Both the position numbers and the translations under genes were made by a program. Source: an uncultured Sphingomonadaceae bacterium (GTDB taxonomy: Bacteria > Pseudomonadota > Alphaproteobacteria > Sphingomonadales > Sphingomonadaceae). Taken from it: a DNA stretch of 64,000 bases. The notes under the pieces were generated by a model. That model searched no databases, was not told where the DNA came from, and saw only the letters and a list, made by a program, of their open reading frames with translations. The stretch spans positions 868,001 to 932,000 of the forward strand of contig CANLQE010000001.1 in NCBI GenBank assembly GCA_947493215.1. Reading direction: 5' to 3'. This document shows, piece after piece, positions 1 through 64,000 of this stretch. Position 1 is the first letter of the stretch; every line of letters starts with the position of its first letter.

Positions 1-1048
1 TCTCTTTTTCTTCGAGCGCCTTGTAAATTTGCTCTGCAATCCGGCCGCTCGCAGCAATGCCAGGGCCTGCTTTACCGCTTACGATTTCCCCGGCCACGGT
101 GATCACACCAATAGCGTCACCGTTCGTACTGGCGGGATTGGCGGCGACGAAATCATCATAACCGATGCTTTTGAAACTGTCCGGTGACGGGGTCGTATCC
201 TCGCCTACCTTTCTTGCGACAAAGCGGCCAAAGGCAACCCGATCGCCAATTTTATCAACCAGCTTTTGCTCGGTCGCGATCTTGGCATAATCGCCGCCTG
301 CAGTTTGGATGAAACTAGCCGGATCATCGGCATAAGGTTTAACAATCGCCTGTGGCCGCGCCTTTTTGACTTCGGTCAGCCAGCTGTCCCAGAGCACAGA
401 ATAGAGCGCTGCTGATGCTTCTTTGGATTCGGGCGATTGATCTGCGCGCATGTAGGGCTCGACGGCGCTTTTGTATGTTCCGACGCGATAAATATGCGCG
501 GTGATGCCAAGCTCGTCGATCAAGTTCTTGTAGTAAAGTCTGTTACCACCGGGCCCGGCAAAAACGATACCGCCCATCGGGTCCATCCAGATTTCATCGG
601 CATAGGCGGCCAGTTGATAGCTGTCGTCGCTATAGAAATTGGCAAATGCGTATATTGGCTTGTCGGTCTTTTTTACGCGGTCCAGCGCATCACCGACAGC
701 ATTGAGGCTGGTTTGACCGCCGCCCAGGAAGGTGCTGAGATCAAGGACGACGGCTTTTACCCGATCATCTTCGGCGGCAGCGTCAATGGCGCGGACCACG
801 TCGCGCAGCCGATATTCGCGCATGACATCTTCGCTCGCGGTAAAAAACGCGGTGATATCTTGCTGCGCCGGTTCTTCGACAATCGCGCCGTTAAAGTTCA
901 GAAACAGCGCGCCGTCGCTTATTGCCGCAACATTGGGACGAGCGGATAAAGCGGCATAAAGGGCGGCAAAAAATAGCAACATGGCGATCAGCACAAGGCC
1001 GTCTTTAATCGCTACCAGAAATTTCCAAGCTCCGCGGGCAAATTGCAT
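1..1048 (-). CDS. sppA: Signal peptide peptidase SppA (67K type), truncated by window edge
   Basis: Manual reverse translation gives MQFARGAWKFLVAIKDGLVLIAMLLFFAALYAALSARPNVAAISDGALFLNFNGAIVEEP...YSDDSYQLAAYADEIWMDPMGGIVFAGPGGNRLYYKNLIDELGI, typical SppA; runs off the left edge. ATG at 1057 is possible, but 1048 has better SD spacing. Confidence 0.88.
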   Translation of the reverse strand, partial: MQFARGAWKFLVAIKDGLVLIAMLLFFAALYAALSARPNVAAISDGALFLNFNGAIVEEPAQQDITAFFTASEDVMREYRLRDVVRAIDAAAEDDRVKAVVLDLSTFLGGGQTSLNAVGDALDRVKKTDKPIYAFANFYSDDSYQLAAYADEIWMDPMGGIVFAGPGGNRLYYKNLIDELGITAHIYRVGTYKSAVEPYMRADQSPESKEASAALYSVLWDSWLTEVKKARPQAIVKPYADDPASFIQTAGGDYAKIATEQKLVDKIGDRVAFGRFVARKVGEDTTPSPDSFKSIGYDDFVAANPASTNGDAIGVITVAGEIVSGKAGPGIAASGRIAEQIYKALEEKE

Positions 1049-1062
1049 TGTCGTCATTCTCC

Positions 1063-1098
1063 AAAAAAGGCGGCGTATCATCGCTGACCGCCGCCTTT
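1063..1098 (-). terminator. Rho-independent terminator after nrsF
   Basis: Minus strand AAAGGCGGC-N15-GCCGCCTTTTTT, perfect 9-bp stem followed by a T run. Confidence 0.75.
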
Positions 1099-1121
1099 AA
1101 TATGGTTATGATGGCCGGAAA

Positions 1122-1763
1122 TTACCAGCGGATAAGATGTGGTACGACAATCCGGCCGACAACGGCGCTGACCAATACCGGCAGAGTGAACCACAATCCG
1201 ATATAGTAAATGTCGTTAAACGGGCAGAAGATGTTGTAAGCGGCCGCACCCAAAGCACCGGATGCGATGCCGACGAGCCAGCCCGCGCGTTCCGGAGAGG
1301 TCGGCGCGCCTTGCCGCAGCCATGTGGTCAGGCCGCTGCCAATGACGAGCGCTGACATCATGCTAACGGTTAGGCAGCGCAGGCCTTCGGAGGGGCGCAA
1401 AGCTTCTACCGGGGGCATATTGATGGCACTCATGATCGCAGCTGTTAGCGGGAACAGGGATGCTGTGACCAGCGCCCAAATCCATCCGCGGTTGAGATTG
1501 CCAACACCGGGCCGAGCCATATTGGCGGCAGCCAAAGCCGTTGCAACGCCGAGCATCAACAACACGCCGCTGCGCAAAAAGAACATCTGATGTGCCATGC
1601 CCATCGCCAGATCCCCACGCACGCCCAGAAAGAAGGCCACGCTGGAAGAGACGGCGAGCATCAGGATCGCCGTGACCGCCATACCGCCAGAAGGCTTCAG
1701 GGTTTGGACCGGGGCGAGATCTTCGACCAGATCATCAATCAGGCTGTTTGCAACATTACTCAT
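1122..1763 (-). CDS. nrsF: DUF1109 / NrsF family anti-sigma membrane protein
   Basis: Six-TM-like protein (MSNVANSLIDDLVEDLAPVQ...) directly downstream of an ECF sigma gene with a 1-nt gap; DUF1109 style. Confidence 0.82.
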   Translation of the reverse strand: MSNVANSLIDDLVEDLAPVQTLKPSGGMAVTAILMLAVSSSVAFFLGVRGDLAMGMAHQMFFLRSGVLLMLGVATALAAANMARPGVGNLNRGWIWALVTASLFPLTAAIMSAINMPPVEALRPSEGLRCLTVSMMSALVIGSGLTTWLRQGAPTSPERAGWLVGIASGALGAAAYNIFCPFNDIYYIGLWFTLPVLVSAVVGRIVVPHLIRW

Positions 1764-1764
1764 T

Positions 1765-2289
1765 CTATTCACTCTCAATAAGGGCGCTCATTTTTTTGAG
1801 CCCCCGATGGATATTAACTTTCACCAGTGATTCCGACTGGCCGGTTTTTGCCGCGGCTTCGGCAATGCTTAGCCCTTCTATTTTTACCATGGCGATAACA
1901 CCGGCCTGCTTTTCCGGGATCATCCCCAGCAGGCGTTCCAAACTCACCTTGGCGGTCACGTCCTCGTCTTGCGGATCAGCGACTAGTTCTTCGTTCAACT
2001 CGCCATGTTCGTGGCGATAGATTTTGCGCAGACCATCAATCCAGCGATAGCGACCGATGGCTGCCAGCCAAGGCAGAAACGCCTTGGTCGGATCATAGCT
2101 GGCACGTTTGCGGTGCAGCGAGATCAGCGTTTCCTGCACCAGATCATCGACTTCGGCCGGATTGATCTTGCGCGCATAATAACGCCGCAGCCATTTTTCG
2201 CACTCGGTCAACAAGCTGGTATAGCATTGCTTGTCACCGCCTTGCGCCTTGACCATTAAATGGCGCAATGTTTCCTCGTTGGCGATCAT
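1765..2289 (-). CDS. sigF: RNA polymerase ECF sigma factor, SigF-like
   Basis: Sigma-70 region 2 (DLVQETLISLHRKRASYDPTKAFLPWLAAIGRYRWID) and region 4 (SIAEAAAKTGQSESLVKVNIHRGLKKM). Confidence 0.85.
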   Translation of the reverse strand: MIANEETLRHLMVKAQGGDKQCYTSLLTECEKWLRRYYARKINPAEVDDLVQETLISLHRKRASYDPTKAFLPWLAAIGRYRWIDGLRKIYRHEHGELNEELVADPQDEDVTAKVSLERLLGMIPEKQAGVIAMVKIEGLSIAEAAAKTGQSESLVKVNIHRGLKKMSALIESE

Positions 2290-2312
2290 CGCTATTCTCT
2301 CCGTTTACCAGC

Positions 2313-2753
2313 TTAGCCCAGTTTCCCGCCGATCAATTTGTCGAGGGAGAACAGACCGCCGCCACGGGTAATCAGGACCGCTGCTAGCGCTACCCAGATA
2401 ATATGTACTGACCACCATGCTTCGGGGTAGACGAAAAACTGAATGACCAGGGTCATAACCAGCAGTCCAGCTGCGCCAAACCGGGTTGCGAGGCCCAATA
2501 CCAGCAGGATCGGGAAAAAATGTTCGGCATAGGTTGCGATCAATCCGGTAATTTCGGGAAAGGGCATGCCATATTCGTCGCGGAACAGATCGACCGTGAT
2601 GTCTTTCATGGTCAGGAAGCTGCCATCTTCGACCTTTGTGCGCGCTGAGCGCCAGAAAATCCCAGCGAGTGCTACGCGGGCGAAAAGTAGGGCTATAGCT
2701 TCAGGAAAAGCGCCGCTTACCATGTTAATTGCTTTTTTAATCAGACTCATCAT
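2313..2753 (-). CDS. DoxX family membrane protein
   Basis: DoxX-like: LLFARVALAGIFWRSARTKVEDG...GLIATYAEHFFPILLVLGLATRFGAAGLLVMTLVIQFFVYP. Confidence 0.85.
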   Translation of the reverse strand: MMSLIKKAINMVSGAFPEAIALLFARVALAGIFWRSARTKVEDGSFLTMKDITVDLFRDEYGMPFPEITGLIATYAEHFFPILLVLGLATRFGAAGLLVMTLVIQFFVYPEAWWSVHIIWVALAAVLITRGGGLFSLDKLIGGKLG

Positions 2754-2759
2754 TTTCGG

Positions 2760-3500
2760 TCACCCCGTTATTTTTATCATTACGCCGCTTTGGATCAGCT
2801 TGATTAAGCGCTCCATTGCAGTGTCTTCACCACCCAGTTCGATGGCAGCTGCCAAAAGGTTACCCATTGTTGAAACATTTGCAATTTTTTCCGCAATATC
2901 ATGCTCTACTTGTGTGAGCGGGTGGAACAACACCGCGGCTTCTGGGCGCGCAACCATCAACGCATCCGGCGTTTCATCACCTAATTCGGACAACTCAGGC
3001 GAAAGCACGCCTGTCAGGTTGATTAGCCGCATTGCCGGATGGGCAGTGATAGCGAGGCCCAGCAAACCTTCTTCATCCAGTGTCGCAATATCGTTAAGGG
3101 CAAGCGGCGTGGCCTCTGCGCTATGATAGCTTTTAATCCACGCCCATTCGATGCGAGCCAGATCGACTTCGGTCTCCCCGCTGCCGCGTTTGGTCAGAAA
3201 ATCGGCGAAGTCCGCTGCGATACTATTCATGTCGCACATCAGGATATGGTCTTGCTCGATATAGTCGCGGGAAATGGCATGAAAGGCTTCATGCCCCATA
3301 TGTTCGCGCAATTTGGGATAGGCGTTTTCCAGCGCCACGAGCCGCGCATGGGATACGGTGTTGGCATGGGCTTTGAGGCCCAAAAGCGCGCGATCGGCGT
3401 CTTCCGCAAAAAGCTCATCGGGAAAATGGGCTGGGCCTTTTTGCAGGCAGGCGATAAAGCGCGATTGGCCGTCAGCTAGCGAGGGCATGTTGATCCTCAT
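2760..3500 (-). CDS. bufC: BufC / HvfC-like DUF2063 protein (putative MNIO partner)
   Basis: N-terminal DUF2063-like region (ENAYPKLREHMGHEAFHAISRDYIEQ); overlaps the 3' end of bufB. Confidence 0.82.
   Translation of the reverse strand: MRINMPSLADGQSRFIACLQKGPAHFPDELFAEDADRALLGLKAHANTVSHARLVALENAYPKLREHMGHEAFHAISRDYIEQDHILMCDMNSIAADFADFLTKRGSGETEVDLARIEWAWIKSYHSAEATPLALNDIATLDEEGLLGLAITAHPAMRLINLTGVLSPELSELGDETPDALMVARPEAAVLFHPLTQVEHDIAEKIANVSTMGNLLAAAIELGGEDTAMERLIKLIQSGVMIKITG
2838..2863 (-). promoter_or_regulatory. Candidate internal SigF-type promoter (GTAACC-N16-CGAA)
   Basis: Plus strand TTCG(2838-2841)-N16-GGTTAC(2858-2863); on minus strand reads GTAACC-N16-CGAA, 85-110 nt upstream of the doxX start. 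Confidence 0.45.
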
Positions 3501-4401
3501 TTAAAACATGGCTGCCGAGCACCGTTTCAACTTTGGCGACCTCGGCCATAAGCACATCATATGCGGGAATATCGGTGTCCCATTCGATCAACGTGGGTTT
3601 GGGTCCAGCGCGTTTGATAAAGCGCTCATAAAGCCGCCAGGTCACATCACTGACAATCGAGCCATGGTCGTCGATTAGCAACGCGCCGCTCTCATGGTTT
3701 TCCCGGGCATGGCCGGCCAGATGCATTTCGCCGACAATATCCGGGTCAATTGCTTCGATATAGGCTTCCATATCCAGTCCGACATTGGTGGCGGTAACCT
3801 CGACATTGTTGATATCAAACAACAGCCCGCAGCCGGATTGTTTGCAGAGCGCGGAAATGAAATCGGTCTCGCTCATTTCATCGTCACGGAAGCTGAGATA
3901 GCGCGATGGGTTTTCGATCAGCATGGGGCGTTTCAGCCGGTCCTGCACTTTGCCAATTTGCGTCGAGAAATGATCCAGCGCTTCCCCGGTATAAGGGATG
4001 GGGAGTAGATCGGGATAGCGATCATGGGCATTGCCGCTCCAGCTTAAATGGTCAGAAACCATAGCTGGCTGGTAGCGTTCACAGAGATCTGCGATTTTCT
4101 CGAGATCATATTGATTCAAGCCTTCGGCCGAACCAAGCGACAATCCGACGCTGTGAAAGCTCAGGGGATAGTCTCCGGCGATGGCGGTCAACCAACGATG
4201 TAGTGGACCGCCATCACCGAAGTAATTCTGTGGATGCACCTCTACCCATCCGGGATTCTTTGATCCGTCTTCTTCAGACAATACATCATTATAATGTACT
4301 GACTTCAGACCTATGCCACCTGATGGAGGGAGGGAGTGAGACATAGGCGTGTTCATGACGGACAGACCAAAATTTGAGGTTTGAGTATTAGTAACATCCA
4401 C
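3472..4401 (-). CDS. bufB: MNIO (DUF692) multinuclear iron oxidase, bufferin-modifying enzyme BufB
   Basis: DUF692 motifs: GWVEVHPQNYFGDGG, SFHSVGLSLGS, VSDHLSW, LIENPSRYLSF, LLFDINNVEVTATNVG, GEMHLAGH, LIEWDTDIP. Start could be 4356 (MNTPMSHSLPPSGGIGLK). Confidence 0.9.
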   Translation of the reverse strand: MDVTNTQTSNFGLSVMNTPMSHSLPPSGGIGLKSVHYNDVLSEEDGSKNPGWVEVHPQNYFGDGGPLHRWLTAIAGDYPLSFHSVGLSLGSAEGLNQYDLEKIADLCERYQPAMVSDHLSWSGNAHDRYPDLLPIPYTGEALDHFSTQIGKVQDRLKRPMLIENPSRYLSFRDDEMSETDFISALCKQSGCGLLFDINNVEVTATNVGLDMEAYIEAIDPDIVGEMHLAGHARENHESGALLIDDHGSIVSDVTWRLYERFIKRAGPKPTLIEWDTDIPAYDVLMAEVAKVETVLGSHVLNEDQHALAS

Positions 4402-4416
4402 AAAACTTAGCGTAAA

Positions 4417-4448
4417 ATCACGTTTTGCGCCAGAGGCTTGAACGTGAT
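4417..4448 (-). repeat. Intercistronic inverted repeat between bufA1 and bufB
   Basis: ATCACGTT-N16-AACGTGAT, perfect 8-bp arms; on the minus strand followed by TTTTACG. Confidence 0.6.
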
Positions 4449-4458
4449 GAAAGGTCGT

Positions 4459-4755
4459 TTAGCCCTTGCGCGGAACTGGCTTTGTATTGCCTTTTTTCGC
4501 GGTCAGTGAACCACCGGCTTTAACGCAAGCGCCTTTGGCCGTGTATTTCCAGGCATTGCCCTGATAATCTGCGGTAGATGTACCGGCACAGCTTGTACCT
4601 GGGCCTGCGGCGCAATCATTCTTGCCTTTCAGCGCGATGCCGAAACATTTTTCCTTGGCACCAGCGGCAACGGCCGTGGTTGGTGAAATTGCGATGGTTG
4701 CAGCGGCAGCGAGCGCAGCGGCAGCGGCGGTTGCTTTGATGATGGAGTTAGACAT
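4459..4755 (-). CDS. bufA1: Bufferin-type precursor BufA1 (DUF2282)
   Basis: 98-aa protein with Ala-rich signal-like N-terminus and four Cys in DUF2282 spacing: [50 protein letters not shown]; next to a MNIO gene. Confidence 0.87.
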
Positions 4756-4818
4756 TTGGATTTCCTCTCTTGGGAGTTGGGAATGACAATGAACATGTTT
4801 GGCACGTTCAAGATGAGT

Positions 4819-4844
4819 TTCGCTGCGGCTGGCCGGTTGGTTAC
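4819..4844 (-). promoter_or_regulatory. Candidate SigF-type promoter of the buf operon (GTAACC-N16-CGAA)
   Basis: Plus strand TTCG(4819-4822)-N16-GGTTAC(4839-4844); minus strand GTAACC-aaccggccagccgcag-CGAA, 64-89 nt upstream of bufA1. Confidence 0.72.
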
Positions 4845-4985
4845 AATTCTTTTTCGAATATGATAAAAAAGTGGCGCGCCACTTTTCAGAAATGGCGTTT
4901 TTCTGGTCGATACAGCGCGAAAAAAAATCCCAAAAATTTTCTGCAAAGCCTTGACGCTGAGCGCAGATCGCCCATATGGGCTGCG

Positions 4986-5012
4986 TTAGCACTCGACTCG
5001 TAGGAGTGCTAA
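4986..5012 (+). promoter_or_regulatory. CIRCE element (HrcA operator) upstream of groESL
   Basis: Perfect TTAGCACTC-gactcgtag-GAGTGCTAA. Confidence 0.96.
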
Positions 5013-5096
5013 TCCTCCATTGAATATATTCTTGATGGCTGAAGCTAAAGGAGCGCAGCCCGCAGGAAAGATAATTTGGACAAGAAAGGGAAACAT

Positions 5097-5387
5097 ATGA
5101 AATTTCGTCCACTACATGATCGTGTACTGGTTCGCCGCATAGAGGCGGATGCGAAAACCGCTGGCGGCATTATCATTCCAGATAGCGCGCAGGAAAAGCC
5201 ATCCGAAGGTAAAGTTGTTGCTGTTGGCGGCGGCTTGAAAGACGACAATGGCAAAACCACTGCTCTCGACGTCAAAAAAGGCGACAGCATCCTGTTCGGC
5301 AAATGGTCCGGCACGGAAGTCACCGTTGAAGGCGAAGACCTGATCATCATGAAAGAAAGCGATATTCTCGGCATTATCGAGAAGTAA
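5097..5387 (+). CDS. groES: Co-chaperonin GroES
   Basis: [44 protein letters not shown]. Confidence 0.98.
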
Positions 5388-5422
5388 TTCCGCTTTTTCA
5401 TATACTCATTTAATTCTCATAA

Positions 5423-7096
<1,674 letters not shown>

Positions 7097-7130
7097 ACCC
7101 AAACGCTCAGCTTACGCTGAATCAAATAAG

Positions 7131-7161
7131 AGGGGCTGGAAGGAAACTTCCGGCCCCTTTT
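7131..7161 (+). terminator. Rho-independent terminator after groEL
   Basis: AGGGGCtGGAAG-gaaa-CTTCCgGCCCCTTTT. Confidence 0.85.
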
Positions 7162-7261
7162 CTGATTTAGGGAATCTATCAACTTATCCCTGATGTTTTC
7201 AAACATCGCGGACTGTGCCATGCAGTTGCCAATGTAACTTCTTGCACAGGGATCAGACCGC

Positions 7262-9118
7262 ATGACCAAGTTTCTCAAACTCCTATTGGCTTCCACCACA
7301 ATGGCAGGGCTGGCGGTTGCCGCTTCCCCGGTTCATGCGCAAAATGCTGCACCGGCAGTCGCGGATGCGATGGAAACAGAGACGGATCGCCTCAATATCT
7401 GGTTCGATAACAAATTTGAAGAACAGCTGGCTTTCAGTCCGATCCGCCAGACTCTGTTGGGCCGCAGAACTGCTTATGATCAGATTGACGATTATTCGAT
7501 TGAAGCCGCGGACCGCCAGCTGGCTTGGATGCGCGTAGCGACAGCCGAGATGAAGCGTGACTTTGATTATGACAAGCTAACGCCGGAAGCGAAAATATCC
7601 TGGGACATGTGGTTGTTCCGGCTGGAGCAGGCGGAAGCGGGTGTGCCGTTTCGGCAAAATGGCTATGTGCTGCATCAATTTAACGGTCAGCAATCCTTTT
7701 TCCCGACCTTTCTGATCAACCAGCACCGTGTGGCTAGCGAGTCCGATATGGTCGCCTTTATCGAACGACTCAAAGGCAGTGCGCGAGCGCTGGACCAGCT
7801 ACTCACGCGCGCGCAAAGCAATGCCGAGGCTGGAACACGGCCGCCACGCTTTGCCTATGAAGGGGTGATCGAGCAGTCTGGGAAAATCACAACCGGCGCG
7901 CCTTTTGATACTGGTGAACCGTCGGCCTTGTGGGAGGCGACCGCGAATAAATTGGCGTCTTTGGTAAAAGCGGGCACGATTACGCAAAGCCGCTCGGATG
8001 AATTGAAAGAGCAGGCGCGGTTGGCGCTTACCGGATCGTTGAAGCCAGCCTATGAGCGGATCATCACCTGGTTCAAACAGGATCTGCCAAACACGAAGGA
8101 GGCACCCTTTGGCGTGTCGGAACTTCCCAATGGCGAAGCCTTTTATAATTACCGCCTCGCCAATCAGACCACCACGAACCTGACGGCGGAAGAAATTCAC
8201 ACTATCGGCCTTGCCGAAGTCGCCCGCATCCGCACCGAGATGGAAGCAATTAAGGACAAGGTGGATTTCAAGGGCGATTTGCAATCCTTCTTTACCTTCC
8301 TGCGCGAAGATGATCAGTTCTATTTTTCAGAGGATGACAAGGGCGCGCAGGATTATATCGATACTGCTGAAAAGCATTTGGCGGTCATCAAAAAACGGCT
8401 GCCAGAGTTTTTCGGAACTCTGCCGAAAGCCGATTTAGTGGTGAAGCGCGTCGAGCCTTTTCGCGAACAAGACGGCGCGGCACAGCATTATCGCTCTGGT
8501 ACACCAGATGGATCGCGCCCCGGCACCTATTATGCGCATTTGTCTGACATGCGCGCCATGCCCATCCATAGTCTGGAAGTAATTGCCTATCATGAAGGCA
8601 ATCCCGGCCATCATATGCAAAGCTCGATCGCGCAGGAACTGACAGGCATTCCAAAATTCCGCGCACAAGGTGGTTATATACCGGCCTTTGGCGAAGGATG
8701 GGCGCTCTATTCAGAACTTCTGTCGAAAGAAATGGGAGCCTATGAAGATCCCTATTCCGACTTTGGCCGGCTCACGACGGAAATATGGCGCGCGATCCGG
8801 CTGGTCGTTGATACCGGACTGCACACCAAGGGCTGGAGCGAAGAAAAGGCCGTGGCATATTTCCTCGCCAATTCACCGATCCCGGAAACAGCAGTGCGCA
8901 GCGAAGTGCGGCGCTATCTGGTGATGCCAGGCCAGGCAACCAGCTATAAAATCGGCATGCTGAAAATTCAGGAACTGCGCGCCAAGGCGGAAAAAGAATT
9001 GGGCAATGATTTTGACATAAGAGGTTTCCATGACACGGTGCTCGGCGGCGGATCAGTGCCTTTGAGCATATTGGAGACCATGGTTGATCAGTGGATAGCC
9101 ACAACCAGAAAGTCATAG
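7262..9118 (+). CDS. DUF885 family secreted protein (putative metallopeptidase)
   Basis: Signal peptide; VIAYHEGNPGHHMQSSIAQE and AFGEGWALYSELLSKEMG are DUF885 signatures. Confidence 0.87.
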   Translation: MTKFLKLLLASTTMAGLAVAASPVHAQNAAPAVADAMETETDRLNIWFDNKFEEQLAFSPIRQTLLGRRTAYDQIDDYSIEAADRQLAWMRVATAEMKRDFDYDKLTPEAKISWDMWLFRLEQAEAGVPFRQNGYVLHQFNGQQSFFPTFLINQHRVASESDMVAFIERLKGSARALDQLLTRAQSNAEAGTRPPRFAYEGVIEQSGKITTGAPFDTGEPSALWEATANKLASLVKAGTITQSRSDELKEQARLALTGSLKPAYERIITWFKQDLPNTKEAPFGVSELPNGEAFYNYRLANQTTTNLTAEEIHTIGLAEVARIRTEMEAIKDKVDFKGDLQSFFTFLREDDQFYFSEDDKGAQDYIDTAEKHLAVIKKRLPEFFGTLPKADLVVKRVEPFREQDGAAQHYRSGTPDGSRPGTYYAHLSDMRAMPIHSLEVIAYHEGNPGHHMQSSIAQELTGIPKFRAQGGYIPAFGEGWALYSELLSKEMGAYEDPYSDFGRLTTEIWRAIRLVVDTGLHTKGWSEEKAVAYFLANSPIPETAVRSEVRRYLVMPGQATSYKIGMLKIQELRAKAEKELGNDFDIRGFHDTVLGGGSVPLSILETMVDQWIATTRKS

Positions 9119-9124
9119 CCGGCC

Positions 9125-10501
9125 ATGGTTGCCAGTACATTTGAGCTGTTCAAAATCGGCGTCGGGCCATCCAGCTCGCACACGATGGGGCCGATGTCGG
9201 CGGCTGCCAATTTTGTGGCACGGCTGGCTGATCAGTCGCTGCTTGATCAAGTCACACGGGTAGAAACGAAATTATTCGGTTCGCTTGCGCTAACCGGTAA
9301 GGGGCACGCGACCGATCGCGCGATCCTGTTGGGGTTGTCGGGACAGGTGCCGGAAAATATCGAACCGGATGCGGCCGATGCCCTGGTCGATCAGATCAGA
9401 AGCCGCGCGCGGATCAGCTTGGGCGGCGTGCAAGATATTGGCTTTGATGAGGAAGCGGATCTGATTTTTGATCAGCGCAAACGGCTGGACTTTCACTCCA
9501 ATGCCATGCGCTTTACCGCTTCTAATGGCGATGAGCTATTGGCGACCCGCGTCTATTATTCCGTCGGTGGCGGCGCGATATTGGATGAGGATCAGATTGG
9601 GGCCAATGACCCTGAAAGCGGCCTTTGGGATGTGCCGCATCCCTTTTGCTCGGGCGCTGATCTACTGGCAATTGCCAAGACCAAAGGCCTGTGCATTGCC
9701 GATATCATGCGCAATAATGAGCGTGTCGATAAATCGGATAAAGAAATCAGCGCCGGTATAAGGCAGATATCCGACGCCATGTCAGCCTGCATCGATCGCG
9801 GCATTAAGTCGGGCGGTATATTGCCCGGCGGCCTGCGCGTGAAGCGCCGCGCGCCGCTGATCCATGCGCGCCTGATGGAGCGGCAAGAGCGGGCGCTGTC
9901 TGATCCGTTGACGGTGCTCGACTGGGTCAATCTATGGGCGCTGGCAGTGAATGAAGAAAACGCAGCGGGCGGCAAAGTGGTGACGGCCCCAACCAACGGA
10001 GCGGCGGGCATCGTGCCTTCAGTCCTGCGTTTTTACGAACGCTTTTCACCCAAGGCCGATGTTGCCGGTGTTGAGACATTTCTGCTGACAGCCGCCGCCA
10101 TCGGTTCGCTGTTCAAGGAAAATGCATCCATCTCCGGCGCAGAAGTTGGCTGTCAGGGTGAAGTCGGCGTCGCTTGCTCGATGGCGGCGGCTGGCTTGAC
10201 CGCAGCTTGGGGCGGTACTCCGCTGCAAGTCGAAAATGCCGCCGAAATTGGCATGGAGCATAATCTTGGCCTGACCTGTGATCCGGTCGCCGGACTGGTC
10301 CAGGTGCCCTGTATTGAGCGTAATGCGGTTGGTGCGGTCAAAGCGATAGAGGCGGCGCGGCTGGCGATCATGGGCGATGGCACCCACCGCGTCAGTCTCG
10401 ACGAAGTGATTGAAACCATGCGCAAAACCGGTCTAGATATGAGCGAGCGTTACAAGGAAACATCGCAAGGCGGTCTGGCCGTCAATCTGGTGGAATGTTA
10501 A
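9125..10501 (+). CDS. sdaA: L-serine ammonia-lyase
   Basis: FELFKIGVGPSSSHTMGPMSAAANF; APTNGAAGIVPSVL; GCQGEVGVACSMAAAGL. Confidence 0.94.
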   Translation: MVASTFELFKIGVGPSSSHTMGPMSAAANFVARLADQSLLDQVTRVETKLFGSLALTGKGHATDRAILLGLSGQVPENIEPDAADALVDQIRSRARISLGGVQDIGFDEEADLIFDQRKRLDFHSNAMRFTASNGDELLATRVYYSVGGGAILDEDQIGANDPESGLWDVPHPFCSGADLLAIAKTKGLCIADIMRNNERVDKSDKEISAGIRQISDAMSACIDRGIKSGGILPGGLRVKRRAPLIHARLMERQERALSDPLTVLDWVNLWALAVNEENAAGGKVVTAPTNGAAGIVPSVLRFYERFSPKADVAGVETFLLTAAAIGSLFKENASISGAEVGCQGEVGVACSMAAAGLTAAWGGTPLQVENAAEIGMEHNLGLTCDPVAGLVQVPCIERNAVGAVKAIEAARLAIMGDGTHRVSLDEVIETMRKTGLDMSERYKETSQGGLAVNLVEC

Positions 10502-10528
10502 GATCTTGAAACGCGACCGGAGGAACGA

Positions 10529-11623
10529 ATGAGCAAGTCCAAGTTTTTTAGCAAGCGCCGACTATGGGGCTTGGCCATCGGCATTGGTGTCATTGCGAGC
10601 GCCACATGGCTTCTCCGTCCGGAAATCGGAGCCCGGCTTTTTTCCAATGCAGTAGAAACCGCGGTTAGCCGCGACGTGATAGGCGATCTGCCGGAAGGCA
10701 TGCATCTGGCTTTATGCGGAACCGGATCGCCTTTGCCAGACCCCAGTCGGGCTGGCCCCTGTTCCGCAGTAATCATCGACGGCAAAATGTTCATCGTCGA
10801 TATAGGTGGCGGAGCGGTGCGCCGGCTGGGTGAAATGGGGCTTAGCCCGGGCCGGGTCGAAGCGCTGCTGCTGACCCATTTTCACAGCGACCATATTGAC
10901 GGCATGGGTGAACTATTATTGCAGCGCTGGGCGGGTGGCGGCCATGACGAGCCGTTGCCGGTTATCGCGCCTGAGGGCGTAGCGCCGATAGTTGACGGGA
11001 TAAATGCCGCCTATGCCGCTGATGCCCGCTACCGCGTGGCGCATCATGGTGAAGATATCATGCCGCCATCCGGCATTGGCGGGATTGCGCGTCCCTTTGC
11101 CTTGCCTGCAGACGATGCCGAACAAGTTATTTATGATCAGGATGGCTTGAAAATCACGGCCTTTGTCGTCAGTCACGAACCGGTTGTGCCAGCGGTCGGT
11201 TATCGTTTTGACTACAAAGGTCGCTCCATCGTGTTTAGCGGCGATACAGTCCGAAGCGCAGCGATTGAGAAGGCCTGCAATGGCTGCGACATTTTGGTGC
11301 ATGAAGTGCTGAACGCCGAGATGGTCGCAATCACCGAGGCGGCGATGAAAAAAGCGGCGCGGCCGAGGCTTGAAAAAATCATGGCGGATATTCCCGATTA
11401 TCATGCGACGCCTGCCCAAGCGGTGGAATCGGCTAAGGCTGCCAAAGCGAAAATGCTGGTCTTCTCCCACATCGTTCCGGCGGTGCCGATAGGCTTTCTG
11501 GAAGCCTATTATCTGAAAGATGTGACGGCAGGTTTTCGCGGGAAAATGGTGATGGGCAAAGACGGGATGCTGTTCAGCCTCCCTGCCAATAAGGATAATA
11601 TCGAGCGGCGCGATTTGCTCTAG
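10529..11623 (+). CDS. MBL-fold metallohydrolase, membrane-anchored
   Basis: LLLTHFHSDHIDGMGELL motif; N-terminal TM segment. Confidence 0.88.
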   Translation: MSKSKFFSKRRLWGLAIGIGVIASATWLLRPEIGARLFSNAVETAVSRDVIGDLPEGMHLALCGTGSPLPDPSRAGPCSAVIIDGKMFIVDIGGGAVRRLGEMGLSPGRVEALLLTHFHSDHIDGMGELLLQRWAGGGHDEPLPVIAPEGVAPIVDGINAAYAADARYRVAHHGEDIMPPSGIGGIARPFALPADDAEQVIYDQDGLKITAFVVSHEPVVPAVGYRFDYKGRSIVFSGDTVRSAAIEKACNGCDILVHEVLNAEMVAITEAAMKKAARPRLEKIMADIPDYHATPAQAVESAKAAKAKMLVFSHIVPAVPIGFLEAYYLKDVTAGFRGKMVMGKDGMLFSLPANKDNIERRDLL

Positions 11624-11652
11624 ACTATGCCCCGATACAGGGGAGAAAAGCA

Positions 11653-12657
11653 GTGACCACCAACCGTTTCTGGCAGTTGAATAAACGCCCCGAGAATGAC
11701 GATGTCGCTAGCGCGCTGTCGCTGGAAACCGAAACCATGCCGGAACTGACCGACGGTCAGGTGCTGGTGAAGGCTGCCTATCTTTCGATGGACGCAGGCA
11801 CCCGCATGTGGATGACCGAGCGCGAAGATAGCTATCAGCCGCCACTCGAACTCGGCACAAAAATGGTCGGCTTGGTGCTGGGTCATATCGCAGCGTCCTG
11901 CCATGACGGATTTGCCGAGGGCGATCTGGTACGCGGCTTTGGTCAGTGGGCTGAACATGCAGTGATCGAGCCAGAGCTGGCGGGACTGGTCAAAGTTGAT
12001 GCGGATGTTGGCGACATTAAGCAGCATTTCGGGGTGCTCGGGTTTAATGGCTGGACCGCTCTATGGGGCTTGAAGGAAACCGCTGGCGTTGAGGCTGGGC
12101 ATAATGTTCTGGTTTCGGCGGCTGCGGGTGCAACTGGTGTGCTGGCTTGCCAGATTGCGAAAATATTGGGCGCCAATGTCTATGGTCTGGCCGGTGGCCC
12201 GGACAAGTGCCGCTGGCTGGAGGAAGAGCTCGGAATCACCAAGGCGATTGATTATAAGAATGATGATATCGCGGCTGAGCTGGCGAAAGTTGAAGGCGGG
12301 ATCAACGCCTATTTCGACAATGTCGGCGGACCTATCCTTGATGATGTGCTGCCCAATATGGCGCTTTATGGCCGCGTGGCTCTATGCGGTTTGCTGGCCC
12401 AGTATAAAGGCGATGGGCGCGGGCAGGGGCCGGAGAATTTTGACCAGATCCTGATGAAACGCCTGCGCGTTGAAGGCTTTTTCTCTCCCGACTTCATGGA
12501 TCAGGGCGAGCGGTTGACCGTGCAGCTTAAGGCGTGGCTGGATCAAGGGCTGATCGATACGCCATTTGATGTAACCGCCGGGATCGAGAATGTTTTGACC
12601 GCTTATGACAAGCTCTTCAGCGGCGGCAATATCGGCAAGGTGCTCGTTAAGCTGTAG
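11653..12657 (+). CDS. Zinc-type/MDR NADP-dependent oxidoreductase (prostaglandin reductase-like)
   Basis: MTTNRFWQLNKRPENDD...; VLVSAAAGATGVLACQIAKILGANVYGLAGG. Confidence 0.88.
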   Translation: MTTNRFWQLNKRPENDDVASALSLETETMPELTDGQVLVKAAYLSMDAGTRMWMTEREDSYQPPLELGTKMVGLVLGHIAASCHDGFAEGDLVRGFGQWAEHAVIEPELAGLVKVDADVGDIKQHFGVLGFNGWTALWGLKETAGVEAGHNVLVSAAAGATGVLACQIAKILGANVYGLAGGPDKCRWLEEELGITKAIDYKNDDIAAELAKVEGGINAYFDNVGGPILDDVLPNMALYGRVALCGLLAQYKGDGRGQGPENFDQILMKRLRVEGFFSPDFMDQGERLTVQLKAWLDQGLIDTPFDVTAGIENVLTAYDKLFSGGNIGKVLVKL

Positions 12658-13807
12658 GCTTTAACCGTATACCCCAAAGCGCGAAGCCCATGATCAGGCT
12701 AGCAAAGACCAGCGAGATCGCGACGATCGCGTCCCAGCCGCCCCAGGCATAGGCAGCGGTGCCAAGCCAACTCGATAGACCGCCGCCGATAAACATGATG
12801 ACAATATAGATGGTCATCAACCGGGTGCGGATTTCCGGTGCGCGGCCGAACAGGATCGTGCGATTGGCGACATCCATGGATGCGCCGCCAAAATTGCTGA
12901 ACATGATCGGCAGGATCAGGATCCAGATACTCTGGCCAGCGAAGATCAAGAGGACCGCGCCAATAAGCTGGGCGACGGCAAACAGCGCGCGCGCTTTCTC
13001 CGCGCCGATCCGGTTTGCCAAGCGGCCCGACCACGGAGCGACAAAAACATTAGATGCGGCGAGTAATGCCAGATAGCCCACAACATCGACGCCATAGCCG
13101 ATTTCCGGGCTCGTGATATGCAGACCGATGCCGAGCCATAAGGCGAGGAAAAAGCCAAAGGAGAGCGCTTGCAACAATCCCGCGAGCAACACGTCCGGCA
13201 TGGTTTTGATGATTGGCCAGAGGGAGGCAATCAGCGCGCCATAGCTTTCCTGCGGCTCGCTATCATCACGTAGTTTTTCATCTTTTTCCATGATCAGCGG
13301 CAAGATGATGAGCAGGGCCAAGGTCAGCGCCGTGCCGACCCAATAGGCCGATCGCCAGCCAAAATAATGCCCCAACACGCCAGCGCCCGCGCGGCTGCCC
13401 AGCAAGCCAACGGTGATGCCCGCTGACATGATTCCGGTAACATGGCCAATACGATCGGGGCGGACCCGCTTGGTAACATAAGCGGGTAGCAAATAAGGCG
13501 TGATGGTCGCAAAGCCGAGCAGTGAGGACGCGGCGACGAACAAACGGAAATCCTGTGCCGTTGCCATAGCGAGCAGCGCCAGAAATTGGCCCGCGACAAA
13601 GGTAATGACCAGCTTGCGATTGTTGACCCGGTCGCCGAGCGGCAACAGCAATAATATGCCCAGCGCCAGCGCGATCTGATTAAACGCTGGCACTAGCCCC
13701 AACAGGGTTCCGCTCACACCAAAATCATCACCGACCGGTGCGATGAGCGGATGAATATAATAGCCGTTCGCCACGGCGACGGCACAGGCCATGGAAAAGA
13801 AAAACAA
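12647..13807 (-). CDS. MFS transporter
   Basis: 12-TM MFS pattern (LALGILLLLPLGDRVNNRKLVI). Start uncertain: the frame stays open upstream of 13807 without an ATG. Confidence 0.85.
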   Translation of the reverse strand: MFFFSMACAVAVANGYYIHPLIAPVGDDFGVSGTLLGLVPAFNQIALALGILLLLPLGDRVNNRKLVITFVAGQFLALLAMATAQDFRLFVAASSLLGFATITPYLLPAYVTKRVRPDRIGHVTGIMSAGITVGLLGSRAGAGVLGHYFGWRSAYWVGTALTLALLIILPLIMEKDEKLRDDSEPQESYGALIASLWPIIKTMPDVLLAGLLQALSFGFFLALWLGIGLHITSPEIGYGVDVVGYLALLAASNVFVAPWSGRLANRIGAEKARALFAVAQLIGAVLLIFAGQSIWILILPIMFSNFGGASMDVANRTILFGRAPEIRTRLMTIYIVIMFIGGGLSSWLGTAAYAWGGWDAIVAISLVFASLIMGFALWGIRLKPTA

Positions 13808-13935
13808 TTTTGTTTCACTAATCCGGCGCGGCGTCGTTTTGGCAGAGGATTTGGCGGCGTCGGTCAGAATATCGGCTTTCTATCGAGAGCTTGCGATGCC
13901 CTTGCCGAAAGCGGAGCCCCAAGTCCTCTACCTGT

Positions 13936-14616
13936 TTAGCTAGCGTCGATCACTTTCTCCAGCTCTTTCAAGACATCGCCATATGTCCGATCGTTAAGCA
14001 ACTGCACCAGCTTGGGATCTGCAACATCGGGACTGCCGCTATGAAACGGCGGGTCGGGGTCATATTCAAGCCCAAGCTGGACGGCCTCGGCAAAGGGCTG
14101 GCCGGCAATTTCGGCAATCACGGTCAGCGCAAAATCGATGCCCGAGGTTACTCCGCCAGCGGTAATCACATTGCCATCCTTGACCACGCGGGCAGGTTCA
14201 TATGTCGCGCCGAATTTTTCTAACAGTGATGTATAGGCCCAATGGCTGGTTGCGCGCTTGCCTTGCAGCAGTCCGGCCGCACCCAATGCCAGCGATCCAG
14301 TGCAAACCGAGGTGACATATTGCGCGCCCGCTGCTTGATCGCGCAGGAATTGCAATGTTTCCTGATCCTGCATCACATCCCGCGTGCCAAAGCCGCCGGG
14401 AACGCATAGCAAATCAGCTTGCGGGCAATCGGCCAAATCTGTGTTCGGCAACATTGCAAAGCCGCTATCGGTCTGGATGGGCTGCACGGCCTTTGCCGCA
14501 GTATGCACCACCGCTCCCGGCATGCGCGCCAGAAATTGTGCGGGACCGGTAAAATCAAGCTGCGTGATGCCGTCGAACAACAGGAAAACAATGTGGAAAT
14601 TTTTGGATTCGTTCAT
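13936..14616 (-). CDS. DJ-1/PfpI family protein
   Basis: FLLFDGITQLDFTGPAQFLARMPG; YVTSVCTGSLALGAAGLLQGKRATSHW. Confidence 0.9.
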   Translation of the reverse strand: MNESKNFHIVFLLFDGITQLDFTGPAQFLARMPGAVVHTAAKAVQPIQTDSGFAMLPNTDLADCPQADLLCVPGGFGTRDVMQDQETLQFLRDQAAGAQYVTSVCTGSLALGAAGLLQGKRATSHWAYTSLLEKFGATYEPARVVKDGNVITAGGVTSGIDFALTVIAEIAGQPFAEAVQLGLEYDPDPPFHSGSPDVADPKLVQLLNDRTYGDVLKELEKVIDAS

Positions 14617-14769
14617 GGGTCACTCCTATCTTTGAGAAATGCCCAGGCGATCGGCTGAAATTTGTCCGTTCCCCGATGGTCATCCATCTTGATTTCGCCA
14701 GTAGCGGACTTCCGCCTCATAGCATCAGATCACGGTATCGAGAAGACGGAAATGCTGCACTGGCGCGCA

Positions 14770-16023
14770 CTATTCGCTGCGCAGCGCCTCAATCGGCGAC
14801 AGCCGCGAGGCGCGAACCGCCGGGTAACCGCCGAACAGCAAGCCGATAAAGGCGGAGAAAATTATGGCACCAATGCCAACGCCAACCCCGATAGGAACCG
14901 GGAAATCCGCATAGACGGTGAGTGCGGTGCCGCCGGCAATGGCAAGTATCAGCCCCATCGCTCCGCCAATTACACAGAGAACCGCGGCCTCGACCAGAAA
15001 CTGATTGCGGATATCGCTGCGTTTGGCGCCCAGCGCCATGCGCAGGCCGATTTCGCGGGTGCGCTCGGTGACGCTGACCAGCATGATATTCATGATCCCG
15101 ATGCCCCCGACCAACAGCGATATGGATGCAATCGCAACGAGCACAATCTGGAATATGCCGGTCACTTGGGCCGATTCCTTCATAAATTCTTCGGTTGTGC
15201 GGATGGTGAAGGGGTTAATATCCTTGCCGCGCACCCGATAGCGTTCGCGCAGCAATCTGGTCATTTCTCGTTTGGCCTGCGGCAGCGACACGCCGTCTTC
15301 AAAGCCGACAAACAACATTTGCAAATCATCTGGTCCAGCAAGCGTGTCGCCCGAAAAACGTTGTCGCATCGTACTGATCGGCATCAGCGCGATGTCGTCA
15401 TTATCATTGCCAAAACTTGATCCTTTGGACTCTGTTATCCCAATAACACTAAACGGCGCGCGGTTGATCCGGATCGTCTCGCCCACCGGATCAAAATCGC
15501 CGAACAATTTTCGCGCGACAGTAGGGCCCAGTACCACGACCCTCGCGGCGGAGCGGACGTCGGCTTCGGTTATGAAACGCCCCGATTCGGCGACGAGATT
15601 GGACACTTTGCCATAGCCCGGTGTTGCGCCGATAGCGTTGGTGGATGCGTTGCGCCCCGCGACGACTAGCTGGATATTGGACCGCAATTGCGGTGCGATA
15701 TCGGAAATACCGCTAATCTGTTTTTCGATTGCACGGGCATCCCGCATCGTCAGCCGGCCGCGATCAAAAGAGCGCCGGCCACCTTCACCAGTATCCGGTT
15801 GCGGAAAGACCAGCGCCATGTTGGAGCCAAGCGCGTTGATCGATTGCATCACCGACACTTGCGCGCCGGACCCGACCGCAACCGCTAGTGTCACCGCAAA
15901 CACGCCAATCATCACGCCCAAGGTCGTCAATATCGAGCGCATCAAATTGGTCCGCAACGCGGTCATCGCAATGGCCACATTGACGATCCAGCCAGCAGCT
16001 TTTTGTCCCAGATTGCCGATCAT
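14770..16023 (-). CDS. MacB-like ABC transporter permease
   Basis: MRSILTTLGVMIGVFAVTLAVAVGSGAQ; VGGIGIMNIMLVSVTERTREIGLRMALGAKRSDI. Confidence 0.93.
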   Translation of the reverse strand: MIGNLGQKAAGWIVNVAIAMTALRTNLMRSILTTLGVMIGVFAVTLAVAVGSGAQVSVMQSINALGSNMALVFPQPDTGEGGRRSFDRGRLTMRDARAIEKQISGISDIAPQLRSNIQLVVAGRNASTNAIGATPGYGKVSNLVAESGRFITEADVRSAARVVVLGPTVARKLFGDFDPVGETIRINRAPFSVIGITESKGSSFGNDNDDIALMPISTMRQRFSGDTLAGPDDLQMLFVGFEDGVSLPQAKREMTRLLRERYRVRGKDINPFTIRTTEEFMKESAQVTGIFQIVLVAIASISLLVGGIGIMNIMLVSVTERTREIGLRMALGAKRSDIRNQFLVEAAVLCVIGGAMGLILAIAGGTALTVYADFPVPIGVGVGIGAIIFSAFIGLLFGGYPAVRASRLSPIEALRSE

Positions 16024-16724
16024 GGGTCCACCGTCCGGCGTTTCTTAACCGCGATATCCTCGATCACTTTGCCGTCGCGAAATTCGATCCGGCGTTTGGC
16101 ACGATTTGCGATTTCCGCTTCATGGGTGACAACGATGATGGTGATGCCCTGATCATTGAGCGTCTGAAAAATCTGCATGATGTCTTCGGATGTCTTGCTG
16201 TCGAGCGCACCTGTCGGTTCGTCAGCTAGCAAGATCACCGGTTCCGTGACCAGCGCCCGGGCGATGGCGACCCGTTGTTGCTGGCCTCCCGATAACTTGG
16301 CGGGGCTATGATCGAGCCGGTCACCAAGACCCATTTCTTCCAGTTTGGCCTGTGCCTTCGCTCGGCGTTCTTCGCCGCCTAGCCCGGCATAGATGAGCGG
16401 GACCGCGACATTGTCGAGCGCAGTTGTGCGCGCGAGCAGGTTGAACTGTTGAAACACGAAACCGATTTTCTGGTTGCGCAGCTCAGCCAGCGCGTCGCCG
16501 TCCCGGTCGCTGGTCGCTATGCCGTCAATCCGCACATCGCCCGATGTTGGTACGTCGAGACAGCCGATCATGTTCATGAAGGTGGATTTGCCCGATCCGC
16601 TGGCGCCCATAATCGCGACATATTCGCCGCGGTCGATGGACAGTGATACGCCATCCACCGCGCGAACCGTTTCGCCACCCAGCTCGTAATTTTTGACCAG
16701 ATCCTGTGTTTCAACCAGGGCCAT
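16020..16724 (-). CDS. ABC transporter ATP-binding protein (MacB/LolD type)
   Basis: Walker [10 protein letters not shown]; signature [29 protein letters not shown]. Confidence 0.95.
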
Positions 16725-16728
16725 CGTC

Positions 16729-18012
16729 TTATGTATTCCCGCGGGCAAATTCATCCTCGTCTTCGTCATCTTCTTTTTCAAGATTCTTTGAACGGACGAG
16801 GATTTTCTCTTTTTCTTTCAGCCCTTTGATGATTTCGACATAATCTTCTCCGGCAAGCCCAATGGTGACCTTGCGCCGAACCGGCTTATAGGGATCATCG
16901 CTGGCTATCCAGATAGTGGCGGTACGCGTTTTTTTCGCTTTTTTGTCTGCAGGCTTGGTAGCGTCTTCTTCATCTTCGTCAGGCCGGTCATCCTTGCGCG
17001 GACGAAAACGGATGGCGGGCGCAGGAATGCGCAGCACGTTGGCCTTGGTGCCGGTCACAATTTCGACGTTGGCGGTCATGCCGGTTAGCAATTTGCCTTG
17101 TTTGTTGTCGACATCAAGGATCACCAGATAGCTGACGACATTCTGTTCTTCTGTTGCCGATTTACGGATCTGACCCACTTTGGCGACAAAAGTATCGTCG
17201 GGATAGCTGTCGACGGTGAAGCGAACGAGCTGATCCACGCGGACCTGTCCGATATCGGCTTCGTCGACGGAAGCTTCAACCTGCATACGGCTGGTGTCCG
17301 CGGCGATTTCAAACAGGTTGGGTGTCTGAAAACTGGCGGCCACGGTGGTGCCGGGCTCGACCAGCTTGTTGATCACGACGCCGCTGGTCGGTGCGAGGAT
17401 ACGGGTGCGATCGAGGTCGAGTTGGGCAGAGGACAGCTCCGCCGTACTTTGCGCTATTTGCGCGCGTCCGCTCTGCGCCTGTGCCTTAGCGGTGCTTAGG
17501 GAGGCCTGCGCATTGGCAAGGGCATTACGAGCCTGGTCAATCCCGGCTTTGGATACAAAACCCTTTTCCGCTAGCTGCTTTTGCCGTTCAAACTCTCGAG
17601 ATTGGACTTGGAAGTCGGTTTGGGCGCGGATGATTGATGCTTCGGCCTGCGCGAGATTGGCGCGCGACAATTCTACTTGTGCGCGGGCCTGCGAAACGCG
17701 CGCTTGTATGCGTGTTGGATCAATTCTGGCCAGCACTTGACCGGCGGTAACGGGCGAATTGAAATCGACATAGACGTCGGTCACCTGTCCGGAAATCTCT
17801 GAGCCGACATTGATGGTATTGAGCGCGCGTAATTTGCCGCTGGCAGACACGATGCGAGCGACTTCCCCGCGGCTGGCCGGTTCGGTGACATATTCATAGG
17901 TCGCTGGCGATGGAACGAGAACCTTGTAAAGGATCGCGATAACAACAAGGGCGATCAGGCCGGAAATGACTGGATGAAGACGCATCCATGCGAGAGCCCG
18001 TTTGATAATCAC
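16729..18012 (-). CDS. MacA-like periplasmic adaptor (HlyD/RND-type)
   Basis: GSEISGQVTDVYVDFNSPVTAGQVLARIDPTRIQARVSQARAQVELSRANLAQAE; acidic/basic linker near the C-terminus. Confidence 0.9.
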   Translation of the reverse strand: MIIKRALAWMRLHPVISGLIALVVIAILYKVLVPSPATYEYVTEPASRGEVARIVSASGKLRALNTINVGSEISGQVTDVYVDFNSPVTAGQVLARIDPTRIQARVSQARAQVELSRANLAQAEASIIRAQTDFQVQSREFERQKQLAEKGFVSKAGIDQARNALANAQASLSTAKAQAQSGRAQIAQSTAELSSAQLDLDRTRILAPTSGVVINKLVEPGTTVAASFQTPNLFEIAADTSRMQVEASVDEADIGQVRVDQLVRFTVDSYPDDTFVAKVGQIRKSATEEQNVVSYLVILDVDNKQGKLLTGMTANVEIVTGTKANVLRIPAPAIRFRPRKDDRPDEDEEDATKPADKKAKKTRTATIWIASDDPYKPVRRKVTIGLAGEDYVEIIKGLKEKEKILVRSKNLEKEDDEDEDEFARGNT

Positions 18013-18087
18013 TGCACCCCTGTATTAGTTAGATAGGTCACTATGGCAGGTCGTATCTCCATAGGCAATAAGTCTTCGATCAACAGC

Positions 18088-19020
18088 CTAATCTAGAAAG
18101 GGCGCAACGCTATGGCGCTGGCCGATCATTAAGGCATCGGCGGTCAGTTTGAGCGGAGCCAGATCAACATGGGATTGTCCTGAATCCATCAAATCAACAA
18201 ATTTGGCGTAGATCATCGGATATTCGTCATTTTCTTGCTGCTGCACAACTGTCTTTCCGTCAATTTTGAGCACGCTGCCGCCCTGTTCTAAATCGAGCAG
18301 ATTGGTTCTGGTCTGTATAGATATCGTCCAGATCTCATCACTGGTGATGCGAAAATCGAAATTGGCACGTGCTTCTTCTGCAAAGCCACCTGAGAATTTG
18401 ATATCAGCCGCGATTGGAGCCTGATGGTTCTCTGCTACAAACAGGTTCGCCTCATCGACATGAAAATCCACCGGTAGGATTTTGGTAGCGATGGATAGCG
18501 CGTTAATGCCCGGATCAAAGACCCCGAAACCGCCTGCTTCCCAAATCCAGGTCTGCTCAGGATGCCATTTGCGGACATTTTCCCGCCAGCTAATCGCAAA
18601 GGATATGATGTCTTGATCGGCGAGAAACGCAGCGGCTTTGTCGACGGCTTCATTATATTGTGCATGCCATGTCGCAAAAAGCGTGCGGCCGGTTGATTCA
18701 GCGTAGTTGGACAGCTGTTCGACTTCCATGAGAGTCGCGCCAGGCGGCTTTTCGAGCAAGACATGCCAGCCCTCACCCATCGCTTCCCGAGCGATATCAG
18801 CGCGGCCTTTCGGCGGTGTACAAAGGGCAATAGCATCCACTTTGACATCGCTTTGAGCCAGCTCTTGTAGAGAGGCAAAGATCGGAATGCCTTCTGGGGA
18901 CTCGCTGCGACTGCTGATAATGGCGACCAATTCAGCACCCTTGGTTTTCGCAATGGCGGGGACATGCTGGTCTTTTGCGATTTTGCCGTAACCCATGATC
19001 GCGATGTGCTTATTGCTCAT
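18088..19020 (-). CDS. Gfo/Idh/MocA oxidoreductase, probable D-galactose 1-dehydrogenase
   Basis: MSNKHIAIMGYGKIAKDQHVPAIAKTKGAELVAIIS; HVLLEKPPGATLMEVEQL; in a galactose locus. Confidence 0.8.
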   Translation of the reverse strand: MSNKHIAIMGYGKIAKDQHVPAIAKTKGAELVAIISSRSESPEGIPIFASLQELAQSDVKVDAIALCTPPKGRADIAREAMGEGWHVLLEKPPGATLMEVEQLSNYAESTGRTLFATWHAQYNEAVDKAAAFLADQDIISFAISWRENVRKWHPEQTWIWEAGGFGVFDPGINALSIATKILPVDFHVDEANLFVAENHQAPIAADIKFSGGFAEEARANFDFRITSDEIWTISIQTRTNLLDLEQGGSVLKIDGKTVVQQQENDEYPMIYAKFVDLMDSGQSHVDLAPLKLTADALMIGQRHSVAPFLD

Positions 19021-19066
19021 AGTATCACTAACCCTAGGTGTCAGCCGGACATTCGGCTTGCATAAG

Positions 19067-19080
19067 TCATATCAATATGA
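19067..19080. promoter_or_regulatory. Palindrome in divergent promoter region (candidate operator)
   Basis: TCATAT-CA-ATATGA, perfect 6-2-6 inverted repeat. Confidence 0.4.
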
Positions 19081-19153
19081 TCATGTGAATGACTATCTGG
19101 CGTCGCTTTTGTCAAGCTTTGCCGATGGCAAAGCAACTGAGATGGGAAAATAG

Positions 19154-20881
19154 GTGAGCGATAAAAAGGCCCGCAGAAGCGCCGCTGTCTATGGCAAGCG
19201 CGATAGGGATGGTTTCATTCATCGCAGCTGGATGAAAAGCCAGGGGCTTCCCGACGACAGTTTTGACGGCCGTCCGATTATCGGTCTGTGCAATACGTGG
19301 TCGGAACTGACTCCTTGCAACGCCCATCTGCGTATTTTGGCAGAGCATGTGAAACGCGGCGTCTGGCAAGCCGGCGGCGTACCGGTGGAATTTCCCGTAT
19401 CCTCCTTGGGTGAAACCCAGATGCGGCCAACCGCGATGCTGTTCCGTAATTTGCTGGCGATGGATGTCGAAGAAGCGTTGCGCGGTTATGCCATGGATGG
19501 CGTGGTCCTCTTGGGCGGGTGCGACAAGACAACACCGGGTCAGCTAATGGGCGCGGCATCGGTTGATTTGCCTGCTATCGTTGTATCTTCGGGGCCCATG
19601 CTCAGCGGCAAGTTTCGTGGCGAAACCATTGGTTCCGGAACGGACGTCTGGCGTTTGAGCGAAGCCGCGCGCGCCGGAGAGATTAGCGAAGAAACATTTT
19701 TTAGCGCCGAAGCGGCAATGTCGCGCAGTGCGGGGGTTTGCAATACGATGGGAACGGCCTCGACCATTGGCAGTTTGAGCGAAGCTTTGGGTGTTGCCTT
19801 GCCGGGTAACGCATCCATCCCCGCTGTCGATGCACGTCGCCGGACCATGGCGCATGAATCCGGACGGCGGATTGTCGCGTTAGTGGAAGAAGACAAACCA
19901 CTTTCCACCTATTTAAGCCGTGCGGCGTTTGAAAATGCGATATTGGTCCATGCGGCTGTTGGTGGATCGACCAATGCTGTCGTCCATCTGCTAGCGCTTG
20001 CCGGGCGTTGCGGCGTCGATTTGCAGCTGGAAGATTTTGATAAATTCTCACGCGATGTCCCGTTGCTTGCTAACTTGTTGCCATCGGGAAAATATCTGAT
20101 GGAAGATTTCGATTATGCGGGCGGGATGCCCGCGATCATGAACCGCATACAAGGCCATTTGCGCAGCGATGCGCCAACGGTTAGCGGCAGCTCGATTGGT
20201 GAAATTGCTGCGGCAGGGGAATGTTTCAATGATGATGTGATCCGCCCGCTCGACAATCCGGTTCAAAGCTCATCGGGCACTTGGGTGTTGCGCGGGAACC
20301 TGTGTCCGGGCGGCGCGATCATCAAACCTAATGCGGCCACGCCAGAATTGCTTACCCACGAAGGACCAGCAGTGGTGTTTGAGTCGATTGAGGACTTTAA
20401 AGTGCGGGTGGATGATCCCGACCTCGATATCACGGCAGACTCGATCATGGTGCTGAAACAATGCGGTCCGAAAGGCTATCCCGGCATGCCGGAAGTCGGC
20501 AACATGCCGCTACCCAAGAAATTGTTGCAAGCGGGCGTCCGTGACATGGTGCGGTTATCGGACGCGCGGATGAGTGGGACGGCTTATGGTACGGTCGTCT
20601 TGCATATATCGCCGGAATCGCATCTTGGCGGCCCACTGGCTTTGGTGCAAAACGGGGATATGATCAAACTGGATGGCCCAGAGAGATCGCTGTCTTTGCT
20701 GGTCGATGAGGCCGAGCTGGAAAAGCGCAAAGCCGCTTTGGCGCCGCCGCCCGCTCCGCCCAATAGCGAACGCGGCTATGTCCATTTGCATGTCGCTCAT
20801 GTCGAGCAAGCCGACAAAGGTTGCGATCTCGACTTTTTGGTTGGCAAAAGCGGTGCCACTGTTACCCGCGAGTCCCACTAA
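19154..20881 (+). CDS. IlvD/Edd family sugar-acid dehydratase (probable galactonate dehydratase)
   Basis: GLCNTWSELTPCNAHLRILAEHVKRGVWQAGG; GGCDKTTPGQLMGAAS; pentonate/hexonate dehydratase branch by context. Confidence 0.87.
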   Translation: MSDKKARRSAAVYGKRDRDGFIHRSWMKSQGLPDDSFDGRPIIGLCNTWSELTPCNAHLRILAEHVKRGVWQAGGVPVEFPVSSLGETQMRPTAMLFRNLLAMDVEEALRGYAMDGVVLLGGCDKTTPGQLMGAASVDLPAIVVSSGPMLSGKFRGETIGSGTDVWRLSEAARAGEISEETFFSAEAAMSRSAGVCNTMGTASTIGSLSEALGVALPGNASIPAVDARRRTMAHESGRRIVALVEEDKPLSTYLSRAAFENAILVHAAVGGSTNAVVHLLALAGRCGVDLQLEDFDKFSRDVPLLANLLPSGKYLMEDFDYAGGMPAIMNRIQGHLRSDAPTVSGSSIGEIAAAGECFNDDVIRPLDNPVQSSSGTWVLRGNLCPGGAIIKPNAATPELLTHEGPAVVFESIEDFKVRVDDPDLDITADSIMVLKQCGPKGYPGMPEVGNMPLPKKLLQAGVRDMVRLSDARMSGTAYGTVVLHISPESHLGGPLALVQNGDMIKLDGPERSLSLLVDEAELEKRKAALAPPPAPPNSERGYVHLHVAHVEQADKGCDLDFLVGKSGATVTRESH

Positions 20882-20885
20882 AGCT

Positions 20886-21788
20886 ATGGCGCAGCCCGCC
20901 TTTATCGCGATCGACTGGGGCACCAGCAATGCGCGGTTCGCTCTTATGGACGAAGCCGGCCAAATGCTGGCGGAAAAGCCCGGCCCCGGTATCGCGAAAA
21001 TAGACGGCGCAAATGCAATCGAATCCGTGTGTTTTGAGGCGATAGGTGATTGGATCACACTGCATCCGGGCCTGCCGGTTTTAATGGCCGGAATGGTCGG
21101 GTCAAACATTGGTTGGCGGGAAGCTGCTTATGTGGAAACGCCCGCCGCGAGTGAAGCAATCCTATCGGCAGCGAATCTGTTCGAAGCACGTGGCACCAAA
21201 TTCGCGATCCTTCCCGGCGTTAAAACGAAACGCCGAGGCGATGGCCTGCCCGATCTTATGCGCGGTGAGGAAACACAGATATTGGGCATGGCGCACGATG
21301 GATTGCTATGTCTGCCGGGCACCCATTCGAAATGGGCGCGGGTCTCGGGCGACATCATCGAGCAGTTTCATACCGCACAGACGGGAGAGCTTCTGGAATT
21401 GATCGGCAAGCACAGCATATTATTGAACCCTCGGCGGTCGCCAGCCGCCATGGTTGGGCCAGCGTTTAGTGATGGCGTGAAAACTGCGTCCGCCAATGCG
21501 CTTGGGCTGGAATCTTCGCTCTTTACGGTGCGCAGCCGGCAAGTGGCTGGCGACCTGCTTGCAGAGAACGCCGATTCCTATTTGGCTGGACTGGTCATTG
21601 GGGCCGAAATCCGTTCGGCACTAGCGGTCTATGATGACGTCGAAACAGTCCAGCTAACGGGCTCACCGAGCCTGACCGCTCTTTATGCCGCCGCGCTTGA
21701 AATGACTGGCAAAAGGTCGATGCAAATGGATGGCCAGTCAGCCAGCCTTGCAGGCCTTACCAAAGCCTATCAGGACATATTTGCATGA
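20886..21788 (+). CDS. dgoK: 2-dehydro-3-deoxygalactonokinase
   Basis: MAQPAFIAIDWGTSNARFALMDEAGQMLAEKPGPGI; GMVGSNIGWREAAYV; LPGTHSKWARV. True start 20886, not the longer ORF at 20673. Confidence 0.9.
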   Translation: MAQPAFIAIDWGTSNARFALMDEAGQMLAEKPGPGIAKIDGANAIESVCFEAIGDWITLHPGLPVLMAGMVGSNIGWREAAYVETPAASEAILSAANLFEARGTKFAILPGVKTKRRGDGLPDLMRGEETQILGMAHDGLLCLPGTHSKWARVSGDIIEQFHTAQTGELLELIGKHSILLNPRRSPAAMVGPAFSDGVKTASANALGLESSLFTVRSRQVAGDLLAENADSYLAGLVIGAEIRSALAVYDDVETVQLTGSPSLTALYAAALEMTGKRSMQMDGQSASLAGLTKAYQDIFA

Positions 21789-22678
21789 CTATGGATATCG
21801 CGCCGATCAAAACGCTCGACGTTAAAAACCGTCTCGGCGAATGCGTGCTTTGGGATGCACGCGAATCCGCTGTGCTGTGGACCGATATTGAATCGTCTTT
21901 ATTCTGGAGATGGGGTTTTCCAGATGGTGAACCGCAGAGCTTCCCATTGCCCGAACGGTTGGGCAGTTTTGCTCTCACGGACACAGCAGGGACCTATTTG
22001 GGGGCCTTTGAAAGTGGCTTTACGCTGTTCACACCTTCTGAAAATCAGTTTCAGCTGATGGCTCCGGTGTCAGCCAAACACAAACATCTGCGGATGAATG
22101 ACGGGCGCGTGGATCGTCAGGGGCGTTTCTGGGCCGCGACCATGGCTGAGCAAGACCCGGTGGGTGATGAACCCTGGGGCACTCTATGGCGCCATGATGG
22201 GGGCAGTCAGACGACGGCCGCTCTATCGGGTTTCAAGATACCGAACAGCCTGTGCTGGAGCAGGGATGGCGGGACGATGTATTTTGCTGATTCGCCGCAA
22301 AACACCATTTGGCGCTATGCTTTTGATTCGGACAAAGGCCCGGTCGGTGACTCTGTGATTTTCGCGCAAACCGACAAAGCCGTGCATCCTGATGGCAGCT
22401 GCATTGATAGCGACGACCATTTGTGGAACGCGCAATGGGGCGCAGGAGAGGTCGTGAGATACCGACCCGACGGCAGCATAGAGCGGCGAATAAAACTGCC
22501 AGCCAGTCAACCCAGTTGCGTGGCCATTGGCGGCCCAAAGCTGGATATATTGTTCGTCACGACAGCGCGTGTCGATTTGACCGAAGAGCAACTTATGAAG
22601 CAACCGCTCGCTGGGGCGCTATTCGCTTACCAGATTGATATCAAAGGAATTCCTGAGGTGATTTGCAATACCGCTTGA
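21785..22678 (+). CDS. SMP-30/gluconolactonase family sugar lactonase (probable galactonolactonase)
   Basis: NRLGECVLWDARESAVLWTDIE; RMNDGRVDRQGRFWAATM; IPNSLCWSRDGGTMYFADS. Confidence 0.9.
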   Translation: MTMDIAPIKTLDVKNRLGECVLWDARESAVLWTDIESSLFWRWGFPDGEPQSFPLPERLGSFALTDTAGTYLGAFESGFTLFTPSENQFQLMAPVSAKHKHLRMNDGRVDRQGRFWAATMAEQDPVGDEPWGTLWRHDGGSQTTAALSGFKIPNSLCWSRDGGTMYFADSPQNTIWRYAFDSDKGPVGDSVIFAQTDKAVHPDGSCIDSDDHLWNAQWGAGEVVRYRPDGSIERRIKLPASQPSCVAIGGPKLDILFVTTARVDLTEEQLMKQPLAGALFAYQIDIKGIPEVICNTA

Positions 22679-22754
22679 TGATGGCTGCTATCACTTAAGT
22701 TATAAATGGCACTTGCAACCGCCTCTTGTGGTCCGCAAAGACTAGTATTGAGGA

Positions 22755-23486
22755 GTGAGGAATCGGAACGTGGGACCACCGTCAAAAGGAAATCTGACCG
22801 ATCACGTCGCGACATCGCTCGGCCGGTCAATTGTATCTGGAGAATATGCGGCTGGTTCAGTGTTCCAGATTAATGAGCTGTGCTCCACCTTTGATGCGAG
22901 CCGCACGGTCATGCGCGAAGCGGTAAAAGCGCTGACGGCCAAAGGTCTGGTCACGTCCCGTGCCAGTGTTGGCAGCATTGTCCAGAAAGAAGAAAACTGG
23001 AACCTGTCGGACTCCGATGTGCTGGACTGGTTTCTGCATGTAAAGGGCAACACGGTGCCACTAATTCGCGAGTTTATGGAATTTCGCCTCGCGATCGAGC
23101 CCATGGCGGCGATGTTGGCGGCGGAGCGCGGTGATAAGGTGGCGATAGCCAAAATTTATTTGGCGCTCGACCGAATGAAGGCCGCAGAAAATGGCGAAGA
23201 TGATCCACTTTCCGCGGATATCGAATTTCATGTCGCCATTTTGCATGCGAGCGGTAATCGCTTTTATGTCAACATGCGCCATACCGTCGATGTCGCTCTC
23301 AATATCTCCATCCGCGTGACAAACCGGTCCAAGGGGGTCGCAGGGGCCAGCATAGCCGATCATGCGAAAATAGCCGATGCCATCAGGGCAGGTGATGGCG
23401 AAGCGGCAAAAGCGGCGATGCAAAATCTAATCATGGAGGCCCAACAGCTATTGCGCGGCAATGTGCCCACTCTAGAAGATATTTAA
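22755..23486 (+). CDS. FadR/GntR family (FCD) transcriptional regulator
   Basis: N-terminal wHTH (LGRSIVSGEYAAGSVFQINELCSTFDASRTVMREAVKALTAKGLV) plus FCD domain. Confidence 0.9.
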   Translation: MRNRNVGPPSKGNLTDHVATSLGRSIVSGEYAAGSVFQINELCSTFDASRTVMREAVKALTAKGLVTSRASVGSIVQKEENWNLSDSDVLDWFLHVKGNTVPLIREFMEFRLAIEPMAAMLAAERGDKVAIAKIYLALDRMKAAENGEDDPLSADIEFHVAILHASGNRFYVNMRHTVDVALNISIRVTNRSKGVAGASIADHAKIADAIRAGDGEAAKAAMQNLIMEAQQLLRGNVPTLEDI

Positions 23487-23503
23487 GCCTGCCAGATAGG
23501 CAA

Positions 23504-24133
23504 TTAGCGCAACATGTTGGCAAAGGCTTTTGCATTGGCTCCGACTGCGGCGGGGCTGTCACCAGCGCGATAAATTGATCCGCCGACACCAAATCCGGTT
23601 GCCCCGGCATCGCGATAAGCGGACAAATTATCGGTCGTCACCCCGCCAACCACGAGCAATTTCGCGTTGGCCGGAAGCACGGCCCGCATGGCTTTGACCG
23701 ATGCTGGTGAAACAAGTTCGCCCGGGAATAGTTTTACAGCATGGGCCCCGGCATCGAGCGCGTTAAAGGCTTCACTGGGCGTGAGGCAGCCCGGCGCGGA
23801 AATCATGCCGCCAGCGACGGTAGCTTTGATAACCTCTGGCTGCATATTGGGCGATACGATCAACTGACTACCAGCGTCTTTGCAGCGCGAGACATCGGCG
23901 GTGTTCAGGACGGTTCCAGCGCCAATGATTGCGCGGCGGGTAAAACAGCGCGCCATGATTTCGATGGACGCAAAAGGGTCAGGTGAATTGAGCGGTACCT
24001 CCAATATAGTGATACCGGCGGCAATAATGGCCTCGCCTACCGCTTCCATCTCGTCTGGCCGAACACCGCGCAAAATAGCGACCACCGGCATGGCGGAAAG
24101 CCGACTGTCAAACGCGTCGATTAAGTCTGTCAT
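23504..24133 (-). CDS. dgoA: 2-dehydro-3-deoxy-6-phosphogalactonate aldolase
   Basis: MPVVAILRGVRPDEMEAVGEAIIAAGITILEVPLNSPDPF; AGTVL; HAVKLFPGELVSPASVKAMRAVLP. Confidence 0.92.
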   Translation of the reverse strand: MTDLIDAFDSRLSAMPVVAILRGVRPDEMEAVGEAIIAAGITILEVPLNSPDPFASIEIMARCFTRRAIIGAGTVLNTADVSRCKDAGSQLIVSPNMQPEVIKATVAGGMISAPGCLTPSEAFNALDAGAHAVKLFPGELVSPASVKAMRAVLPANAKLLVVGGVTTDNLSAYRDAGATGFGVGGSIYRAGDSPAAVGANAKAFANMLR

Positions 24134-24161
24134 TGCTCAGCCCTTTAGAGGAGTTGGCGAT

Positions 24162-25685
24162 CTATGTCGCTTCGGCAGCGCGTTGTGCTTTGCCTTCATT
24201 GCTGAAAATAAAGACCGCGCGTTTGCCGAAGATAAAGCGATTTACAGCGAGCGCGAATATCACCGAAGTGACCAGCACCACAACCATGACATCAATATAA
24301 TGCAGCCACGGGATACCGATATGCTGATAAAATGTCTCACCCTCATAAAATACGCCGGGTTTGTAGAGGACAAAATTGTGGAAGGCATAAAGAGCAAAGC
24401 CCCAAAGGAGTCCGGCTATCGCTGCCCGCGCATCGACATGGCGGAACAACAATCCGACGATGAAGGTCGACAAGATTGGCATGGAAAGCAATCCGTTCAG
24501 CTCTTGCAGCAGATTGATAATGCTTTCCGCGCTCGCAAACAGGGGCACCAGAGCAATGGCGGCGAGTGAAGCGCCAATTCCGACAATCCGGTTGATCCGT
24601 CCGGCATTGGCATCGGGGTTGATAAACTGCCGATGGAAATCGATTGTGTATAAAGTGGTGGTGGCGTTGAGCACAGCCGAGAAAGTGGTTAGCACCGCCG
24701 CTGCGATCATCGCGGCAAAGAGCCCGCTGGTCCAGCTCGGCAGAACCTGCGCGACAAGCATGCCATAGGCGCGGTCTCCAACATCGCCGAACAGTTTGTA
24801 AGCCACGACGCCAGGCACAACAACAATGGCCGGAATGATGAGAAACCGGATTGCCGCAGCTGCCATCACGCCCTTTTGCGCTTCGCGAACCGTCGGCGCG
24901 GCCAGCGCTTTTTGCGTAATATTTTGATTGGTACTCCAATAGAAAATCTGGATGAACAGCATGCCGGTGAACAGCGTGTGGAAGGGAATGGGCGAATCTT
25001 GCGATCCAATCATCGTGATCCGCTCAGGCGGGACATCGGTGACAATATCGAAATTCACGGCCTGTAACGCCAGGAAAACGACCACGAGGGCCAAGCCTAA
25101 AATACCAACACCGCTATAAGTGTCGAGCACCGCCACAGCGCGCAGGCCGCCCAATATTGCATAAGCAGCGCCAACAGCAGCGAAAACGGCTGCGATCAAT
25201 ATGAGGGGAATAGTTACGCCAAATAAAGACTGCATGAACAGCGCGCCGCTATAAATCACGGCGGGAAGATAGATGACGACATTGCCGATCAGGAACAGCG
25301 CAGAAATTGTCGTACGGATATTGCGCTTCTTATAGCGTTTTTCGAGCAGTTCGGTAACGGTCGTGCAATTGTTGCGATAGTAGATCGGCACAAAGACAAA
25401 GGCTAATATCGACAGTCCGACAATGGCGGAAAGCTCCCACCAGGCGAGCAGCAACATTTGATTGCCGTTCATGCCGACCAGCTGGTCCGTGGAGAGGTTT
25501 GTGAGCGTGATTGCGCCAGCAACGAAGAACCAGCTAAGGCCTCCGCCAGCGAGGAAAACATCTTTGGCTGAACCATCGCGGCCAGCGCCTTTGCCGCGCA
25601 CCTTTAGATAAGTGAACAGGCCCAGCAATATCATGATTCCCAAAAATACGCCGATCTGGACCGCCGACACTCCCCCACTATTCAT
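24162..25685 (-). CDS. Sodium:solute symporter (SSS family), probable sugar transporter
   Basis: SGGVSAVQIGVFLGIMILLGLFTYLKVRGKG; LSWFFVAGAITLTNLSTDQLVGMNGNQ. Start 25685 preferred over 25706, which would sit in a palindrome. Confidence 0.9.
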   Translation of the reverse strand: MNSGGVSAVQIGVFLGIMILLGLFTYLKVRGKGAGRDGSAKDVFLAGGGLSWFFVAGAITLTNLSTDQLVGMNGNQMLLLAWWELSAIVGLSILAFVFVPIYYRNNCTTVTELLEKRYKKRNIRTTISALFLIGNVVIYLPAVIYSGALFMQSLFGVTIPLILIAAVFAAVGAAYAILGGLRAVAVLDTYSGVGILGLALVVVFLALQAVNFDIVTDVPPERITMIGSQDSPIPFHTLFTGMLFIQIFYWSTNQNITQKALAAPTVREAQKGVMAAAAIRFLIIPAIVVVPGVVAYKLFGDVGDRAYGMLVAQVLPSWTSGLFAAMIAAAVLTTFSAVLNATTTLYTIDFHRQFINPDANAGRINRIVGIGASLAAIALVPLFASAESIINLLQELNGLLSMPILSTFIVGLLFRHVDARAAIAGLLWGFALYAFHNFVLYKPGVFYEGETFYQHIGIPWLHYIDVMVVVLVTSVIFALAVNRFIFGKRAVFIFSNEGKAQRAAEAT

Positions 25686-25704
25686 ATTCAAACTCTCCCG
25701 GTTC

Positions 25705-25720
25705 ATACTATTAATAGTAT
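25705..25720. promoter_or_regulatory. Perfect 16-bp palindrome between divergent transporter and GH36 genes
   Basis: ATACTATTAATAGTAT equals its own reverse complement. Confidence 0.6.
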
Positions 25721-25733
25721 TTTTTGGCGGCCC

Positions 25734-27950
25734 ATGCCAGAACGGTTTTCGTTATTGCAAAATATAAAATTCGATTACGAGCAGAATATGTCCGGAGAAA
25801 TGCAAATCGACAGTCGTAATGACATGCTCCGTTTTGATGCGGGGGATATGTCGCTCATTATCTCCTGCGTCAAAAATGAGCCGCCTTTTGTCGTTTATTG
25901 GGGTGGAAGGCTTGCAAGCGAAACGCCGGCCGAGCAGCTCGCTTTGCTCAACACACGGCAAAGCGCACATGGGATAGAAGACAGCATTATTCAGCCGTCT
26001 TTGGCGATGGAGCCGGGCATCGGCTATACTGGACCAAGCGGCTTTTCCGCACATCGCGGCGGCCGCGATTGGGGCAGCCGGTTTGTGGTTGCACAAGTGG
26101 ATCAGACATCTGCTGGCTGTCGCATAAACTGCCTTGATGAACGGACTAGAATCGCTCTCAGCTATGATATCAGCGTCGACGGTAACACCGGACTGCTGAC
26201 CTTTTCATCGACCATTACCAATCAGGGTGATCAAACGCTCGATCTCGTTGATATGGCAACAATCTGCTTGCCGATACCAGCGCATATGACGGATATTATC
26301 GGCTTTTCCGGTCGCTGGGCCCGTGAATTCCAGGCTGAACGGGTTAGTCGCTTTACGGGCTCCTATCTGCGGGAAAACCGGCGGGGTCGAACTTCCCATG
26401 ATTGTTTTCCGGGGCTTATCCTTTGTGAAGACAACACGACTGAACAGGTGGGCGAGGCCTATGGCTTGCACTTGGCCTGGAGCGGCAATAGCCGGATGCG
26501 TGTTGATACCAATGGTGACGGTCGCACTTTCGCGACCATGGGTGCCTTGCTGTTTCCCGGAGAAATCAGACTGGCACCGGGAGAAAGCTTCCACAGTCCG
26601 CAAATAGTCGGTGCTTACGCATCATCGGGCCTGTCATCACTGAGCCGCCAATTTCATGACCATGTGCGCCATAAATTACTGCGCCCATCGACAAGGTCCA
26701 AGGCGCGGCCAGTACATTATAACAGCTGGGAAGCGGTCTATTTCGACCATGATCTGGACCGGTTAAAGGCTTTGGCATCCCGCGCCGCCGATATTGGTGT
26801 CGAGCGTTTCGTTCTCGATGACGGCTGGTTTGGTGCACGGCGTAATGATCGCGCTGGATTGGGCGATTGGTATGTCTCCGATGCGGTTTATCCAGACGGC
26901 CTGAAACCGCTCATAGACCATGTTACCGGCTTGGGCATGGAAATGGGTATTTGGTTTGAACCGGAAATGGTCAATCCGGACAGTGATTTGTTCCGCGACC
27001 ATCCTGATTGGATTTTAGGTCTGGATGGTGTCGAACAAATCGCGTTCCGTAATCAATATGTACTGGATATCTCCAGACAAGAAGTGTCCGAGCATCTTTT
27101 CGATCGGGTCAGCGCGATATTGTCCGATCACGATATCGGCTACGTAAAATGGGATATGAACCGGGACCTCAATCATCCCGGAAATGATCAAGGTTTTGCA
27201 AAAGCGCACGCGCATGTGTTGGCACTTTGGGCATTGATTGACCGCTTGCGCAACGCCCATCCTGATGTTGAATTTGAAAGTTGCTCCTCTGGCGGCGGCC
27301 GCGCTGATTTTGGAATGTTGGCCCGCACGGACAGGGTTTGGACGTCTGACAGCAACGATGCGCTCGACCGTCAGACTATCCAGCGCGGCGCGTCCCATTT
27401 CCTGCCGCTTAATGTCATGGGGGCTCATGTCGGGCCACGCCATTGCCATATCACGGGGCGCTCCTTGTCGATGGCGATGCGGGCCGGTACCGCGTTGATG
27501 GGGCATATGGGGTTGGAATTGAATCTGTTGGAGGAACCTGACGCAGAATTGGAGGAGTTAAAGACGGCGATTGCGCTATACAAGAGGCATCGAGACTTGT
27601 TGCATAGCGGTGATTTTTACCGGGTCGATGGCCCAGAATATCTGAATATCGCCGGGGTTGTTGCACAGGACAAGTCCGAAGCGCTTTATTCTGTCGCTTA
27701 TTTGAGCGGCCACATCCCAGCACTTCCCGGCCGGTTGCGCTTCGCTGGACTGGATCCAAGAGCCTCCTACCGGATATGTCAAATTTGGCCAGAAGACTGG
27801 GCCAGTGAGAAATCACCGTCCATTGTGGACGCGCTAGATTTGACCGGTGCGGGACGAACCGTTTCGGCCGAAGCGCTTTCCAAATCAGGAATGCAACTGC
27901 CGGTCGTGCCGCCGGAATCTGTTTTGTTATTTTATCTTGTCGCCGAATAG
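25734..27950 (+). CDS. Alpha-galactosidase, GH36
   Basis: PVHYNSWEAVYFDHDLDRLKALASRAADIGVERFVLDDGWFG; YVKWDMNRD nucleophile motif; FESCSSGGGRADFGML. Confidence 0.94.
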   Translation: MPERFSLLQNIKFDYEQNMSGEMQIDSRNDMLRFDAGDMSLIISCVKNEPPFVVYWGGRLASETPAEQLALLNTRQSAHGIEDSIIQPSLAMEPGIGYTGPSGFSAHRGGRDWGSRFVVAQVDQTSAGCRINCLDERTRIALSYDISVDGNTGLLTFSSTITNQGDQTLDLVDMATICLPIPAHMTDIIGFSGRWAREFQAERVSRFTGSYLRENRRGRTSHDCFPGLILCEDNTTEQVGEAYGLHLAWSGNSRMRVDTNGDGRTFATMGALLFPGEIRLAPGESFHSPQIVGAYASSGLSSLSRQFHDHVRHKLLRPSTRSKARPVHYNSWEAVYFDHDLDRLKALASRAADIGVERFVLDDGWFGARRNDRAGLGDWYVSDAVYPDGLKPLIDHVTGLGMEMGIWFEPEMVNPDSDLFRDHPDWILGLDGVEQIAFRNQYVLDISRQEVSEHLFDRVSAILSDHDIGYVKWDMNRDLNHPGNDQGFAKAHAHVLALWALIDRLRNAHPDVEFESCSSGGGRADFGMLARTDRVWTSDSNDALDRQTIQRGASHFLPLNVMGAHVGPRHCHITGRSLSMAMRAGTALMGHMGLELNLLEEPDAELEELKTAIALYKRHRDLLHSGDFYRVDGPEYLNIAGVVAQDKSEALYSVAYLSGHIPALPGRLRFAGLDPRASYRICQIWPEDWASEKSPSIVDALDLTGAGRTVSAEALSKSGMQLPVVPPESVLLFYLVAE

Positions 27951-28010
27951 CGCTTTGTTTGATCAAGACGGAGCTGCCCCAAACAAGCGCTACCGGAAGG
28001 CGGCTTCTAT

Positions 28011-31000
28011 CTAGAAATTCACCTCAACACCGGCGTAGAAAAAACGCCCCGTACTGGTGAAAATGCCATCGCCCTGACCCGTGCCGTCAAGGCCAAAGGG
28101 TGGAAGCCGGTCAAAGAGATTGTCCACGCCGCCATAAAAGCGGAAGCGTTCGTCAACGTCCAAGCCAAGCCGGATGTCATGATAAAAAACATCGGGGTAG
28201 AAAATTTGGGGAAAGGCATCCGGATCGCGCGGAGGTTCTCCATTGAAGGAGTTTTGATCTTCGTAATCCACGGCGATTGTCTGCTTACCAATATAGCGCA
28301 AGTCATAAGAGAAATCGAAGTCACCGAAATCCAGCCCTAAACGAAATGAGCTGGTCCATGCAGGGTCACCCAGTTCGCTTTTTAAACGGTCCGCAAAATC
28401 GGGCTGGGTAATGTCGGTAAATTGTGTGCGATCAATCAGATAACTTAGCAACCAACGGGCATCCAGCTGAACACCATCGAAAATCTCGGTCCGGTAGTTC
28501 ATGTCGAAATCGATGCCAGAGGTTTCCAATCGCGCAAAGTTAAATGGTCCAGCGCGAAAAGAGTCGCCAATGACCGGCAAGGATATGGTGTTGCCGTCTA
28601 TGGTACGATCAGACTGGCCTGCAAAAGTGCCATCGGGTCGGCGGGATATGGCCGCGCAGAAGGGATTGTCGATTCCTCCGGGATTGTCGTAACATTGATC
28701 TATGATCGTCTGGCCGTTCAGCGTGAAAATAACGTCTTTGACCGTGATGTCATAATAATCGACAGCAATGGTGAGGCCGGGGATGAAGCTTGGTTGGAAT
28801 ACCGCACCAATGGTTAAACTCTGACCATTTTCCTCTTTAATATCAGGATTACCGGCATTTATCCCGCGAATGGATGAGCCAGCAATATTGGTAAAAGGGG
28901 TCACGCCATCAGGATTTGTGGCAGGCACATTGGGATCGGCGAGACAATTGGCCCTGCGGTTTGGGTTGTTTTCAATATTATCCGCGCTGCAAGGGTCGGT
29001 TAAAAAGGTGAAGGTCTGGGATCCGGTATCAAACTGATCAGACAATGTCGGTGCGCGAACCGATTCTGCATAGCCGACGCGCATGCGAAAATCACTGACC
29101 GGCGCATAGGTGCCCGACAGGTTATAGGCAAACACGGTACCGACCGCACTATTGTAATCCGATACCCGGCCCGCCGCTTGAAACGATAGTTCTTCTGCGA
29201 AGGGAAGATTGGCCAATACCGGGAAGTTAATCTCTCCATAGGCTTCCCATACTTCGGCAGCCGGTGGATCAAAGTCCGCAATAGCGTTCAGGAAAGTTGC
29301 GCCGCTAGCGGTTACATCGTCAAACGCAGAAAAAGCGGTATCTCGCCGATACTCACCACCGATAACGAAGCCGATTGGCCCCCCAGGCAATTCAAATAAT
29401 TGTGACGAGTCACCAGCAACATAGGCCGTTACGCTATATTGCTCTGCCTTTTCGTCCCGCGAGGAGGTAAAGAGGAAATAGTCGCGTGCGGCTTGAGAAC
29501 TATTATTGATCCCGAATAGATTGGCAGGGGCACATGCAGGATCATCATTCGTCGGATCCGCATCAGCGTTGATCCCGCATACAATATTACCGCTGCCGTC
29601 GCGCACCGCGTTGATTGCATTGGAAAATTCGGCCAGCCGGAGATTGCCTTTGGTTTCGTAAAAAGTCTCCAGTCGGCCATAGTTGAAGGCGACCTCATAT
29701 TTCCAGTCATCGTTAAAGATCCCGTCAATACCTGCTACGATGCGATATGTTTCGCGCCGGTGATCTTCACCCCGTCCACCAAAATCGGTATCAAAGCGAA
29801 AGGCGTTGAACGTCGTTTGCCCGTCCGGCAAGCTGGACACGAGAAGTGCCCGATCTTCAGCGCTCAAGAACGGGTTATCGATACTGAAACTATTGTTGAA
29901 AAAAGTGGCTTGCCCTTCTTGAATGGCGTCAATCCGGACATATTTGGCCTCGATAAAGGGCCGAAATGCTTCTGAAATCTCATAGCTCGCAAGGACATTG
30001 ACGGCATAGCGCTCCAGGCCAGCTAACAAAAGGCCCGTATTATTCAGCGTCGAGCCAAGGCCACCTACCGCATTATTGGAACCAAATGGCCGCAAGTCGG
30101 TGGTAATCGGATTAGCAATCAGCCGGCCGTTGTCATTAAAGACAAACGTTCGGCCCAGCTCAGCGCCATTGGCACCCAATAGCCCGTTACAATTGACAGC
30201 TCTACGCCTGTTGACCTCGGCAAAACTGGGATCGCCAGCCGGCACGGCCGCAGGACAGGAAGAGGTATAGAGGCCACCGTCTGAAATATTATTATTGCGA
30301 ATACCGCGGATGAAGGCCCGGTCGGGAATGCCATTACCGGTGCTGGGTTCCCCGATTCTATTCTCTACTATCTGAAATTGATTACGCCCTGAAAATGCTC
30401 CGGTGATATTGTCGCGTTGCGTGTTGAACAGCGGGTCAGAATTGGCATATTCCAAGGCGATCGCGACATTGCCACGCCCCTCATCGAAATTCTGACCAAG
30501 GGTCAAACTGGCGAAGGAAGATGCCCGATCGCCTTCATCCGAAATACCGCTTTGCCCGCGAAATCGAATACCTTCAAAATCGCGCTTCAAAACAAAGTTC
30601 ACAACACCAGCGACGGCGTCGGCGCCATATATGGCGGAATTGCCACCCGTCACAACATCAACACGTTCGACCAAATCCGTTGGGATGGTATTCACATCTA
30701 CCCGGAAGTCCCCGGGCAAAGAGGTAACGTGCCGACGGCCATTGACCAAGACGAGCGTTCTGAGTGAACCGAGGCCACGGAGATCAAGAAGATTAAGACC
30801 CGCCGTACCGATGAAACGCGTAGAGTTGCCTTGGCTAAAAGTAGAGCGCAGGGCCGGGAGCTCGTTCAGCGCATCGCCCAAAGATACATTACCCGTGGCA
30901 ACAAGATCTTCAATCTCTACGCTGGTGATAGGCACGGGCGAAGACACGTTGGGATTTTGAATTCGCGTTCCGGTTACAATGATAGTGGAATCACCGTCAT

Positions 31001-31139
31001 CAGATTCACTTTGTTCCGTCGACGCCGCATCCTCATTACTGTCCTGAGCCTTGGCATTTGTTGCAGAAATTGCGAGCGCTACTACCGCTGCTGAAGCGAA
31101 AAATTGACGTGCAGTTTTCTTTCTAAAAATGGGTCGCAT
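28011..31139 (-). CDS. TonB-dependent receptor
   Basis: Signal peptide, IIVTGTRIQNPNVSSPVPITSVE plug, VNGRRHVTSLPGDFRVDVNTIP, C-terminal FFYAGVEVNF. Confidence 0.93.
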   Translation of the reverse strand: MRPIFRKKTARQFFASAAVVALAISATNAKAQDSNEDAASTEQSESDDGDSTIIVTGTRIQNPNVSSPVPITSVEIEDLVATGNVSLGDALNELPALRSTFSQGNSTRFIGTAGLNLLDLRGLGSLRTLVLVNGRRHVTSLPGDFRVDVNTIPTDLVERVDVVTGGNSAIYGADAVAGVVNFVLKRDFEGIRFRGQSGISDEGDRASSFASLTLGQNFDEGRGNVAIALEYANSDPLFNTQRDNITGAFSGRNQFQIVENRIGEPSTGNGIPDRAFIRGIRNNNISDGGLYTSSCPAAVPAGDPSFAEVNRRRAVNCNGLLGANGAELGRTFVFNDNGRLIANPITTDLRPFGSNNAVGGLGSTLNNTGLLLAGLERYAVNVLASYEISEAFRPFIEAKYVRIDAIQEGQATFFNNSFSIDNPFLSAEDRALLVSSLPDGQTTFNAFRFDTDFGGRGEDHRRETYRIVAGIDGIFNDDWKYEVAFNYGRLETFYETKGNLRLAEFSNAINAVRDGSGNIVCGINADADPTNDDPACAPANLFGINNSSQAARDYFLFTSSRDEKAEQYSVTAYVAGDSSQLFELPGGPIGFVIGGEYRRDTAFSAFDDVTASGATFLNAIADFDPPAAEVWEAYGEINFPVLANLPFAEELSFQAAGRVSDYNSAVGTVFAYNLSGTYAPVSDFRMRVGYAESVRAPTLSDQFDTGSQTFTFLTDPCSADNIENNPNRRANCLADPNVPATNPDGVTPFTNIAGSSIRGINAGNPDIKEENGQSLTIGAVFQPSFIPGLTIAVDYYDITVKDVIFTLNGQTIIDQCYDNPGGIDNPFCAAISRRPDGTFAGQSDRTIDGNTISLPVIGDSFRAGPFNFARLETSGIDFDMNYRTEIFDGVQLDARWLLSYLIDRTQFTDITQPDFADRLKSELGDPAWTSSFRLGLDFGDFDFSYDLRYIGKQTIAVDYEDQNSFNGEPPRDPDAFPQIFYPDVFYHDIRLGLDVDERFRFYGGVDNLFDRLPPFGLDGTGQGDGIFTSTGRFFYAGVEVNF

Positions 31140-31611
31140 GGGGGAGGCTCCCTGTTTAGTTACAGGGGTAATTATATAATATCGGAGGTAGTTTATCAAT
31201 AATGTAAAAAACTGTAAAATAAGAATATCTATAATTCAGGTAATATGCTGACATAAATGTCAATAATAAAAATATTATATAGGACCATATTTATATATTT
31301 GAATAACAATAAAAATATTTCAAATTTCCGGGAGATTTTTTGAACAAGCGTTCTAGGTTTTCCGGTAAATTTGCACGACTGCGCCGGCGGGCAGAAAGCT
31401 TGTCGATTCCGACGCCTGTCAATTCCAGAATTGTTGAAACTGTTGCTCTGTTGCAACGTAACTACAAGCTAAGATCGCCGAATATTTAGCGCTATGAAAT
31501 CGGTCGAACGTAAGGATTGCAAGAGTGAAAAATGGCCACCGAAACGCGGGTCACTTTTCACTCTGTCCGAATATGTATCGCCGCCCCTAAAGAACGGTCG
31601 AGAGCATCGCT

Positions 31612-32016
31612 CTATTTCCGGCCCAAGCCTATTTTTGTGGCCAGGCCGCTACGCACTTTGGAATAGTTTGAGGAGACCATTGGATAGTCCGGTGAAAGAC
31701 CCCACTTCGCACGATATTCTTCGGGCGTCATATTATAGCTTGTCATGAGATGGCGTTTGAGCATCTTAAACTTTTTGCCGTCTTCAAGGCACACAATATG
31801 GTCAGGCTGGATCGAGTCCTTAATGGGCACAGCCGGCTCTTGCTTTGTCTTTGACGGCTCGGGTTCACCGGTTAGCCCCGCCATCGCACTGTGCACACTA
31901 TTGATTAGCAAAGGTAAGTCAGAAACCGCTACGCTATTATTATTGAGGTGCGCCACTACGATCTGTGACGTCAAAGCGATTAATGTTTCATCCATTTTAT
32001 TGTCTATTTCTGTCAT
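31612..32016 (-). CDS. MucR/Ros family transcriptional regulator
   Basis: IKDSIQPDHIVCLEDGKKFKMLKRHLMTSYNMTPEEYRAKWGLSPDYPMVSSNYSKVRSGLATKIGLGRK. Confidence 0.95.
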   Translation of the reverse strand: MTEIDNKMDETLIALTSQIVVAHLNNNSVAVSDLPLLINSVHSAMAGLTGEPEPSKTKQEPAVPIKDSIQPDHIVCLEDGKKFKMLKRHLMTSYNMTPEEYRAKWGLSPDYPMVSSNYSKVRSGLATKIGLGRK

Positions 32017-32207
32017 TCCGGCCCCGTATTTTATCATTAATAGATTTTACATCCATTTTGGACATAAATCTGATGTGCTTTACGCGACCATAAATCAAGC
32101 CCTTATCTAACATCGCAATAAGTCGCGGATCGACGAGCATGTACTTCGGACATATTATAAAAAATAGAAACTGATCATATTGGGGATCAAAAGGATCGGA
32201 CCCGAAA

Positions 32208-32840
32208 CTAAATATAGACCCCTGTAGTTTTTTCGGCGACTTCCTCAGCTGAAACACCGGGCGCTAATTCGATCAACTCAAACGGGCTGTCATGATCTTT
32301 GCGCAGGAACACGCATAGGTCCGTAATGACCATGTCGACGACATTCGTACCGGTTAGCGGCAATGTGCATTCCGGGATAAATTTGGGACTGCCGTCCTTT
32401 GCACAATGATCCATCACAACAATGATCTTCTTCACACCTGCGACGAGATCCATCGCGCCGCCCATCCCTTTGATCATCTTGCCCGGGATCATCCAGTTGG
32501 CGATATCGCCATTCTGCGCGACTTCCATTGCGCCGAGCACCGTGAGGTCAATATGGCCGCCCCGGATCATCGCAAAGCTGTCTGCGCTCCCGAAATAGCT
32601 AGAGGAAGGAAGCTCACTGATGGTTTGTTTGCCAGCGTTGATCAGATCAGCATCAATTTCATCGGCATAGGGAAAAGGGCCAATACCGAGCATGCCGTTC
32701 TCGGATTGCAAGGTGACTTCCACGCCGTCCGGGATATGATTGGCGACCAGCGTAGGAATGCCAATGCCAAGATTGACATAATAGCCGTCTTGCAATTCGC
32801 GAGCGGCCCGAGCGGCCATTTGATTTCTATCCCACGGCAT
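32208..32840 (-). CDS. scoB: 3-oxoacid CoA-transferase subunit B
   Basis: [53 protein letters not shown]. Confidence 0.94.
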
Positions 32841-32900
32841 TTGTCTTATCCCTCATCATAATGGCCAACGCCCGTCTTGGCGGGAACATTAACAGCGGCA

Positions 32901-33233
32901 CTAGTTCGGTTTTTCATAATTGTGTACAGTGTCCAAACCTGTCGTGCTTTGCTGCCGTTCGGCATCAAGACCAGCCCATATTCGCGCCAGAGCATCCTCT
33001 TCCGGGATATTTTGAGCTTGTGCATAGGCTCGCGCACCGTGCCGGATGGAATCGACCATCAACATACCGAACATCTCGGGCTTTTCCAGATGTTCAGGCT
33101 GAATAATACAGGTTGCGCCCGCACCATCTTCTACCCACAGACGAGCAACTTCATGCGATTGGTCGAGAAAATCAAATTCCTTCACCGAAATCGCATTATC
33201 GAAGCGGCCTCCTTTGTTTTTTTTACCAAACAT
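32901..33233 (-). CDS. DUF5076-like hypothetical protein
   Basis: DNAISVKEFDFLDQSHEVARLWVEDGAGATCIIQPEHLEKPEMFGMLMVDSIRHGARAYAQ; start overlaps the scoA stop (TGATG). Confidence 0.7.
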   Translation of the reverse strand: MFGKKNKGGRFDNAISVKEFDFLDQSHEVARLWVEDGAGATCIIQPEHLEKPEMFGMLMVDSIRHGARAYAQAQNIPEEDALARIWAGLDAERQQSTTGLDTVHNYEKPN

Positions 33234-33940
33234 CAGATCGTCTCCTTTTCCCGCGTCATACGAAACTCGATCTTCTTGTCATAAGGCGATCCGTCAATCA
33301 GGCGCTTAACATAGATGCTTGGCAGGTGAATGGCGTCCGGGTCGAGTTCGCCGACCTCGACGATTTCCTCGACTTCCGCGACGCAGATTTTGCCGGCCGT
33401 TGCCATCGGAGCATTGAAATTGCGAGCGGTCTTGCGGAACATCAAATTACCAGCCTTGTCGGCCTTCCAACCTTTGATCAGGCAGACATCGGCGAATATG
33501 CCGCGCTCGAGAATATAATCTTCGCCGTCAAAATTTTTGATTTCCTTGCCCTCGGCAACCTGTGTGCCGACACCCGTCTTGGTATAAAATCCCGGTATCC
33601 CCGCGCCACCCGCTCGGCATCTTTCCGCCAGTGTTCCTTGCGGACAAAATTCCACTTCCAGTTCGCCGGACAGAAATTGTCGTTCAAATTCCTTGTTCTC
33701 GCCGACATAGGAAGAGATCATTTTCTTGACCTGTTTGGAGCGCAGGAGCTTGCCGAGGCCTTCATTGTCAATCCCGGCATTGTTGGAAGCGATTGTGAGG
33801 TTCTTCACGCCCGTTTCCCGTATCGCGTCTATCAGCCGTTCGGGAATACCGCACAATCCAAAGCCGCCGACGCATAAGTGCATGCCATCGAAAAGCAGTC
33901 CGTCCAGTGCTGCAGCCGCATCGGCATAGATTTTCTTCAT
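33233..33940 (-). CDS. scoA: 3-oxoacid CoA-transferase subunit A
   Basis: [59 protein letters not shown]. Confidence 0.94.
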
Positions 33941-34030
33941 AGAAACGCCTTTTTCCTGTTCCTTCGCGCTACTAGCCTAAGTTCCGATATATCGTCCAGA
34001 TTAGAATATATTTGCGCTCGCACATCGGTT

Positions 34031-35155
34031 ATGGCCACAATTGTGATCCGGATATTCGCCTGCCTCTCGCTATTTTTCTTCCTTGTTCCGGTGACCTATA
34101 TCCATGGGCCGCCGCCTGCCAAGAACGACAGCCAATATATCCAGCTAGAACCGATCAGCTTTAACGCAGAAGAACCTGCACGCACCAAGTCCGGCCGACT
34201 GGAATTTTTACGCGGCTGGAAAATGACCAGCGACAATGCCGATTTTGGCGGCGTCTCGTCGATGCTCGCTTTGCCGGATGATCGTTTTATCATGTTAAGT
34301 GATGCCGGTGTGCTCATCGGCTTTACGCTGGATGAAAAACAGGGATTGGCCAAGCGACCCTTTATCGCGCCCTTGCCTGATGGGCCTCCGGTTGAAAATG
34401 AATTTGCAAGACAAAATTGGGACGCAGAGTCGCTTGCTCATGATCCTGAGACTGGGCAATATTGGGTGGGTTACGAACGCTATCATGGGGTCTGGCGTTA
34501 CGGACCATCTTTTGCACGCAAAGAAGCAGAACATCCGGTCGAACTGATGCAGAAGTGGCCCAAGAACGGCGGCGCGGAGGCGATGTTGCGATTGCCCGAT
34601 GAAGAAGACGCAGAGCCGGGGGAAACGAATCGCTTTCTGATTTTTTCTGAGTCGGCAGACTATGCGAAGGGCGGCCATCAGGCCTTGATCTTTGATGGTG
34701 ATCCTGCGGAAGCGACTGTGGAGCCAAAGCTGTTCGGATATCGCCCGCCCAAGGGATATCAGCTGACCGATGCGACATTGCTGCCCGATGGCCGAGCCCT
34801 ACTATTGCACCGCCGGTTTGCGCCATTGGAGGGTATTTCTGCGATCGTTTCCATAGGTGATCTGTCGGAAATCGCGGCCGGCAAGCTTTGGACCGCAACA
34901 CGGATTGCAATGCTTAAGCCGCCTATGAGAGTTGATAATATGGAGGGGTTGGCGGTTACCGTTGAAGGTGATGATACGATGGTCTGGATCGTGTCAGACG
35001 ATAATTTCAACGGGTTTCAAGAAACGCTTTTGATGAAGTTCCGGCTGCTGCCGGGTAAACAGAAGCGGAAGAAGGCTCAGGCGCCTGGACCGCAGGCCGC
35101 CGGTTCAAACGAAAAAGCCGAGGCGAGCCCCGGCTTTTCGTCAATTCCCAAATAA
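34031..35155 (+). CDS. Esterase-like activity of phytase family protein
   Basis: FGGVSSMLALPDDRFIMLSDAGVLIGFTLDEK; NWDAESLAHDPETGQYWVGYERYHGVWRY; VDNMEGLAVT. Confidence 0.82.
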   Translation: MATIVIRIFACLSLFFFLVPVTYIHGPPPAKNDSQYIQLEPISFNAEEPARTKSGRLEFLRGWKMTSDNADFGGVSSMLALPDDRFIMLSDAGVLIGFTLDEKQGLAKRPFIAPLPDGPPVENEFARQNWDAESLAHDPETGQYWVGYERYHGVWRYGPSFARKEAEHPVELMQKWPKNGGAEAMLRLPDEEDAEPGETNRFLIFSESADYAKGGHQALIFDGDPAEATVEPKLFGYRPPKGYQLTDATLLPDGRALLLHRRFAPLEGISAIVSIGDLSEIAAGKLWTATRIAMLKPPMRVDNMEGLAVTVEGDDTMVWIVSDDNFNGFQETLLMKFRLLPGKQKRKKAQAPGPQAAGSNEKAEASPGFSSIPK

Positions 35156-35175
35156 TACTGCGCAAACAGTATTTT
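35154..35175. terminator. Bidirectional terminator-like hairpin between convergent genes
   Basis: AATACTG-cgcaaa-CAGTATTTT between the esterase-like gene and rpmB. Confidence 0.5.
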
Positions 35176-35461
35176 AAGCAGCGACCTGCTTTTTGGCGAT
35201 TTCTTTTTTGAGGCGACGTACGCGCAGGCTCAATTTATCGTCGGATGTTTTCAGCAGCCAGTTGTCGAGGCCGCCAACATGCTCAACCGAACGCAGACCG
35301 TGCGTAGATACACGCAGCTTAACGCCTTTGCCGAGAGCATCGGACAACAGAGTCACATTTTGCAAGTTCGGCAAAAAGGTTTTCTTGGTACGGTTTTTGG
35401 CGTGCGATACGTTATTGCCTACCAGCCGAGTCTTACCTGTCAGTTCGCAAATCCGCGACAT
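35174..35461 (-). CDS. rpmB: 50S ribosomal protein L28
   Basis: [70 protein letters not shown]. Confidence 0.97.
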
Positions 35462-35652
35462 GTTTTCTGTCCAATTTCTTGTTAATGAGTGATTCCCGTA
35501 GGAAAGACAGCGCACCTAACCGCAAATCGGCTGTCCGTCAAGCACCACGCCAAGATTTCCCGGCCCTTATGAGGTCCTTTTGCGCCTATAATCTATTCCC
35601 GGCAATCAGTTCATCTGGTCATCCGCGCCACTTCGCGCTAATCGCTGCGGTC

Positions 35653-36111
35653 ATGGCGACCGATCCCTTCCATTCCTTTATGCCGCTAGCATTAGAACAG
35701 GCCCGGCAAGCGGCAGATGCAGGCGAAGTGCCGGTGGGAGCGGTAGTCGTGCACCGGGGCGAGATTATCGGGCGCGGCCATAACCTGACGCGTACAGACA
35801 ATGATCCCAGCTCGCACGCCGAAATCACAGCGATTCGGCAGGCTTGCCGCGCGCTAAAGACAGATCGGCTGGAAGATTGCGACCTTTGGGTAACGCTGGA
35901 ACCTTGCACCATGTGTGCCGGTGCGATTGCTCATGCGCGGATCAAGCGTCTCTATTACGGCGCGGCTGATCCCAAGGGCGGCGCGGTGGACAGCGGCGTG
36001 CATTTTTTCGCCGCTGCCACCTGCCATCATGTTCCAGAAGTTTACGCTGGCTTCGAGGAGGTCGAATCAGCGAGCTTGCTCCGGGACTTCTTCAAAAACC
36101 GCCGGATTTAA
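35653..36111 (+). CDS. tadA: tRNA adenosine(34) deaminase TadA
   Basis: GEVPVGAVVVHRGEIIGRGHN; SSHAEITAIRQA; DLWVTLEPCTMCAGAIAHARI. Confidence 0.94.
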   Translation: MATDPFHSFMPLALEQARQAADAGEVPVGAVVVHRGEIIGRGHNLTRTDNDPSSHAEITAIRQACRALKTDRLEDCDLWVTLEPCTMCAGAIAHARIKRLYYGAADPKGGAVDSGVHFFAAATCHHVPEVYAGFEEVESASLLRDFFKNRRI

Positions 36112-36123
36112 CAGAAAAACTGC

Positions 36124-36924
36124 CTAGTGCACAAAGCGCGCGACCACGTCGCGGTAACTGCGGCTCACCTTAACTTGCGCGCCTGATCCCAGGATCAGGA
36201 AACACTCGCCATTGGTATGGGGTTTTACTTCCCGTACCTGACCCAGGTTAACGATGGTCGAACGATGCACCCGCTGAAAGTTTCGCGGATCAAGGCGCTT
36301 TTCGAGATCTTTCATAGTCTCGCGGAGGATCAATGAATTATCGGCCGTATAGATGCACATATAATCGCCAGCGGCATCAATACGCTCAATCGTGTCGACA
36401 TCGACCCGGAAAATCTGACCGCGATCTTTGACGTTTATAAGTTTCTCGTACCGGTTAGCCGCAGCAGGTTCGTCGTCATGTTCCATATCGGCCATCGCGC
36501 CCGGTGCCACTTCGTTGAGCACATTTTTGAGCTTTTCAATCTCTTCGGCGCCGCGTTTCTCGGTAAGACGGGTGCGCACGCGTTCCAAAGCATCTGCCAG
36601 CCGGTCTGGTTCAACCGGTTTTACAAGATAATCGACAGCCTCTGCTTCAAAGGCGCGGACGGCATGGTCTGCAAAGGCGGTTACGAAAATGAACAGCGGG
36701 GGCTCGATTTCCATAATACCCTGAACGACCGAAAAGCCGTCAAAGCCGGGCATCTGGATGTCGAGAAACACCAGATCAGGCTTCAAAGTCTTGATTTTGC
36801 GAATCGCCTCACGGCCATTGCTGCAGGTATCGATAATTTCAATATCTTCGAAAGGTTCGAGACGGATCTGAAGGCCCTGAATGGCTAGTTTTTCGTCGTC
36901 GACTAATATCGTCTTTATCGTCAT
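36124..36924 (-). CDS. LytTR family response regulator
   Basis: Receiver domain (KPDLVFLDIQMPGFDGF) plus LytTR domain (FQRVHRSTIVNLGQVREVKPHTNGECFLILGSGAQVKVSRSYRDVV). Confidence 0.95.
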   Translation of the reverse strand: MTIKTILVDDEKLAIQGLQIRLEPFEDIEIIDTCSNGREAIRKIKTLKPDLVFLDIQMPGFDGFSVVQGIMEIEPPLFIFVTAFADHAVRAFEAEAVDYLVKPVEPDRLADALERVRTRLTEKRGAEEIEKLKNVLNEVAPGAMADMEHDDEPAAANRYEKLINVKDRGQIFRVDVDTIERIDAAGDYMCIYTADNSLILRETMKDLEKRLDPRNFQRVHRSTIVNLGQVREVKPHTNGECFLILGSGAQVKVSRSYRDVVARFVH

Positions 36925-38150
36925 GGATTTATATCCTTTTGGTGCGATGAGGCCATAGCGGGGGCGGTGACGAGACCCCCATGGTTCTTATCGGATGCAT
37001 GCTCCCCAAAAATAGCTTCGTTCCTGATTTGACCGACTGTTGCGGCGTCCTGTGCCGCCTCCTTCTCAATCTGCTCTCTGGTCTCAAACGGTAATGCGAT
37101 GATCACAGAAAAGCCGCCTCCTGCTGATGACTTAATCTCGAACTGATGCGCTTTTCCATAAGCTTGGTTTAATCGCTCCTGAATATTTCCCAAACCAACG
37201 CCGGTAGAATCGGTATTTTTTGCGATCGGGCCATTTTTTCCAGGTCCCGTGTCCGATACTATTATCTTCACCGTGTCATTTTCAAGTCTGGCAGATACTG
37301 AAATATCGGCTCCGCCCTCCATCGGTGTCACCGCATATTTAATCGCATTTTCCACCAGTGGCTGCAACAATAACGAGGGCAGCAAGGCATCGCGAACCGC
37401 CGGGTCAATATCAAAACTAGGGCGCAATCGCTCTTCAAAACGCATTTTTTCGATATCGAGATACAAATGCAAGGTTTCGACTTCTTGCGCCAATGTTACC
37501 CGGCTATGCACTTCGTTGACCAGCGTATGCCGCAGGAAAGAAGACAGGCGCGATAGCATGGCATTGGCCGGTTCCGTCTGTTTCAGTAGCACCAGCGTCG
37601 AGATACTGTTCAGGGTATTAAACAGGAAATGAGGATTAAGTTGATAGCGCAGCATCGCCAATTGTGCCCGGGTTGCCTGCGTCTCCAGCCGCAGAAGCTG
37701 GTCATTTTGTTCTTCGACCCGAAGAAAGAAGTTGATCGCAAAATAAAGTGCCGACCAAGCACCAAGCATCGTGAAATCAACGAAGACATATCCTACGAAT
37801 ATACTGGCAAACCCACTTTCGATCGTCGGGTTTTGAATGACAAACACCCATGCGTCGATAAAGGCAAATAAGGCGGCGGCAATAGACAGGACGATCGTGG
37901 TCGTAACCCACGTTAGGATAGGCTTTTTCTGGATAAGGCCTTTATAGATAACCGATAAAAGCAACGAAATTGAATAGCCGGTAATCGTCGAAATGATAAT
38001 CGGTAGAAGAAAACTGAGCGGCTGTCCGTTGGCGATGCCGGAAATTCCGCGCAGGGCCAAGGCACCGGCCCATCCCGCGGATTGCAGGTTCCAGAATGCG
38101 CGGTTTTTATTGCCAAAAAAGGGCTGGGGGCGGATTTCCATGACGGCCAT
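36921..38150 (-). CDS. LytS/YehU-type sensor histidine kinase
   Basis: TM segments; LRYQLNPHFLFNTLNSISTLVL His_kinase motif; LLQPLVENAIKYAV. Confidence 0.94.
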   Translation of the reverse strand: MAVMEIRPQPFFGNKNRAFWNLQSAGWAGALALRGISGIANGQPLSFLLPIIISTITGYSISLLLSVIYKGLIQKKPILTWVTTTIVLSIAAALFAFIDAWVFVIQNPTIESGFASIFVGYVFVDFTMLGAWSALYFAINFFLRVEEQNDQLLRLETQATRAQLAMLRYQLNPHFLFNTLNSISTLVLLKQTEPANAMLSRLSSFLRHTLVNEVHSRVTLAQEVETLHLYLDIEKMRFEERLRPSFDIDPAVRDALLPSLLLQPLVENAIKYAVTPMEGGADISVSARLENDTVKIIVSDTGPGKNGPIAKNTDSTGVGLGNIQERLNQAYGKAHQFEIKSSAGGGFSVIIALPFETREQIEKEAAQDAATVGQIRNEAIFGEHASDKNHGGLVTAPAMASSHQKDINP

Positions 38151-38365
38151 ATTCCCTGTCTATAGCGCGCCATTGGCCTTTGGGGAAGAATCGCATGATA
38201 ACTTATTGGGAAATATACCCGGAAGCATGATCATACAGCATATTTGATGCCAATGATGACAGCGCGTCAAGGAACGGCTGGCTGTCAGTATTTATGTGAG
38301 CAAGGGGGCATTTGGAGCAGTCGTCGATAAAGCATCTGTCCGTCGGTAGAGAAGGCGCTAGAACG

Positions 38366-38917
38366 TCAAGCTGCCGATGGTTCACCAATGGCTTTGAGCG
38401 GGCGGACGACCATATCGCCGCGATCCGCAGCGCAATGGCTGCCGCCGGAGGCATGATTTTTAAGCTCGGCCTCATCAATCCAGCACAAATCATCCAGGCC
38501 TAAAACCCTGTCATCATGAGCGCGCAATGTGATTCGGCTGATGGGTTGACGGTCTTTCGCATCGGCCAAAACAGGGTTTGACGGCACGCCGGTTTCCCAT
38601 TTTTCACCCCATTGCCGAATGGCGACGATGACGGACAATAAGTCAGCGCCTTTGTCGGTCAGGCGATATTCGACCTTGCGTTTGTCATGATCACACGGGC
38701 GGCGAGACATGATACCTGCCTCAACAAGCCGGGTGAGGCGGTTGGCCAATATGTTGCGCGCAATACCGATTTCCGACAGGAAATCTTCAAAATGACGCAC
38801 ACCATTGAATGAAGCGCGCAAGATCATGAAGCACCAGCGCTCCCCGATAACTTCAAGAGAAACAGGTAGTGAGCATCCTGCTCCGAGTTCTGCGAGATTT
38901 TCCGTCAATTTATCCAT
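38366..38917 (-). CDS. HxlR family transcriptional regulator
   Basis: GCSLPVSLEVIGERWCFMILRASFNGVRHFEDFLSEIGIARNILANRLTRLVEAGIM. Confidence 0.9.
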   Translation of the reverse strand: MDKLTENLAELGAGCSLPVSLEVIGERWCFMILRASFNGVRHFEDFLSEIGIARNILANRLTRLVEAGIMSRRPCDHDKRKVEYRLTDKGADLLSVIVAIRQWGEKWETGVPSNPVLADAKDRQPISRITLRAHDDRVLGLDDLCWIDEAELKNHASGGSHCAADRGDMVVRPLKAIGEPSAA

Positions 38918-39088
38918 GAGCTTTACCTAGACCAGTTTTCAACAATCCCAAAAAAAAATATAAGTTTTTAGTTGCAACTTAAAACCTAATTTATTAAGTA
39001 CTGATTCGCAACCTAAATTGCAAGCCGGTTTTTCTCCCCAGAGCGTCGGCGCAAATGAAAGGTTCAATCGACTAGAAAGGAAATCAAA

Positions 39089-39418
39089 ATGCTTCTCTCC
39101 CAAAGCCCACTTCGCAACATAGCTCTGCTGTTTGTTGCTATTCTAACCACGACGCTGATTTTTACTGCCAGCGCGGCCAACGCCCGAAGCAAGACTGTGG
39201 CTTACACCGCTGAGTTGCAGCAACCTGTCGAGGCATCGAAACATATCATCAGAGGCACGGTGATCCATTGTGCCGGTACCGAGTGTAAAGGCGCCAAAAG
39301 CAGCTCATCTGTAAAATCGGTATGTGCCAAATTATCCCGGAAAGTCGGTCCGATCACTTCCTTTACCTACAAAGGCGAGGCGATGGACGACGATGCGCTA
39401 GCCAAATGCAACGGTTAA
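39089..39418 (+). CDS. Small secreted CC_3452-like family protein
   Basis: Signal peptide, IIRGTVIHCAGTECKGAKSSSSVKSVCAKLSRKVGPITSFTYKGEAMDDDALAKCN. Confidence 0.68.
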   Translation: MLLSQSPLRNIALLFVAILTTTLIFTASAANARSKTVAYTAELQQPVEASKHIIRGTVIHCAGTECKGAKSSSSVKSVCAKLSRKVGPITSFTYKGEAMDDDALAKCNG

Positions 39419-39521
39419 TGAAGGGCCAGCGGGGCGGCTGACAAACCGCCACGGAATAGTTTTTACGACCAGCCCACTCAATCCCGTTACGGCCACGCAA
39501 ATGGCCCGGTTGGTCAAACTC

Positions 39522-39578
39522 TAGCGTTGAAGCTCTGCCTTTCACCCTCGAAGGCATTGTCTTCAACGCTATTTTTTT
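39522..39578 (+). terminator. Long rho-independent terminator/attenuator hairpin upstream of relA/spoT
   Basis: TAGCGTTGAAG...CTTCAACGCTA (11-bp perfect) with inner GCCTT/AAGGC and TTTTTTT tail. Confidence 0.8.
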
Positions 39579-39614
39579 GTTGCCCCTGCAGGCAAAGCCA
39601 GACAGTTTGTACAA

Positions 39615-41705
39615 GTGTTACGTCAATATGAACTTGTCGAGCGGGTGCGCAGCTACGACCCGGAAGCGGATGAAGATCTGATCAACCGCGCTTATGTTTT
39701 TTCGGTGCAAAAACATGGCAGCCAGAAACGCGCCAGTGGTGATCCGTATTTCAGTCATCCGATCGAAGTCGCGGGGTTAATGACCGATCTCAAACTCGAT
39801 CAGCAGACGATTGTAACAGCCTTGCTGCATGATACTGTCGAAGACACGCTGACCACTACTGAGGAGATTGAAAAGCTGTTCGGGGCGGACATTGCCCGAT
39901 TGGTGGATGGCGTAACCAAATTGTCTAAGATTGAAGCGCAGACAGATAACGAGCGCGCGGCTGAGAATTTGCGCAAATTCTTGCTCGCGATGTCCGACGA
40001 TATCCGAGTGCTTTTAGTGAAACTGGCCGATCGGCTGCACAATATGCGGACGTTGCATTTCATCAAGAACGAAGAAAAGCGTCGACGCATCGCTCATGAA
40101 ACCATGGATATTTATGCGCCGTTGGCTGAGCGGATCGGCATGTACGAATATATGCGCGAGATGCAACTGCTCGCCTTCAGTCATTTGGAACCTGAGGCTT
40201 ATGAGACGATTACCGGTCGCCTCGACACGATCACCAAGGGGGATGAGGGGCAGGTTCATAAAATTGCCCGGTCATTGGAAAAGACGCTGGCAGCTGGCGG
40301 ACTGGCCGCAGAGATTAGCGGGCGGGAAAAGCACCCCTATTCGATCTGGCGCAAAATGCAGGAGCGTCATGTCAGCTTTGAACAACTGACCGACATCATG
40401 GCGTTTCGGGTGATTACCGACAATAGCGCGGAATGCTATCGCGCGCTGGGTATCCTGCATCAAAAATGGAAGATGGTCCCGGGGCGGTTTAAAGATTATA
40501 TTTCGACGCCAAAACGTAACGGCTATCAATCGCTGCACACAACGGTAATGCACGGCAACAACATGCGTGTGGAAATACAGATTCGCTCGGAACGCATGCA
40601 CCGCGACAATGAATATGGGCTGGCGGCGCACTGGGCTTACAAACAGGGCGACGGTCCGGATGGACAGGCCGGCTGGATCCGCGATCTCATCGAAATTCTT
40701 GATCATGCCGAAGATGCCGAAGAGCTGCTGGAAAATACCAAGCTGGCTATGTATCAGGACCGGATATTTGCTTTCACGCCCAACGGCGCGTTGCTGCAGA
40801 TGCCACGGGGATCAACGACAGTCGATTTCGCCTATGCGGTGCATACCGATCTTGGCAATCAGGCGGTCGGAGCCAAGGTCAACGGACGTCATGTTCCGCT
40901 GCGGACCCAGCTTACCAATGGCGATGTTGTCGAAATCCTGAAATCCGATGGTCAGGAACCACAGCCCGGCTGGCTGTCCTTTGTCATCACGGGCAAGGCG
41001 CGCGCTGCGATCCGCCGGTTCGTGCGCCACAAAGAGCGCGATGAAATTGTCGAAATCGGCACCAAACTCTATGATGAGATTGTCCAACGCCTGCCAGGTA
41101 AAGTCGGTAAAAAGGCCATGAAAGCGGCGCTGAAACGTCTGAATCTCGAGGATGACGATGAGTTGATGATTTCTATTGGCACGCGAGAGCTCAGCGATCG
41201 GGAGGTTATGGAAGCGCTTATGCCCGGTAGCGTCAACGACAATGATGATGACCGGGAATGGCCAGAGCAGGACAGGGCCATTTCGATCAAAGGCCTGACC
41301 CCCGGTGTTGCGTTTGACTTGGCTGAATGCTGCCACCCTGTTCCCGGCGATCGCATTGTCGGCCTGCGCCGAAGCGGCGCGAATGTAGAGGTTCATGCTA
41401 TTGATTGCCTGCAACTCGCGGACGGCGTTGATGCTGACTGGGTAGATCTCAGCTGGGGCACCGAAACCGATGGCGCCGCAGCCCGGATGATGGTGGTGCT
41501 CCATAACAAGCCTGGTACGCTGGCCGAAATGGCGGGAATTTTTGGTTTTCACAATGCCAATATCCTGCGACTGCGCATGACCAACCGCGATGCGCCCTTT
41601 CACACGTTTGAGGTCGATCTCGAAGTGCATAATGTCCACCATCTGATGCGGATATTGTCGGCACTCAGAGCTTCAGAGGCTGTCGCGCAGGCGGAGCGGC
41701 TTTAG
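39615..41705 (+). CDS. spoT: Bifunctional (p)ppGpp synthetase/hydrolase RelA/SpoT
   Basis: LLHDTVEDTLTT HD motif; RFKDYISTPKRNGYQSLHTTV synthetase motif; TGS and ACT domains. GTG start. Confidence 0.96.
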   Translation: MLRQYELVERVRSYDPEADEDLINRAYVFSVQKHGSQKRASGDPYFSHPIEVAGLMTDLKLDQQTIVTALLHDTVEDTLTTTEEIEKLFGADIARLVDGVTKLSKIEAQTDNERAAENLRKFLLAMSDDIRVLLVKLADRLHNMRTLHFIKNEEKRRRIAHETMDIYAPLAERIGMYEYMREMQLLAFSHLEPEAYETITGRLDTITKGDEGQVHKIARSLEKTLAAGGLAAEISGREKHPYSIWRKMQERHVSFEQLTDIMAFRVITDNSAECYRALGILHQKWKMVPGRFKDYISTPKRNGYQSLHTTVMHGNNMRVEIQIRSERMHRDNEYGLAAHWAYKQGDGPDGQAGWIRDLIEILDHAEDAEELLENTKLAMYQDRIFAFTPNGALLQMPRGSTTVDFAYAVHTDLGNQAVGAKVNGRHVPLRTQLTNGDVVEILKSDGQEPQPGWLSFVITGKARAAIRRFVRHKERDEIVEIGTKLYDEIVQRLPGKVGKKAMKAALKRLNLEDDDELMISIGTRELSDREVMEALMPGSVNDNDDDREWPEQDRAISIKGLTPGVAFDLAECCHPVPGDRIVGLRRSGANVEVHAIDCLQLADGVDADWVDLSWGTETDGAAARMMVVLHNKPGTLAEMAGIFGFHNANILRLRMTNRDAPFHTFEVDLEVHNVHHLMRILSALRASEAVAQAERL

Positions 41706-41777
41706 TTCCATCAGTGATGGCCACAGCGCGTAAAAGCGATTGCGTGGTTTTCATTCCCCGCAATCGCCATATTCAGT

Positions 41778-42086
41778 CTACTTTACGCAATATTTGCCAG
41801 AGGCTTTCAATCCGCCAGAGCAACTGCCGCTTTTCACTTCGGCATAGTCGCCTTTGTCGCCCACGCAGTAATTGCTGGAAGCTTTGAAGCCGGTTGGACA
41901 AGAACCGATTTTGGTAATGGCCACTTTTCCAGAGCTAGACTTACAGCTGCTTCCTGAGGCTTTGAAGCCGCTCGGGCAGCTGCCGTCTTTGGCGACGCTG
42001 GTGCTGCTCGATTGCGCAAAAGCGGTGGGGAGGTAAAGGCCGGATGTTGCGATCACGGCGGCTGCGAACATAGTAAAGCTTTTCAT
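41778..42086 (-). CDS. Small secreted protein with three Cys-containing GSCPxGFKASxxYC repeats
   Basis: Signal peptide then DGSCPSGFKASGSSCK / IGSCPTGFKASSNYCV / SGSCSGGLKASGKYCV. Confidence 0.7.
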   Translation of the reverse strand: MKSFTMFAAAVIATSGLYLPTAFAQSSSTSVAKDGSCPSGFKASGSSCKSSSGKVAITKIGSCPTGFKASSNYCVGDKGDYAEVKSGSCSGGLKASGKYCVK

Positions 42087-42121
42087 TGGTACTTCCTTTT
42101 CATGATGGTGAAATCTGCAAT

Positions 42122-42967
42122 TTAACGGCCCGAGGCACTGATATATTCGAAGCCGACGAGGCTTTGGCCCGTGCGCTTGTTATAATATTGGCAGTATAGT
42201 TTTTCGGTCGGTCCGCGATATTTTTCGGTGGTCCGCGCCATAAAGCTGATGCCATATTTGCCGCGTTTTTTCATGTCGGCAGAATAGGCAGACGCGCGTG
42301 ATGAATTGGTACCGGTTGCGCAATCGCTGATGCCCTGATCATTGCCGCAATGCAGTTTCATGTGCGAATCGCCGAGATATTGATCGCTATTCCAGTTCCA
42401 ATAATCGGTCACGCCAGCGCCGGGATTGTCCGAACGCACGCACTGCCATTCAAAATCATTACCTTTGTCCAAGGCTTTATATTTGGCACGATCCACTGCG
42501 AAATAGAGTATTTCGCGGGACTGCAGGCCCGGGGTGATGATGCAGCTTTTGCTCACCTTGCCCGGCTTGCGGTTGATAAAGCCGGTGCGCTTTTCTTTGC
42601 TAAAGCCTTGCTGGAAAGTATATTCGCCGAGATTGCCGATGGTGACTTGGGACAGCGCAAGTCCGGTACATTTGGTCTGCGATGTTAGATTGGCGGACGG
42701 CGTCCCCATTTTATAATCGGTGCGCGTGGGTGTCCGCTTGGCCGTCCGTGGGCTGTTGCTGGTGCTTCCCCGGTTGGCAAAGCCGCTGGATGACGTTCCT
42801 GCTGCGCGGTCGATAACATCCACCGCGTCATCGACTTTTTTCTTTTCTTTCTTCACCTTTTTGACGGCGCTTTTCAGCCCGCCAAACGGGTCACGCGCTT
42901 CGGCCATATGGCCGGTGGATAGAACCGCAACGCCGGCGAGCAGGTACATGCTATTTCTGAGTGTCAT
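42122..42967 (-). CDS. Secreted hypothetical protein
   Basis: MTLRNSMYLLAGVAVLSTGHMAEARDPFGGLKSAVKKVKKEKKKVDDAVDVIDRA; signal peptide, Cys-containing C-terminal domain. Confidence 0.65.
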   Translation of the reverse strand: MTLRNSMYLLAGVAVLSTGHMAEARDPFGGLKSAVKKVKKEKKKVDDAVDVIDRAAGTSSSGFANRGSTSNSPRTAKRTPTRTDYKMGTPSANLTSQTKCTGLALSQVTIGNLGEYTFQQGFSKEKRTGFINRKPGKVSKSCIITPGLQSREILYFAVDRAKYKALDKGNDFEWQCVRSDNPGAGVTDYWNWNSDQYLGDSHMKLHCGNDQGISDCATGTNSSRASAYSADMKKRGKYGISFMARTTEKYRGPTEKLYCQYYNKRTGQSLVGFEYISASGR

Positions 42968-43172
42968 TTGTAATCTCCCTTGTTTCGAGAGAGCAAATGG
43001 CGGTAAAGCTTGCGCGCGATAATATCCCATATGGGATAAACGGGCCGATGATTTGGGATCAACCCTGTGATCCATGTCACAATTGCCCTCAAACCGCGCG
43101 ATACCCGTTTACATTAAAGCAATTGCCTGTGCCAACAGACGCGCTATCAGCCACCCACAAGAATGCATTTTA

Positions 43173-44960
43173 ATGCCGACGTCTTTTCAAGCCAGGAGCA
43201 ATTTTTCAGTGAGTCGTGACATCGTCGGACGGGATGAAGATATCGTGAAATTGGCCTATTCGCTGGCTATTGGACCATATCGTTACCGTGAGATGTTCGA
43301 TCTATTGGGCACGCGGCTGGACGATGCATTGACCCGTGCAGAGGAGAAGGCGGCGGCTTCCGGCGCGACTGACCTTGATGAGACTGCGATTCGATCTGCC
43401 TTTGAGCCGCTCGTGCCGCATTTTGAAAATGCCCAATCGTTGATGGAGATGCAGGGCCGTCCGTCGAACAGCGCGAAATATTCCATGAAGATGCTGGATG
43501 CTGACAGCCATCCCTCTGCCTTGATAGGAACCGATGGCCGGATTGTTTATACCAATGGGGCAGCTGCAGAGACATTTGGATTGGCGAACGGCCAGCGCCC
43601 CGATGACGCATTGTTCGAGCGGGGTCATTTCAAAACACTTTTGTCCAACCTACAATCGCTGGACCAGTTTGAATTGAACAAAGTGATCAGCATTTTCGGC
43701 ATGGAGGGTATCGATGGCGCAGAGATGGTCAAAGTGGCGCTGACCAAGGTGCATGATTCGAACGGCAATGCGGTCGGCCATATCTCCGCCATTCACATGA
43801 GCTGGTTTCCCGATGTCGGACAACAGTTTCAATCACTGCTCAACCTGACCCCGGCGGAGCTGGAGATTACCAAAGCCATTGTCACCGGGCTGTCTCTCAG
43901 CGACCTGGCGGCCAAAAGGGGGCGATCCCTTGGTACCGTCCGGCATCAGACCAAGACGCTATTGGCCAAGCTTAATCTGCGATCTCAAACAGAGCTGGCC
44001 TGTCTCTATTCCGGCTTTTCCAAGTTTAATGTAAAAGAGCAGGGGGCGAATAAGGGCGACGGGGTCGGAGCCGGTGGACGAATAGAAAGCCGGGTTTTGT
44101 TGCGGCCCGATAGCCGGGTGCTGGACTATGAACTGGCCGGTCCGGCCAGCGGACATCCGGTGTTGTTCTTTCCCGGCTTGCTCGGCGGGATGACGGTCAC
44201 GGAAGCGATGCACCGCGTGCTGTCTCAGCATAAGTTGCGCTTGATCATGGTCTGGCGCCCGGGTCTGGCCAACAGCGGACCTGACGGTTCTGCGGGGCGC
44301 GACGGCTTTGGCCGCCATGCTGAAGACATAAAAGCATTGCTCGATGAGTTGGGTGTCAAATTCTGTCCTGTTATTGGGCATATTACCGGCGCCATGTTTG
44401 CTTATGCCATCGCTAAACACTTGTCTGGCCGGATTACCGGTGTGGTCAACATCAATGGGATTGTGCCGATGGAGCCGGGACCACATCTTGCGAAAGTCGA
44501 TCGGGCCGAACGGCTGCGCCTATATCTGATGCGCCATTTTCCCAAGATCGGCAGATTTGTTGTTCACGGTGCGTTGGCGAAGGTCGATTCTGGATATGAT
44601 CATGAATATCTCCACGCCTTTTTGGGAGATAATGACCAAGATCAGCGTACGATTGAACGCGAGGATATTCGTATCCTGTTTCGGCAGGCTTTTCAGAAGA
44701 CCACCAAACAAGGCTATGACAGTTTTACCAACGAATTGATGCTGGCAAGCAGCGATTGGCAATATTTGATCGATGATTGTCTATGTCCGGTGCACAATCT
44801 GGTTGGACAGCATAATCTCCATTATACGGCCGATGTGATGCAGGCGTTTGCGGCTGACAGAAGCAACTTTAATGTCGAGATTATCGAGAGCACCGCGCAT
44901 CTGTTGCTCTATCAACAGCCTGATCGCGTATTTGAGGCTGTGGCAGATATGGTTGCTTAG
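43173..44960 (+). CDS. LuxR-type HTH regulator fused to C-terminal alpha/beta-hydrolase-fold domain
   Basis: HTH: LTPAELEITKAIVTGLSLSDLAAKRGRSLGTVRHQTKTLLAKLNLRSQTELACL; hydrolase fold: PVLFFPGLLGGMTVTEAM...VIGHITGAMFAYAIA...ESTAHLLLYQQPDRV. Confidence 0.88.
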   Translation: MPTSFQARSNFSVSRDIVGRDEDIVKLAYSLAIGPYRYREMFDLLGTRLDDALTRAEEKAAASGATDLDETAIRSAFEPLVPHFENAQSLMEMQGRPSNSAKYSMKMLDADSHPSALIGTDGRIVYTNGAAAETFGLANGQRPDDALFERGHFKTLLSNLQSLDQFELNKVISIFGMEGIDGAEMVKVALTKVHDSNGNAVGHISAIHMSWFPDVGQQFQSLLNLTPAELEITKAIVTGLSLSDLAAKRGRSLGTVRHQTKTLLAKLNLRSQTELACLYSGFSKFNVKEQGANKGDGVGAGGRIESRVLLRPDSRVLDYELAGPASGHPVLFFPGLLGGMTVTEAMHRVLSQHKLRLIMVWRPGLANSGPDGSAGRDGFGRHAEDIKALLDELGVKFCPVIGHITGAMFAYAIAKHLSGRITGVVNINGIVPMEPGPHLAKVDRAERLRLYLMRHFPKIGRFVVHGALAKVDSGYDHEYLHAFLGDNDQDQRTIEREDIRILFRQAFQKTTKQGYDSFTNELMLASSDWQYLIDDCLCPVHNLVGQHNLHYTADVMQAFAADRSNFNVEIIESTAHLLLYQQPDRVFEAVADMVA

Positions 44961-44992
44961 GCCACCCTTTGGCGATGGATTTTATGATCGCG

Positions 44993-45910
44993 CTAAGTTG
45001 AGGGCGCGGCTTCGACAGAAACCGCATGATTTTTGCGTCGCCCCCAAGTGATTAGCCCTGTCGCGATCAGCAACTGCATCGTGCCATAGGCCAGCAAAGA
45101 AAATAGCACCATATCCCCAATTGCATCGGGCTTGCCTATAACGGCCGGGAATAAGGATGCTTTCAGCATCACCCCCAGATTAATATTTCTCACGACAACT
45201 TCCATGTTTATGGCGGTTGAATCGGCAGTGGACATGCCCACGATCCGGCACACGAGCCAACTGGCTATAGCCAATGTGAAAATCAGCAGTGCAATCAGCA
45301 ATATATTGGTCAGACCAAACATTCCGGCGTCCAGTCGGCCGGACGTTGCTGACCCTATAACGATGAAAACCAGCCCTAAAAGAGAGCCGCGAATACACCA
45401 TTTTGAGAAACTGGCCGCTGAACCGGGGAGGAAGTGGAAATAGGCCATCCCAATCGCGAGCGGCAGCAACAGCGTCAAAGCGATTTCCGACATCATATCC
45501 CCGCGAGGCATAACGAAGCTATCGGGCATATATTGGGCAATGAGCAGCTCAAGAATGAGCGGGGTCGTTACCAGACAGGCAATAGTGGTCAGGGCGGTAA
45601 TGGTGATCGACAGGGCAACATTGCCGCGCGCAAAATGGGTAAAGATGTTGGAAGTAGTCCCGCCCGGAATGGCCGCGATCAGTGCAATACCCACTGCAAC
45701 GCCGCCGACAATCCCGAAAGCTTGAATGAAAAGAAAAGCCACAAGCGGTGCGACTAATAACTGTATCGCCGAACCGCTGGTGACTGCCTTTGGCTCCAGC
45801 ACGATTTCCCGAAAATCACTGGGTGCCAGCGTCGCACCCATGCCAAGCATGGCGAGCACCAATTGAAACACAGCAAACCAATATTCGTGCTCGAGGTAGA
45901 ATATTCCCAT
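44993..45910 (-). CDS. Bile acid:sodium symporter family protein
   Basis: FQLVLAMLGMGATLAPSDFREIV; AAIPGGTTSNIFTHFARGNVALSITITALTTIACLVTTPLIL. Confidence 0.9.
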   Translation of the reverse strand: MGIFYLEHEYWFAVFQLVLAMLGMGATLAPSDFREIVLEPKAVTSGSAIQLLVAPLVAFLFIQAFGIVGGVAVGIALIAAIPGGTTSNIFTHFARGNVALSITITALTTIACLVTTPLILELLIAQYMPDSFVMPRGDMMSEIALTLLLPLAIGMAYFHFLPGSAASFSKWCIRGSLLGLVFIVIGSATSGRLDAGMFGLTNILLIALLIFTLAIASWLVCRIVGMSTADSTAINMEVVVRNINLGVMLKASLFPAVIGKPDAIGDMVLFSLLAYGTMQLLIATGLITWGRRKNHAVSVEAAPST

Positions 45911-45973
45911 AGGGTCTCCGGTTCATATTACGGCGATTTTATGCTGTCTTAGATATTGGGCTATGCTGCCCGT

Positions 45974-46840
45974 TCAGCGTTTCGGTGGGCGAGGGAATAA
46001 AACCGGTGTTCGTTTGCAATAATCGATATATTCTTGGTCATTGCCCCATTTTTTTTGACCACTGGCTTCCAGCAAAGGAATACCGCTGACCCGCGTCAGC
46101 AGGAATGTGACGAAAATGGGAGAGATGATGGTAACCCACTGCCAACCGATCAGCAGCGGCAACGACATTATCGTGACACCCGTCCAGAGGAGAATTTCGC
46201 CAAAATAATTGGGGTGCCGGGACCAGGACCAAAGGCCCACAGAAATAAATTTGCCCTTATTCTTTGGGTCCGCACGGAACGCAGATTTTTGTCGGTCGGC
46301 AACCACTTCAAACGCAAACCCCGCAAGCCAGACCATGGCACCAACGATCAGGAACCCATCGATCGGCAATCGTGTCTGGGTTGTGATAATTAACAGCGCG
46401 CTCGCACTGGTCAAAATTATCCAGACGCCCTGAATGGTCCAAACCTGAAAAAACCGCAAAGGGTCGGTTTTAATTTTATCAAACCGAACATCTTTGCCGT
46501 CCGCTTTGATACGCTGGTATAAAAAAGATCCCAGGCGCAATGCCCATATCACAACCATGAACGCCACCAGCGCCGCGCGCAGATCAAGCGGTGCTGCCAA
46601 AATGCAAGCTACGGCAATGATCGTCAAATAGGTGAGCGACCCCGTCAAATCATAATATTTTTCCGTCTTGTAGACATTGGCGGGCACAAAGGCGCACCAG
46701 TTTACTCCAAAGGCCAGCAGCCCGCACAGCAGAAATACTGATATGCTGCCAAATTGTGATCCACCCAGTCCGCCAGCGTAGGCGACAGGCAAGCCAATGA
46801 GCAAAGCTATAACGATACCGATGATGGATTTTGCGTTCAC
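45974..46840 (-). CDS. DUF1295 / steroid 5-alpha reductase-like membrane protein
   Basis: VWTIQGVWIILTSASALL; FISVGLWSWSRHPNYFGEILLWTGV. Confidence 0.92.
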   Translation of the reverse strand: MNAKSIIGIVIALLIGLPVAYAGGLGGSQFGSISVFLLCGLLAFGVNWCAFVPANVYKTEKYYDLTGSLTYLTIIAVACILAAPLDLRAALVAFMVVIWALRLGSFLYQRIKADGKDVRFDKIKTDPLRFFQVWTIQGVWIILTSASALLIITTQTRLPIDGFLIVGAMVWLAGFAFEVVADRQKSAFRADPKNKGKFISVGLWSWSRHPNYFGEILLWTGVTIMSLPLLIGWQWVTIISPIFVTFLLTRVSGIPLLEASGQKKWGNDQEYIDYCKRTPVLFPRPPKR

Positions 46841-46859
46841 GATTGGCCCCCACTATAAA
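46831..46859 (+). promoter_or_regulatory. Candidate sigma-70-like promoter
   Basis: TTGCGT-N17-TATAAA on the + strand. Confidence 0.35.
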
Positions 46860-46865
46860 TGCGTA

Positions 46866-46955
46866 GTCTGCTCCGCCTACGCTGCCGATACTGCAGGTGC
46901 CAACAGATTCTATAGCCTGTAATTGATAGCTACATTCACTGCTGTCAATTTTTTT
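46866..46955 (+). ncRNA. Candidate small RNA ending in intrinsic terminator
   Basis: Terminator AATTGATAGC-tacattcact-GCTGTCAATTTTTTT (one G-U pair) at 46921-46955 with no + strand CDS upstream; promoter-like element at 46831-46859. Confidence 0.35.
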
Positions 46956-47004
46956 GCCTACGGTATTTGGTACAGGGGGGCGTCAGTAAAAGCGTAAAGC
47001 TTGA

Positions 47005-47592
47005 CTACTGACCTAAGGCACCAGGCGGTGGGCCACCGGGGATGCCGCCTTGTTGCTGCATTTGTTGCTGCAGCGCCTGCATCTGTTCGGCCGAGATGAA
47101 ATCAATCAGGGTCACGTCGAAAATCAAAATTGAATTTGCAGGCAGGTCGGGGCCGGGGGATTGCTCGCCATAGCCGAGTTCTGACGGGATCCAGATGCGG
47201 TACTCGCCGCCTTTTTGCATGAGTTGCAAGGCTTCGGAGAAACCGGGAACCACGCCGCCGACGGGCATAGGGGTCTGTTCGTTCGCGTCAAAGACACTGC
47301 CATCGCGCAAACGGCCTTCATATTTTACCAGCGCGGTATCGGTGGCGTTTGGTGACGCGCCTTCGCCGGGCTTCAGCACTTTATATTGCAGACCAGATGC
47401 GGTTGTAATGACACCGTCTTCGTCTGCGTTTCCGGCTAGCCACTGTGCGTTAGTCGCGCCCGTTTCCACCGCATTTTGCGTACCAGCATAAGCCAGTCCG
47501 GCAGCGACCAATAAAATCAAACCCAATCCTATCCATAATTTGGCCAGTGACCCTTTTTTGATCGGCCGGATGGGAACAGTGGTTACAGACAT
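47005..47592 (-). CDS. FKBP-type peptidyl-prolyl cis-trans isomerase
   Basis: VKYEGRLRDGSVFDANEQTPMPVGGVVPGFSEALQLMQKGGEYRIWIPSELGYG. Confidence 0.95.
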   Translation of the reverse strand: MSVTTVPIRPIKKGSLAKLWIGLGLILLVAAGLAYAGTQNAVETGATNAQWLAGNADEDGVITTASGLQYKVLKPGEGASPNATDTALVKYEGRLRDGSVFDANEQTPMPVGGVVPGFSEALQLMQKGGEYRIWIPSELGYGEQSPGPDLPANSILIFDVTLIDFISAEQMQALQQQMQQQGGIPGGPPPGALGQ

Positions 47593-47640
47593 GTCGGACT
47601 ACCTATTTAGTGAAAGCCAGTATTAGAAAAGCAGACAGGC

Positions 47641-47847
47641 TTAAATCGTGCCGTCGCGTTCCATCCGCTTACGCTCCATCTTACGGGCGCGGCGTACAGC
47701 GGCCGCTTTTTCGCGTGCACGCTTTTCAGAAGGCTTTTCGTAATGCCGGCGCAATTTCATTTCGCGATAAACGCCTTCACGCTGCAATTTTTTCTTCAGC
47801 GCCCGAAGGGCTTGATCAACATTATTGTCGCGAACCATGATTTGCAT
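47641..47847 (-). CDS. rpsU: 30S ribosomal protein S21
   Basis: [56 protein letters not shown]. Confidence 0.97.
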
Positions 47848-48141
47848 AAGACTGAGTAACTCCGTTCAAAATCGTCTTCGGGCCGGGTATATTCATAACC
47901 GGCCGAAAATTGTTTAAGCCATAAAAAAGGGTTTGCAGATGATTCGTTCAGCTGCAGTTGCTGCGCGCCTAACAGGCTAATCCACCGATTTCAAGCATTT
48001 CCGACTCATTATAGTGTCATTTTTACCCCGAATTTTCAGCATTTTTGCGTGGAATTCCGGCGATGAAAGGCTTTTGATTATCATACCGGCCTGTGGCATA
48101 TCCGTTTCAAAGCGCAATTTAAGCGAATCAGGAGACAGATA

Positions 48142-48906
48142 ATGGCGACGGCAATCAACATTCAATCGAGCTGCAGCGAAGACGAATGGAAGGCCCGTCA
48201 GCGGCTTGCCGCCTGTTACCGGATATTCGCTCATCTCGGCTGGGATGAGATGATTTTCAACCATGTCACACTGAAAGTGCCGGGCGAGGATGATGCGTTT
48301 TTGATCAATCCTTATGGCCTGCATTTTAGCGAGGTGACCGCGTCCACTCTGGTGAAAATCGATATTGACGGCAACACGCTGGACGGTTCGACCTATCCGG
48401 TTAACAAAGCCGGTTTTACGCAGCATAGCCTGTTTCACCGGGAACTGCCGGACGTTCACGCCATCATCCATACCCATACGACCGCGACAATGGCAGTGGC
48501 ATCGCTTGAGGGTGGATTGCAGCCCGTGAATTTCTACGCCGCCGCGATTGTTCCGCGCCTCGCCTATCACAAGTTTGAAGGCGTTACGGTTCACGCCGAA
48601 GAAGGGCCGCGGTTCCTCGCCAGCCTGGGAAAGAAACGGATGATGTTGCTCGAAAATCATGGACCTGTGGTGATGGGCAAGACGTTGGAAGAAGCGTTCC
48701 TCAACCATTGGGTGCTGCAACGCGCTTGTGAAATCCAGATGCAAACACTCGCCATGGGCAAGCCCTTGGTGATTGGTGAAGAAGTTATCAGGAAGCATCT
48801 CGCCAATCTGTCGCAGGCATCGATTGATCCTGCCATTCAAGGCGTTCCGGAATTTGATGCGATGGTGCGGCTGATTGACCGCGAAGACAAAAGCTGGCGG
48901 GAATAG
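48142..48906 (+). CDS. Class II aldolase/adducin family protein
   Basis: YRIFAHLGWDEMIFNHVTLKVPGEDDAFLINPYGLHFSEVTAS; DVHAIIHTHTTATMAVA. Confidence 0.93.
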   Translation: MATAINIQSSCSEDEWKARQRLAACYRIFAHLGWDEMIFNHVTLKVPGEDDAFLINPYGLHFSEVTASTLVKIDIDGNTLDGSTYPVNKAGFTQHSLFHRELPDVHAIIHTHTTATMAVASLEGGLQPVNFYAAAIVPRLAYHKFEGVTVHAEEGPRFLASLGKKRMMLLENHGPVVMGKTLEEAFLNHWVLQRACEIQMQTLAMGKPLVIGEEVIRKHLANLSQASIDPAIQGVPEFDAMVRLIDREDKSWRE

Positions 48907-48962
48907 TGAAAGCTCGTTAGTCAGGGAATATCAGGAACGGATTTCCCAATGGCTGAGATCAC

Positions 48963-49502
48963 ATGACCAAATTCACCGTCAATAACCGGCCAGTCGAATA
49001 TCGGATGGACGAGCGAACGCCATTGCTATGGGCGTTGCGCGACGCATCAAATTTGACCGGCACGAAATATGGTTGTGGCACCGGGGATTGTGGGGCCTGT
49101 ATGGTCGAAGTGGACGGCGAGGCTATCCGCAGCTGTCTGGTCACCATCGGAGAACTGGAAGGCCGGTTCATCACCACCATCGAAGCTTTGTCGCGCGATC
49201 GCAGCCATCCGGTGCAGCAAGCATGGGCAGCGGAAAACGTGCCCCAGTGCGGATTTTGCCAATCGGGTATGATCATGGCCGCGGCCGTCTTGCTGAAAAA
49301 AAATGATAATCCGTCCGATGATGATATTGACGAGGCGATTACCAATATCTGTCGCTGCGGCACTTATCCGCGGATCAGGGAAGCGATTCAGCGCGCCGCC
49401 CGGGTCGCGCGCGGAGAGGATGTGCTCAGTGCAGCGCCGCCGCCGGGCATTGATCCGGCAGATGCCGCCAAAGCGGTGCCGGCGCTGACACCCAAAAAAT
49501 AG
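48963..49502 (+). CDS. (2Fe-2S)-binding subunit of a xanthine-oxidase family / isoquinoline 1-oxidoreductase-like enzyme
   Basis: TKYGCGTGDCGACMVEVDGEAIRSCLV; PQCGFCQSGMIMAAAVLLKKN; ITNICRCGTYPRIREAI. Confidence 0.92.
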   Translation: MTKFTVNNRPVEYRMDERTPLLWALRDASNLTGTKYGCGTGDCGACMVEVDGEAIRSCLVTIGELEGRFITTIEALSRDRSHPVQQAWAAENVPQCGFCQSGMIMAAAVLLKKNDNPSDDDIDEAITNICRCGTYPRIREAIQRAARVARGEDVLSAAPPPGIDPADAAKAVPALTPKK

Positions 49503-49542
49503 CAACACTGGCGACGGGCGCTATCCCGCAGCGGCTATCCCG

Positions 49543-49686
49543 CTAGAAATATGAGCCAAGATCTTTTTGAAATTGTCGCACGGCTTTGCCAAAAGCCATT
49601 GGTACGTCCCGCGGCTCACCGCGGTTCATGCTGGACCCGCCGAAGGGGTTGGGGGTGGGGTGTTTCGACCAGCCCAGCATGATCAT
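49543..49686 (-). CDS. Candidate small ORF (47 aa) downstream of the TonB receptor
   Basis: MIMLGWSKHPTPNPFGGSSMNRGEPRDVPMAFGKAVRQFQKDLGSYF*, below the supplied ORF length cutoff; no obvious SD. Confidence 0.25.
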   Translation of the reverse strand: MIMLGWSKHPTPNPFGGSSMNRGEPRDVPMAFGKAVRQFQKDLGSYF

Positions 49687-49717
49687 GTTCAGGCAATTTC
49701 TAAAAAACTGCCCATTT

Positions 49718-51913
49718 CTAAAAGCTGAATGTTGCAGTCAGACGGCCATTTATTGGTTCGCCCGTCGTAATATTGTCATTATTATGTACCGACGGGAAAT
49801 AGGTTTCGTCAAACAGATTTTCGATGTTCAACTGGATTTTAAACTGCTCGCTCACCGTGTAATAAAGTGCTGCGTCAACCCGTGTATAAGCAGGAATCCG
49901 GACGCTATTGTCATTTGTCGCAAACTGGCTGGACTGGTGTGTCACGCCGAGGCCAGCGGAGAATTGATTGGTGAAATCATATTTGGTCCAGAGCGAAGCC
50001 ATATTTTCCGGTACTTGGAACAAGCGCAGGTCTTGCCCGTTCACAGTGGCCTGATTGCGCTGTTCGCCATCAAGATAGCTGTAACCGGCATTGACCTGTA
50101 GCTTGTCGGTGACCCGACCAACCAGCTGTATTTCAAACCCTTCGGTACGAGAACCGGACAAGGTTGTGTCGCCTTGATTGTTCAGCAAAGTCGACTGATT
50201 ATCCCGGTCAAGACGGAACAGCGCCGTGGTCAGGCTGAGCCCTTCCGTGAGGTCCCATTTCAAACCGATTTCATAATTCTCGAAGCTCTCTGGTTCCAAG
50301 TCGACGGTACCGAGAGTGGTGCCGACGGTGGGCGTCAACGTAAGGAACTGATCACCGGAGCGTGGCAGGAAGCTCTTGGAATAACTGGCATAAAGTGAGA
50401 TATTCTCCTGCGGCTTGTAGATCAGGCCGACGCGTGGAGAGAATTTTTCATCTTTCCGATTGAGGCGAACGCCATTCTGGATATCGTTCACATCAATATC
50501 GAAGCTGTCAAAACGGACGCCGCCGACAACCTCGAAATGGTCGCCGATGCTGATCTGGTCCTGTATATAGAGCGAAAAGAATTTCAGGTCCGAAACGCGG
50601 TTTCTAGTGGACGCGGGGAAACTGAAAGCCGGTTGTGCAATGGGATCGGTTAGCGGGATGGTGATCTGGTCATCCATCGAATCCGCGAACAATATATCCT
50701 GTCGGGCGTTGGCGGACTGTTGCTGGCCGATTTCATAACCGAGCAACAGCGTGTGACCGATAGGACCCGTATCGCCGGTCCACAGCAAATTTCCCTGGGT
50801 AATGAAATTTTCCCGGTCGGTGGTGTCGTTATAACCATCCAATGTGACCGAGTTAACTGCTGGCGTGAGCCGCGCATCATTCAAGCGGGCATCGGTGGGA
50901 TAGACGTTGCGGTAGAGCTTGTCATAATCTGCATAAAGCGTTGTTGCGTTGAAGCTGAGTGTATCGCTGAAATCATGCTCAACCCGCAGTTTCAGAATAT
51001 GGGCTTGCAAGGTGGTCTTGTTAACGCCGTCAAAGCCGAAAAGAGTATCGCGAAATCCGCGCAAGGGACCGCAAGGGCTGTCGAATGAACAAGGGTTCCC
51101 GACGGCCCGCAATTCCGCAGGATTGCCGCGATCGACCGAGCGGTCGTCATCGATATATTCGTAAGAGAACAAAATCCGGCTTTGGTCGCTCAGTTCCGCG
51201 CCGATTGTCGGGTTGATGGCAAAGCGTCGACCGTCAAAGAAATCACGGTGGTTGTTAAATTCTTCGTATAAGCCATTGATGCGAAGCGCCGCGCTGTCCG
51301 CAATATCTGCATTGACGTCGCCGCTCACATAAAAGGCGCCGAAACTGTCCACGCTAGCGGTTGTCGACCCAAAGGTCTCGCCGCTGATGGGGGATTTGGT
51401 GACACGGTTGATGATGCCGCCGCCGCCGCCACGGCCAAAGATCATCGCATTCGGGCCTTTGTGAATCTCGACGCGTTCCAGATTATAGAGCGGGCGGAAA
51501 TATTGTACGTCATCGCGAATGCCATCGACGAAAAAATCTGCCGTTGTGTTCTGGCCACGGATGGTAATTTGATCGCGATTGCCCTCGCCCTGGCCAATCG
51601 AAGTGCCCGGCGTGTAGCGCAATATGTCACCAATATCTTGCAAGGCTTGATCATCAAGCTGCTCACGAGTGACGGCAGAAACTGTCTGCGGTGTGTCCAG
51701 CAAAGGCGTGCCGGTTTTCAGGCCCGCACTGCTAATCGCGACATAGCCGTCTTTTTCTCCGGTAACGATAATTTCATTCTGATCATCATAGCTCGCTTCA
51801 TCCAAGGTTCCGTCAGCTGCAAAGGCCGGGTTGGGGCCCATGGCCAAAACCATCACACTGGCAGCGGACAAAAGCTTGGTGTTGCGAAAACGTGATGAAA
51901 TCATATCTCTCAT
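49718..51913 (-). CDS. TonB-dependent siderophore receptor
   Basis: Plug LDTPQTVSAVTREQLDDQALQDIGDILRYTPGTSIGQGEGNRDQITIRGQNTTADFFVDGIRDDVQYFRPLYNLERVEIHKGPNAMIFGRGGGGGIINRVTK; ends ATFSF. Confidence 0.95.
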   Translation of the reverse strand: MRDMISSRFRNTKLLSAASVMVLAMGPNPAFAADGTLDEASYDDQNEIIVTGEKDGYVAISSAGLKTGTPLLDTPQTVSAVTREQLDDQALQDIGDILRYTPGTSIGQGEGNRDQITIRGQNTTADFFVDGIRDDVQYFRPLYNLERVEIHKGPNAMIFGRGGGGGIINRVTKSPISGETFGSTTASVDSFGAFYVSGDVNADIADSAALRINGLYEEFNNHRDFFDGRRFAINPTIGAELSDQSRILFSYEYIDDDRSVDRGNPAELRAVGNPCSFDSPCGPLRGFRDTLFGFDGVNKTTLQAHILKLRVEHDFSDTLSFNATTLYADYDKLYRNVYPTDARLNDARLTPAVNSVTLDGYNDTTDRENFITQGNLLWTGDTGPIGHTLLLGYEIGQQQSANARQDILFADSMDDQITIPLTDPIAQPAFSFPASTRNRVSDLKFFSLYIQDQISIGDHFEVVGGVRFDSFDIDVNDIQNGVRLNRKDEKFSPRVGLIYKPQENISLYASYSKSFLPRSGDQFLTLTPTVGTTLGTVDLEPESFENYEIGLKWDLTEGLSLTTALFRLDRDNQSTLLNNQGDTTLSGSRTEGFEIQLVGRVTDKLQVNAGYSYLDGEQRNQATVNGQDLRLFQVPENMASLWTKYDFTNQFSAGLGVTHQSSQFATNDNSVRIPAYTRVDAALYYTVSEQFKIQLNIENLFDETYFPSVHNNDNITTGEPINGRLTATFSF

Positions 51914-51924
51914 ATCCCTAATGT

Positions 51925-51944
51925 GCGAATCATTCTCAATATCA
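51925..51944 (-). promoter_or_regulatory. Fur-box-like sequence
   Basis: Minus strand TGATATTGAGAATGATTCGC, resembles GATAATGAtAATCATTATC. Confidence 0.5.
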
Positions 51945-51958
51945 GCGGCCGGACTAAT

Positions 51959-51981
51959 GCGAATAGTTCTCATAAGCAATG
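51959..51981 (-). promoter_or_regulatory. Second Fur-box-like sequence
   Basis: Minus strand CATTGCTTATGAGAACTATTCGC. Confidence 0.42.
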
Positions 51982-52069
51982 GCATTTGTGGCGTTTCGCA
52001 ATTTTTCTTTGAAACATGTCGTGAGGTGGTGTTTATGGGGCACAATATTCTTCTCTTACGGAGCACATC

Positions 52070-52420
52070 ATGAAAGCGACAATCTGGCATAATCCTAAAT
52101 GCGGAACGTCCCGCAAGACTTTGGCCCTGCTTGAAGAGGCGCCGGATATTGACGTGACCGTCGTTGAATATCTGAAAAACCCGCCCAGCCGTGCCAAGCT
52201 GGAACAGCTGTACCGCGATGCTGGTATCAGCCCGCAAGAAGGCTTAAGAACGCGCGGTTCGCCCGCTGAAGAAATGGGGCTGACAGATGATAATGCCACG
52301 GCTGATCAGATATTGGACGCCATGGCATCAGAGCCGATTCTGATCGAGCGTCCGCTGGTGGAAACCGACAAAGGGGTCCGGCTATGTCGACCGCAAGACC
52401 GGGTACAGGAAATCATCTGA
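52070..52420 (+). CDS. arsC: ArsC-family arsenate reductase (glutaredoxin-type)
   Basis: MKATIWHNPKCGTSRKTLALLEEAPDIDVTVVEYLKNPPS; PILIERPLVETDKGVRLCRP. Confidence 0.92.
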   Translation: MKATIWHNPKCGTSRKTLALLEEAPDIDVTVVEYLKNPPSRAKLEQLYRDAGISPQEGLRTRGSPAEEMGLTDDNATADQILDAMASEPILIERPLVETDKGVRLCRPQDRVQEII

Positions 52421-52472
52421 CGGCTGCTTTTTTTTGGCGATCCTATCTTTTTATCAATTCCGGATCACATGA

Positions 52473-53204
52473 ATGGCCGTTATCGCAATATACAGCATGA
52501 AGGGGGGCGTCGGCAAAAGTTGCAGTGCCGTCAATCTTGCTTGGAATAGCGCGGTCAATTCATCCCGCCGAACCTTGGTTTGGGATATTGATCCGCAAGG
52601 CGCGGCATCATTCATCTTGAATGGCGATCGGCATAAAAAAGACCGAGCCCAAGCGATGATCGCTGGCGATATCAAACCCTCCAAGTTGATTAGGCCGACC
52701 AGGATAGACAATATCGACTTGCTGGCTGCGGACGTGTCGCTGCGCGGTCTTGACCGGTTTTTTTTCGATCTCAACAAAAAAAAGCATATGGGCAAGATTC
52801 TAAAGGAATTGAAAAAGGATTATGACCGGATCATTCTCGATTGTCCGCCGGGCCTGACCGAGACGAGCGAGCAGATATTGCGCAATGCTGATTTGGTGAT
52901 CGTGCCAGTCATTCCATCACCATTGTCGGAGCGCGCGCTGACGGATGTGCAGATGTTTCTGGACTCGCGTCGACGCAAACATGCCCCCCTGCTGCCCGTT
53001 TACAATATGGTTGATCGCCGCCGGACCATCCACAAGCAAGGCTTGGCGAAACAGCCCAAATGGCCGGTGGTGCCGATGTCTAGTGATGTTGAGCGGATGA
53101 CACGGCTGAAAAAGCCAGTAGGCGAATTTGCACCGCGCAGCCCTGCGGCTTTGGCTTATGCCAGAATCTGGCGCGGAATTGAAAAAAAGCTATCGAAGCT
53201 ATAA
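52473..53204 (+). CDS. ParA-family ATPase (orphan)
   Basis: Deviant Walker A YSMKGGVGKSCSAVNLAW; VWDIDPQGAASF; DRIILDCPPGLTE. Confidence 0.9.
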   Translation: MAVIAIYSMKGGVGKSCSAVNLAWNSAVNSSRRTLVWDIDPQGAASFILNGDRHKKDRAQAMIAGDIKPSKLIRPTRIDNIDLLAADVSLRGLDRFFFDLNKKKHMGKILKELKKDYDRIILDCPPGLTETSEQILRNADLVIVPVIPSPLSERALTDVQMFLDSRRRKHAPLLPVYNMVDRRRTIHKQGLAKQPKWPVVPMSSDVERMTRLKKPVGEFAPRSPAALAYARIWRGIEKKLSKL

Positions 53205-53235
53205 CCCGTCGGACAGTCGGCGAAGCAAATATAAG

Positions 53236-55608
53236 CTATGCGGCCTTGCCACCAATTAGGGGTACGTCCTCCTTATATTCTTTGAACAGGTCCAGCGCAT
53301 CATGTGGCGCCATGGGCCGGCCGAAATAATAGCCTTGGATCTTGCTGCAGCCAAGCTTCTGGATCATCTTGACCTCTTCTTCGGTCTCAGCGCCTTCGGC
53401 GGTTGTTGACATGCCGAGACTGTCGGCCATGGCGACAACAGCGCGAATAATGGCGAGACTTTCCGGTACTTTTTTCGCTGCACCCTGAACAAAACTGCGG
53501 TCCACTTTGATGGTCGAAAAGCGCGTTTTCCGCAAATAGCCAAGCGAAGAATAGCCGGTGCCAAAATCATCAAGGGACAGATTGATGCCCAGTGCGATGA
53601 TCTGATCGAGCACCTGGGTCGCACCGGTGCCTTCGCGCATGAAGATGCTTTCGGTCACTTCTATCTCAAGCCGCTGTGCTGGCAATTCGCTTTCCTGCAG
53701 GGCCGATACGACCATATCGAGGAAATTGGGATCGGTCAGTTGATCGGCGGACACGTTGACAGCAACCTTAATCGCCGAAGGCCATTTCATTGCCTCTTTG
53801 CAAGCGGTCCGCATGACCCATTCACCAATGGGAACGATCAGGCGTGCATCTTCGGCAAGCGGGATGAATTTAACCGGGGAGACAATCCCGAATTTTGGAT
53901 TGGTCCAGCGCAACAAGGCCTCAAAGCCCATCACGCCGCCGGTATGCGCGTCCACTACCGGCTGGTAATTGAGTGAAAATTCGTCATTGTCCAAGGCCTT
54001 GCGCAGGGCGATTTCCATGACCCGGCGTTCTTCGGCGTGGACGTGGAGTTTCGGCTCATATTGGTTATGCGCCCCGCCGCCTTGATCTTTTGACCGATAA
54101 AGCGCGAGATCGGCGCTACGCATCAACATCTCAACCGTGCGGCCATCACGCGGCCCGATGGCGGTGCCGACACTGGCGCCAATATAAAGCGTATGTTGGT
54201 CGACCTCATAAGGTTGTGACAGAGTCTCGATAATCTTCCGGCCGAGCATATCCATATATTGGGAATCGCTCGCATCTCTGATGACAATGGCAAATTCGTC
54301 GCCGCCGAGACGTCCGCACAGTTCGTTATCGGTCATGATCGAGCGTAGCCGTTGGGATACGCGGGCAAGCAAGCGATCGCCTACCGGATGGCCCAATGTA
54401 TCGTTGACCGCTTTGAACCGATCGAGGTCAATCATCATGAAGCCGCAGCGGCCATTCCATTTATCGGAATCTTCCTGTGCTTTGCCGAGCGTCTGGGTCA
54501 GCTGCAACCGGTTGGGTAGACCGGTCAGCGTATCGAAACGCGCCATATGAGAGATTTTGTCAGCAGATTCGCGCTGTTCTGTTACATCCGAACCGACGCC
54601 GCGAAATCCGTGGAAAATCCCGTTTTCGTCCAATTTGGGCGATGCGGAAATTTCCCACCAGCGCGTTGTGTCATTGATTAGCACCGGAACCAGCATATTG
54701 CTGAAACTGTCGCGGCGTTTCAGTTTTTCCGCCAATTCATGCAGAGCGGGGGAGAATTTGCCCGAATCCCATGCCTGGCCAGCGACCAATTGCAGGAAGG
54801 GGCGACCTTCGATATCCTCCGCGGTGCGCCCAACTGCATGGGCAAAGCGCGGTGAAACATGTGTAAGGCGGCGTGAGGTGTCGGTTTGCCACAGCCAATC
54901 TGCACCGGTATCCTCAAATTCGCGCAAAAGAAGGCTGACCACCTCTTTTTTCTCGTTGAGATTCGCTTCGGCGATTTTTCTGTTAATGAAAGAGCGACCG
55001 TTCATCAAACAGGATGCAATTAACAGCATGGCAATTGCAGCTGATGCGGTCGCCATCTGGTATCCGTTGATCAAATACCAGCCGATAGTTGAAGATAGGC
55101 CGCACAGTCCGATGAAGATTATGCTGGCAAATGGGACGGCAGACAACAACATGGCCGAGCCAACCATCAAGCATAACACCAACGCCCATATCCCGACCAT
55201 TGTGTTGAGGTCCCCGGATGGACCAAACAAGACGATCGCTGTGGACCACAATAAGCCGCCCGCTGCCGAGATTAGCATGGTGTTGACATTCTCACGCCGG
55301 GAAATGCTCTTCCGTTCCCAAACCGCATCTTTGCGCGACTTGACGTAGGAATAAATGTACAGGCCGAACAGCGCCAAAGTCCAACTACCCAGCAGGAACC
55401 AATTTACATGGTCGATGCTGACCTGCACGGCCAATATACCGCACATAATCGACCCCATCATCTTGAGAAAACCGTTTTGGTGCATGCCCTCATATTGGAG
55501 CACGCGAATGCGGCCCCAATCGATGCCTTCAGGGTCCGCAAGCCCAAGCAACACGCTTACAGGGATTTCCTGCGGCAGGCCGGATGATGATGATAGCTTT
55601 TCTTTCAC
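53236..55608 (-). CDS. Membrane GGDEF-EAL protein with PAS domain
   Basis: GGDEFAIVIRD; EALLRW; DDFGTGYSSLGYLRKTRFSTIKVDRSFVQ; N-terminal TM segments; PAS-like region DWLWQTDTSRRLTHVSPRFAHAVG. Confidence 0.95.
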   Translation of the reverse strand: MKEKLSSSSGLPQEIPVSVLLGLADPEGIDWGRIRVLQYEGMHQNGFLKMMGSIMCGILAVQVSIDHVNWFLLGSWTLALFGLYIYSYVKSRKDAVWERKSISRRENVNTMLISAAGGLLWSTAIVLFGPSGDLNTMVGIWALVLCLMVGSAMLLSAVPFASIIFIGLCGLSSTIGWYLINGYQMATASAAIAMLLIASCLMNGRSFINRKIAEANLNEKKEVVSLLLREFEDTGADWLWQTDTSRRLTHVSPRFAHAVGRTAEDIEGRPFLQLVAGQAWDSGKFSPALHELAEKLKRRDSFSNMLVPVLINDTTRWWEISASPKLDENGIFHGFRGVGSDVTEQRESADKISHMARFDTLTGLPNRLQLTQTLGKAQEDSDKWNGRCGFMMIDLDRFKAVNDTLGHPVGDRLLARVSQRLRSIMTDNELCGRLGGDEFAIVIRDASDSQYMDMLGRKIIETLSQPYEVDQHTLYIGASVGTAIGPRDGRTVEMLMRSADLALYRSKDQGGGAHNQYEPKLHVHAEERRVMEIALRKALDNDEFSLNYQPVVDAHTGGVMGFEALLRWTNPKFGIVSPVKFIPLAEDARLIVPIGEWVMRTACKEAMKWPSAIKVAVNVSADQLTDPNFLDMVVSALQESELPAQRLEIEVTESIFMREGTGATQVLDQIIALGINLSLDDFGTGYSSLGYLRKTRFSTIKVDRSFVQGAAKKVPESLAIIRAVVAMADSLGMSTTAEGAETEEEVKMIQKLGCSKIQGYYFGRPMAPHDALDLFKEYKEDVPLIGGKAA

Positions 55609-55704
55609 GCTTCCCCCTTAAGAGGAAAACCTTATCGAATGGTAAGCATCCGCCTTTTTTTTCGGTTTATAGTTAACCGATTTTAACGCTTTAACCCGTT
55701 GGTT

Positions 55705-57435
55705 TCAGGCTGCGATGTCATAAGGCTGAATATCACCCGAAAGATAGAGGTTGCGCGCTTTGGCTCGGCTCAGTTTGCCAGAGCTGGTGCGCGGCAATGT
55801 GCGCGGCGGGACCAGTTCGATGACGCAGTTCATGCCGGTAATCGCGCGAACCTTTTCGCGAATCTCGTCACGCAGACGCAATCGTTCGATTTCATCTGAT
55901 GTCCTGCACTGCACAAGGACGGCAGGCGTTTCATCGCCACCCGGGGTGGTGATCGCAAAGGCGGCAATATCGCCAGCTTTAAACCCAGGCAATTGTTCCA
56001 CAGCCCATTCAATGTCCTGCGGCCAATGGTTTTTGCCGTTTATGATAATCATATCTTTGGCGCGACCGACGATATAGAGATAGCCATCGGACAGATAGCC
56101 CATATCACCAGTATCGAGCCAACCATCAATCAAACAGGCATCGGTGGCTTCCTGATCCCGGTAATAGCATTCCATTAACGAGGGGCTTTGCATCCACACT
56201 TTGCCGACGGCTTTCTCTGGCAAAAGACTGCCATCTTCTTCGCGAATCTCTAGCAGAGTGTCGCGCACCGGTTTGCCGCAATTGACAATTGCGCGATAGC
56301 GCTTGGGCCGGCTGCCATCGGCTTGTTTTTCGCCAGACAGTTCGGTTTCTTCCACCAATTCGACTTCCATGCCTTCGCCCGGCGGCATGATGGTGACCGC
56401 CAAAGTTGCTTCGGCGAGGCCGTAGCTCGGCAAAAAGGCTTTTGCATCAAATTTGGCTGGCGCAAAAGCATCGGTAAAGCGCTGCATGACATCCGGGCGG
56501 ATCATGTCTGCGCCGTTACCCGCGAGGCGCCAGCGCGATAGGTCAAACCGTTCTGCAACATTGGACTGGCTACCGATGCGGCGCGCACAAATTTCATAGC
56601 CAAATGTCGGTGAGAAACTGCAAGATGTCCCTTTGTTACGGGAGATCAGGTCGAGCCATGATAAGGGCCGCCGTGCAAAATCCGATGTTTTGAGGTAATC
56701 GGTTGAAACCTGATTGCAGACCATTGAGATAAAGCAACCGACCAAGCCCATGTCGTGATAAAAGGGCAGCCATGATACGCAGCGATCATCTTCGCCGACG
56801 TTCATGCCATAAGAATGTGATCCGACATTGTGCAGCAATGCTTTATGGGACACAGCTACACCATGCGGGAAGCGGGTCGATCCGCTGGAATATTGCAAAT
56901 AAGCAATGTCACTGCTCTTGGCTTGCGGCAGCTCACAATCAGGAATATCGTTTTCAGCGAATTTGTCCCAGCCAAAAACCGGAATATTGCGGGACTGGCC
57001 AGCGGCAGCGGCCAATTCCTCAATCTCATCAGGATAGAGCAATATCGCTGGGTCACAGCTGTCCAGCTGGACGCCAATTTGGTCAATATAGCTGTCTTTA
57101 CCGCCAAAAGATGTCGGTAGAGGTAGTGGCACTGGCCAAGCACCAGCGCAAATCGCGCCAAAAAATAGCGCACAAAATTGGGGTTCGGTATCGGCGATCA
57201 GAGCAATTCGATCACCCGGTTTTACACCAAAGCCGATTAAGCGGCGCGCAGTGGCCATCGCATCAGCCTGAAGCTCTTTAAATGGATAGACCCGCACCAG
57301 CGAGGCGCGCGCGTCATGGAAGTTAAAGCCTCTATTGCCCTGCGCGGCATAATCCAGCGCTTCGCCAACGGTTTCGAAATCGGCAAAACGGCGCGGAAGG
57401 TCGTCTGCGGTAGGGGTGGGTGTCAGCTCAGTCAT
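55705..57435 (-). CDS. Fatty acyl-AMP ligase (FAAL)
   Basis: IAYLQYSSGSTRFPHGVAVSHKALLHNVGSHSYGMNVGEDDRCVSWLPFYHDMGLVG; YLSDGYLYIVGRAKDMIIINGKNHWPQDIEW. Confidence 0.9.
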   Translation of the reverse strand: MTELTPTPTADDLPRRFADFETVGEALDYAAQGNRGFNFHDARASLVRVYPFKELQADAMATARRLIGFGVKPGDRIALIADTEPQFCALFFGAICAGAWPVPLPLPTSFGGKDSYIDQIGVQLDSCDPAILLYPDEIEELAAAAGQSRNIPVFGWDKFAENDIPDCELPQAKSSDIAYLQYSSGSTRFPHGVAVSHKALLHNVGSHSYGMNVGEDDRCVSWLPFYHDMGLVGCFISMVCNQVSTDYLKTSDFARRPLSWLDLISRNKGTSCSFSPTFGYEICARRIGSQSNVAERFDLSRWRLAGNGADMIRPDVMQRFTDAFAPAKFDAKAFLPSYGLAEATLAVTIMPPGEGMEVELVEETELSGEKQADGSRPKRYRAIVNCGKPVRDTLLEIREEDGSLLPEKAVGKVWMQSPSLMECYYRDQEATDACLIDGWLDTGDMGYLSDGYLYIVGRAKDMIIINGKNHWPQDIEWAVEQLPGFKAGDIAAFAITTPGGDETPAVLVQCRTSDEIERLRLRDEIREKVRAITGMNCVIELVPPRTLPRTSSGKLSRAKARNLYLSGDIQPYDIAA

Positions 57436-57579
57436 ACAAAATCCATTTTCCAGAAGGTCCAGCCTTCTTACAAATCGTCTTTTTCTCAGATATTCAGCCA
57501 AATTTTGAGAGATACTCAGCTGTCATAACTTTGTTCAAACCCTATTGATGTTCAGTGGCGTTTAAATTTCGGCTCTACT

Positions 57580-58140
57580 GTGGCACAAAAAGGGCAGCGG
57601 TTCTTTATGAGGGGTGAAGCGTTGAAAAATAGCGGTAAAGCGTTGGACCAAAATAGCCTGCAAGAGCTAGCCCTTCGCTATGTCAGCCGATATGCGACCA
57701 CCCGGCACAAATTAAAATCATATCTTTTTCGTAAATTGCGGGAACGGGACTGGTCTGAAGACCAGCCTGCAAACGTCGACGCGATGGTGGAGCGTTTTGT
57801 GGAACTTGGTTATATTGACGATGCGCTATTTGCGAAGAACCGCGCCACAGCCTTGATCAATCGCGGCTATGGGAAAAGGCGCGTTTCGCAAGCACTCTAT
57901 CAGGCAGGAATAGAAGAAGGTGATGACCGGCAAGCGCTGGATCTCAGCGACGAAAAACAGTGGGATGCTGCGCGGACCTTTGCCCGCAAGAAATCCATCG
58001 GTCCTTTTGCCCAGGAGCAAGCCGATCAGGACAAATGTCGCAAACAGCTGCAAGCTTTTTTAAGAGCGGGTCACAGTTTTGATATTGCCTCCCGCTTTGT
58101 TTTTGCCAAGCCTGATGAAGAAATTGATAAGGACGTTTAG
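57580..58140 (+). CDS. recX: Regulatory protein RecX
   Basis: LALRYVSRYATTRHKLKSYLFRKLRERDW; YIDDALFAKNRATALINRGYGKRRVSQALYQAGI. Confidence 0.85.
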   Translation: MAQKGQRFFMRGEALKNSGKALDQNSLQELALRYVSRYATTRHKLKSYLFRKLRERDWSEDQPANVDAMVERFVELGYIDDALFAKNRATALINRGYGKRRVSQALYQAGIEEGDDRQALDLSDEKQWDAARTFARKKSIGPFAQEQADQDKCRKQLQAFLRAGHSFDIASRFVFAKPDEEIDKDV

Positions 58141-58273
58141 AACAGGTTTTTGTTGTTCTCAGACATTTAGTCACAACAAGAATCGCTAGTTTACAATATT
58201 TATGTTACATTCGACCGCCCGAGTCTTTCGGTTATACTAACTGCGACTCGAATAGAGTATTCGGAGATTTGTT

Positions 58274-58966
58274 GTGGCAAGTTTATATGCGGAACCTGCG
58301 CGAACTGATGATAGCCCCGTCAGCCGTGATTCGGCCGACAATCAATTGGTAAACGATCCTCCTGTTGGTGATCGTCCAGATGACCCAGCGGGCAATGAAC
58401 AGGCGCAAGAAGCCCGTATTCTGCAAACGACTGGTTACGTCAAATGGTTCGATTCCCATCGCGGCTTCGGGTTTATCATCCCTGACAGGGATCAGGGCAA
58501 CACCCTTGGAAATGGCGATGCTGAATTGGCACCAGGTCAGGATATATTGGTTCACTGGACTATATTAGAGCCTATGAATCGCCGCGATCTGCCAGAAATG
58601 GCGCGGGTGACATGCGAATATGTCGATGCGGCGAAGGGTTTGCAGGCGACAAAAATTCTCGACATTGACGAATCTGGCTGTGAACAGCTGGTCCATCAAC
58701 CAGCCCCTGAAGTAAAACGCAAATCTATTCATGTGGTGAACGATGATGCGGCTTTCCTCGAAGCGGAAGTGAAGTGGTTTAATCGGGCCAAAGGTTACGG
58801 TTTCCTGATCGTGAATGGTTTTGAAGGTGACATTTTTGTCCATATGGAAACGCTGCGCAATGCCGGTATCGGGGAAATTATGCCCGGCCAACATCTGCTG
58901 GCGCGTATCGACACTGGTGACCGCGGGTTTATGGCGGTACAGGTCAGCGCCCCGCAAACTTCCTAA
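58274..58966 (+). CDS. Protein with two cold-shock domains
   Basis: [19 protein letters not shown] and [36 protein letters not shown]. Confidence 0.92.
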
Positions 58967-58983
58967 TAACGGACCTTTCACAT

Positions 58984-59505
58984 ATGACCGGATTTTTCAA
59001 GCAGGCACTATTGCCCGTGATATTGCTGTCCTGCACTGCCCTCACAACGGGTTGTTATGCGCAAGCTGGCGATACCGAGAGCAAGCGTCCGCAGGCACAG
59101 GATCAGTCAGGTACTAGTCTTTCAGAAGCAGGTCTGCGGCTGATTCCACTCACCATCTCTTCAGGTGACAAGCAGCATCGCTTTACCGTGGAGCTTGCCG
59201 CGACCACGGCCGAGCAAGCACGCGGCCTGATGTTTCGCAAGGAAATGGCGCCAGATAACGGGATGATATTCCCTTTTGATCGCGTACGGATGGCCAGTTT
59301 CTGGATGAAGAACACGGTAATCCCGCTCGACATTATTTTTGTTCGTGGCGATGGTACGATCGAATCGATCGCTGCCAACACTACTCCATATTCCCTTGAT
59401 CCGGTCGCGTCGGGCGAACCGGTCGCGGCAGTGCTGGAATTGGCCGGCGGACGAGCAGCAGAGCTAGGCATCGCTGCGGGCGACACAGTGGAGTGGCAGC
59501 AATAA
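58984..59505 (+). CDS. DUF192 family protein
   Basis: TVELAATTAEQARGLMFRKEMAPDNGMIFPFDRVRMASFWMKNTVIPLDIIFV. Confidence 0.93.
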   Translation: MTGFFKQALLPVILLSCTALTTGCYAQAGDTESKRPQAQDQSGTSLSEAGLRLIPLTISSGDKQHRFTVELAATTAEQARGLMFRKEMAPDNGMIFPFDRVRMASFWMKNTVIPLDIIFVRGDGTIESIAANTTPYSLDPVASGEPVAAVLELAGGRAAELGIAAGDTVEWQQ

Positions 59506-59519
59506 AAGGGAGTGAGGCA

Positions 59520-59547
59520 AAGCAGCTGCAGTTGCTGCGCATTTTTT
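59520..59547 (+). terminator. Terminator-like hairpin after the DUF192 gene
   Basis: GCAGC-tgcagtt-GCTGC followed by GCATTTTTTAA. Confidence 0.55.
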
Positions 59548-59586
59548 AATTGCGAACCCCCCTCTCGTGACGCTAAGCGGACAATC

Positions 59587-59985
59587 ATGGGAATATTAGG
59601 CAAAATCTTCACTTGGTGGGACGGTGCGACCATCGGCACCGCATTGTATAGCGCGCGCAAGGGCAAGCTTGTTGGCGAGGATATCTTCGGCAATAAATAT
59701 TATGACAACAAGAATAGCAAAGACGGCGACCGACGCTGGGTAATCTATTCCGGTTCCAATGATGCGAGCCGGGTGCCTCCCGAATGGCATGGCTGGTTGC
59801 ATAAAAGCTATGATGAAATTCCCGAAAGCCATTTGCCGCAGCCCCGTATCTGGGAAAAAGAGCCTACCGGCAACCTGACCGGTACTGCCAATGCTTATCG
59901 TCCGGCCGGTGCGCTGGAATCTGGCGGCGTCAGAGCAGCAGCAACCGGGGATTATGAGCCATGGAATCCGGCCGAAGCCGAATGA
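59587..59985 (+). CDS. NADH:ubiquinone oxidoreductase accessory subunit NDUFA12 family
   Basis: MGILGKIFTWWDGATIGTALYSARKGKLVGEDIFGNKYYDNKN; RRWVIYSGSNDASRVPPEWHGWLHKSYDEIP. Confidence 0.95.
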   Translation: MGILGKIFTWWDGATIGTALYSARKGKLVGEDIFGNKYYDNKNSKDGDRRWVIYSGSNDASRVPPEWHGWLHKSYDEIPESHLPQPRIWEKEPTGNLTGTANAYRPAGALESGGVRAAATGDYEPWNPAEAE

Positions 59986-60767
59986 TATTTGTCCGCTCCC
60001 TTTCTGCATATGACAGAACCCGGCTGTTACCGGTATTTGCAGGGGCGTTACTGCTATCCGGCTGTGGTCTGTTCGGCGATGACATGGGCGAGGAGAATAC
60101 CGGTCAGCCTGCTGAAAAAGCGGAATTGCAGGCCACGGATGACGACGAACTGGTACAGCCGATCAGCGAGCAAATTGGCACGCCGATGGCGGAGCGAGTC
60201 GCAACATTGGGCTTTTTGAATAAACGTAATGGTTTGACCCGCGACCTGGAACTAAAGCCCGGCCAGTCGATCCGAATTGGCCGTGCGATTGTTCGTTTGC
60301 GGGCCTGTGAACGCTCTGCGCCATGGGAACTTACTCCTGAACAGGGTGCTTTTGTGCAGCTGCTGGTCAATGACCGGCCGGCAACGCGGCAAGGCGAAGA
60401 TAAGTGGCTGAAAGTTTTTTCCGGCTGGCTGTTTCGCGAATCACCATCGCTCAATGTGGTGGAACATCCGATTTATGATGTCTGGGTCAAAAGCTGCGCA
60501 ATGAGTTTTCCTGGTGAAGAGAACCCGCCGGAGGATTCGGTCAATCCGACCGCGCCGCGTTCGTCGTCATCGAATCTCGCTAACATAACGTCAAGTGCTT
60601 CAAATGACGGCGCCGATGCCAGCGCGGATGATGTTGTCCCTGTTCCAACGACTCCCTCTGCGCCTGTCCCTCCTGTACCGGAAGCACCGCCGCTGGTTGC
60701 GCCAGAACCCGTGCCTGAATCATCCGATCCCATCGGCGACTTAATTGCCGAAAATGCCGGTGAGTGA
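59982..60767 (+). CDS. DUF2155 family protein with Pro-rich C-terminal tail
   Basis: LFRESPSLNVVEHPIYDVWVKSCAMSFPGEE; tail VPTTPSAPVPPVPEAPPLVAPEPVPESSDP. N-terminal start uncertain. Confidence 0.85.
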   Translation: MIFVRSLSAYDRTRLLPVFAGALLLSGCGLFGDDMGEENTGQPAEKAELQATDDDELVQPISEQIGTPMAERVATLGFLNKRNGLTRDLELKPGQSIRIGRAIVRLRACERSAPWELTPEQGAFVQLLVNDRPATRQGEDKWLKVFSGWLFRESPSLNVVEHPIYDVWVKSCAMSFPGEENPPEDSVNPTAPRSSSSNLANITSSASNDGADASADDVVPVPTTPSAPVPPVPEAPPLVAPEPVPESSDPIGDLIAENAGE

Positions 60768-61353
60768 TAATCCTGCGCTGCGCGTAGTTTTTCGACATAT
60801 TCGTCCTGACTGATTTCGATTGCGCCTAGGGAGCCAAGATGGTCAGTCATAAACTGGCAGTCCAACAGTTTGAATCTCCCGACATTCAGTCGCGCCACCA
60901 GCCATGCAAGGGCTACTTTCGATGCATCGCGAGAGCGAGAGAACATACTTTCCCCGCAAAATGCTCCGCCGATAACCAGACCATATAGCCCGCCGACCAG
61001 CGACTTGTGCCCGTTCCCATCCACGGACCAGCATTCTACGCTATGAGCCAGCCCTTGCTTATTCAGGATGCAAAAGGCTTCTTCAATTTCAGCATTAATC
61101 CACGTTTCACGACGATCATCCGCCACTTCTGCACAAATCGAGATGACGTCCGCAAAGGCGGTATCTGTTGTCACCTCAAAGCGATCAGACCGGATGGTCT
61201 TGCGCAACGAGCGCGACATACGAAAGCCATCAAGCGGCAGAACCGCGCGCGTTTTCGGTTCTACCCAGAACGTCTCGGGATCATCGCGCGCATCGGCCAT
61301 GGGAAAAATACCAGAACCATAAGCCTTTAATAGCAAGTCAAGGTCGATCGCCA
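60473..61353 (-). CDS. aat: Leucyl/phenylalanyl-tRNA--protein transferase with unusual low-complexity C-terminal extension
   Basis: MAIDLDLLLKAYGSGIFPMADARDDPETFWVEPKTRAVLPLDGFRMSRSLRK; SVECWSVDGNGHKSLVGGLYGLVIGGAFCGESMFSR; tail GTGSGATSGGASGTGGTGAEGV antisense to the DUF2155 gene. Confidence 0.9.
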
Positions 61354-62277
61354 TTAACGCTCCTGAGGGGCCATCTTGTTCAGCAAGATTTTTGCTTCGT
61401 CGGCTATCCGTCCCGCTACCGAGAGATATTCGTCCGCAAAACCGGCGCCGCTGCGCCAAGCAATGCCAATGCTACGCGATGCCGTCCACCCTTCCACTTC
61501 GAGCAATGCGATATCGTCGCCATGGGTAATTTCAGATTGGACATATAGCGCTGGCAATATACCGAGACCTAGGCCGGAGGCCACCATCTGACGGACGCTG
61601 TCCAAGCTAGTGCCTTCGTAATCTTGCAGCAGGTGCATGCCGTGCACGCGACATTGCTCTGCTACATCGCGGTGCAAATGGTGGCGGCGGTCGAGGCTCA
61701 GTACCGGTGCATTTTGAAGATCTGCCTTATCGATTTTCTTCTGTCCGGCAAGCGGGTGATCCGGCGGCGCAACCAGCAACAATGGCTCGCGGAAAAGCGG
61801 CTCGATGGTCAAATTTTCGCCTTCAATCGGCAGCGGCCCCAGCAGCATATCGATCGCGCCTTTGACCAGTTCCATCGCCTGTAAATCTGGAATGCCTTCG
61901 CGCATGTAGAAACGCAAATCCGGTTGAGCCCGGTGCAACGCGGCAATGACCGGTGGCATCAAATAGGGGCCCAGCGTCGGCGACACACCAAAGCGCAACG
62001 TTCCAGCCAGGCTTTCGCTGGCACGCTCTGCCAAATCACGAATATCCTTTACCTCTACAAGCACCCGTCTGGCGCGTTCGGCTATTTCGCGGCCGATGGG
62101 CGAGAGTTCTGCTCCATGGGTCCGGCGTTCCACCAACGTAACACCAAGCCGCGATTCCAACGCACGTAATTGATGGCTTAATGTCGGTTGAGAAGCCCCC
62201 GCGGCCTGTGCAGCGCGGCCAAAATGTCGATGATCGGCGACAGCGACAAGATATTGGAATTGGCGTAAAGTCGGCAT
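61354..62277 (-). CDS. OxyR-like LysR family regulator
   Basis: MPTLRQFQYLVAVADHRHFGRAAQAAGASQPTLSHQLRALESRLGVTLVER; LSLDRRHHLHRDVAEQCRVHGMH region. Confidence 0.85.
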   Translation of the reverse strand: MPTLRQFQYLVAVADHRHFGRAAQAAGASQPTLSHQLRALESRLGVTLVERRTHGAELSPIGREIAERARRVLVEVKDIRDLAERASESLAGTLRFGVSPTLGPYLMPPVIAALHRAQPDLRFYMREGIPDLQAMELVKGAIDMLLGPLPIEGENLTIEPLFREPLLLVAPPDHPLAGQKKIDKADLQNAPVLSLDRRHHLHRDVAEQCRVHGMHLLQDYEGTSLDSVRQMVASGLGLGILPALYVQSEITHGDDIALLEVEGWTASRSIGIAWRSGAGFADEYLSVAGRIADEAKILLNKMAPQER

Positions 62278-62405
62278 AGTGACACCCTTTTTATCGATAG
62301 ACCCTATCTATTAACTATCTCATTTTCATTCGATTGGAGGTATCACTAACTTTCTGCAATATCAAGGTCAACCGAAGCAAAGAAAATAAAAACCGGACCA
62401 AAAAT

Positions 62406-62573
62406 ATGAAAAAATATCTCAACAGCCTGATCCGCAAACATCACAAGCTTGATACACAAATATCTGCAGCGAAGTGGGATAGCAATCAGCTCCGCATGAT
62501 GAAAAAACTGCGGCTGAATCTAAAGGATCGTATTTCGCGATTACAGCGCGGCTCAATGCCCTCTCTGGCCTGA
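62406..62573 (+). CDS. DUF465 / YdcH-like small protein
   Basis: MKKYLNSLIRKHHKLDTQISAAKWDSNQLRMMKKLRLNLKDRISRL. Confidence 0.75.
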   Translation: MKKYLNSLIRKHHKLDTQISAAKWDSNQLRMMKKLRLNLKDRISRLQRGSMPSLA

Positions 62574-62602
62574 GCAGAAAAAACACATAACCCCCCCGAC
62601 CT

Positions 62603-62645
62603 GGGGCAGTAGCTTTCCCTCTTTCCGCTACTGCCCCATTTTTTA
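62603..62645 (+). terminator. Rho-independent terminator
   Basis: GGGGCAGTAGC-tttccctctttcc-GCTACTGCCCCATTTTTT. Confidence 0.88.
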
Positions 62646-62676
62646 ATCTGATCAATAGATATAAGAAAGCAGAAAT

Positions 62677-63858
62677 ATGGCTGGAAAAGTGCGAACGGCT
62701 CTCACGGAATTTGTGGCCCGCGAAACCAGTGCGGGCATTGTTTTATTTGTCGCCGCCCTGCTGGCGATGATTGCGGTCAACAGCGCGTTTAATCCTTATT
62801 ATCTGGCTTTCCTCAATATTCCGGTCGTCGTCCAATTTGGCGCGCTGGAAATCGCCAAACCGTTGTCCTTGTGGATCAACGACGGCCTGATGGCGATATT
62901 CTTCTTCTTGGTCGGGCTGGAGGTTAAACGGGAGATACTCGAAGGGGAGCTATCCAGTTTCGATAAAGCAGCTTTGCCTGCGATTGCAGCGGTCGGCGGA
63001 ATGGCTATCCCGGCAGCGGTTTTTCTCTATTTCAACTGGAATATTTCAGAAAATGTCAACGGCTGGGCGATCCCGGCAGCCACAGACATCGCCTTTGCTT
63101 TGGGCGTGTTGGCTCTGCTCGGCAAGCACGCGCCTTTATCGCTGAAGATATTGCTCCTCGCCATCGCAATTATCGATGACATTGGCGCGATCATAATCAT
63201 CGCATTATTCTACACTGCTGAAGTGTCGAGCGTCTCGCTCATGCTGTCAGCAGTGGGCATCGCGATATTGGTCCTGATGAACCGGCTCGGCGTGGTGCGC
63301 GTTGCACCCTATATCTTGGTCGGTACATTCCTGTGGATCTGTGTGCTGAAATCCGGTGTCCATGCGACGCTCGCCGGTGTTATCGCAGCGCTTGCCATCC
63401 CGCTCAACGCGAAAGATGGCACGTCGCCGCTCAAGCATCTCGAGCATATCCTGCATCCATGGACGGCGTTTCTCGTGCTGCCGATTTTTGCCTTTGCCAA
63501 TGCTGGCGTGTCGTTGGCTGGATTGCAAGTCAGCGACCTGTTTGCGCCCTTGGCGCTCGGCATTGCCGCTGGCCTTGTGGTTGGCAAACAGATCGGTGTT
63601 TTTGGCTTCATGTTTATCGCTGCAAAAATGGGTCTGGTGCGGCGGCCGATGGGTGTATCGTGGCTACAACTATATGGTCTTGCTTGCCTCACCGGGATCG
63701 GGTTCACGATGAGCTTGTTTATCGGCAATCTCGCTTTTGTGGATCCAGAGCAGATTGAAACAGTTAAACTGGGTGTGATCAGTGGATCGTTGGTCTCGGG
63801 CTTGCTTGGGTTCTTGATCCTGCGTTTCTCCGGAGGTTCGTCTAAGACGACCGGGTGA
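62677..63858 (+). CDS. nhaA: Na+/H+ antiporter NhaA
   Basis: NDGLMAIFFFLVGLEVKREILEGELSS; IPAATDIAFALGVLALLGKHAPLSLKILLLAIAIIDDIGAIIIIALFY. Confidence 0.97.
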   Translation: MAGKVRTALTEFVARETSAGIVLFVAALLAMIAVNSAFNPYYLAFLNIPVVVQFGALEIAKPLSLWINDGLMAIFFFLVGLEVKREILEGELSSFDKAALPAIAAVGGMAIPAAVFLYFNWNISENVNGWAIPAATDIAFALGVLALLGKHAPLSLKILLLAIAIIDDIGAIIIIALFYTAEVSSVSLMLSAVGIAILVLMNRLGVVRVAPYILVGTFLWICVLKSGVHATLAGVIAALAIPLNAKDGTSPLKHLEHILHPWTAFLVLPIFAFANAGVSLAGLQVSDLFAPLALGIAAGLVVGKQIGVFGFMFIAAKMGLVRRPMGVSWLQLYGLACLTGIGFTMSLFIGNLAFVDPEQIETVKLGVISGSLVSGLLGFLILRFSGGSSKTTG

Positions 63859-64000
63859 GGTGCCATGGGATGCCGGTTAACGGATATAGAGCCTGGATCT
63901 GTTCTTGAAGCGGAGTAGGAAATAGTTTGCCCAGTGCCTCACGATATATGATACCGCAAGCTATGAAACGGCATCTCTATTTGGCTGGCGGCTTTACGGC

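Follow-up and report, generated by a model that had tools for sequence, protein, structure and literature searches.

Results

The buf-sigF-nrsF operon and its divergent neighbor

The window (the whole 64,000-nt stretch of DNA analyzed) carries on its minus strand six genes in the operon order bufA1-bufB-bufC-bufD-sigF-nrsF. These encode a DUF2282 bufferin precursor (bufA1, 4459..4755), an MNIO bufferin maturase above the cut-off of the NCBIfam model MNIO_BufB (bufB, 3472..4356, with start codon candidates at 4401, 4356 and 4344), a DUF2063/HvfC-like partner (bufC, 2760..3500), a DoxX family protein (bufD, 2313..2753), an ECF sigma factor (sigF, 1765..2289) and an anti-sigma factor with both conserved cysteines (nrsF, 1122..1763). 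The bufB and bufC genes overlap, and the remaining spacings are 6 nt between bufC and bufD, 23 nt between bufD and sigF, and 1 nt between sigF and nrsF. The DUF2282 precursor, MNIO maturase and DUF2063 partner identify a bufferin 1 cluster, and matches above cut-off to PF04542/PF08281 (SigF) and PF06532 (NrsF) identify a sigma/anti-sigma pair. As the NrsF protein misses the cut-off of the NCBIfam NrsF equivalog (81.7 bits vs 300), it counts by these models as a divergent protein of the Pfam family rather than an equivalog. Together, the genes of the cluster are those of Caulobacter SigF/NrsF and CC3254-3257.

On the plus strand, groES (5098-5387) and groEL (5438-7096) are transcribed away from this operon behind a perfect CIRCE element (HrcA site) at 4986-5012, the back-to-back arrangement described in the first-pass annotation. 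Divergent pairing of groESL with the buf-sigF operon recurs across many genera (window 4459-7096; loci L066-L114), and at loci where buf is absent groESL still adjoins sigF-nrsF (L100, L103, L104, L106).

A SigF-type site ahead of bufA1

The minus strand from 4844 to 4819 reads GTAACC AACCGGCCAGCCGCAG CGAA. This site, P1, is predicted from its motif match and conservation to be the SigF-type promoter of the buf operon, with a -35 box GTAACC at 4839-4844, a spacer of 16 nt and a -10 box CGAA at 4819-4822. Both boxes and the spacing are those of the SigF-binding sequence in Caulobacter, GTAACC-N16-CGAA (Kohler et al., PMC3511200), so that the exact match claimed in the first-pass annotation agrees with the published motif. 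The claimed distance of 64-89 nt to the bufA1 start codon is likewise correct, the A of the ATG being at 4755 with a good Shine-Dalgarno sequence, AGAGGAAA, ahead of it. Transcription from P1 would be predicted to start at about 4810-4815 on the minus strand.

The window contains two exact matches to GTAACC-N16-CGAA, compared to 0.05 in shuffled sequences. Over the whole genome there are 23 exact matches vs 18 for the reversed pattern used as a control; this is no enrichment, so we dropped the genome-wide count as evidence and regard the bare string as weak evidence. The case for P1 is strong through conservation and position rather than through the string alone.

Loci for comparison came from searches for SigF homologues, first among 61 relatives and later across 251 genomes of the family. 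We retrieved 100 loci and added 80 from named genomes (Parasphingorhabdus, Sphingorhabdus, Parasphingopyxis, Blastomonas, Erythrobacter, Porphyrobacter and others). The motif, with its 16-nt spacer and at most one mismatch, is present in 96 of 98 distinct operon heads starting with bufA, and is exact in 71; these loci are related and the counts are therefore not independent. Applied to the same 98 heads, 200 permuted motifs gave a mean of 0.06 and a maximum of 4. A search upstream of related buf operons had been proposed in the first-pass annotation, and this is its outcome. Among 28 aligned congeneric upstream regions, in which the spacer has widely diverged, full invariance is confined mainly to GTAAC and CGAA. 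P1 is a further case of the already known Caulobacter-type SigF promoter.

Other candidate signals in the same intergenic region were rejected. A perfect 20-bp palindrome upstream of P1, AAAAGTGGCGCGCCACTTTT (4867-4886), was considered as a regulator site and is not conserved, with a similar sequence in one close relative only. We also set aside the idea that SigF controls groESL on the opposite strand, as the intergenic region has no motif in that direction (allowing up to one mismatch) and groESL has its CIRCE element.

A second site within the bufC coding sequence

P2 (2838..2863, minus strand), the second of the window's two exact matches, falls within the coding sequence of bufC, with the bufD ATG 85 nt downstream; it is not mentioned in the first-pass annotation. 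Among 60 distinct bufC sequences from across the family with sigF downstream, P2 is exact in 57 and has one mismatch in the other three, always in a single reading frame, and its occurrences span at least 12 genera. All 17 bufC genes from other settings lack P2, even when one mismatch is allowed (Fisher 2e-14, for sequences that are related and non-independent); ten of the 17 belong to other alphaproteobacterial loci, most with the Caulobacter arrangement.

The conservation of P2 extends to synonymous positions. The 29 congeneric sequences all share its letters, GGT AAC CTT ... NNC GAA. An invariant residue that more than one codon could encode occupies 75 bufC columns, yet only six of these have an invariant codon, and GGT, AAC, CTT and GAA account for four of the six. 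Codon 1 of P2 is GGT, CGT, TGT or AGT (Gly, Arg, Cys or Ser), with GT constant. At codon 8, nine different codons encode eight amino acids, and each ends in the C of CGAA; that this codon is always NNC despite eight amino acids indicates selection on the DNA at P2. The DNA is therefore conserved beyond what the protein needs, and only where sigF lies downstream, and P2 probably serves bufD-sigF-nrsF as an intragenic SigF promoter, with a predicted transcription start at about 2829-2834 on the minus strand. The base before GTAACC is mostly G at P2 and T at 82% of head sites, a difference that suggests P2 may be the weaker promoter.

We found no report of an intragenic sigF promoter in the open-access literature, which does not in itself prove absence. 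P1 is a familiar type of promoter, and the putative one conserved within bufC, confined to loci where sigF follows, is a new variation on it.

Association of the motif with SigF across genomes

The motif also accompanies sigF genes that are not preceded by a buf gene, being exact at 39 of 73 such heads and within one mismatch at 52 of 73, where the misses include distant relatives of SigF. In those distant relatives (about 50% identity or less), the motif before sigF is often absent or present only as a variant. Divergent loci of the Caulobacter type have the motif before bufA and sometimes before sigF, often as GTAACG or GTAACA. In SigF-less genomes of other families of the order, we did not find the motif upstream of bufA. 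Within the family, the sole genome with the motif and no detected SigF (G079, locus L377) has a completeness of only 67%.

Counts of motif and control pattern were 246:231 in 20 genomes with SigF and 33:79 in 15 genomes without. Placement relative to genes also differs: an open reading frame starts within 130 nt of the match at 24 of 40 matches in SigF-containing genomes (drawn from three other SigF-containing genera, together with a handful of sites in a fourth genome) vs 2 of 20 in genomes lacking SigF (p=2.5e-4).

A wider predicted regulon

In the genome containing the window (G000, contigs C1-C4; loci L001-L010 and L166-L178), an open reading frame starts on the same strand within 130 nt downstream of 17 of the 23 exact matches, compared to none of the 18 control matches (p=7e-7). 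The figure of 17 is a lower bound, bufA1 and msrA (213 nt) being further cases outside the count of the 130-nt rule. T precedes GTAACC at 16 of 19 gene-upstream sites vs one of the four others. Built on exact matches only, the list of marked genes comprises glutathione reductase (gor), an AhpC/TSA protein, a DUF1223 protein, two DUF547 proteins, a LysR regulator, a radical SAM protein, a PNPOx-like protein, a protein resembling DegP-type proteases and secreted small proteins.

Some of these sites recur in other genomes. Both gor and the DUF1223 gene retain the site in a distant congener, and gor also in another genus. The gene msrA has the site in both congeners, the distant one of which also has it before an msrB-like gene (the MsrA and MsrB names were assigned from the sequences by eye). 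We predict from these sites a regulon for thiol and methionine repair under the motif, comprising gor, msrA, the peroxiredoxin and DUF1223, and infer that SigF, rather than another ECF factor, reads all of the marked genes. In Caulobacter, SigF controls methionine sulfoxide repair by MsrPQ (PMC8224329). We found no paper in the open-access literature describing a SigF regulon with glutathione reductase.

Elsewhere, a small cysteine-rich secreted protein (ACSCGARCCAAAAEGSAGCCAAEGGCC) is encoded directly behind GTAACC-N16-CGAA at locus L311 (genome G199), and could be another metal-binding peptide precursor. At locus L295 (genome G208), a gene with a start that may resemble an arsenite methyltransferase has the motif 37 nt ahead of it.

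Alternative explanations

If the match ahead of bufA1 had arisen by chance, the operon might instead be read from a sigma-70 promoter such as CTGAAA-18-TATCAT (4889-4860, minus strand). The near-equal numbers of matches to the motif and to its reversed control in this genome fit such a reading, as does the presence of a sigma-70-like site upstream of P1. We consider it highly improbable given that the motif with its fixed spacer is kept at nearly all of the operon heads, whereas the CTGAAA-18-TATCAT sequence is not conserved and sigma-70-like sites are fewer than in shuffled sequences. It is also improbable, though less so, that P1 is a genuine ECF promoter read by an ECF sigma factor other than the linked SigF. 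The marked gene set is larger than the Caulobacter regulon, and Caulobacter sigF is itself partly transcribed by an unidentified factor via the same region (PMC3511200). Against this, the motif tracks sigF when buf is absent, in relatives lacking SigF it is no longer placed ahead of genes, and Caulobacter bufA1 is solely SigF-dependent (PMC3511200).

For P2, the alternative is that the letters are kept only because the BufC protein requires Gly-Asn-Leu and Glu at these positions. The Asn and Glu are indeed invariant in these BufC proteins, and P2 occupies a single reading frame. We nevertheless judge this explanation unlikely: the first residue changes but GT does not, the eighth takes eight different amino acids with its codon always ending in C, P2 codons are fixed at synonymous positions where most other codons vary, and the 17 bufC genes without sigF downstream lack the site.

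Discussion

A proposed SigF circuit

We propose that P1 is the SigF-driven promoter of a six-gene operon and that P2 provides an extra start for bufD-sigF-nrsF, a model that we hold to be very probable on the basis of the sequences, conservation, SigF co-occurrence and DNA-level selection at P2 computed in this analysis. Conservation of the operon heads and co-occurrence with SigF support the prediction in the first-pass annotation that the linked sigma factor transcribes the buf operon, a reading that was incomplete in that it lacked P2 and the wider gene set.

Caulobacter work supplies the action of SigF and NrsF in this model, along with Cu, Cr and Cd as inducers. NrsF would keep SigF at the membrane until metal stress acts on NrsF, at its two conserved cysteines, and frees SigF. 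Free SigF would then read GTAACC/CGAA at P1, giving the bufferin genes and more SigF and NrsF, and P2 would add a start for bufD-sigF-nrsF, so that the sigma/anti-sigma pair would, like its Caulobacter counterpart, have a SigF-type promoter of its own; the RNA starts at both sites are inferred. In Caulobacter, where NrsF holds SigF, the NrsF cysteines C131 and C181 matter, and both are invariant in our 15-sequence NrsF alignment. Disruption of sigF makes Caulobacter copper-sensitive, and copper induces the SigF regulon there under every condition tested (PMC8224329). These results and the invariant cysteines lead us to expect the same circuit here. Transcription of CC3254, the Caulobacter orthologue of bufA1, starts at -61 from the start codon (PMC3511200). 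Counting against the model are the weak autoregulation of Caulobacter sigF (PMC3511200) and a terminator-like hairpin just past P1 (4810-4790), which is within the expectation from shuffled sequences.

We think it likely that the SigF circuit of Sphingomonadaceae gains two layers: a promoter in bufC codons that would re-induce sigF-nrsF apart from the bufferin genes and constrain the BufC sequence, and a regulon that reaches beyond metal-chelating bufferins into thiol and methionine repair (glutathione reductase, MsrA/MsrB, peroxiredoxin and DUF1223). This work extends the copper and heavy-metal SigF-NrsF-bufferin circuit beyond Caulobacter to the Sphingomonadaceae, backs the promoter by direct sequence evidence and lists predicted SigF targets. 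P2 offers a clean natural example of a regulatory signal overlapping a protein code, in which amino acids vary while promoter letters stay fixed, and makes testable the design question of why sigF-nrsF would retain its own SigF-type promoter inside a SigF-driven operon.

Comparison with known systems

The closest parallel is the Caulobacter CC3254-CC3257 (bufA1BCD) promoter (PMC3511200), which shares the -35 and -10 words, the 16-nt spacing, a distance of about 60 nt to the start codon, four target genes in identical order, and linkage to SigF and NrsF. In Caulobacter, however, sigF-nrsF is a separate unit with its own promoter, whereas here it closes the buf operon, with the probable counterpart of that promoter in bufC. 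The Caulobacter regulon also comprises about four transcription units, whereas here the motif marks many more genes. A promoter of an ECF sigma gene embedded in the coding sequence of the preceding gene has a parallel in Caulobacter sigV, whose promoter lies in cabp (PMC13171946), although the sigma factor, motif and genes are unrelated and cabp and sigV are reported to be independent monocistronic units. Clusters of the Buf1 type (PMC12452194) share the DUF2282 precursor, MNIO, DUF2063 and DoxX proteins, sigma factor and NrsF; that survey does not treat promoters (a term search of its text did not find the word).

Follow-up and report, generated by a model that had tools for sequence, protein, structure and literature searches.

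In plants, the hydrolase fold is found in a receptor role: the hormone receptors KAI2 and D14 keep the catalytic triad, and GID1 has reportedly lost the catalytic His. In the RsbQ/RsbP-PAS module of Bacillus subtilis and its relatives, an alpha/beta hydrolase (ABH) and a PAS domain serve jointly as the input module for diverse outputs, listed as a phosphatase, a histidine kinase and a diguanylate cyclase, and never as a DNA-binding domain (PMC3183031). RsbQ is a separate protein whose intact Ser96-Asp219-His247 triad is needed for signalling; according to Model 2 of this system, a molecule that enters the hydrolase may give the signal, turnover not being strictly needed (PMC3183031). The Streptomyces PAS-LuxR regulators of the PimM type carry PAS and a LuxR-type helix-turn-helix (HTH) in one chain and are mostly pathway-specific; their site is a 16-bp palindrome, CTVGGGAWWTCCCBAG, in the -35 region, and their targets are antibiotic clusters, while the part of that source used here mentions no fused hydrolase domain (PMC9774167). 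Then, could a hydrolase-fold receptor be fused to both PAS and a DNA-binding domain in a single bacterial protein?

Here, we describe a candidate for such a protein in a 64,000-nucleotide stretch of DNA (the window) from an uncultured Sphingomonadaceae bacterium. The locations of the related features are listed in Table 1. The regulator lies in a single open frame (43074-44960, plus strand). The ATG at 43173, taken as the start in the initial annotation, is a possible one and gives 595 residues. The GTG at 43209 (codon 13) has AGGAG upstream, is in frame in the orthologues too and gives 583 residues; it lies 12 codons after the ATG and may be where translation truly begins.

Table 1. Features of the regulator locus, with coordinates in the window.
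Feature	Coordinates	Strand	Description or basis
Regulator gene	43173..44960	+	N-terminal helices, PAS, LuxR/NarL-type HTH, triad-less ABH
PAS-like domain, residues 108-209	43494..43799	+	AlphaFold/DSSP strand-helix order; weak Pfam PAS
LuxR/NarL (GerE) HTH, residues 213-285	43809..44027	+	Pfam, genome search, AlphaFold
ABH domain, residues 305-594	44085..44954	+	Pfam, AlphaFold, Foldseek
Helical cap, about residues 437-511	44481..44705	+	AlphaFold; pairwise omega 0.003-0.05, as low as HTH
Ile404 codon, nucleophile position (GHITG)	44382..44384	+	Sequence, alignments
Asn548 codon, acid (Asp) position	44814..44816	+	Sequence, alignments
His576 codon, retained catalytic-type histidine	44898..44900	+	Sequence, alignments
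'sec', divergent linked gene, putatively exported protein of 281 aa	42122..42967	-	Signal-peptide-like start, six invariant Cys
'small', second linked gene, putatively exported protein of 102 aa	41778..42086	-	Three Cys-pair repeats (GSCPxGFKASxxxC)
Candidate operator, perfect 16-bp palindrome TATCCCATATGGGATA	43023..43038		Divergent intergenic region, 7-2-7 layout

A PAS-like region, a LuxR-type HTH and an alpha/beta hydrolase had been read from the sequence as parts of one chain, and Pfam, AlphaFold and Foldseek agree with this reading. The presence of the three domains thus stands, and the AlphaFold model adds that the HTH is central (213-285 of 595) with the ABH domain after it. In the LuxR/NarL (GerE) family a C-terminal HTH is usual, not universal. 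The Pfam matches of the regulator, all three below the curated cut-offs, are Abhydrolase_1 (E 1.6e-5), GerE (E 3e-4) and PAS (E 0.12), and GerE, which misses its cut-off here by little, reaches 25.4 bits, above the cut-off, in the genome search. The AlphaFold model has a mean pLDDT of 79; it contains the four-helix HTH of the GerE type and an ABH domain with a helical cap, separated by a linker (286-303) of low confidence, and at 108-209 its strands and helices follow one another as in a PAS fold, for which the Pfam evidence is weak. Foldseek gives the ABH 9wlv as the best match, with a TM-score of 0.87 on the target. Within the HTH, T255, R257 and Q259 are invariant in the alignment.

The regulator lacks the Ser-Asp-His triad of catalytic serine hydrolases, and two of its three catalytic residues are lost. 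The replacement of Ser by Ile, read in the initial annotation from the elbow VIGHITGAM, is borne out by alignment with 9wlv, where Ile404 of G402-H403-I404-T405-G406 falls on the nucleophile Ser (GWSGG). The acid position, which the initial annotation did not mention, is Asn548, with GQHN where GxxD is expected, and P334-G335 stands for the oxyanion 'HG'. His576, which had been read as the remaining catalytic histidine, is confirmed in the alignments. No substitute nucleophile is obvious from the sequence, and Thr405, the residue that follows Ile404, is replaced by Ser or Ala in relatives. I404/N548/H576 is shared by all five orthologues from the same genus (78-94% identity), and at these positions two further genera carry V/N/H and I/N/H.

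Like RsbQ/RsbP, the regulator has ABH and PAS together, presumably in an input role. However, its PAS, HTH and ABH are encoded in one open frame whereas the RsbQ gene is separate, and it has no intact triad. Because RsbQ stands alone as a protein and depends on its triad, the regulator is not a member of the RsbQ/RsbP-PAS module, although it may work like it. With the Streptomyces PAS-LuxR proteins it shares the chain of PAS and LuxR-type HTH and a 16-bp palindrome, but the conserved linked site, whose binding is predicted, is TRTNCCATATGGNAYA and not the sequence given for the PimM type (PMC9774167). Relative to PAS-LuxR regulators, the fused triad-less hydrolase domain would be a new addition. 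In sequence matches of the HTH, EL222 (E 0.008) and NarL (E 0.17) are found; compared with EL222-like LOV-HTH and NarL-type proteins, the HTH is central here and the input domains differ. GID1, KAI2 and D14 have the hydrolase fold in a receptor role, as proposed for the regulator, but they are separate, partner-recruiting proteins without a fused DNA-binding domain, and none of them is among its listed best structure matches. The closest solved structure by both sequence and fold is 9wlv, a Microlunatus protein annotated as pimeloyl-ACP methyl ester carboxylesterase, which differs in keeping GWSGG and in being a 290-residue chain without PAS or HTH.

Two divergent genes for Cys-containing proteins, termed 'sec' and 'small', are inherited together with the regulator; both proteins are probably exported to judge from the look of their N termini. 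No relatives of 'sec' were found in Pfam or PDB, and its AlphaFold model, with a mean pLDDT of 38, permits no claim on the fold. Both genes stay beside the regulator where the remaining neighbourhood differs, and three gene orders occur, namely divergent, regulator-sec-small and sec-small-regulator. 'sec' is present in 13 of 61 relatives, with an ABH-LuxR gene adjacent in all 13. Six of these have a regulator of the window type, while seven have another type that is 27-29% identical and carries R/D/S at the triad positions. A wider search added another genus with 'sec' (G784) as well as 11 more genomes from the family, always with an ABH-LuxR gene adjacent. In total, the linkage holds in 25/25 family genomes carrying 'sec', and the palindrome described below lies upstream of 'sec' in the same number; it should be noted for both counts that the genomes are related and do not represent 25 independent events. 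A chance neighbourhood of regulator and 'sec' was rejected on the basis of the 13/13 adjacency and the further genomes. No Ser-Asp-His triad is present among the 25 'sec'-linked regulators, which form one side of a tree branch with weak support (75/58). There is one exception to the linkage: a genome from another family of the class (G317) has 'sec' without such a regulator nearby and gave no full-length regulator match elsewhere. The 14-kb stretch around this 'sec' homologue (L180:2879-3886) contains no ABH-LuxR gene, and no operator-like palindrome is in view.

The candidate operator is located 53-132 nt before the 'sec' start codon in the 25 genomes, and all 25 sites outscore about 2,000 background windows under site models built without each locus's own clade. 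The core of the palindrome is also conserved in the two further genera with a regulator of the window type, and before 'sec' where the regulator is of other types. Within the genus, 12 carriers have a single genomic site of the strict pattern TNTNCCATATGGNANA, and in the thirteenth (G007) the sequence is TACCCCATATGGTGTA instead. Within the window, the palindrome is the sole match at up to three mismatches, where 0.2 would be expected. Where the genes run regulator-sec-small, it is 'sec' and not the regulator that has the site in front of it. The half-sites (TACCCCA) are similar to the NarL heptamer, TACYYMT (PMC4886647). Binding of the palindrome by the regulator is predicted from co-occurrence. 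Because the palindromic site is conserved and the target gene is linked, control of the linked target at the DNA by the regulator is supported. The linkage of the regulator with 'sec' and 'small' and the candidate operator are new here and go beyond the initial annotation.

Based on these observations, we consider it rather probable that the protein works as a one-component regulator whose hydrolase-fold receptor is non-catalytic and which is dedicated to the neighbouring exported genes. A dimer of the LuxR/NarL-type HTH would bind the palindrome and control the divergent pair of 'sec' and 'small', possibly its sole target in the genome. The C-terminal domain would act as the receptor: a small molecule would enter the former active-site cavity, which the conserved cap covers, and alter the contact of the ABH domain with the PAS/HTH part, and DNA binding would change as a result. 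We infer the existence of the ligand and its binding by cap and cavity; the position of the palindrome is compatible with activation and with repression.

The dead ABH domain is under strong purifying selection, and the cap most of all. L001 and L002 are the orthologues whose synonymous changes are least saturated; in this pair the linker has an omega of 0.65, compared with 0.13 for the ABH domain as a whole and 0.03 each for cap and HTH. In the remaining same-genus pairs, too, no part of the domain is as conserved as the cap. Such a cap could be an interface rather than a ligand lid, in which case the ABH domain would be a module for dimerisation or other protein-protein contacts and the signal would come from PAS alone or from a partner protein. 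The direct contact of RsbQ with the PAS domain of RsbP would fit this arrangement (PMC3183031), as would the free variation of the nucleophile and His positions across the family. However, the regulators of the two types linked to 'sec' (25-29% identity) have diverged much faster than their shared target, as if ligand specificity had changed, which is suggestive only: the identity of 'sec' in the seven genomes with the other type is 62-67% in six and 52% in one. Moreover, ABH folds usually keep a cavity suited to a ligand. We regard a pure interface role as possible but unlikely, and the receptor reading is preferred.

Could the ABH domain still be enzymatic, with another residue, water or His576 alone doing the chemistry? 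ABH enzymes that are not hydrolytic do exist, such as hydroxynitrile lyases and cofactor-free dioxygenases. His576 is kept in the sub-clade of the window and in a few others, so that residual chemistry is conceivable there, and some other members of the family combine a His with Asp or Cys in place of the nucleophile, or have the full triad. However, both nucleophile and acid are lost in the clade of the window, and most of the dead members have Gln, Ser, Glu, Arg and others in place of the His. Since the His is lost in other regulators linked to the same targets and with a like operator, the function there does not need a catalytic His. Triad loss is in fact family-wide in the HTH-ABH fusions. 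Among the 79 fusions tabulated, mostly from Alphaproteobacteria, Ser occupies the nucleophile position in 16 and Ser-Asp-His is complete in four (15/68 and 4/68 for the first 68, and 1/11 and 0/11 for those found later), whereas the stand-alone ABHs from the same searches have Ser in 15/18 and the triad in 13/18; close relatives are included in these counts, which therefore do not represent independent cases. A maximum-likelihood tree, its root not inferred, was computed from the alignment minus the three catalytic columns; in it, a 43-row group that includes the clade of the window contains no Ser-Asp-His (split support 99/96), and the fusions with an intact triad group with the stand-alone enzymes. 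The tree thus answers the phylogenetic check proposed in the initial annotation, the loss being clade-wide. Because Ser and Asp are lost in every orthologue, the loss extends through the clade and the domain is under purifying selection, the reading of a probably dead hydrolase domain within a one-component regulator of LuxR type is well supported at the sequence level, and remaining enzymatic activity appears improbable.

The conserved ATT-rich bases that follow the palindrome, together with the predicted nature of the protein-site binding, leave some room for the palindrome to be bound by another regulator or to be part of the 'sec' core promoter, with the ABH-LuxR gene a mere neighbour. The chance of this is slim, considering the near-perfect symmetry with the 7-2-7 layout and the absence of the strict pattern from the six same-genus genomes that lack the module. 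In addition, similar sites lie beside distant regulators of the same family, next to unrelated genes. Among the 28 distant loci scanned, the best match exceeds 10 bits in 11, all within about 350 nt of the regulator end, compared with 2/12 reaching the 10-bit score in a shuffled-locus control, and in many members no such palindrome was seen. The genes behind some of these sites encode an autotransporter (Parvibaculum), a PEP-CTERM-like, a small exported and a lipase-like protein, and other genes behind them are not evidently exported.

Finally, that the ABH domain is a decaying relic left by gene fusion, as the loss of triad residues might suggest, is highly improbable, since the low omega of the domain (about 0.13) and of the cap (about 0.03) rules out decay, and profile searches find the fusion across the Alphaproteobacteria as well as in one further class of that phylum.

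Members of the family are found in Sphingomonadaceae, Parvibaculum, Rhizobiaceae, Rhodobacteraceae and Hyphomicrobiaceae, and plasmid-borne fusions in Ruegeria, Aliiroseovarius, Paracoccus, Peteryoungia and Tistrella. Where they are annotated at all, it is only as 'LuxR' or 'alpha/beta hydrolase', and no paper on LuxR-ABH pseudoenzyme regulators was found among open-access papers. We tentatively suggest, at somewhat less than even confidence, that these proteins constitute an undescribed large bacterial family, in which a non-catalytic hydrolase-fold ligand receptor is fused to PAS and a DNA-binding domain, with many members wired through 7-2-7 palindromes to an adjacent gene whose product is exported or lies at the surface, and with different small molecules sensed by different members. 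If the receptor reading is true, pseudo-hydrolase receptors arose in bacteria in parallel with the hormone receptors of plants. The family would be open to searches, and it would come with a predicted operator, with target genes and with a cavity that is already defined. The operator with 'sec' would then be a ready reporter for a ligand search. As for the open question of turnover versus binding in RsbQ/RsbP, a domain that is kept although its triad is gone points to binding.

Some further observations were made on individual members. Four HTH-ABH fusions (L037, L078, L079 and L089) have an apparently intact Ser-Asp-His and are possibly active relatives or reversions. Another four (L036, L097, L038 and L077) have Asp at the nucleophile position and keep the His, as in haloalkane dehalogenases and epoxide hydrolases, and may be active or re-purposed. 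Two copies of TACACCATATGGGTGA (L139:7561 and 7843) lie beside an intact-triad fusion and a divergent gene for a PEP-CTERM-type protein. In one genome, two different PAS-HTH-ABH genes, L033 and L049, are arranged in tandem (L135:6922-10647). In addition, a von Willebrand A gene bearing a signal peptide adjoins ABH-LuxR regulators at L138, L140, L097 and L099, in several genera and gene orders and with an exported partner in some loci; this gene is likely a second target module of ABH-LuxR regulators.
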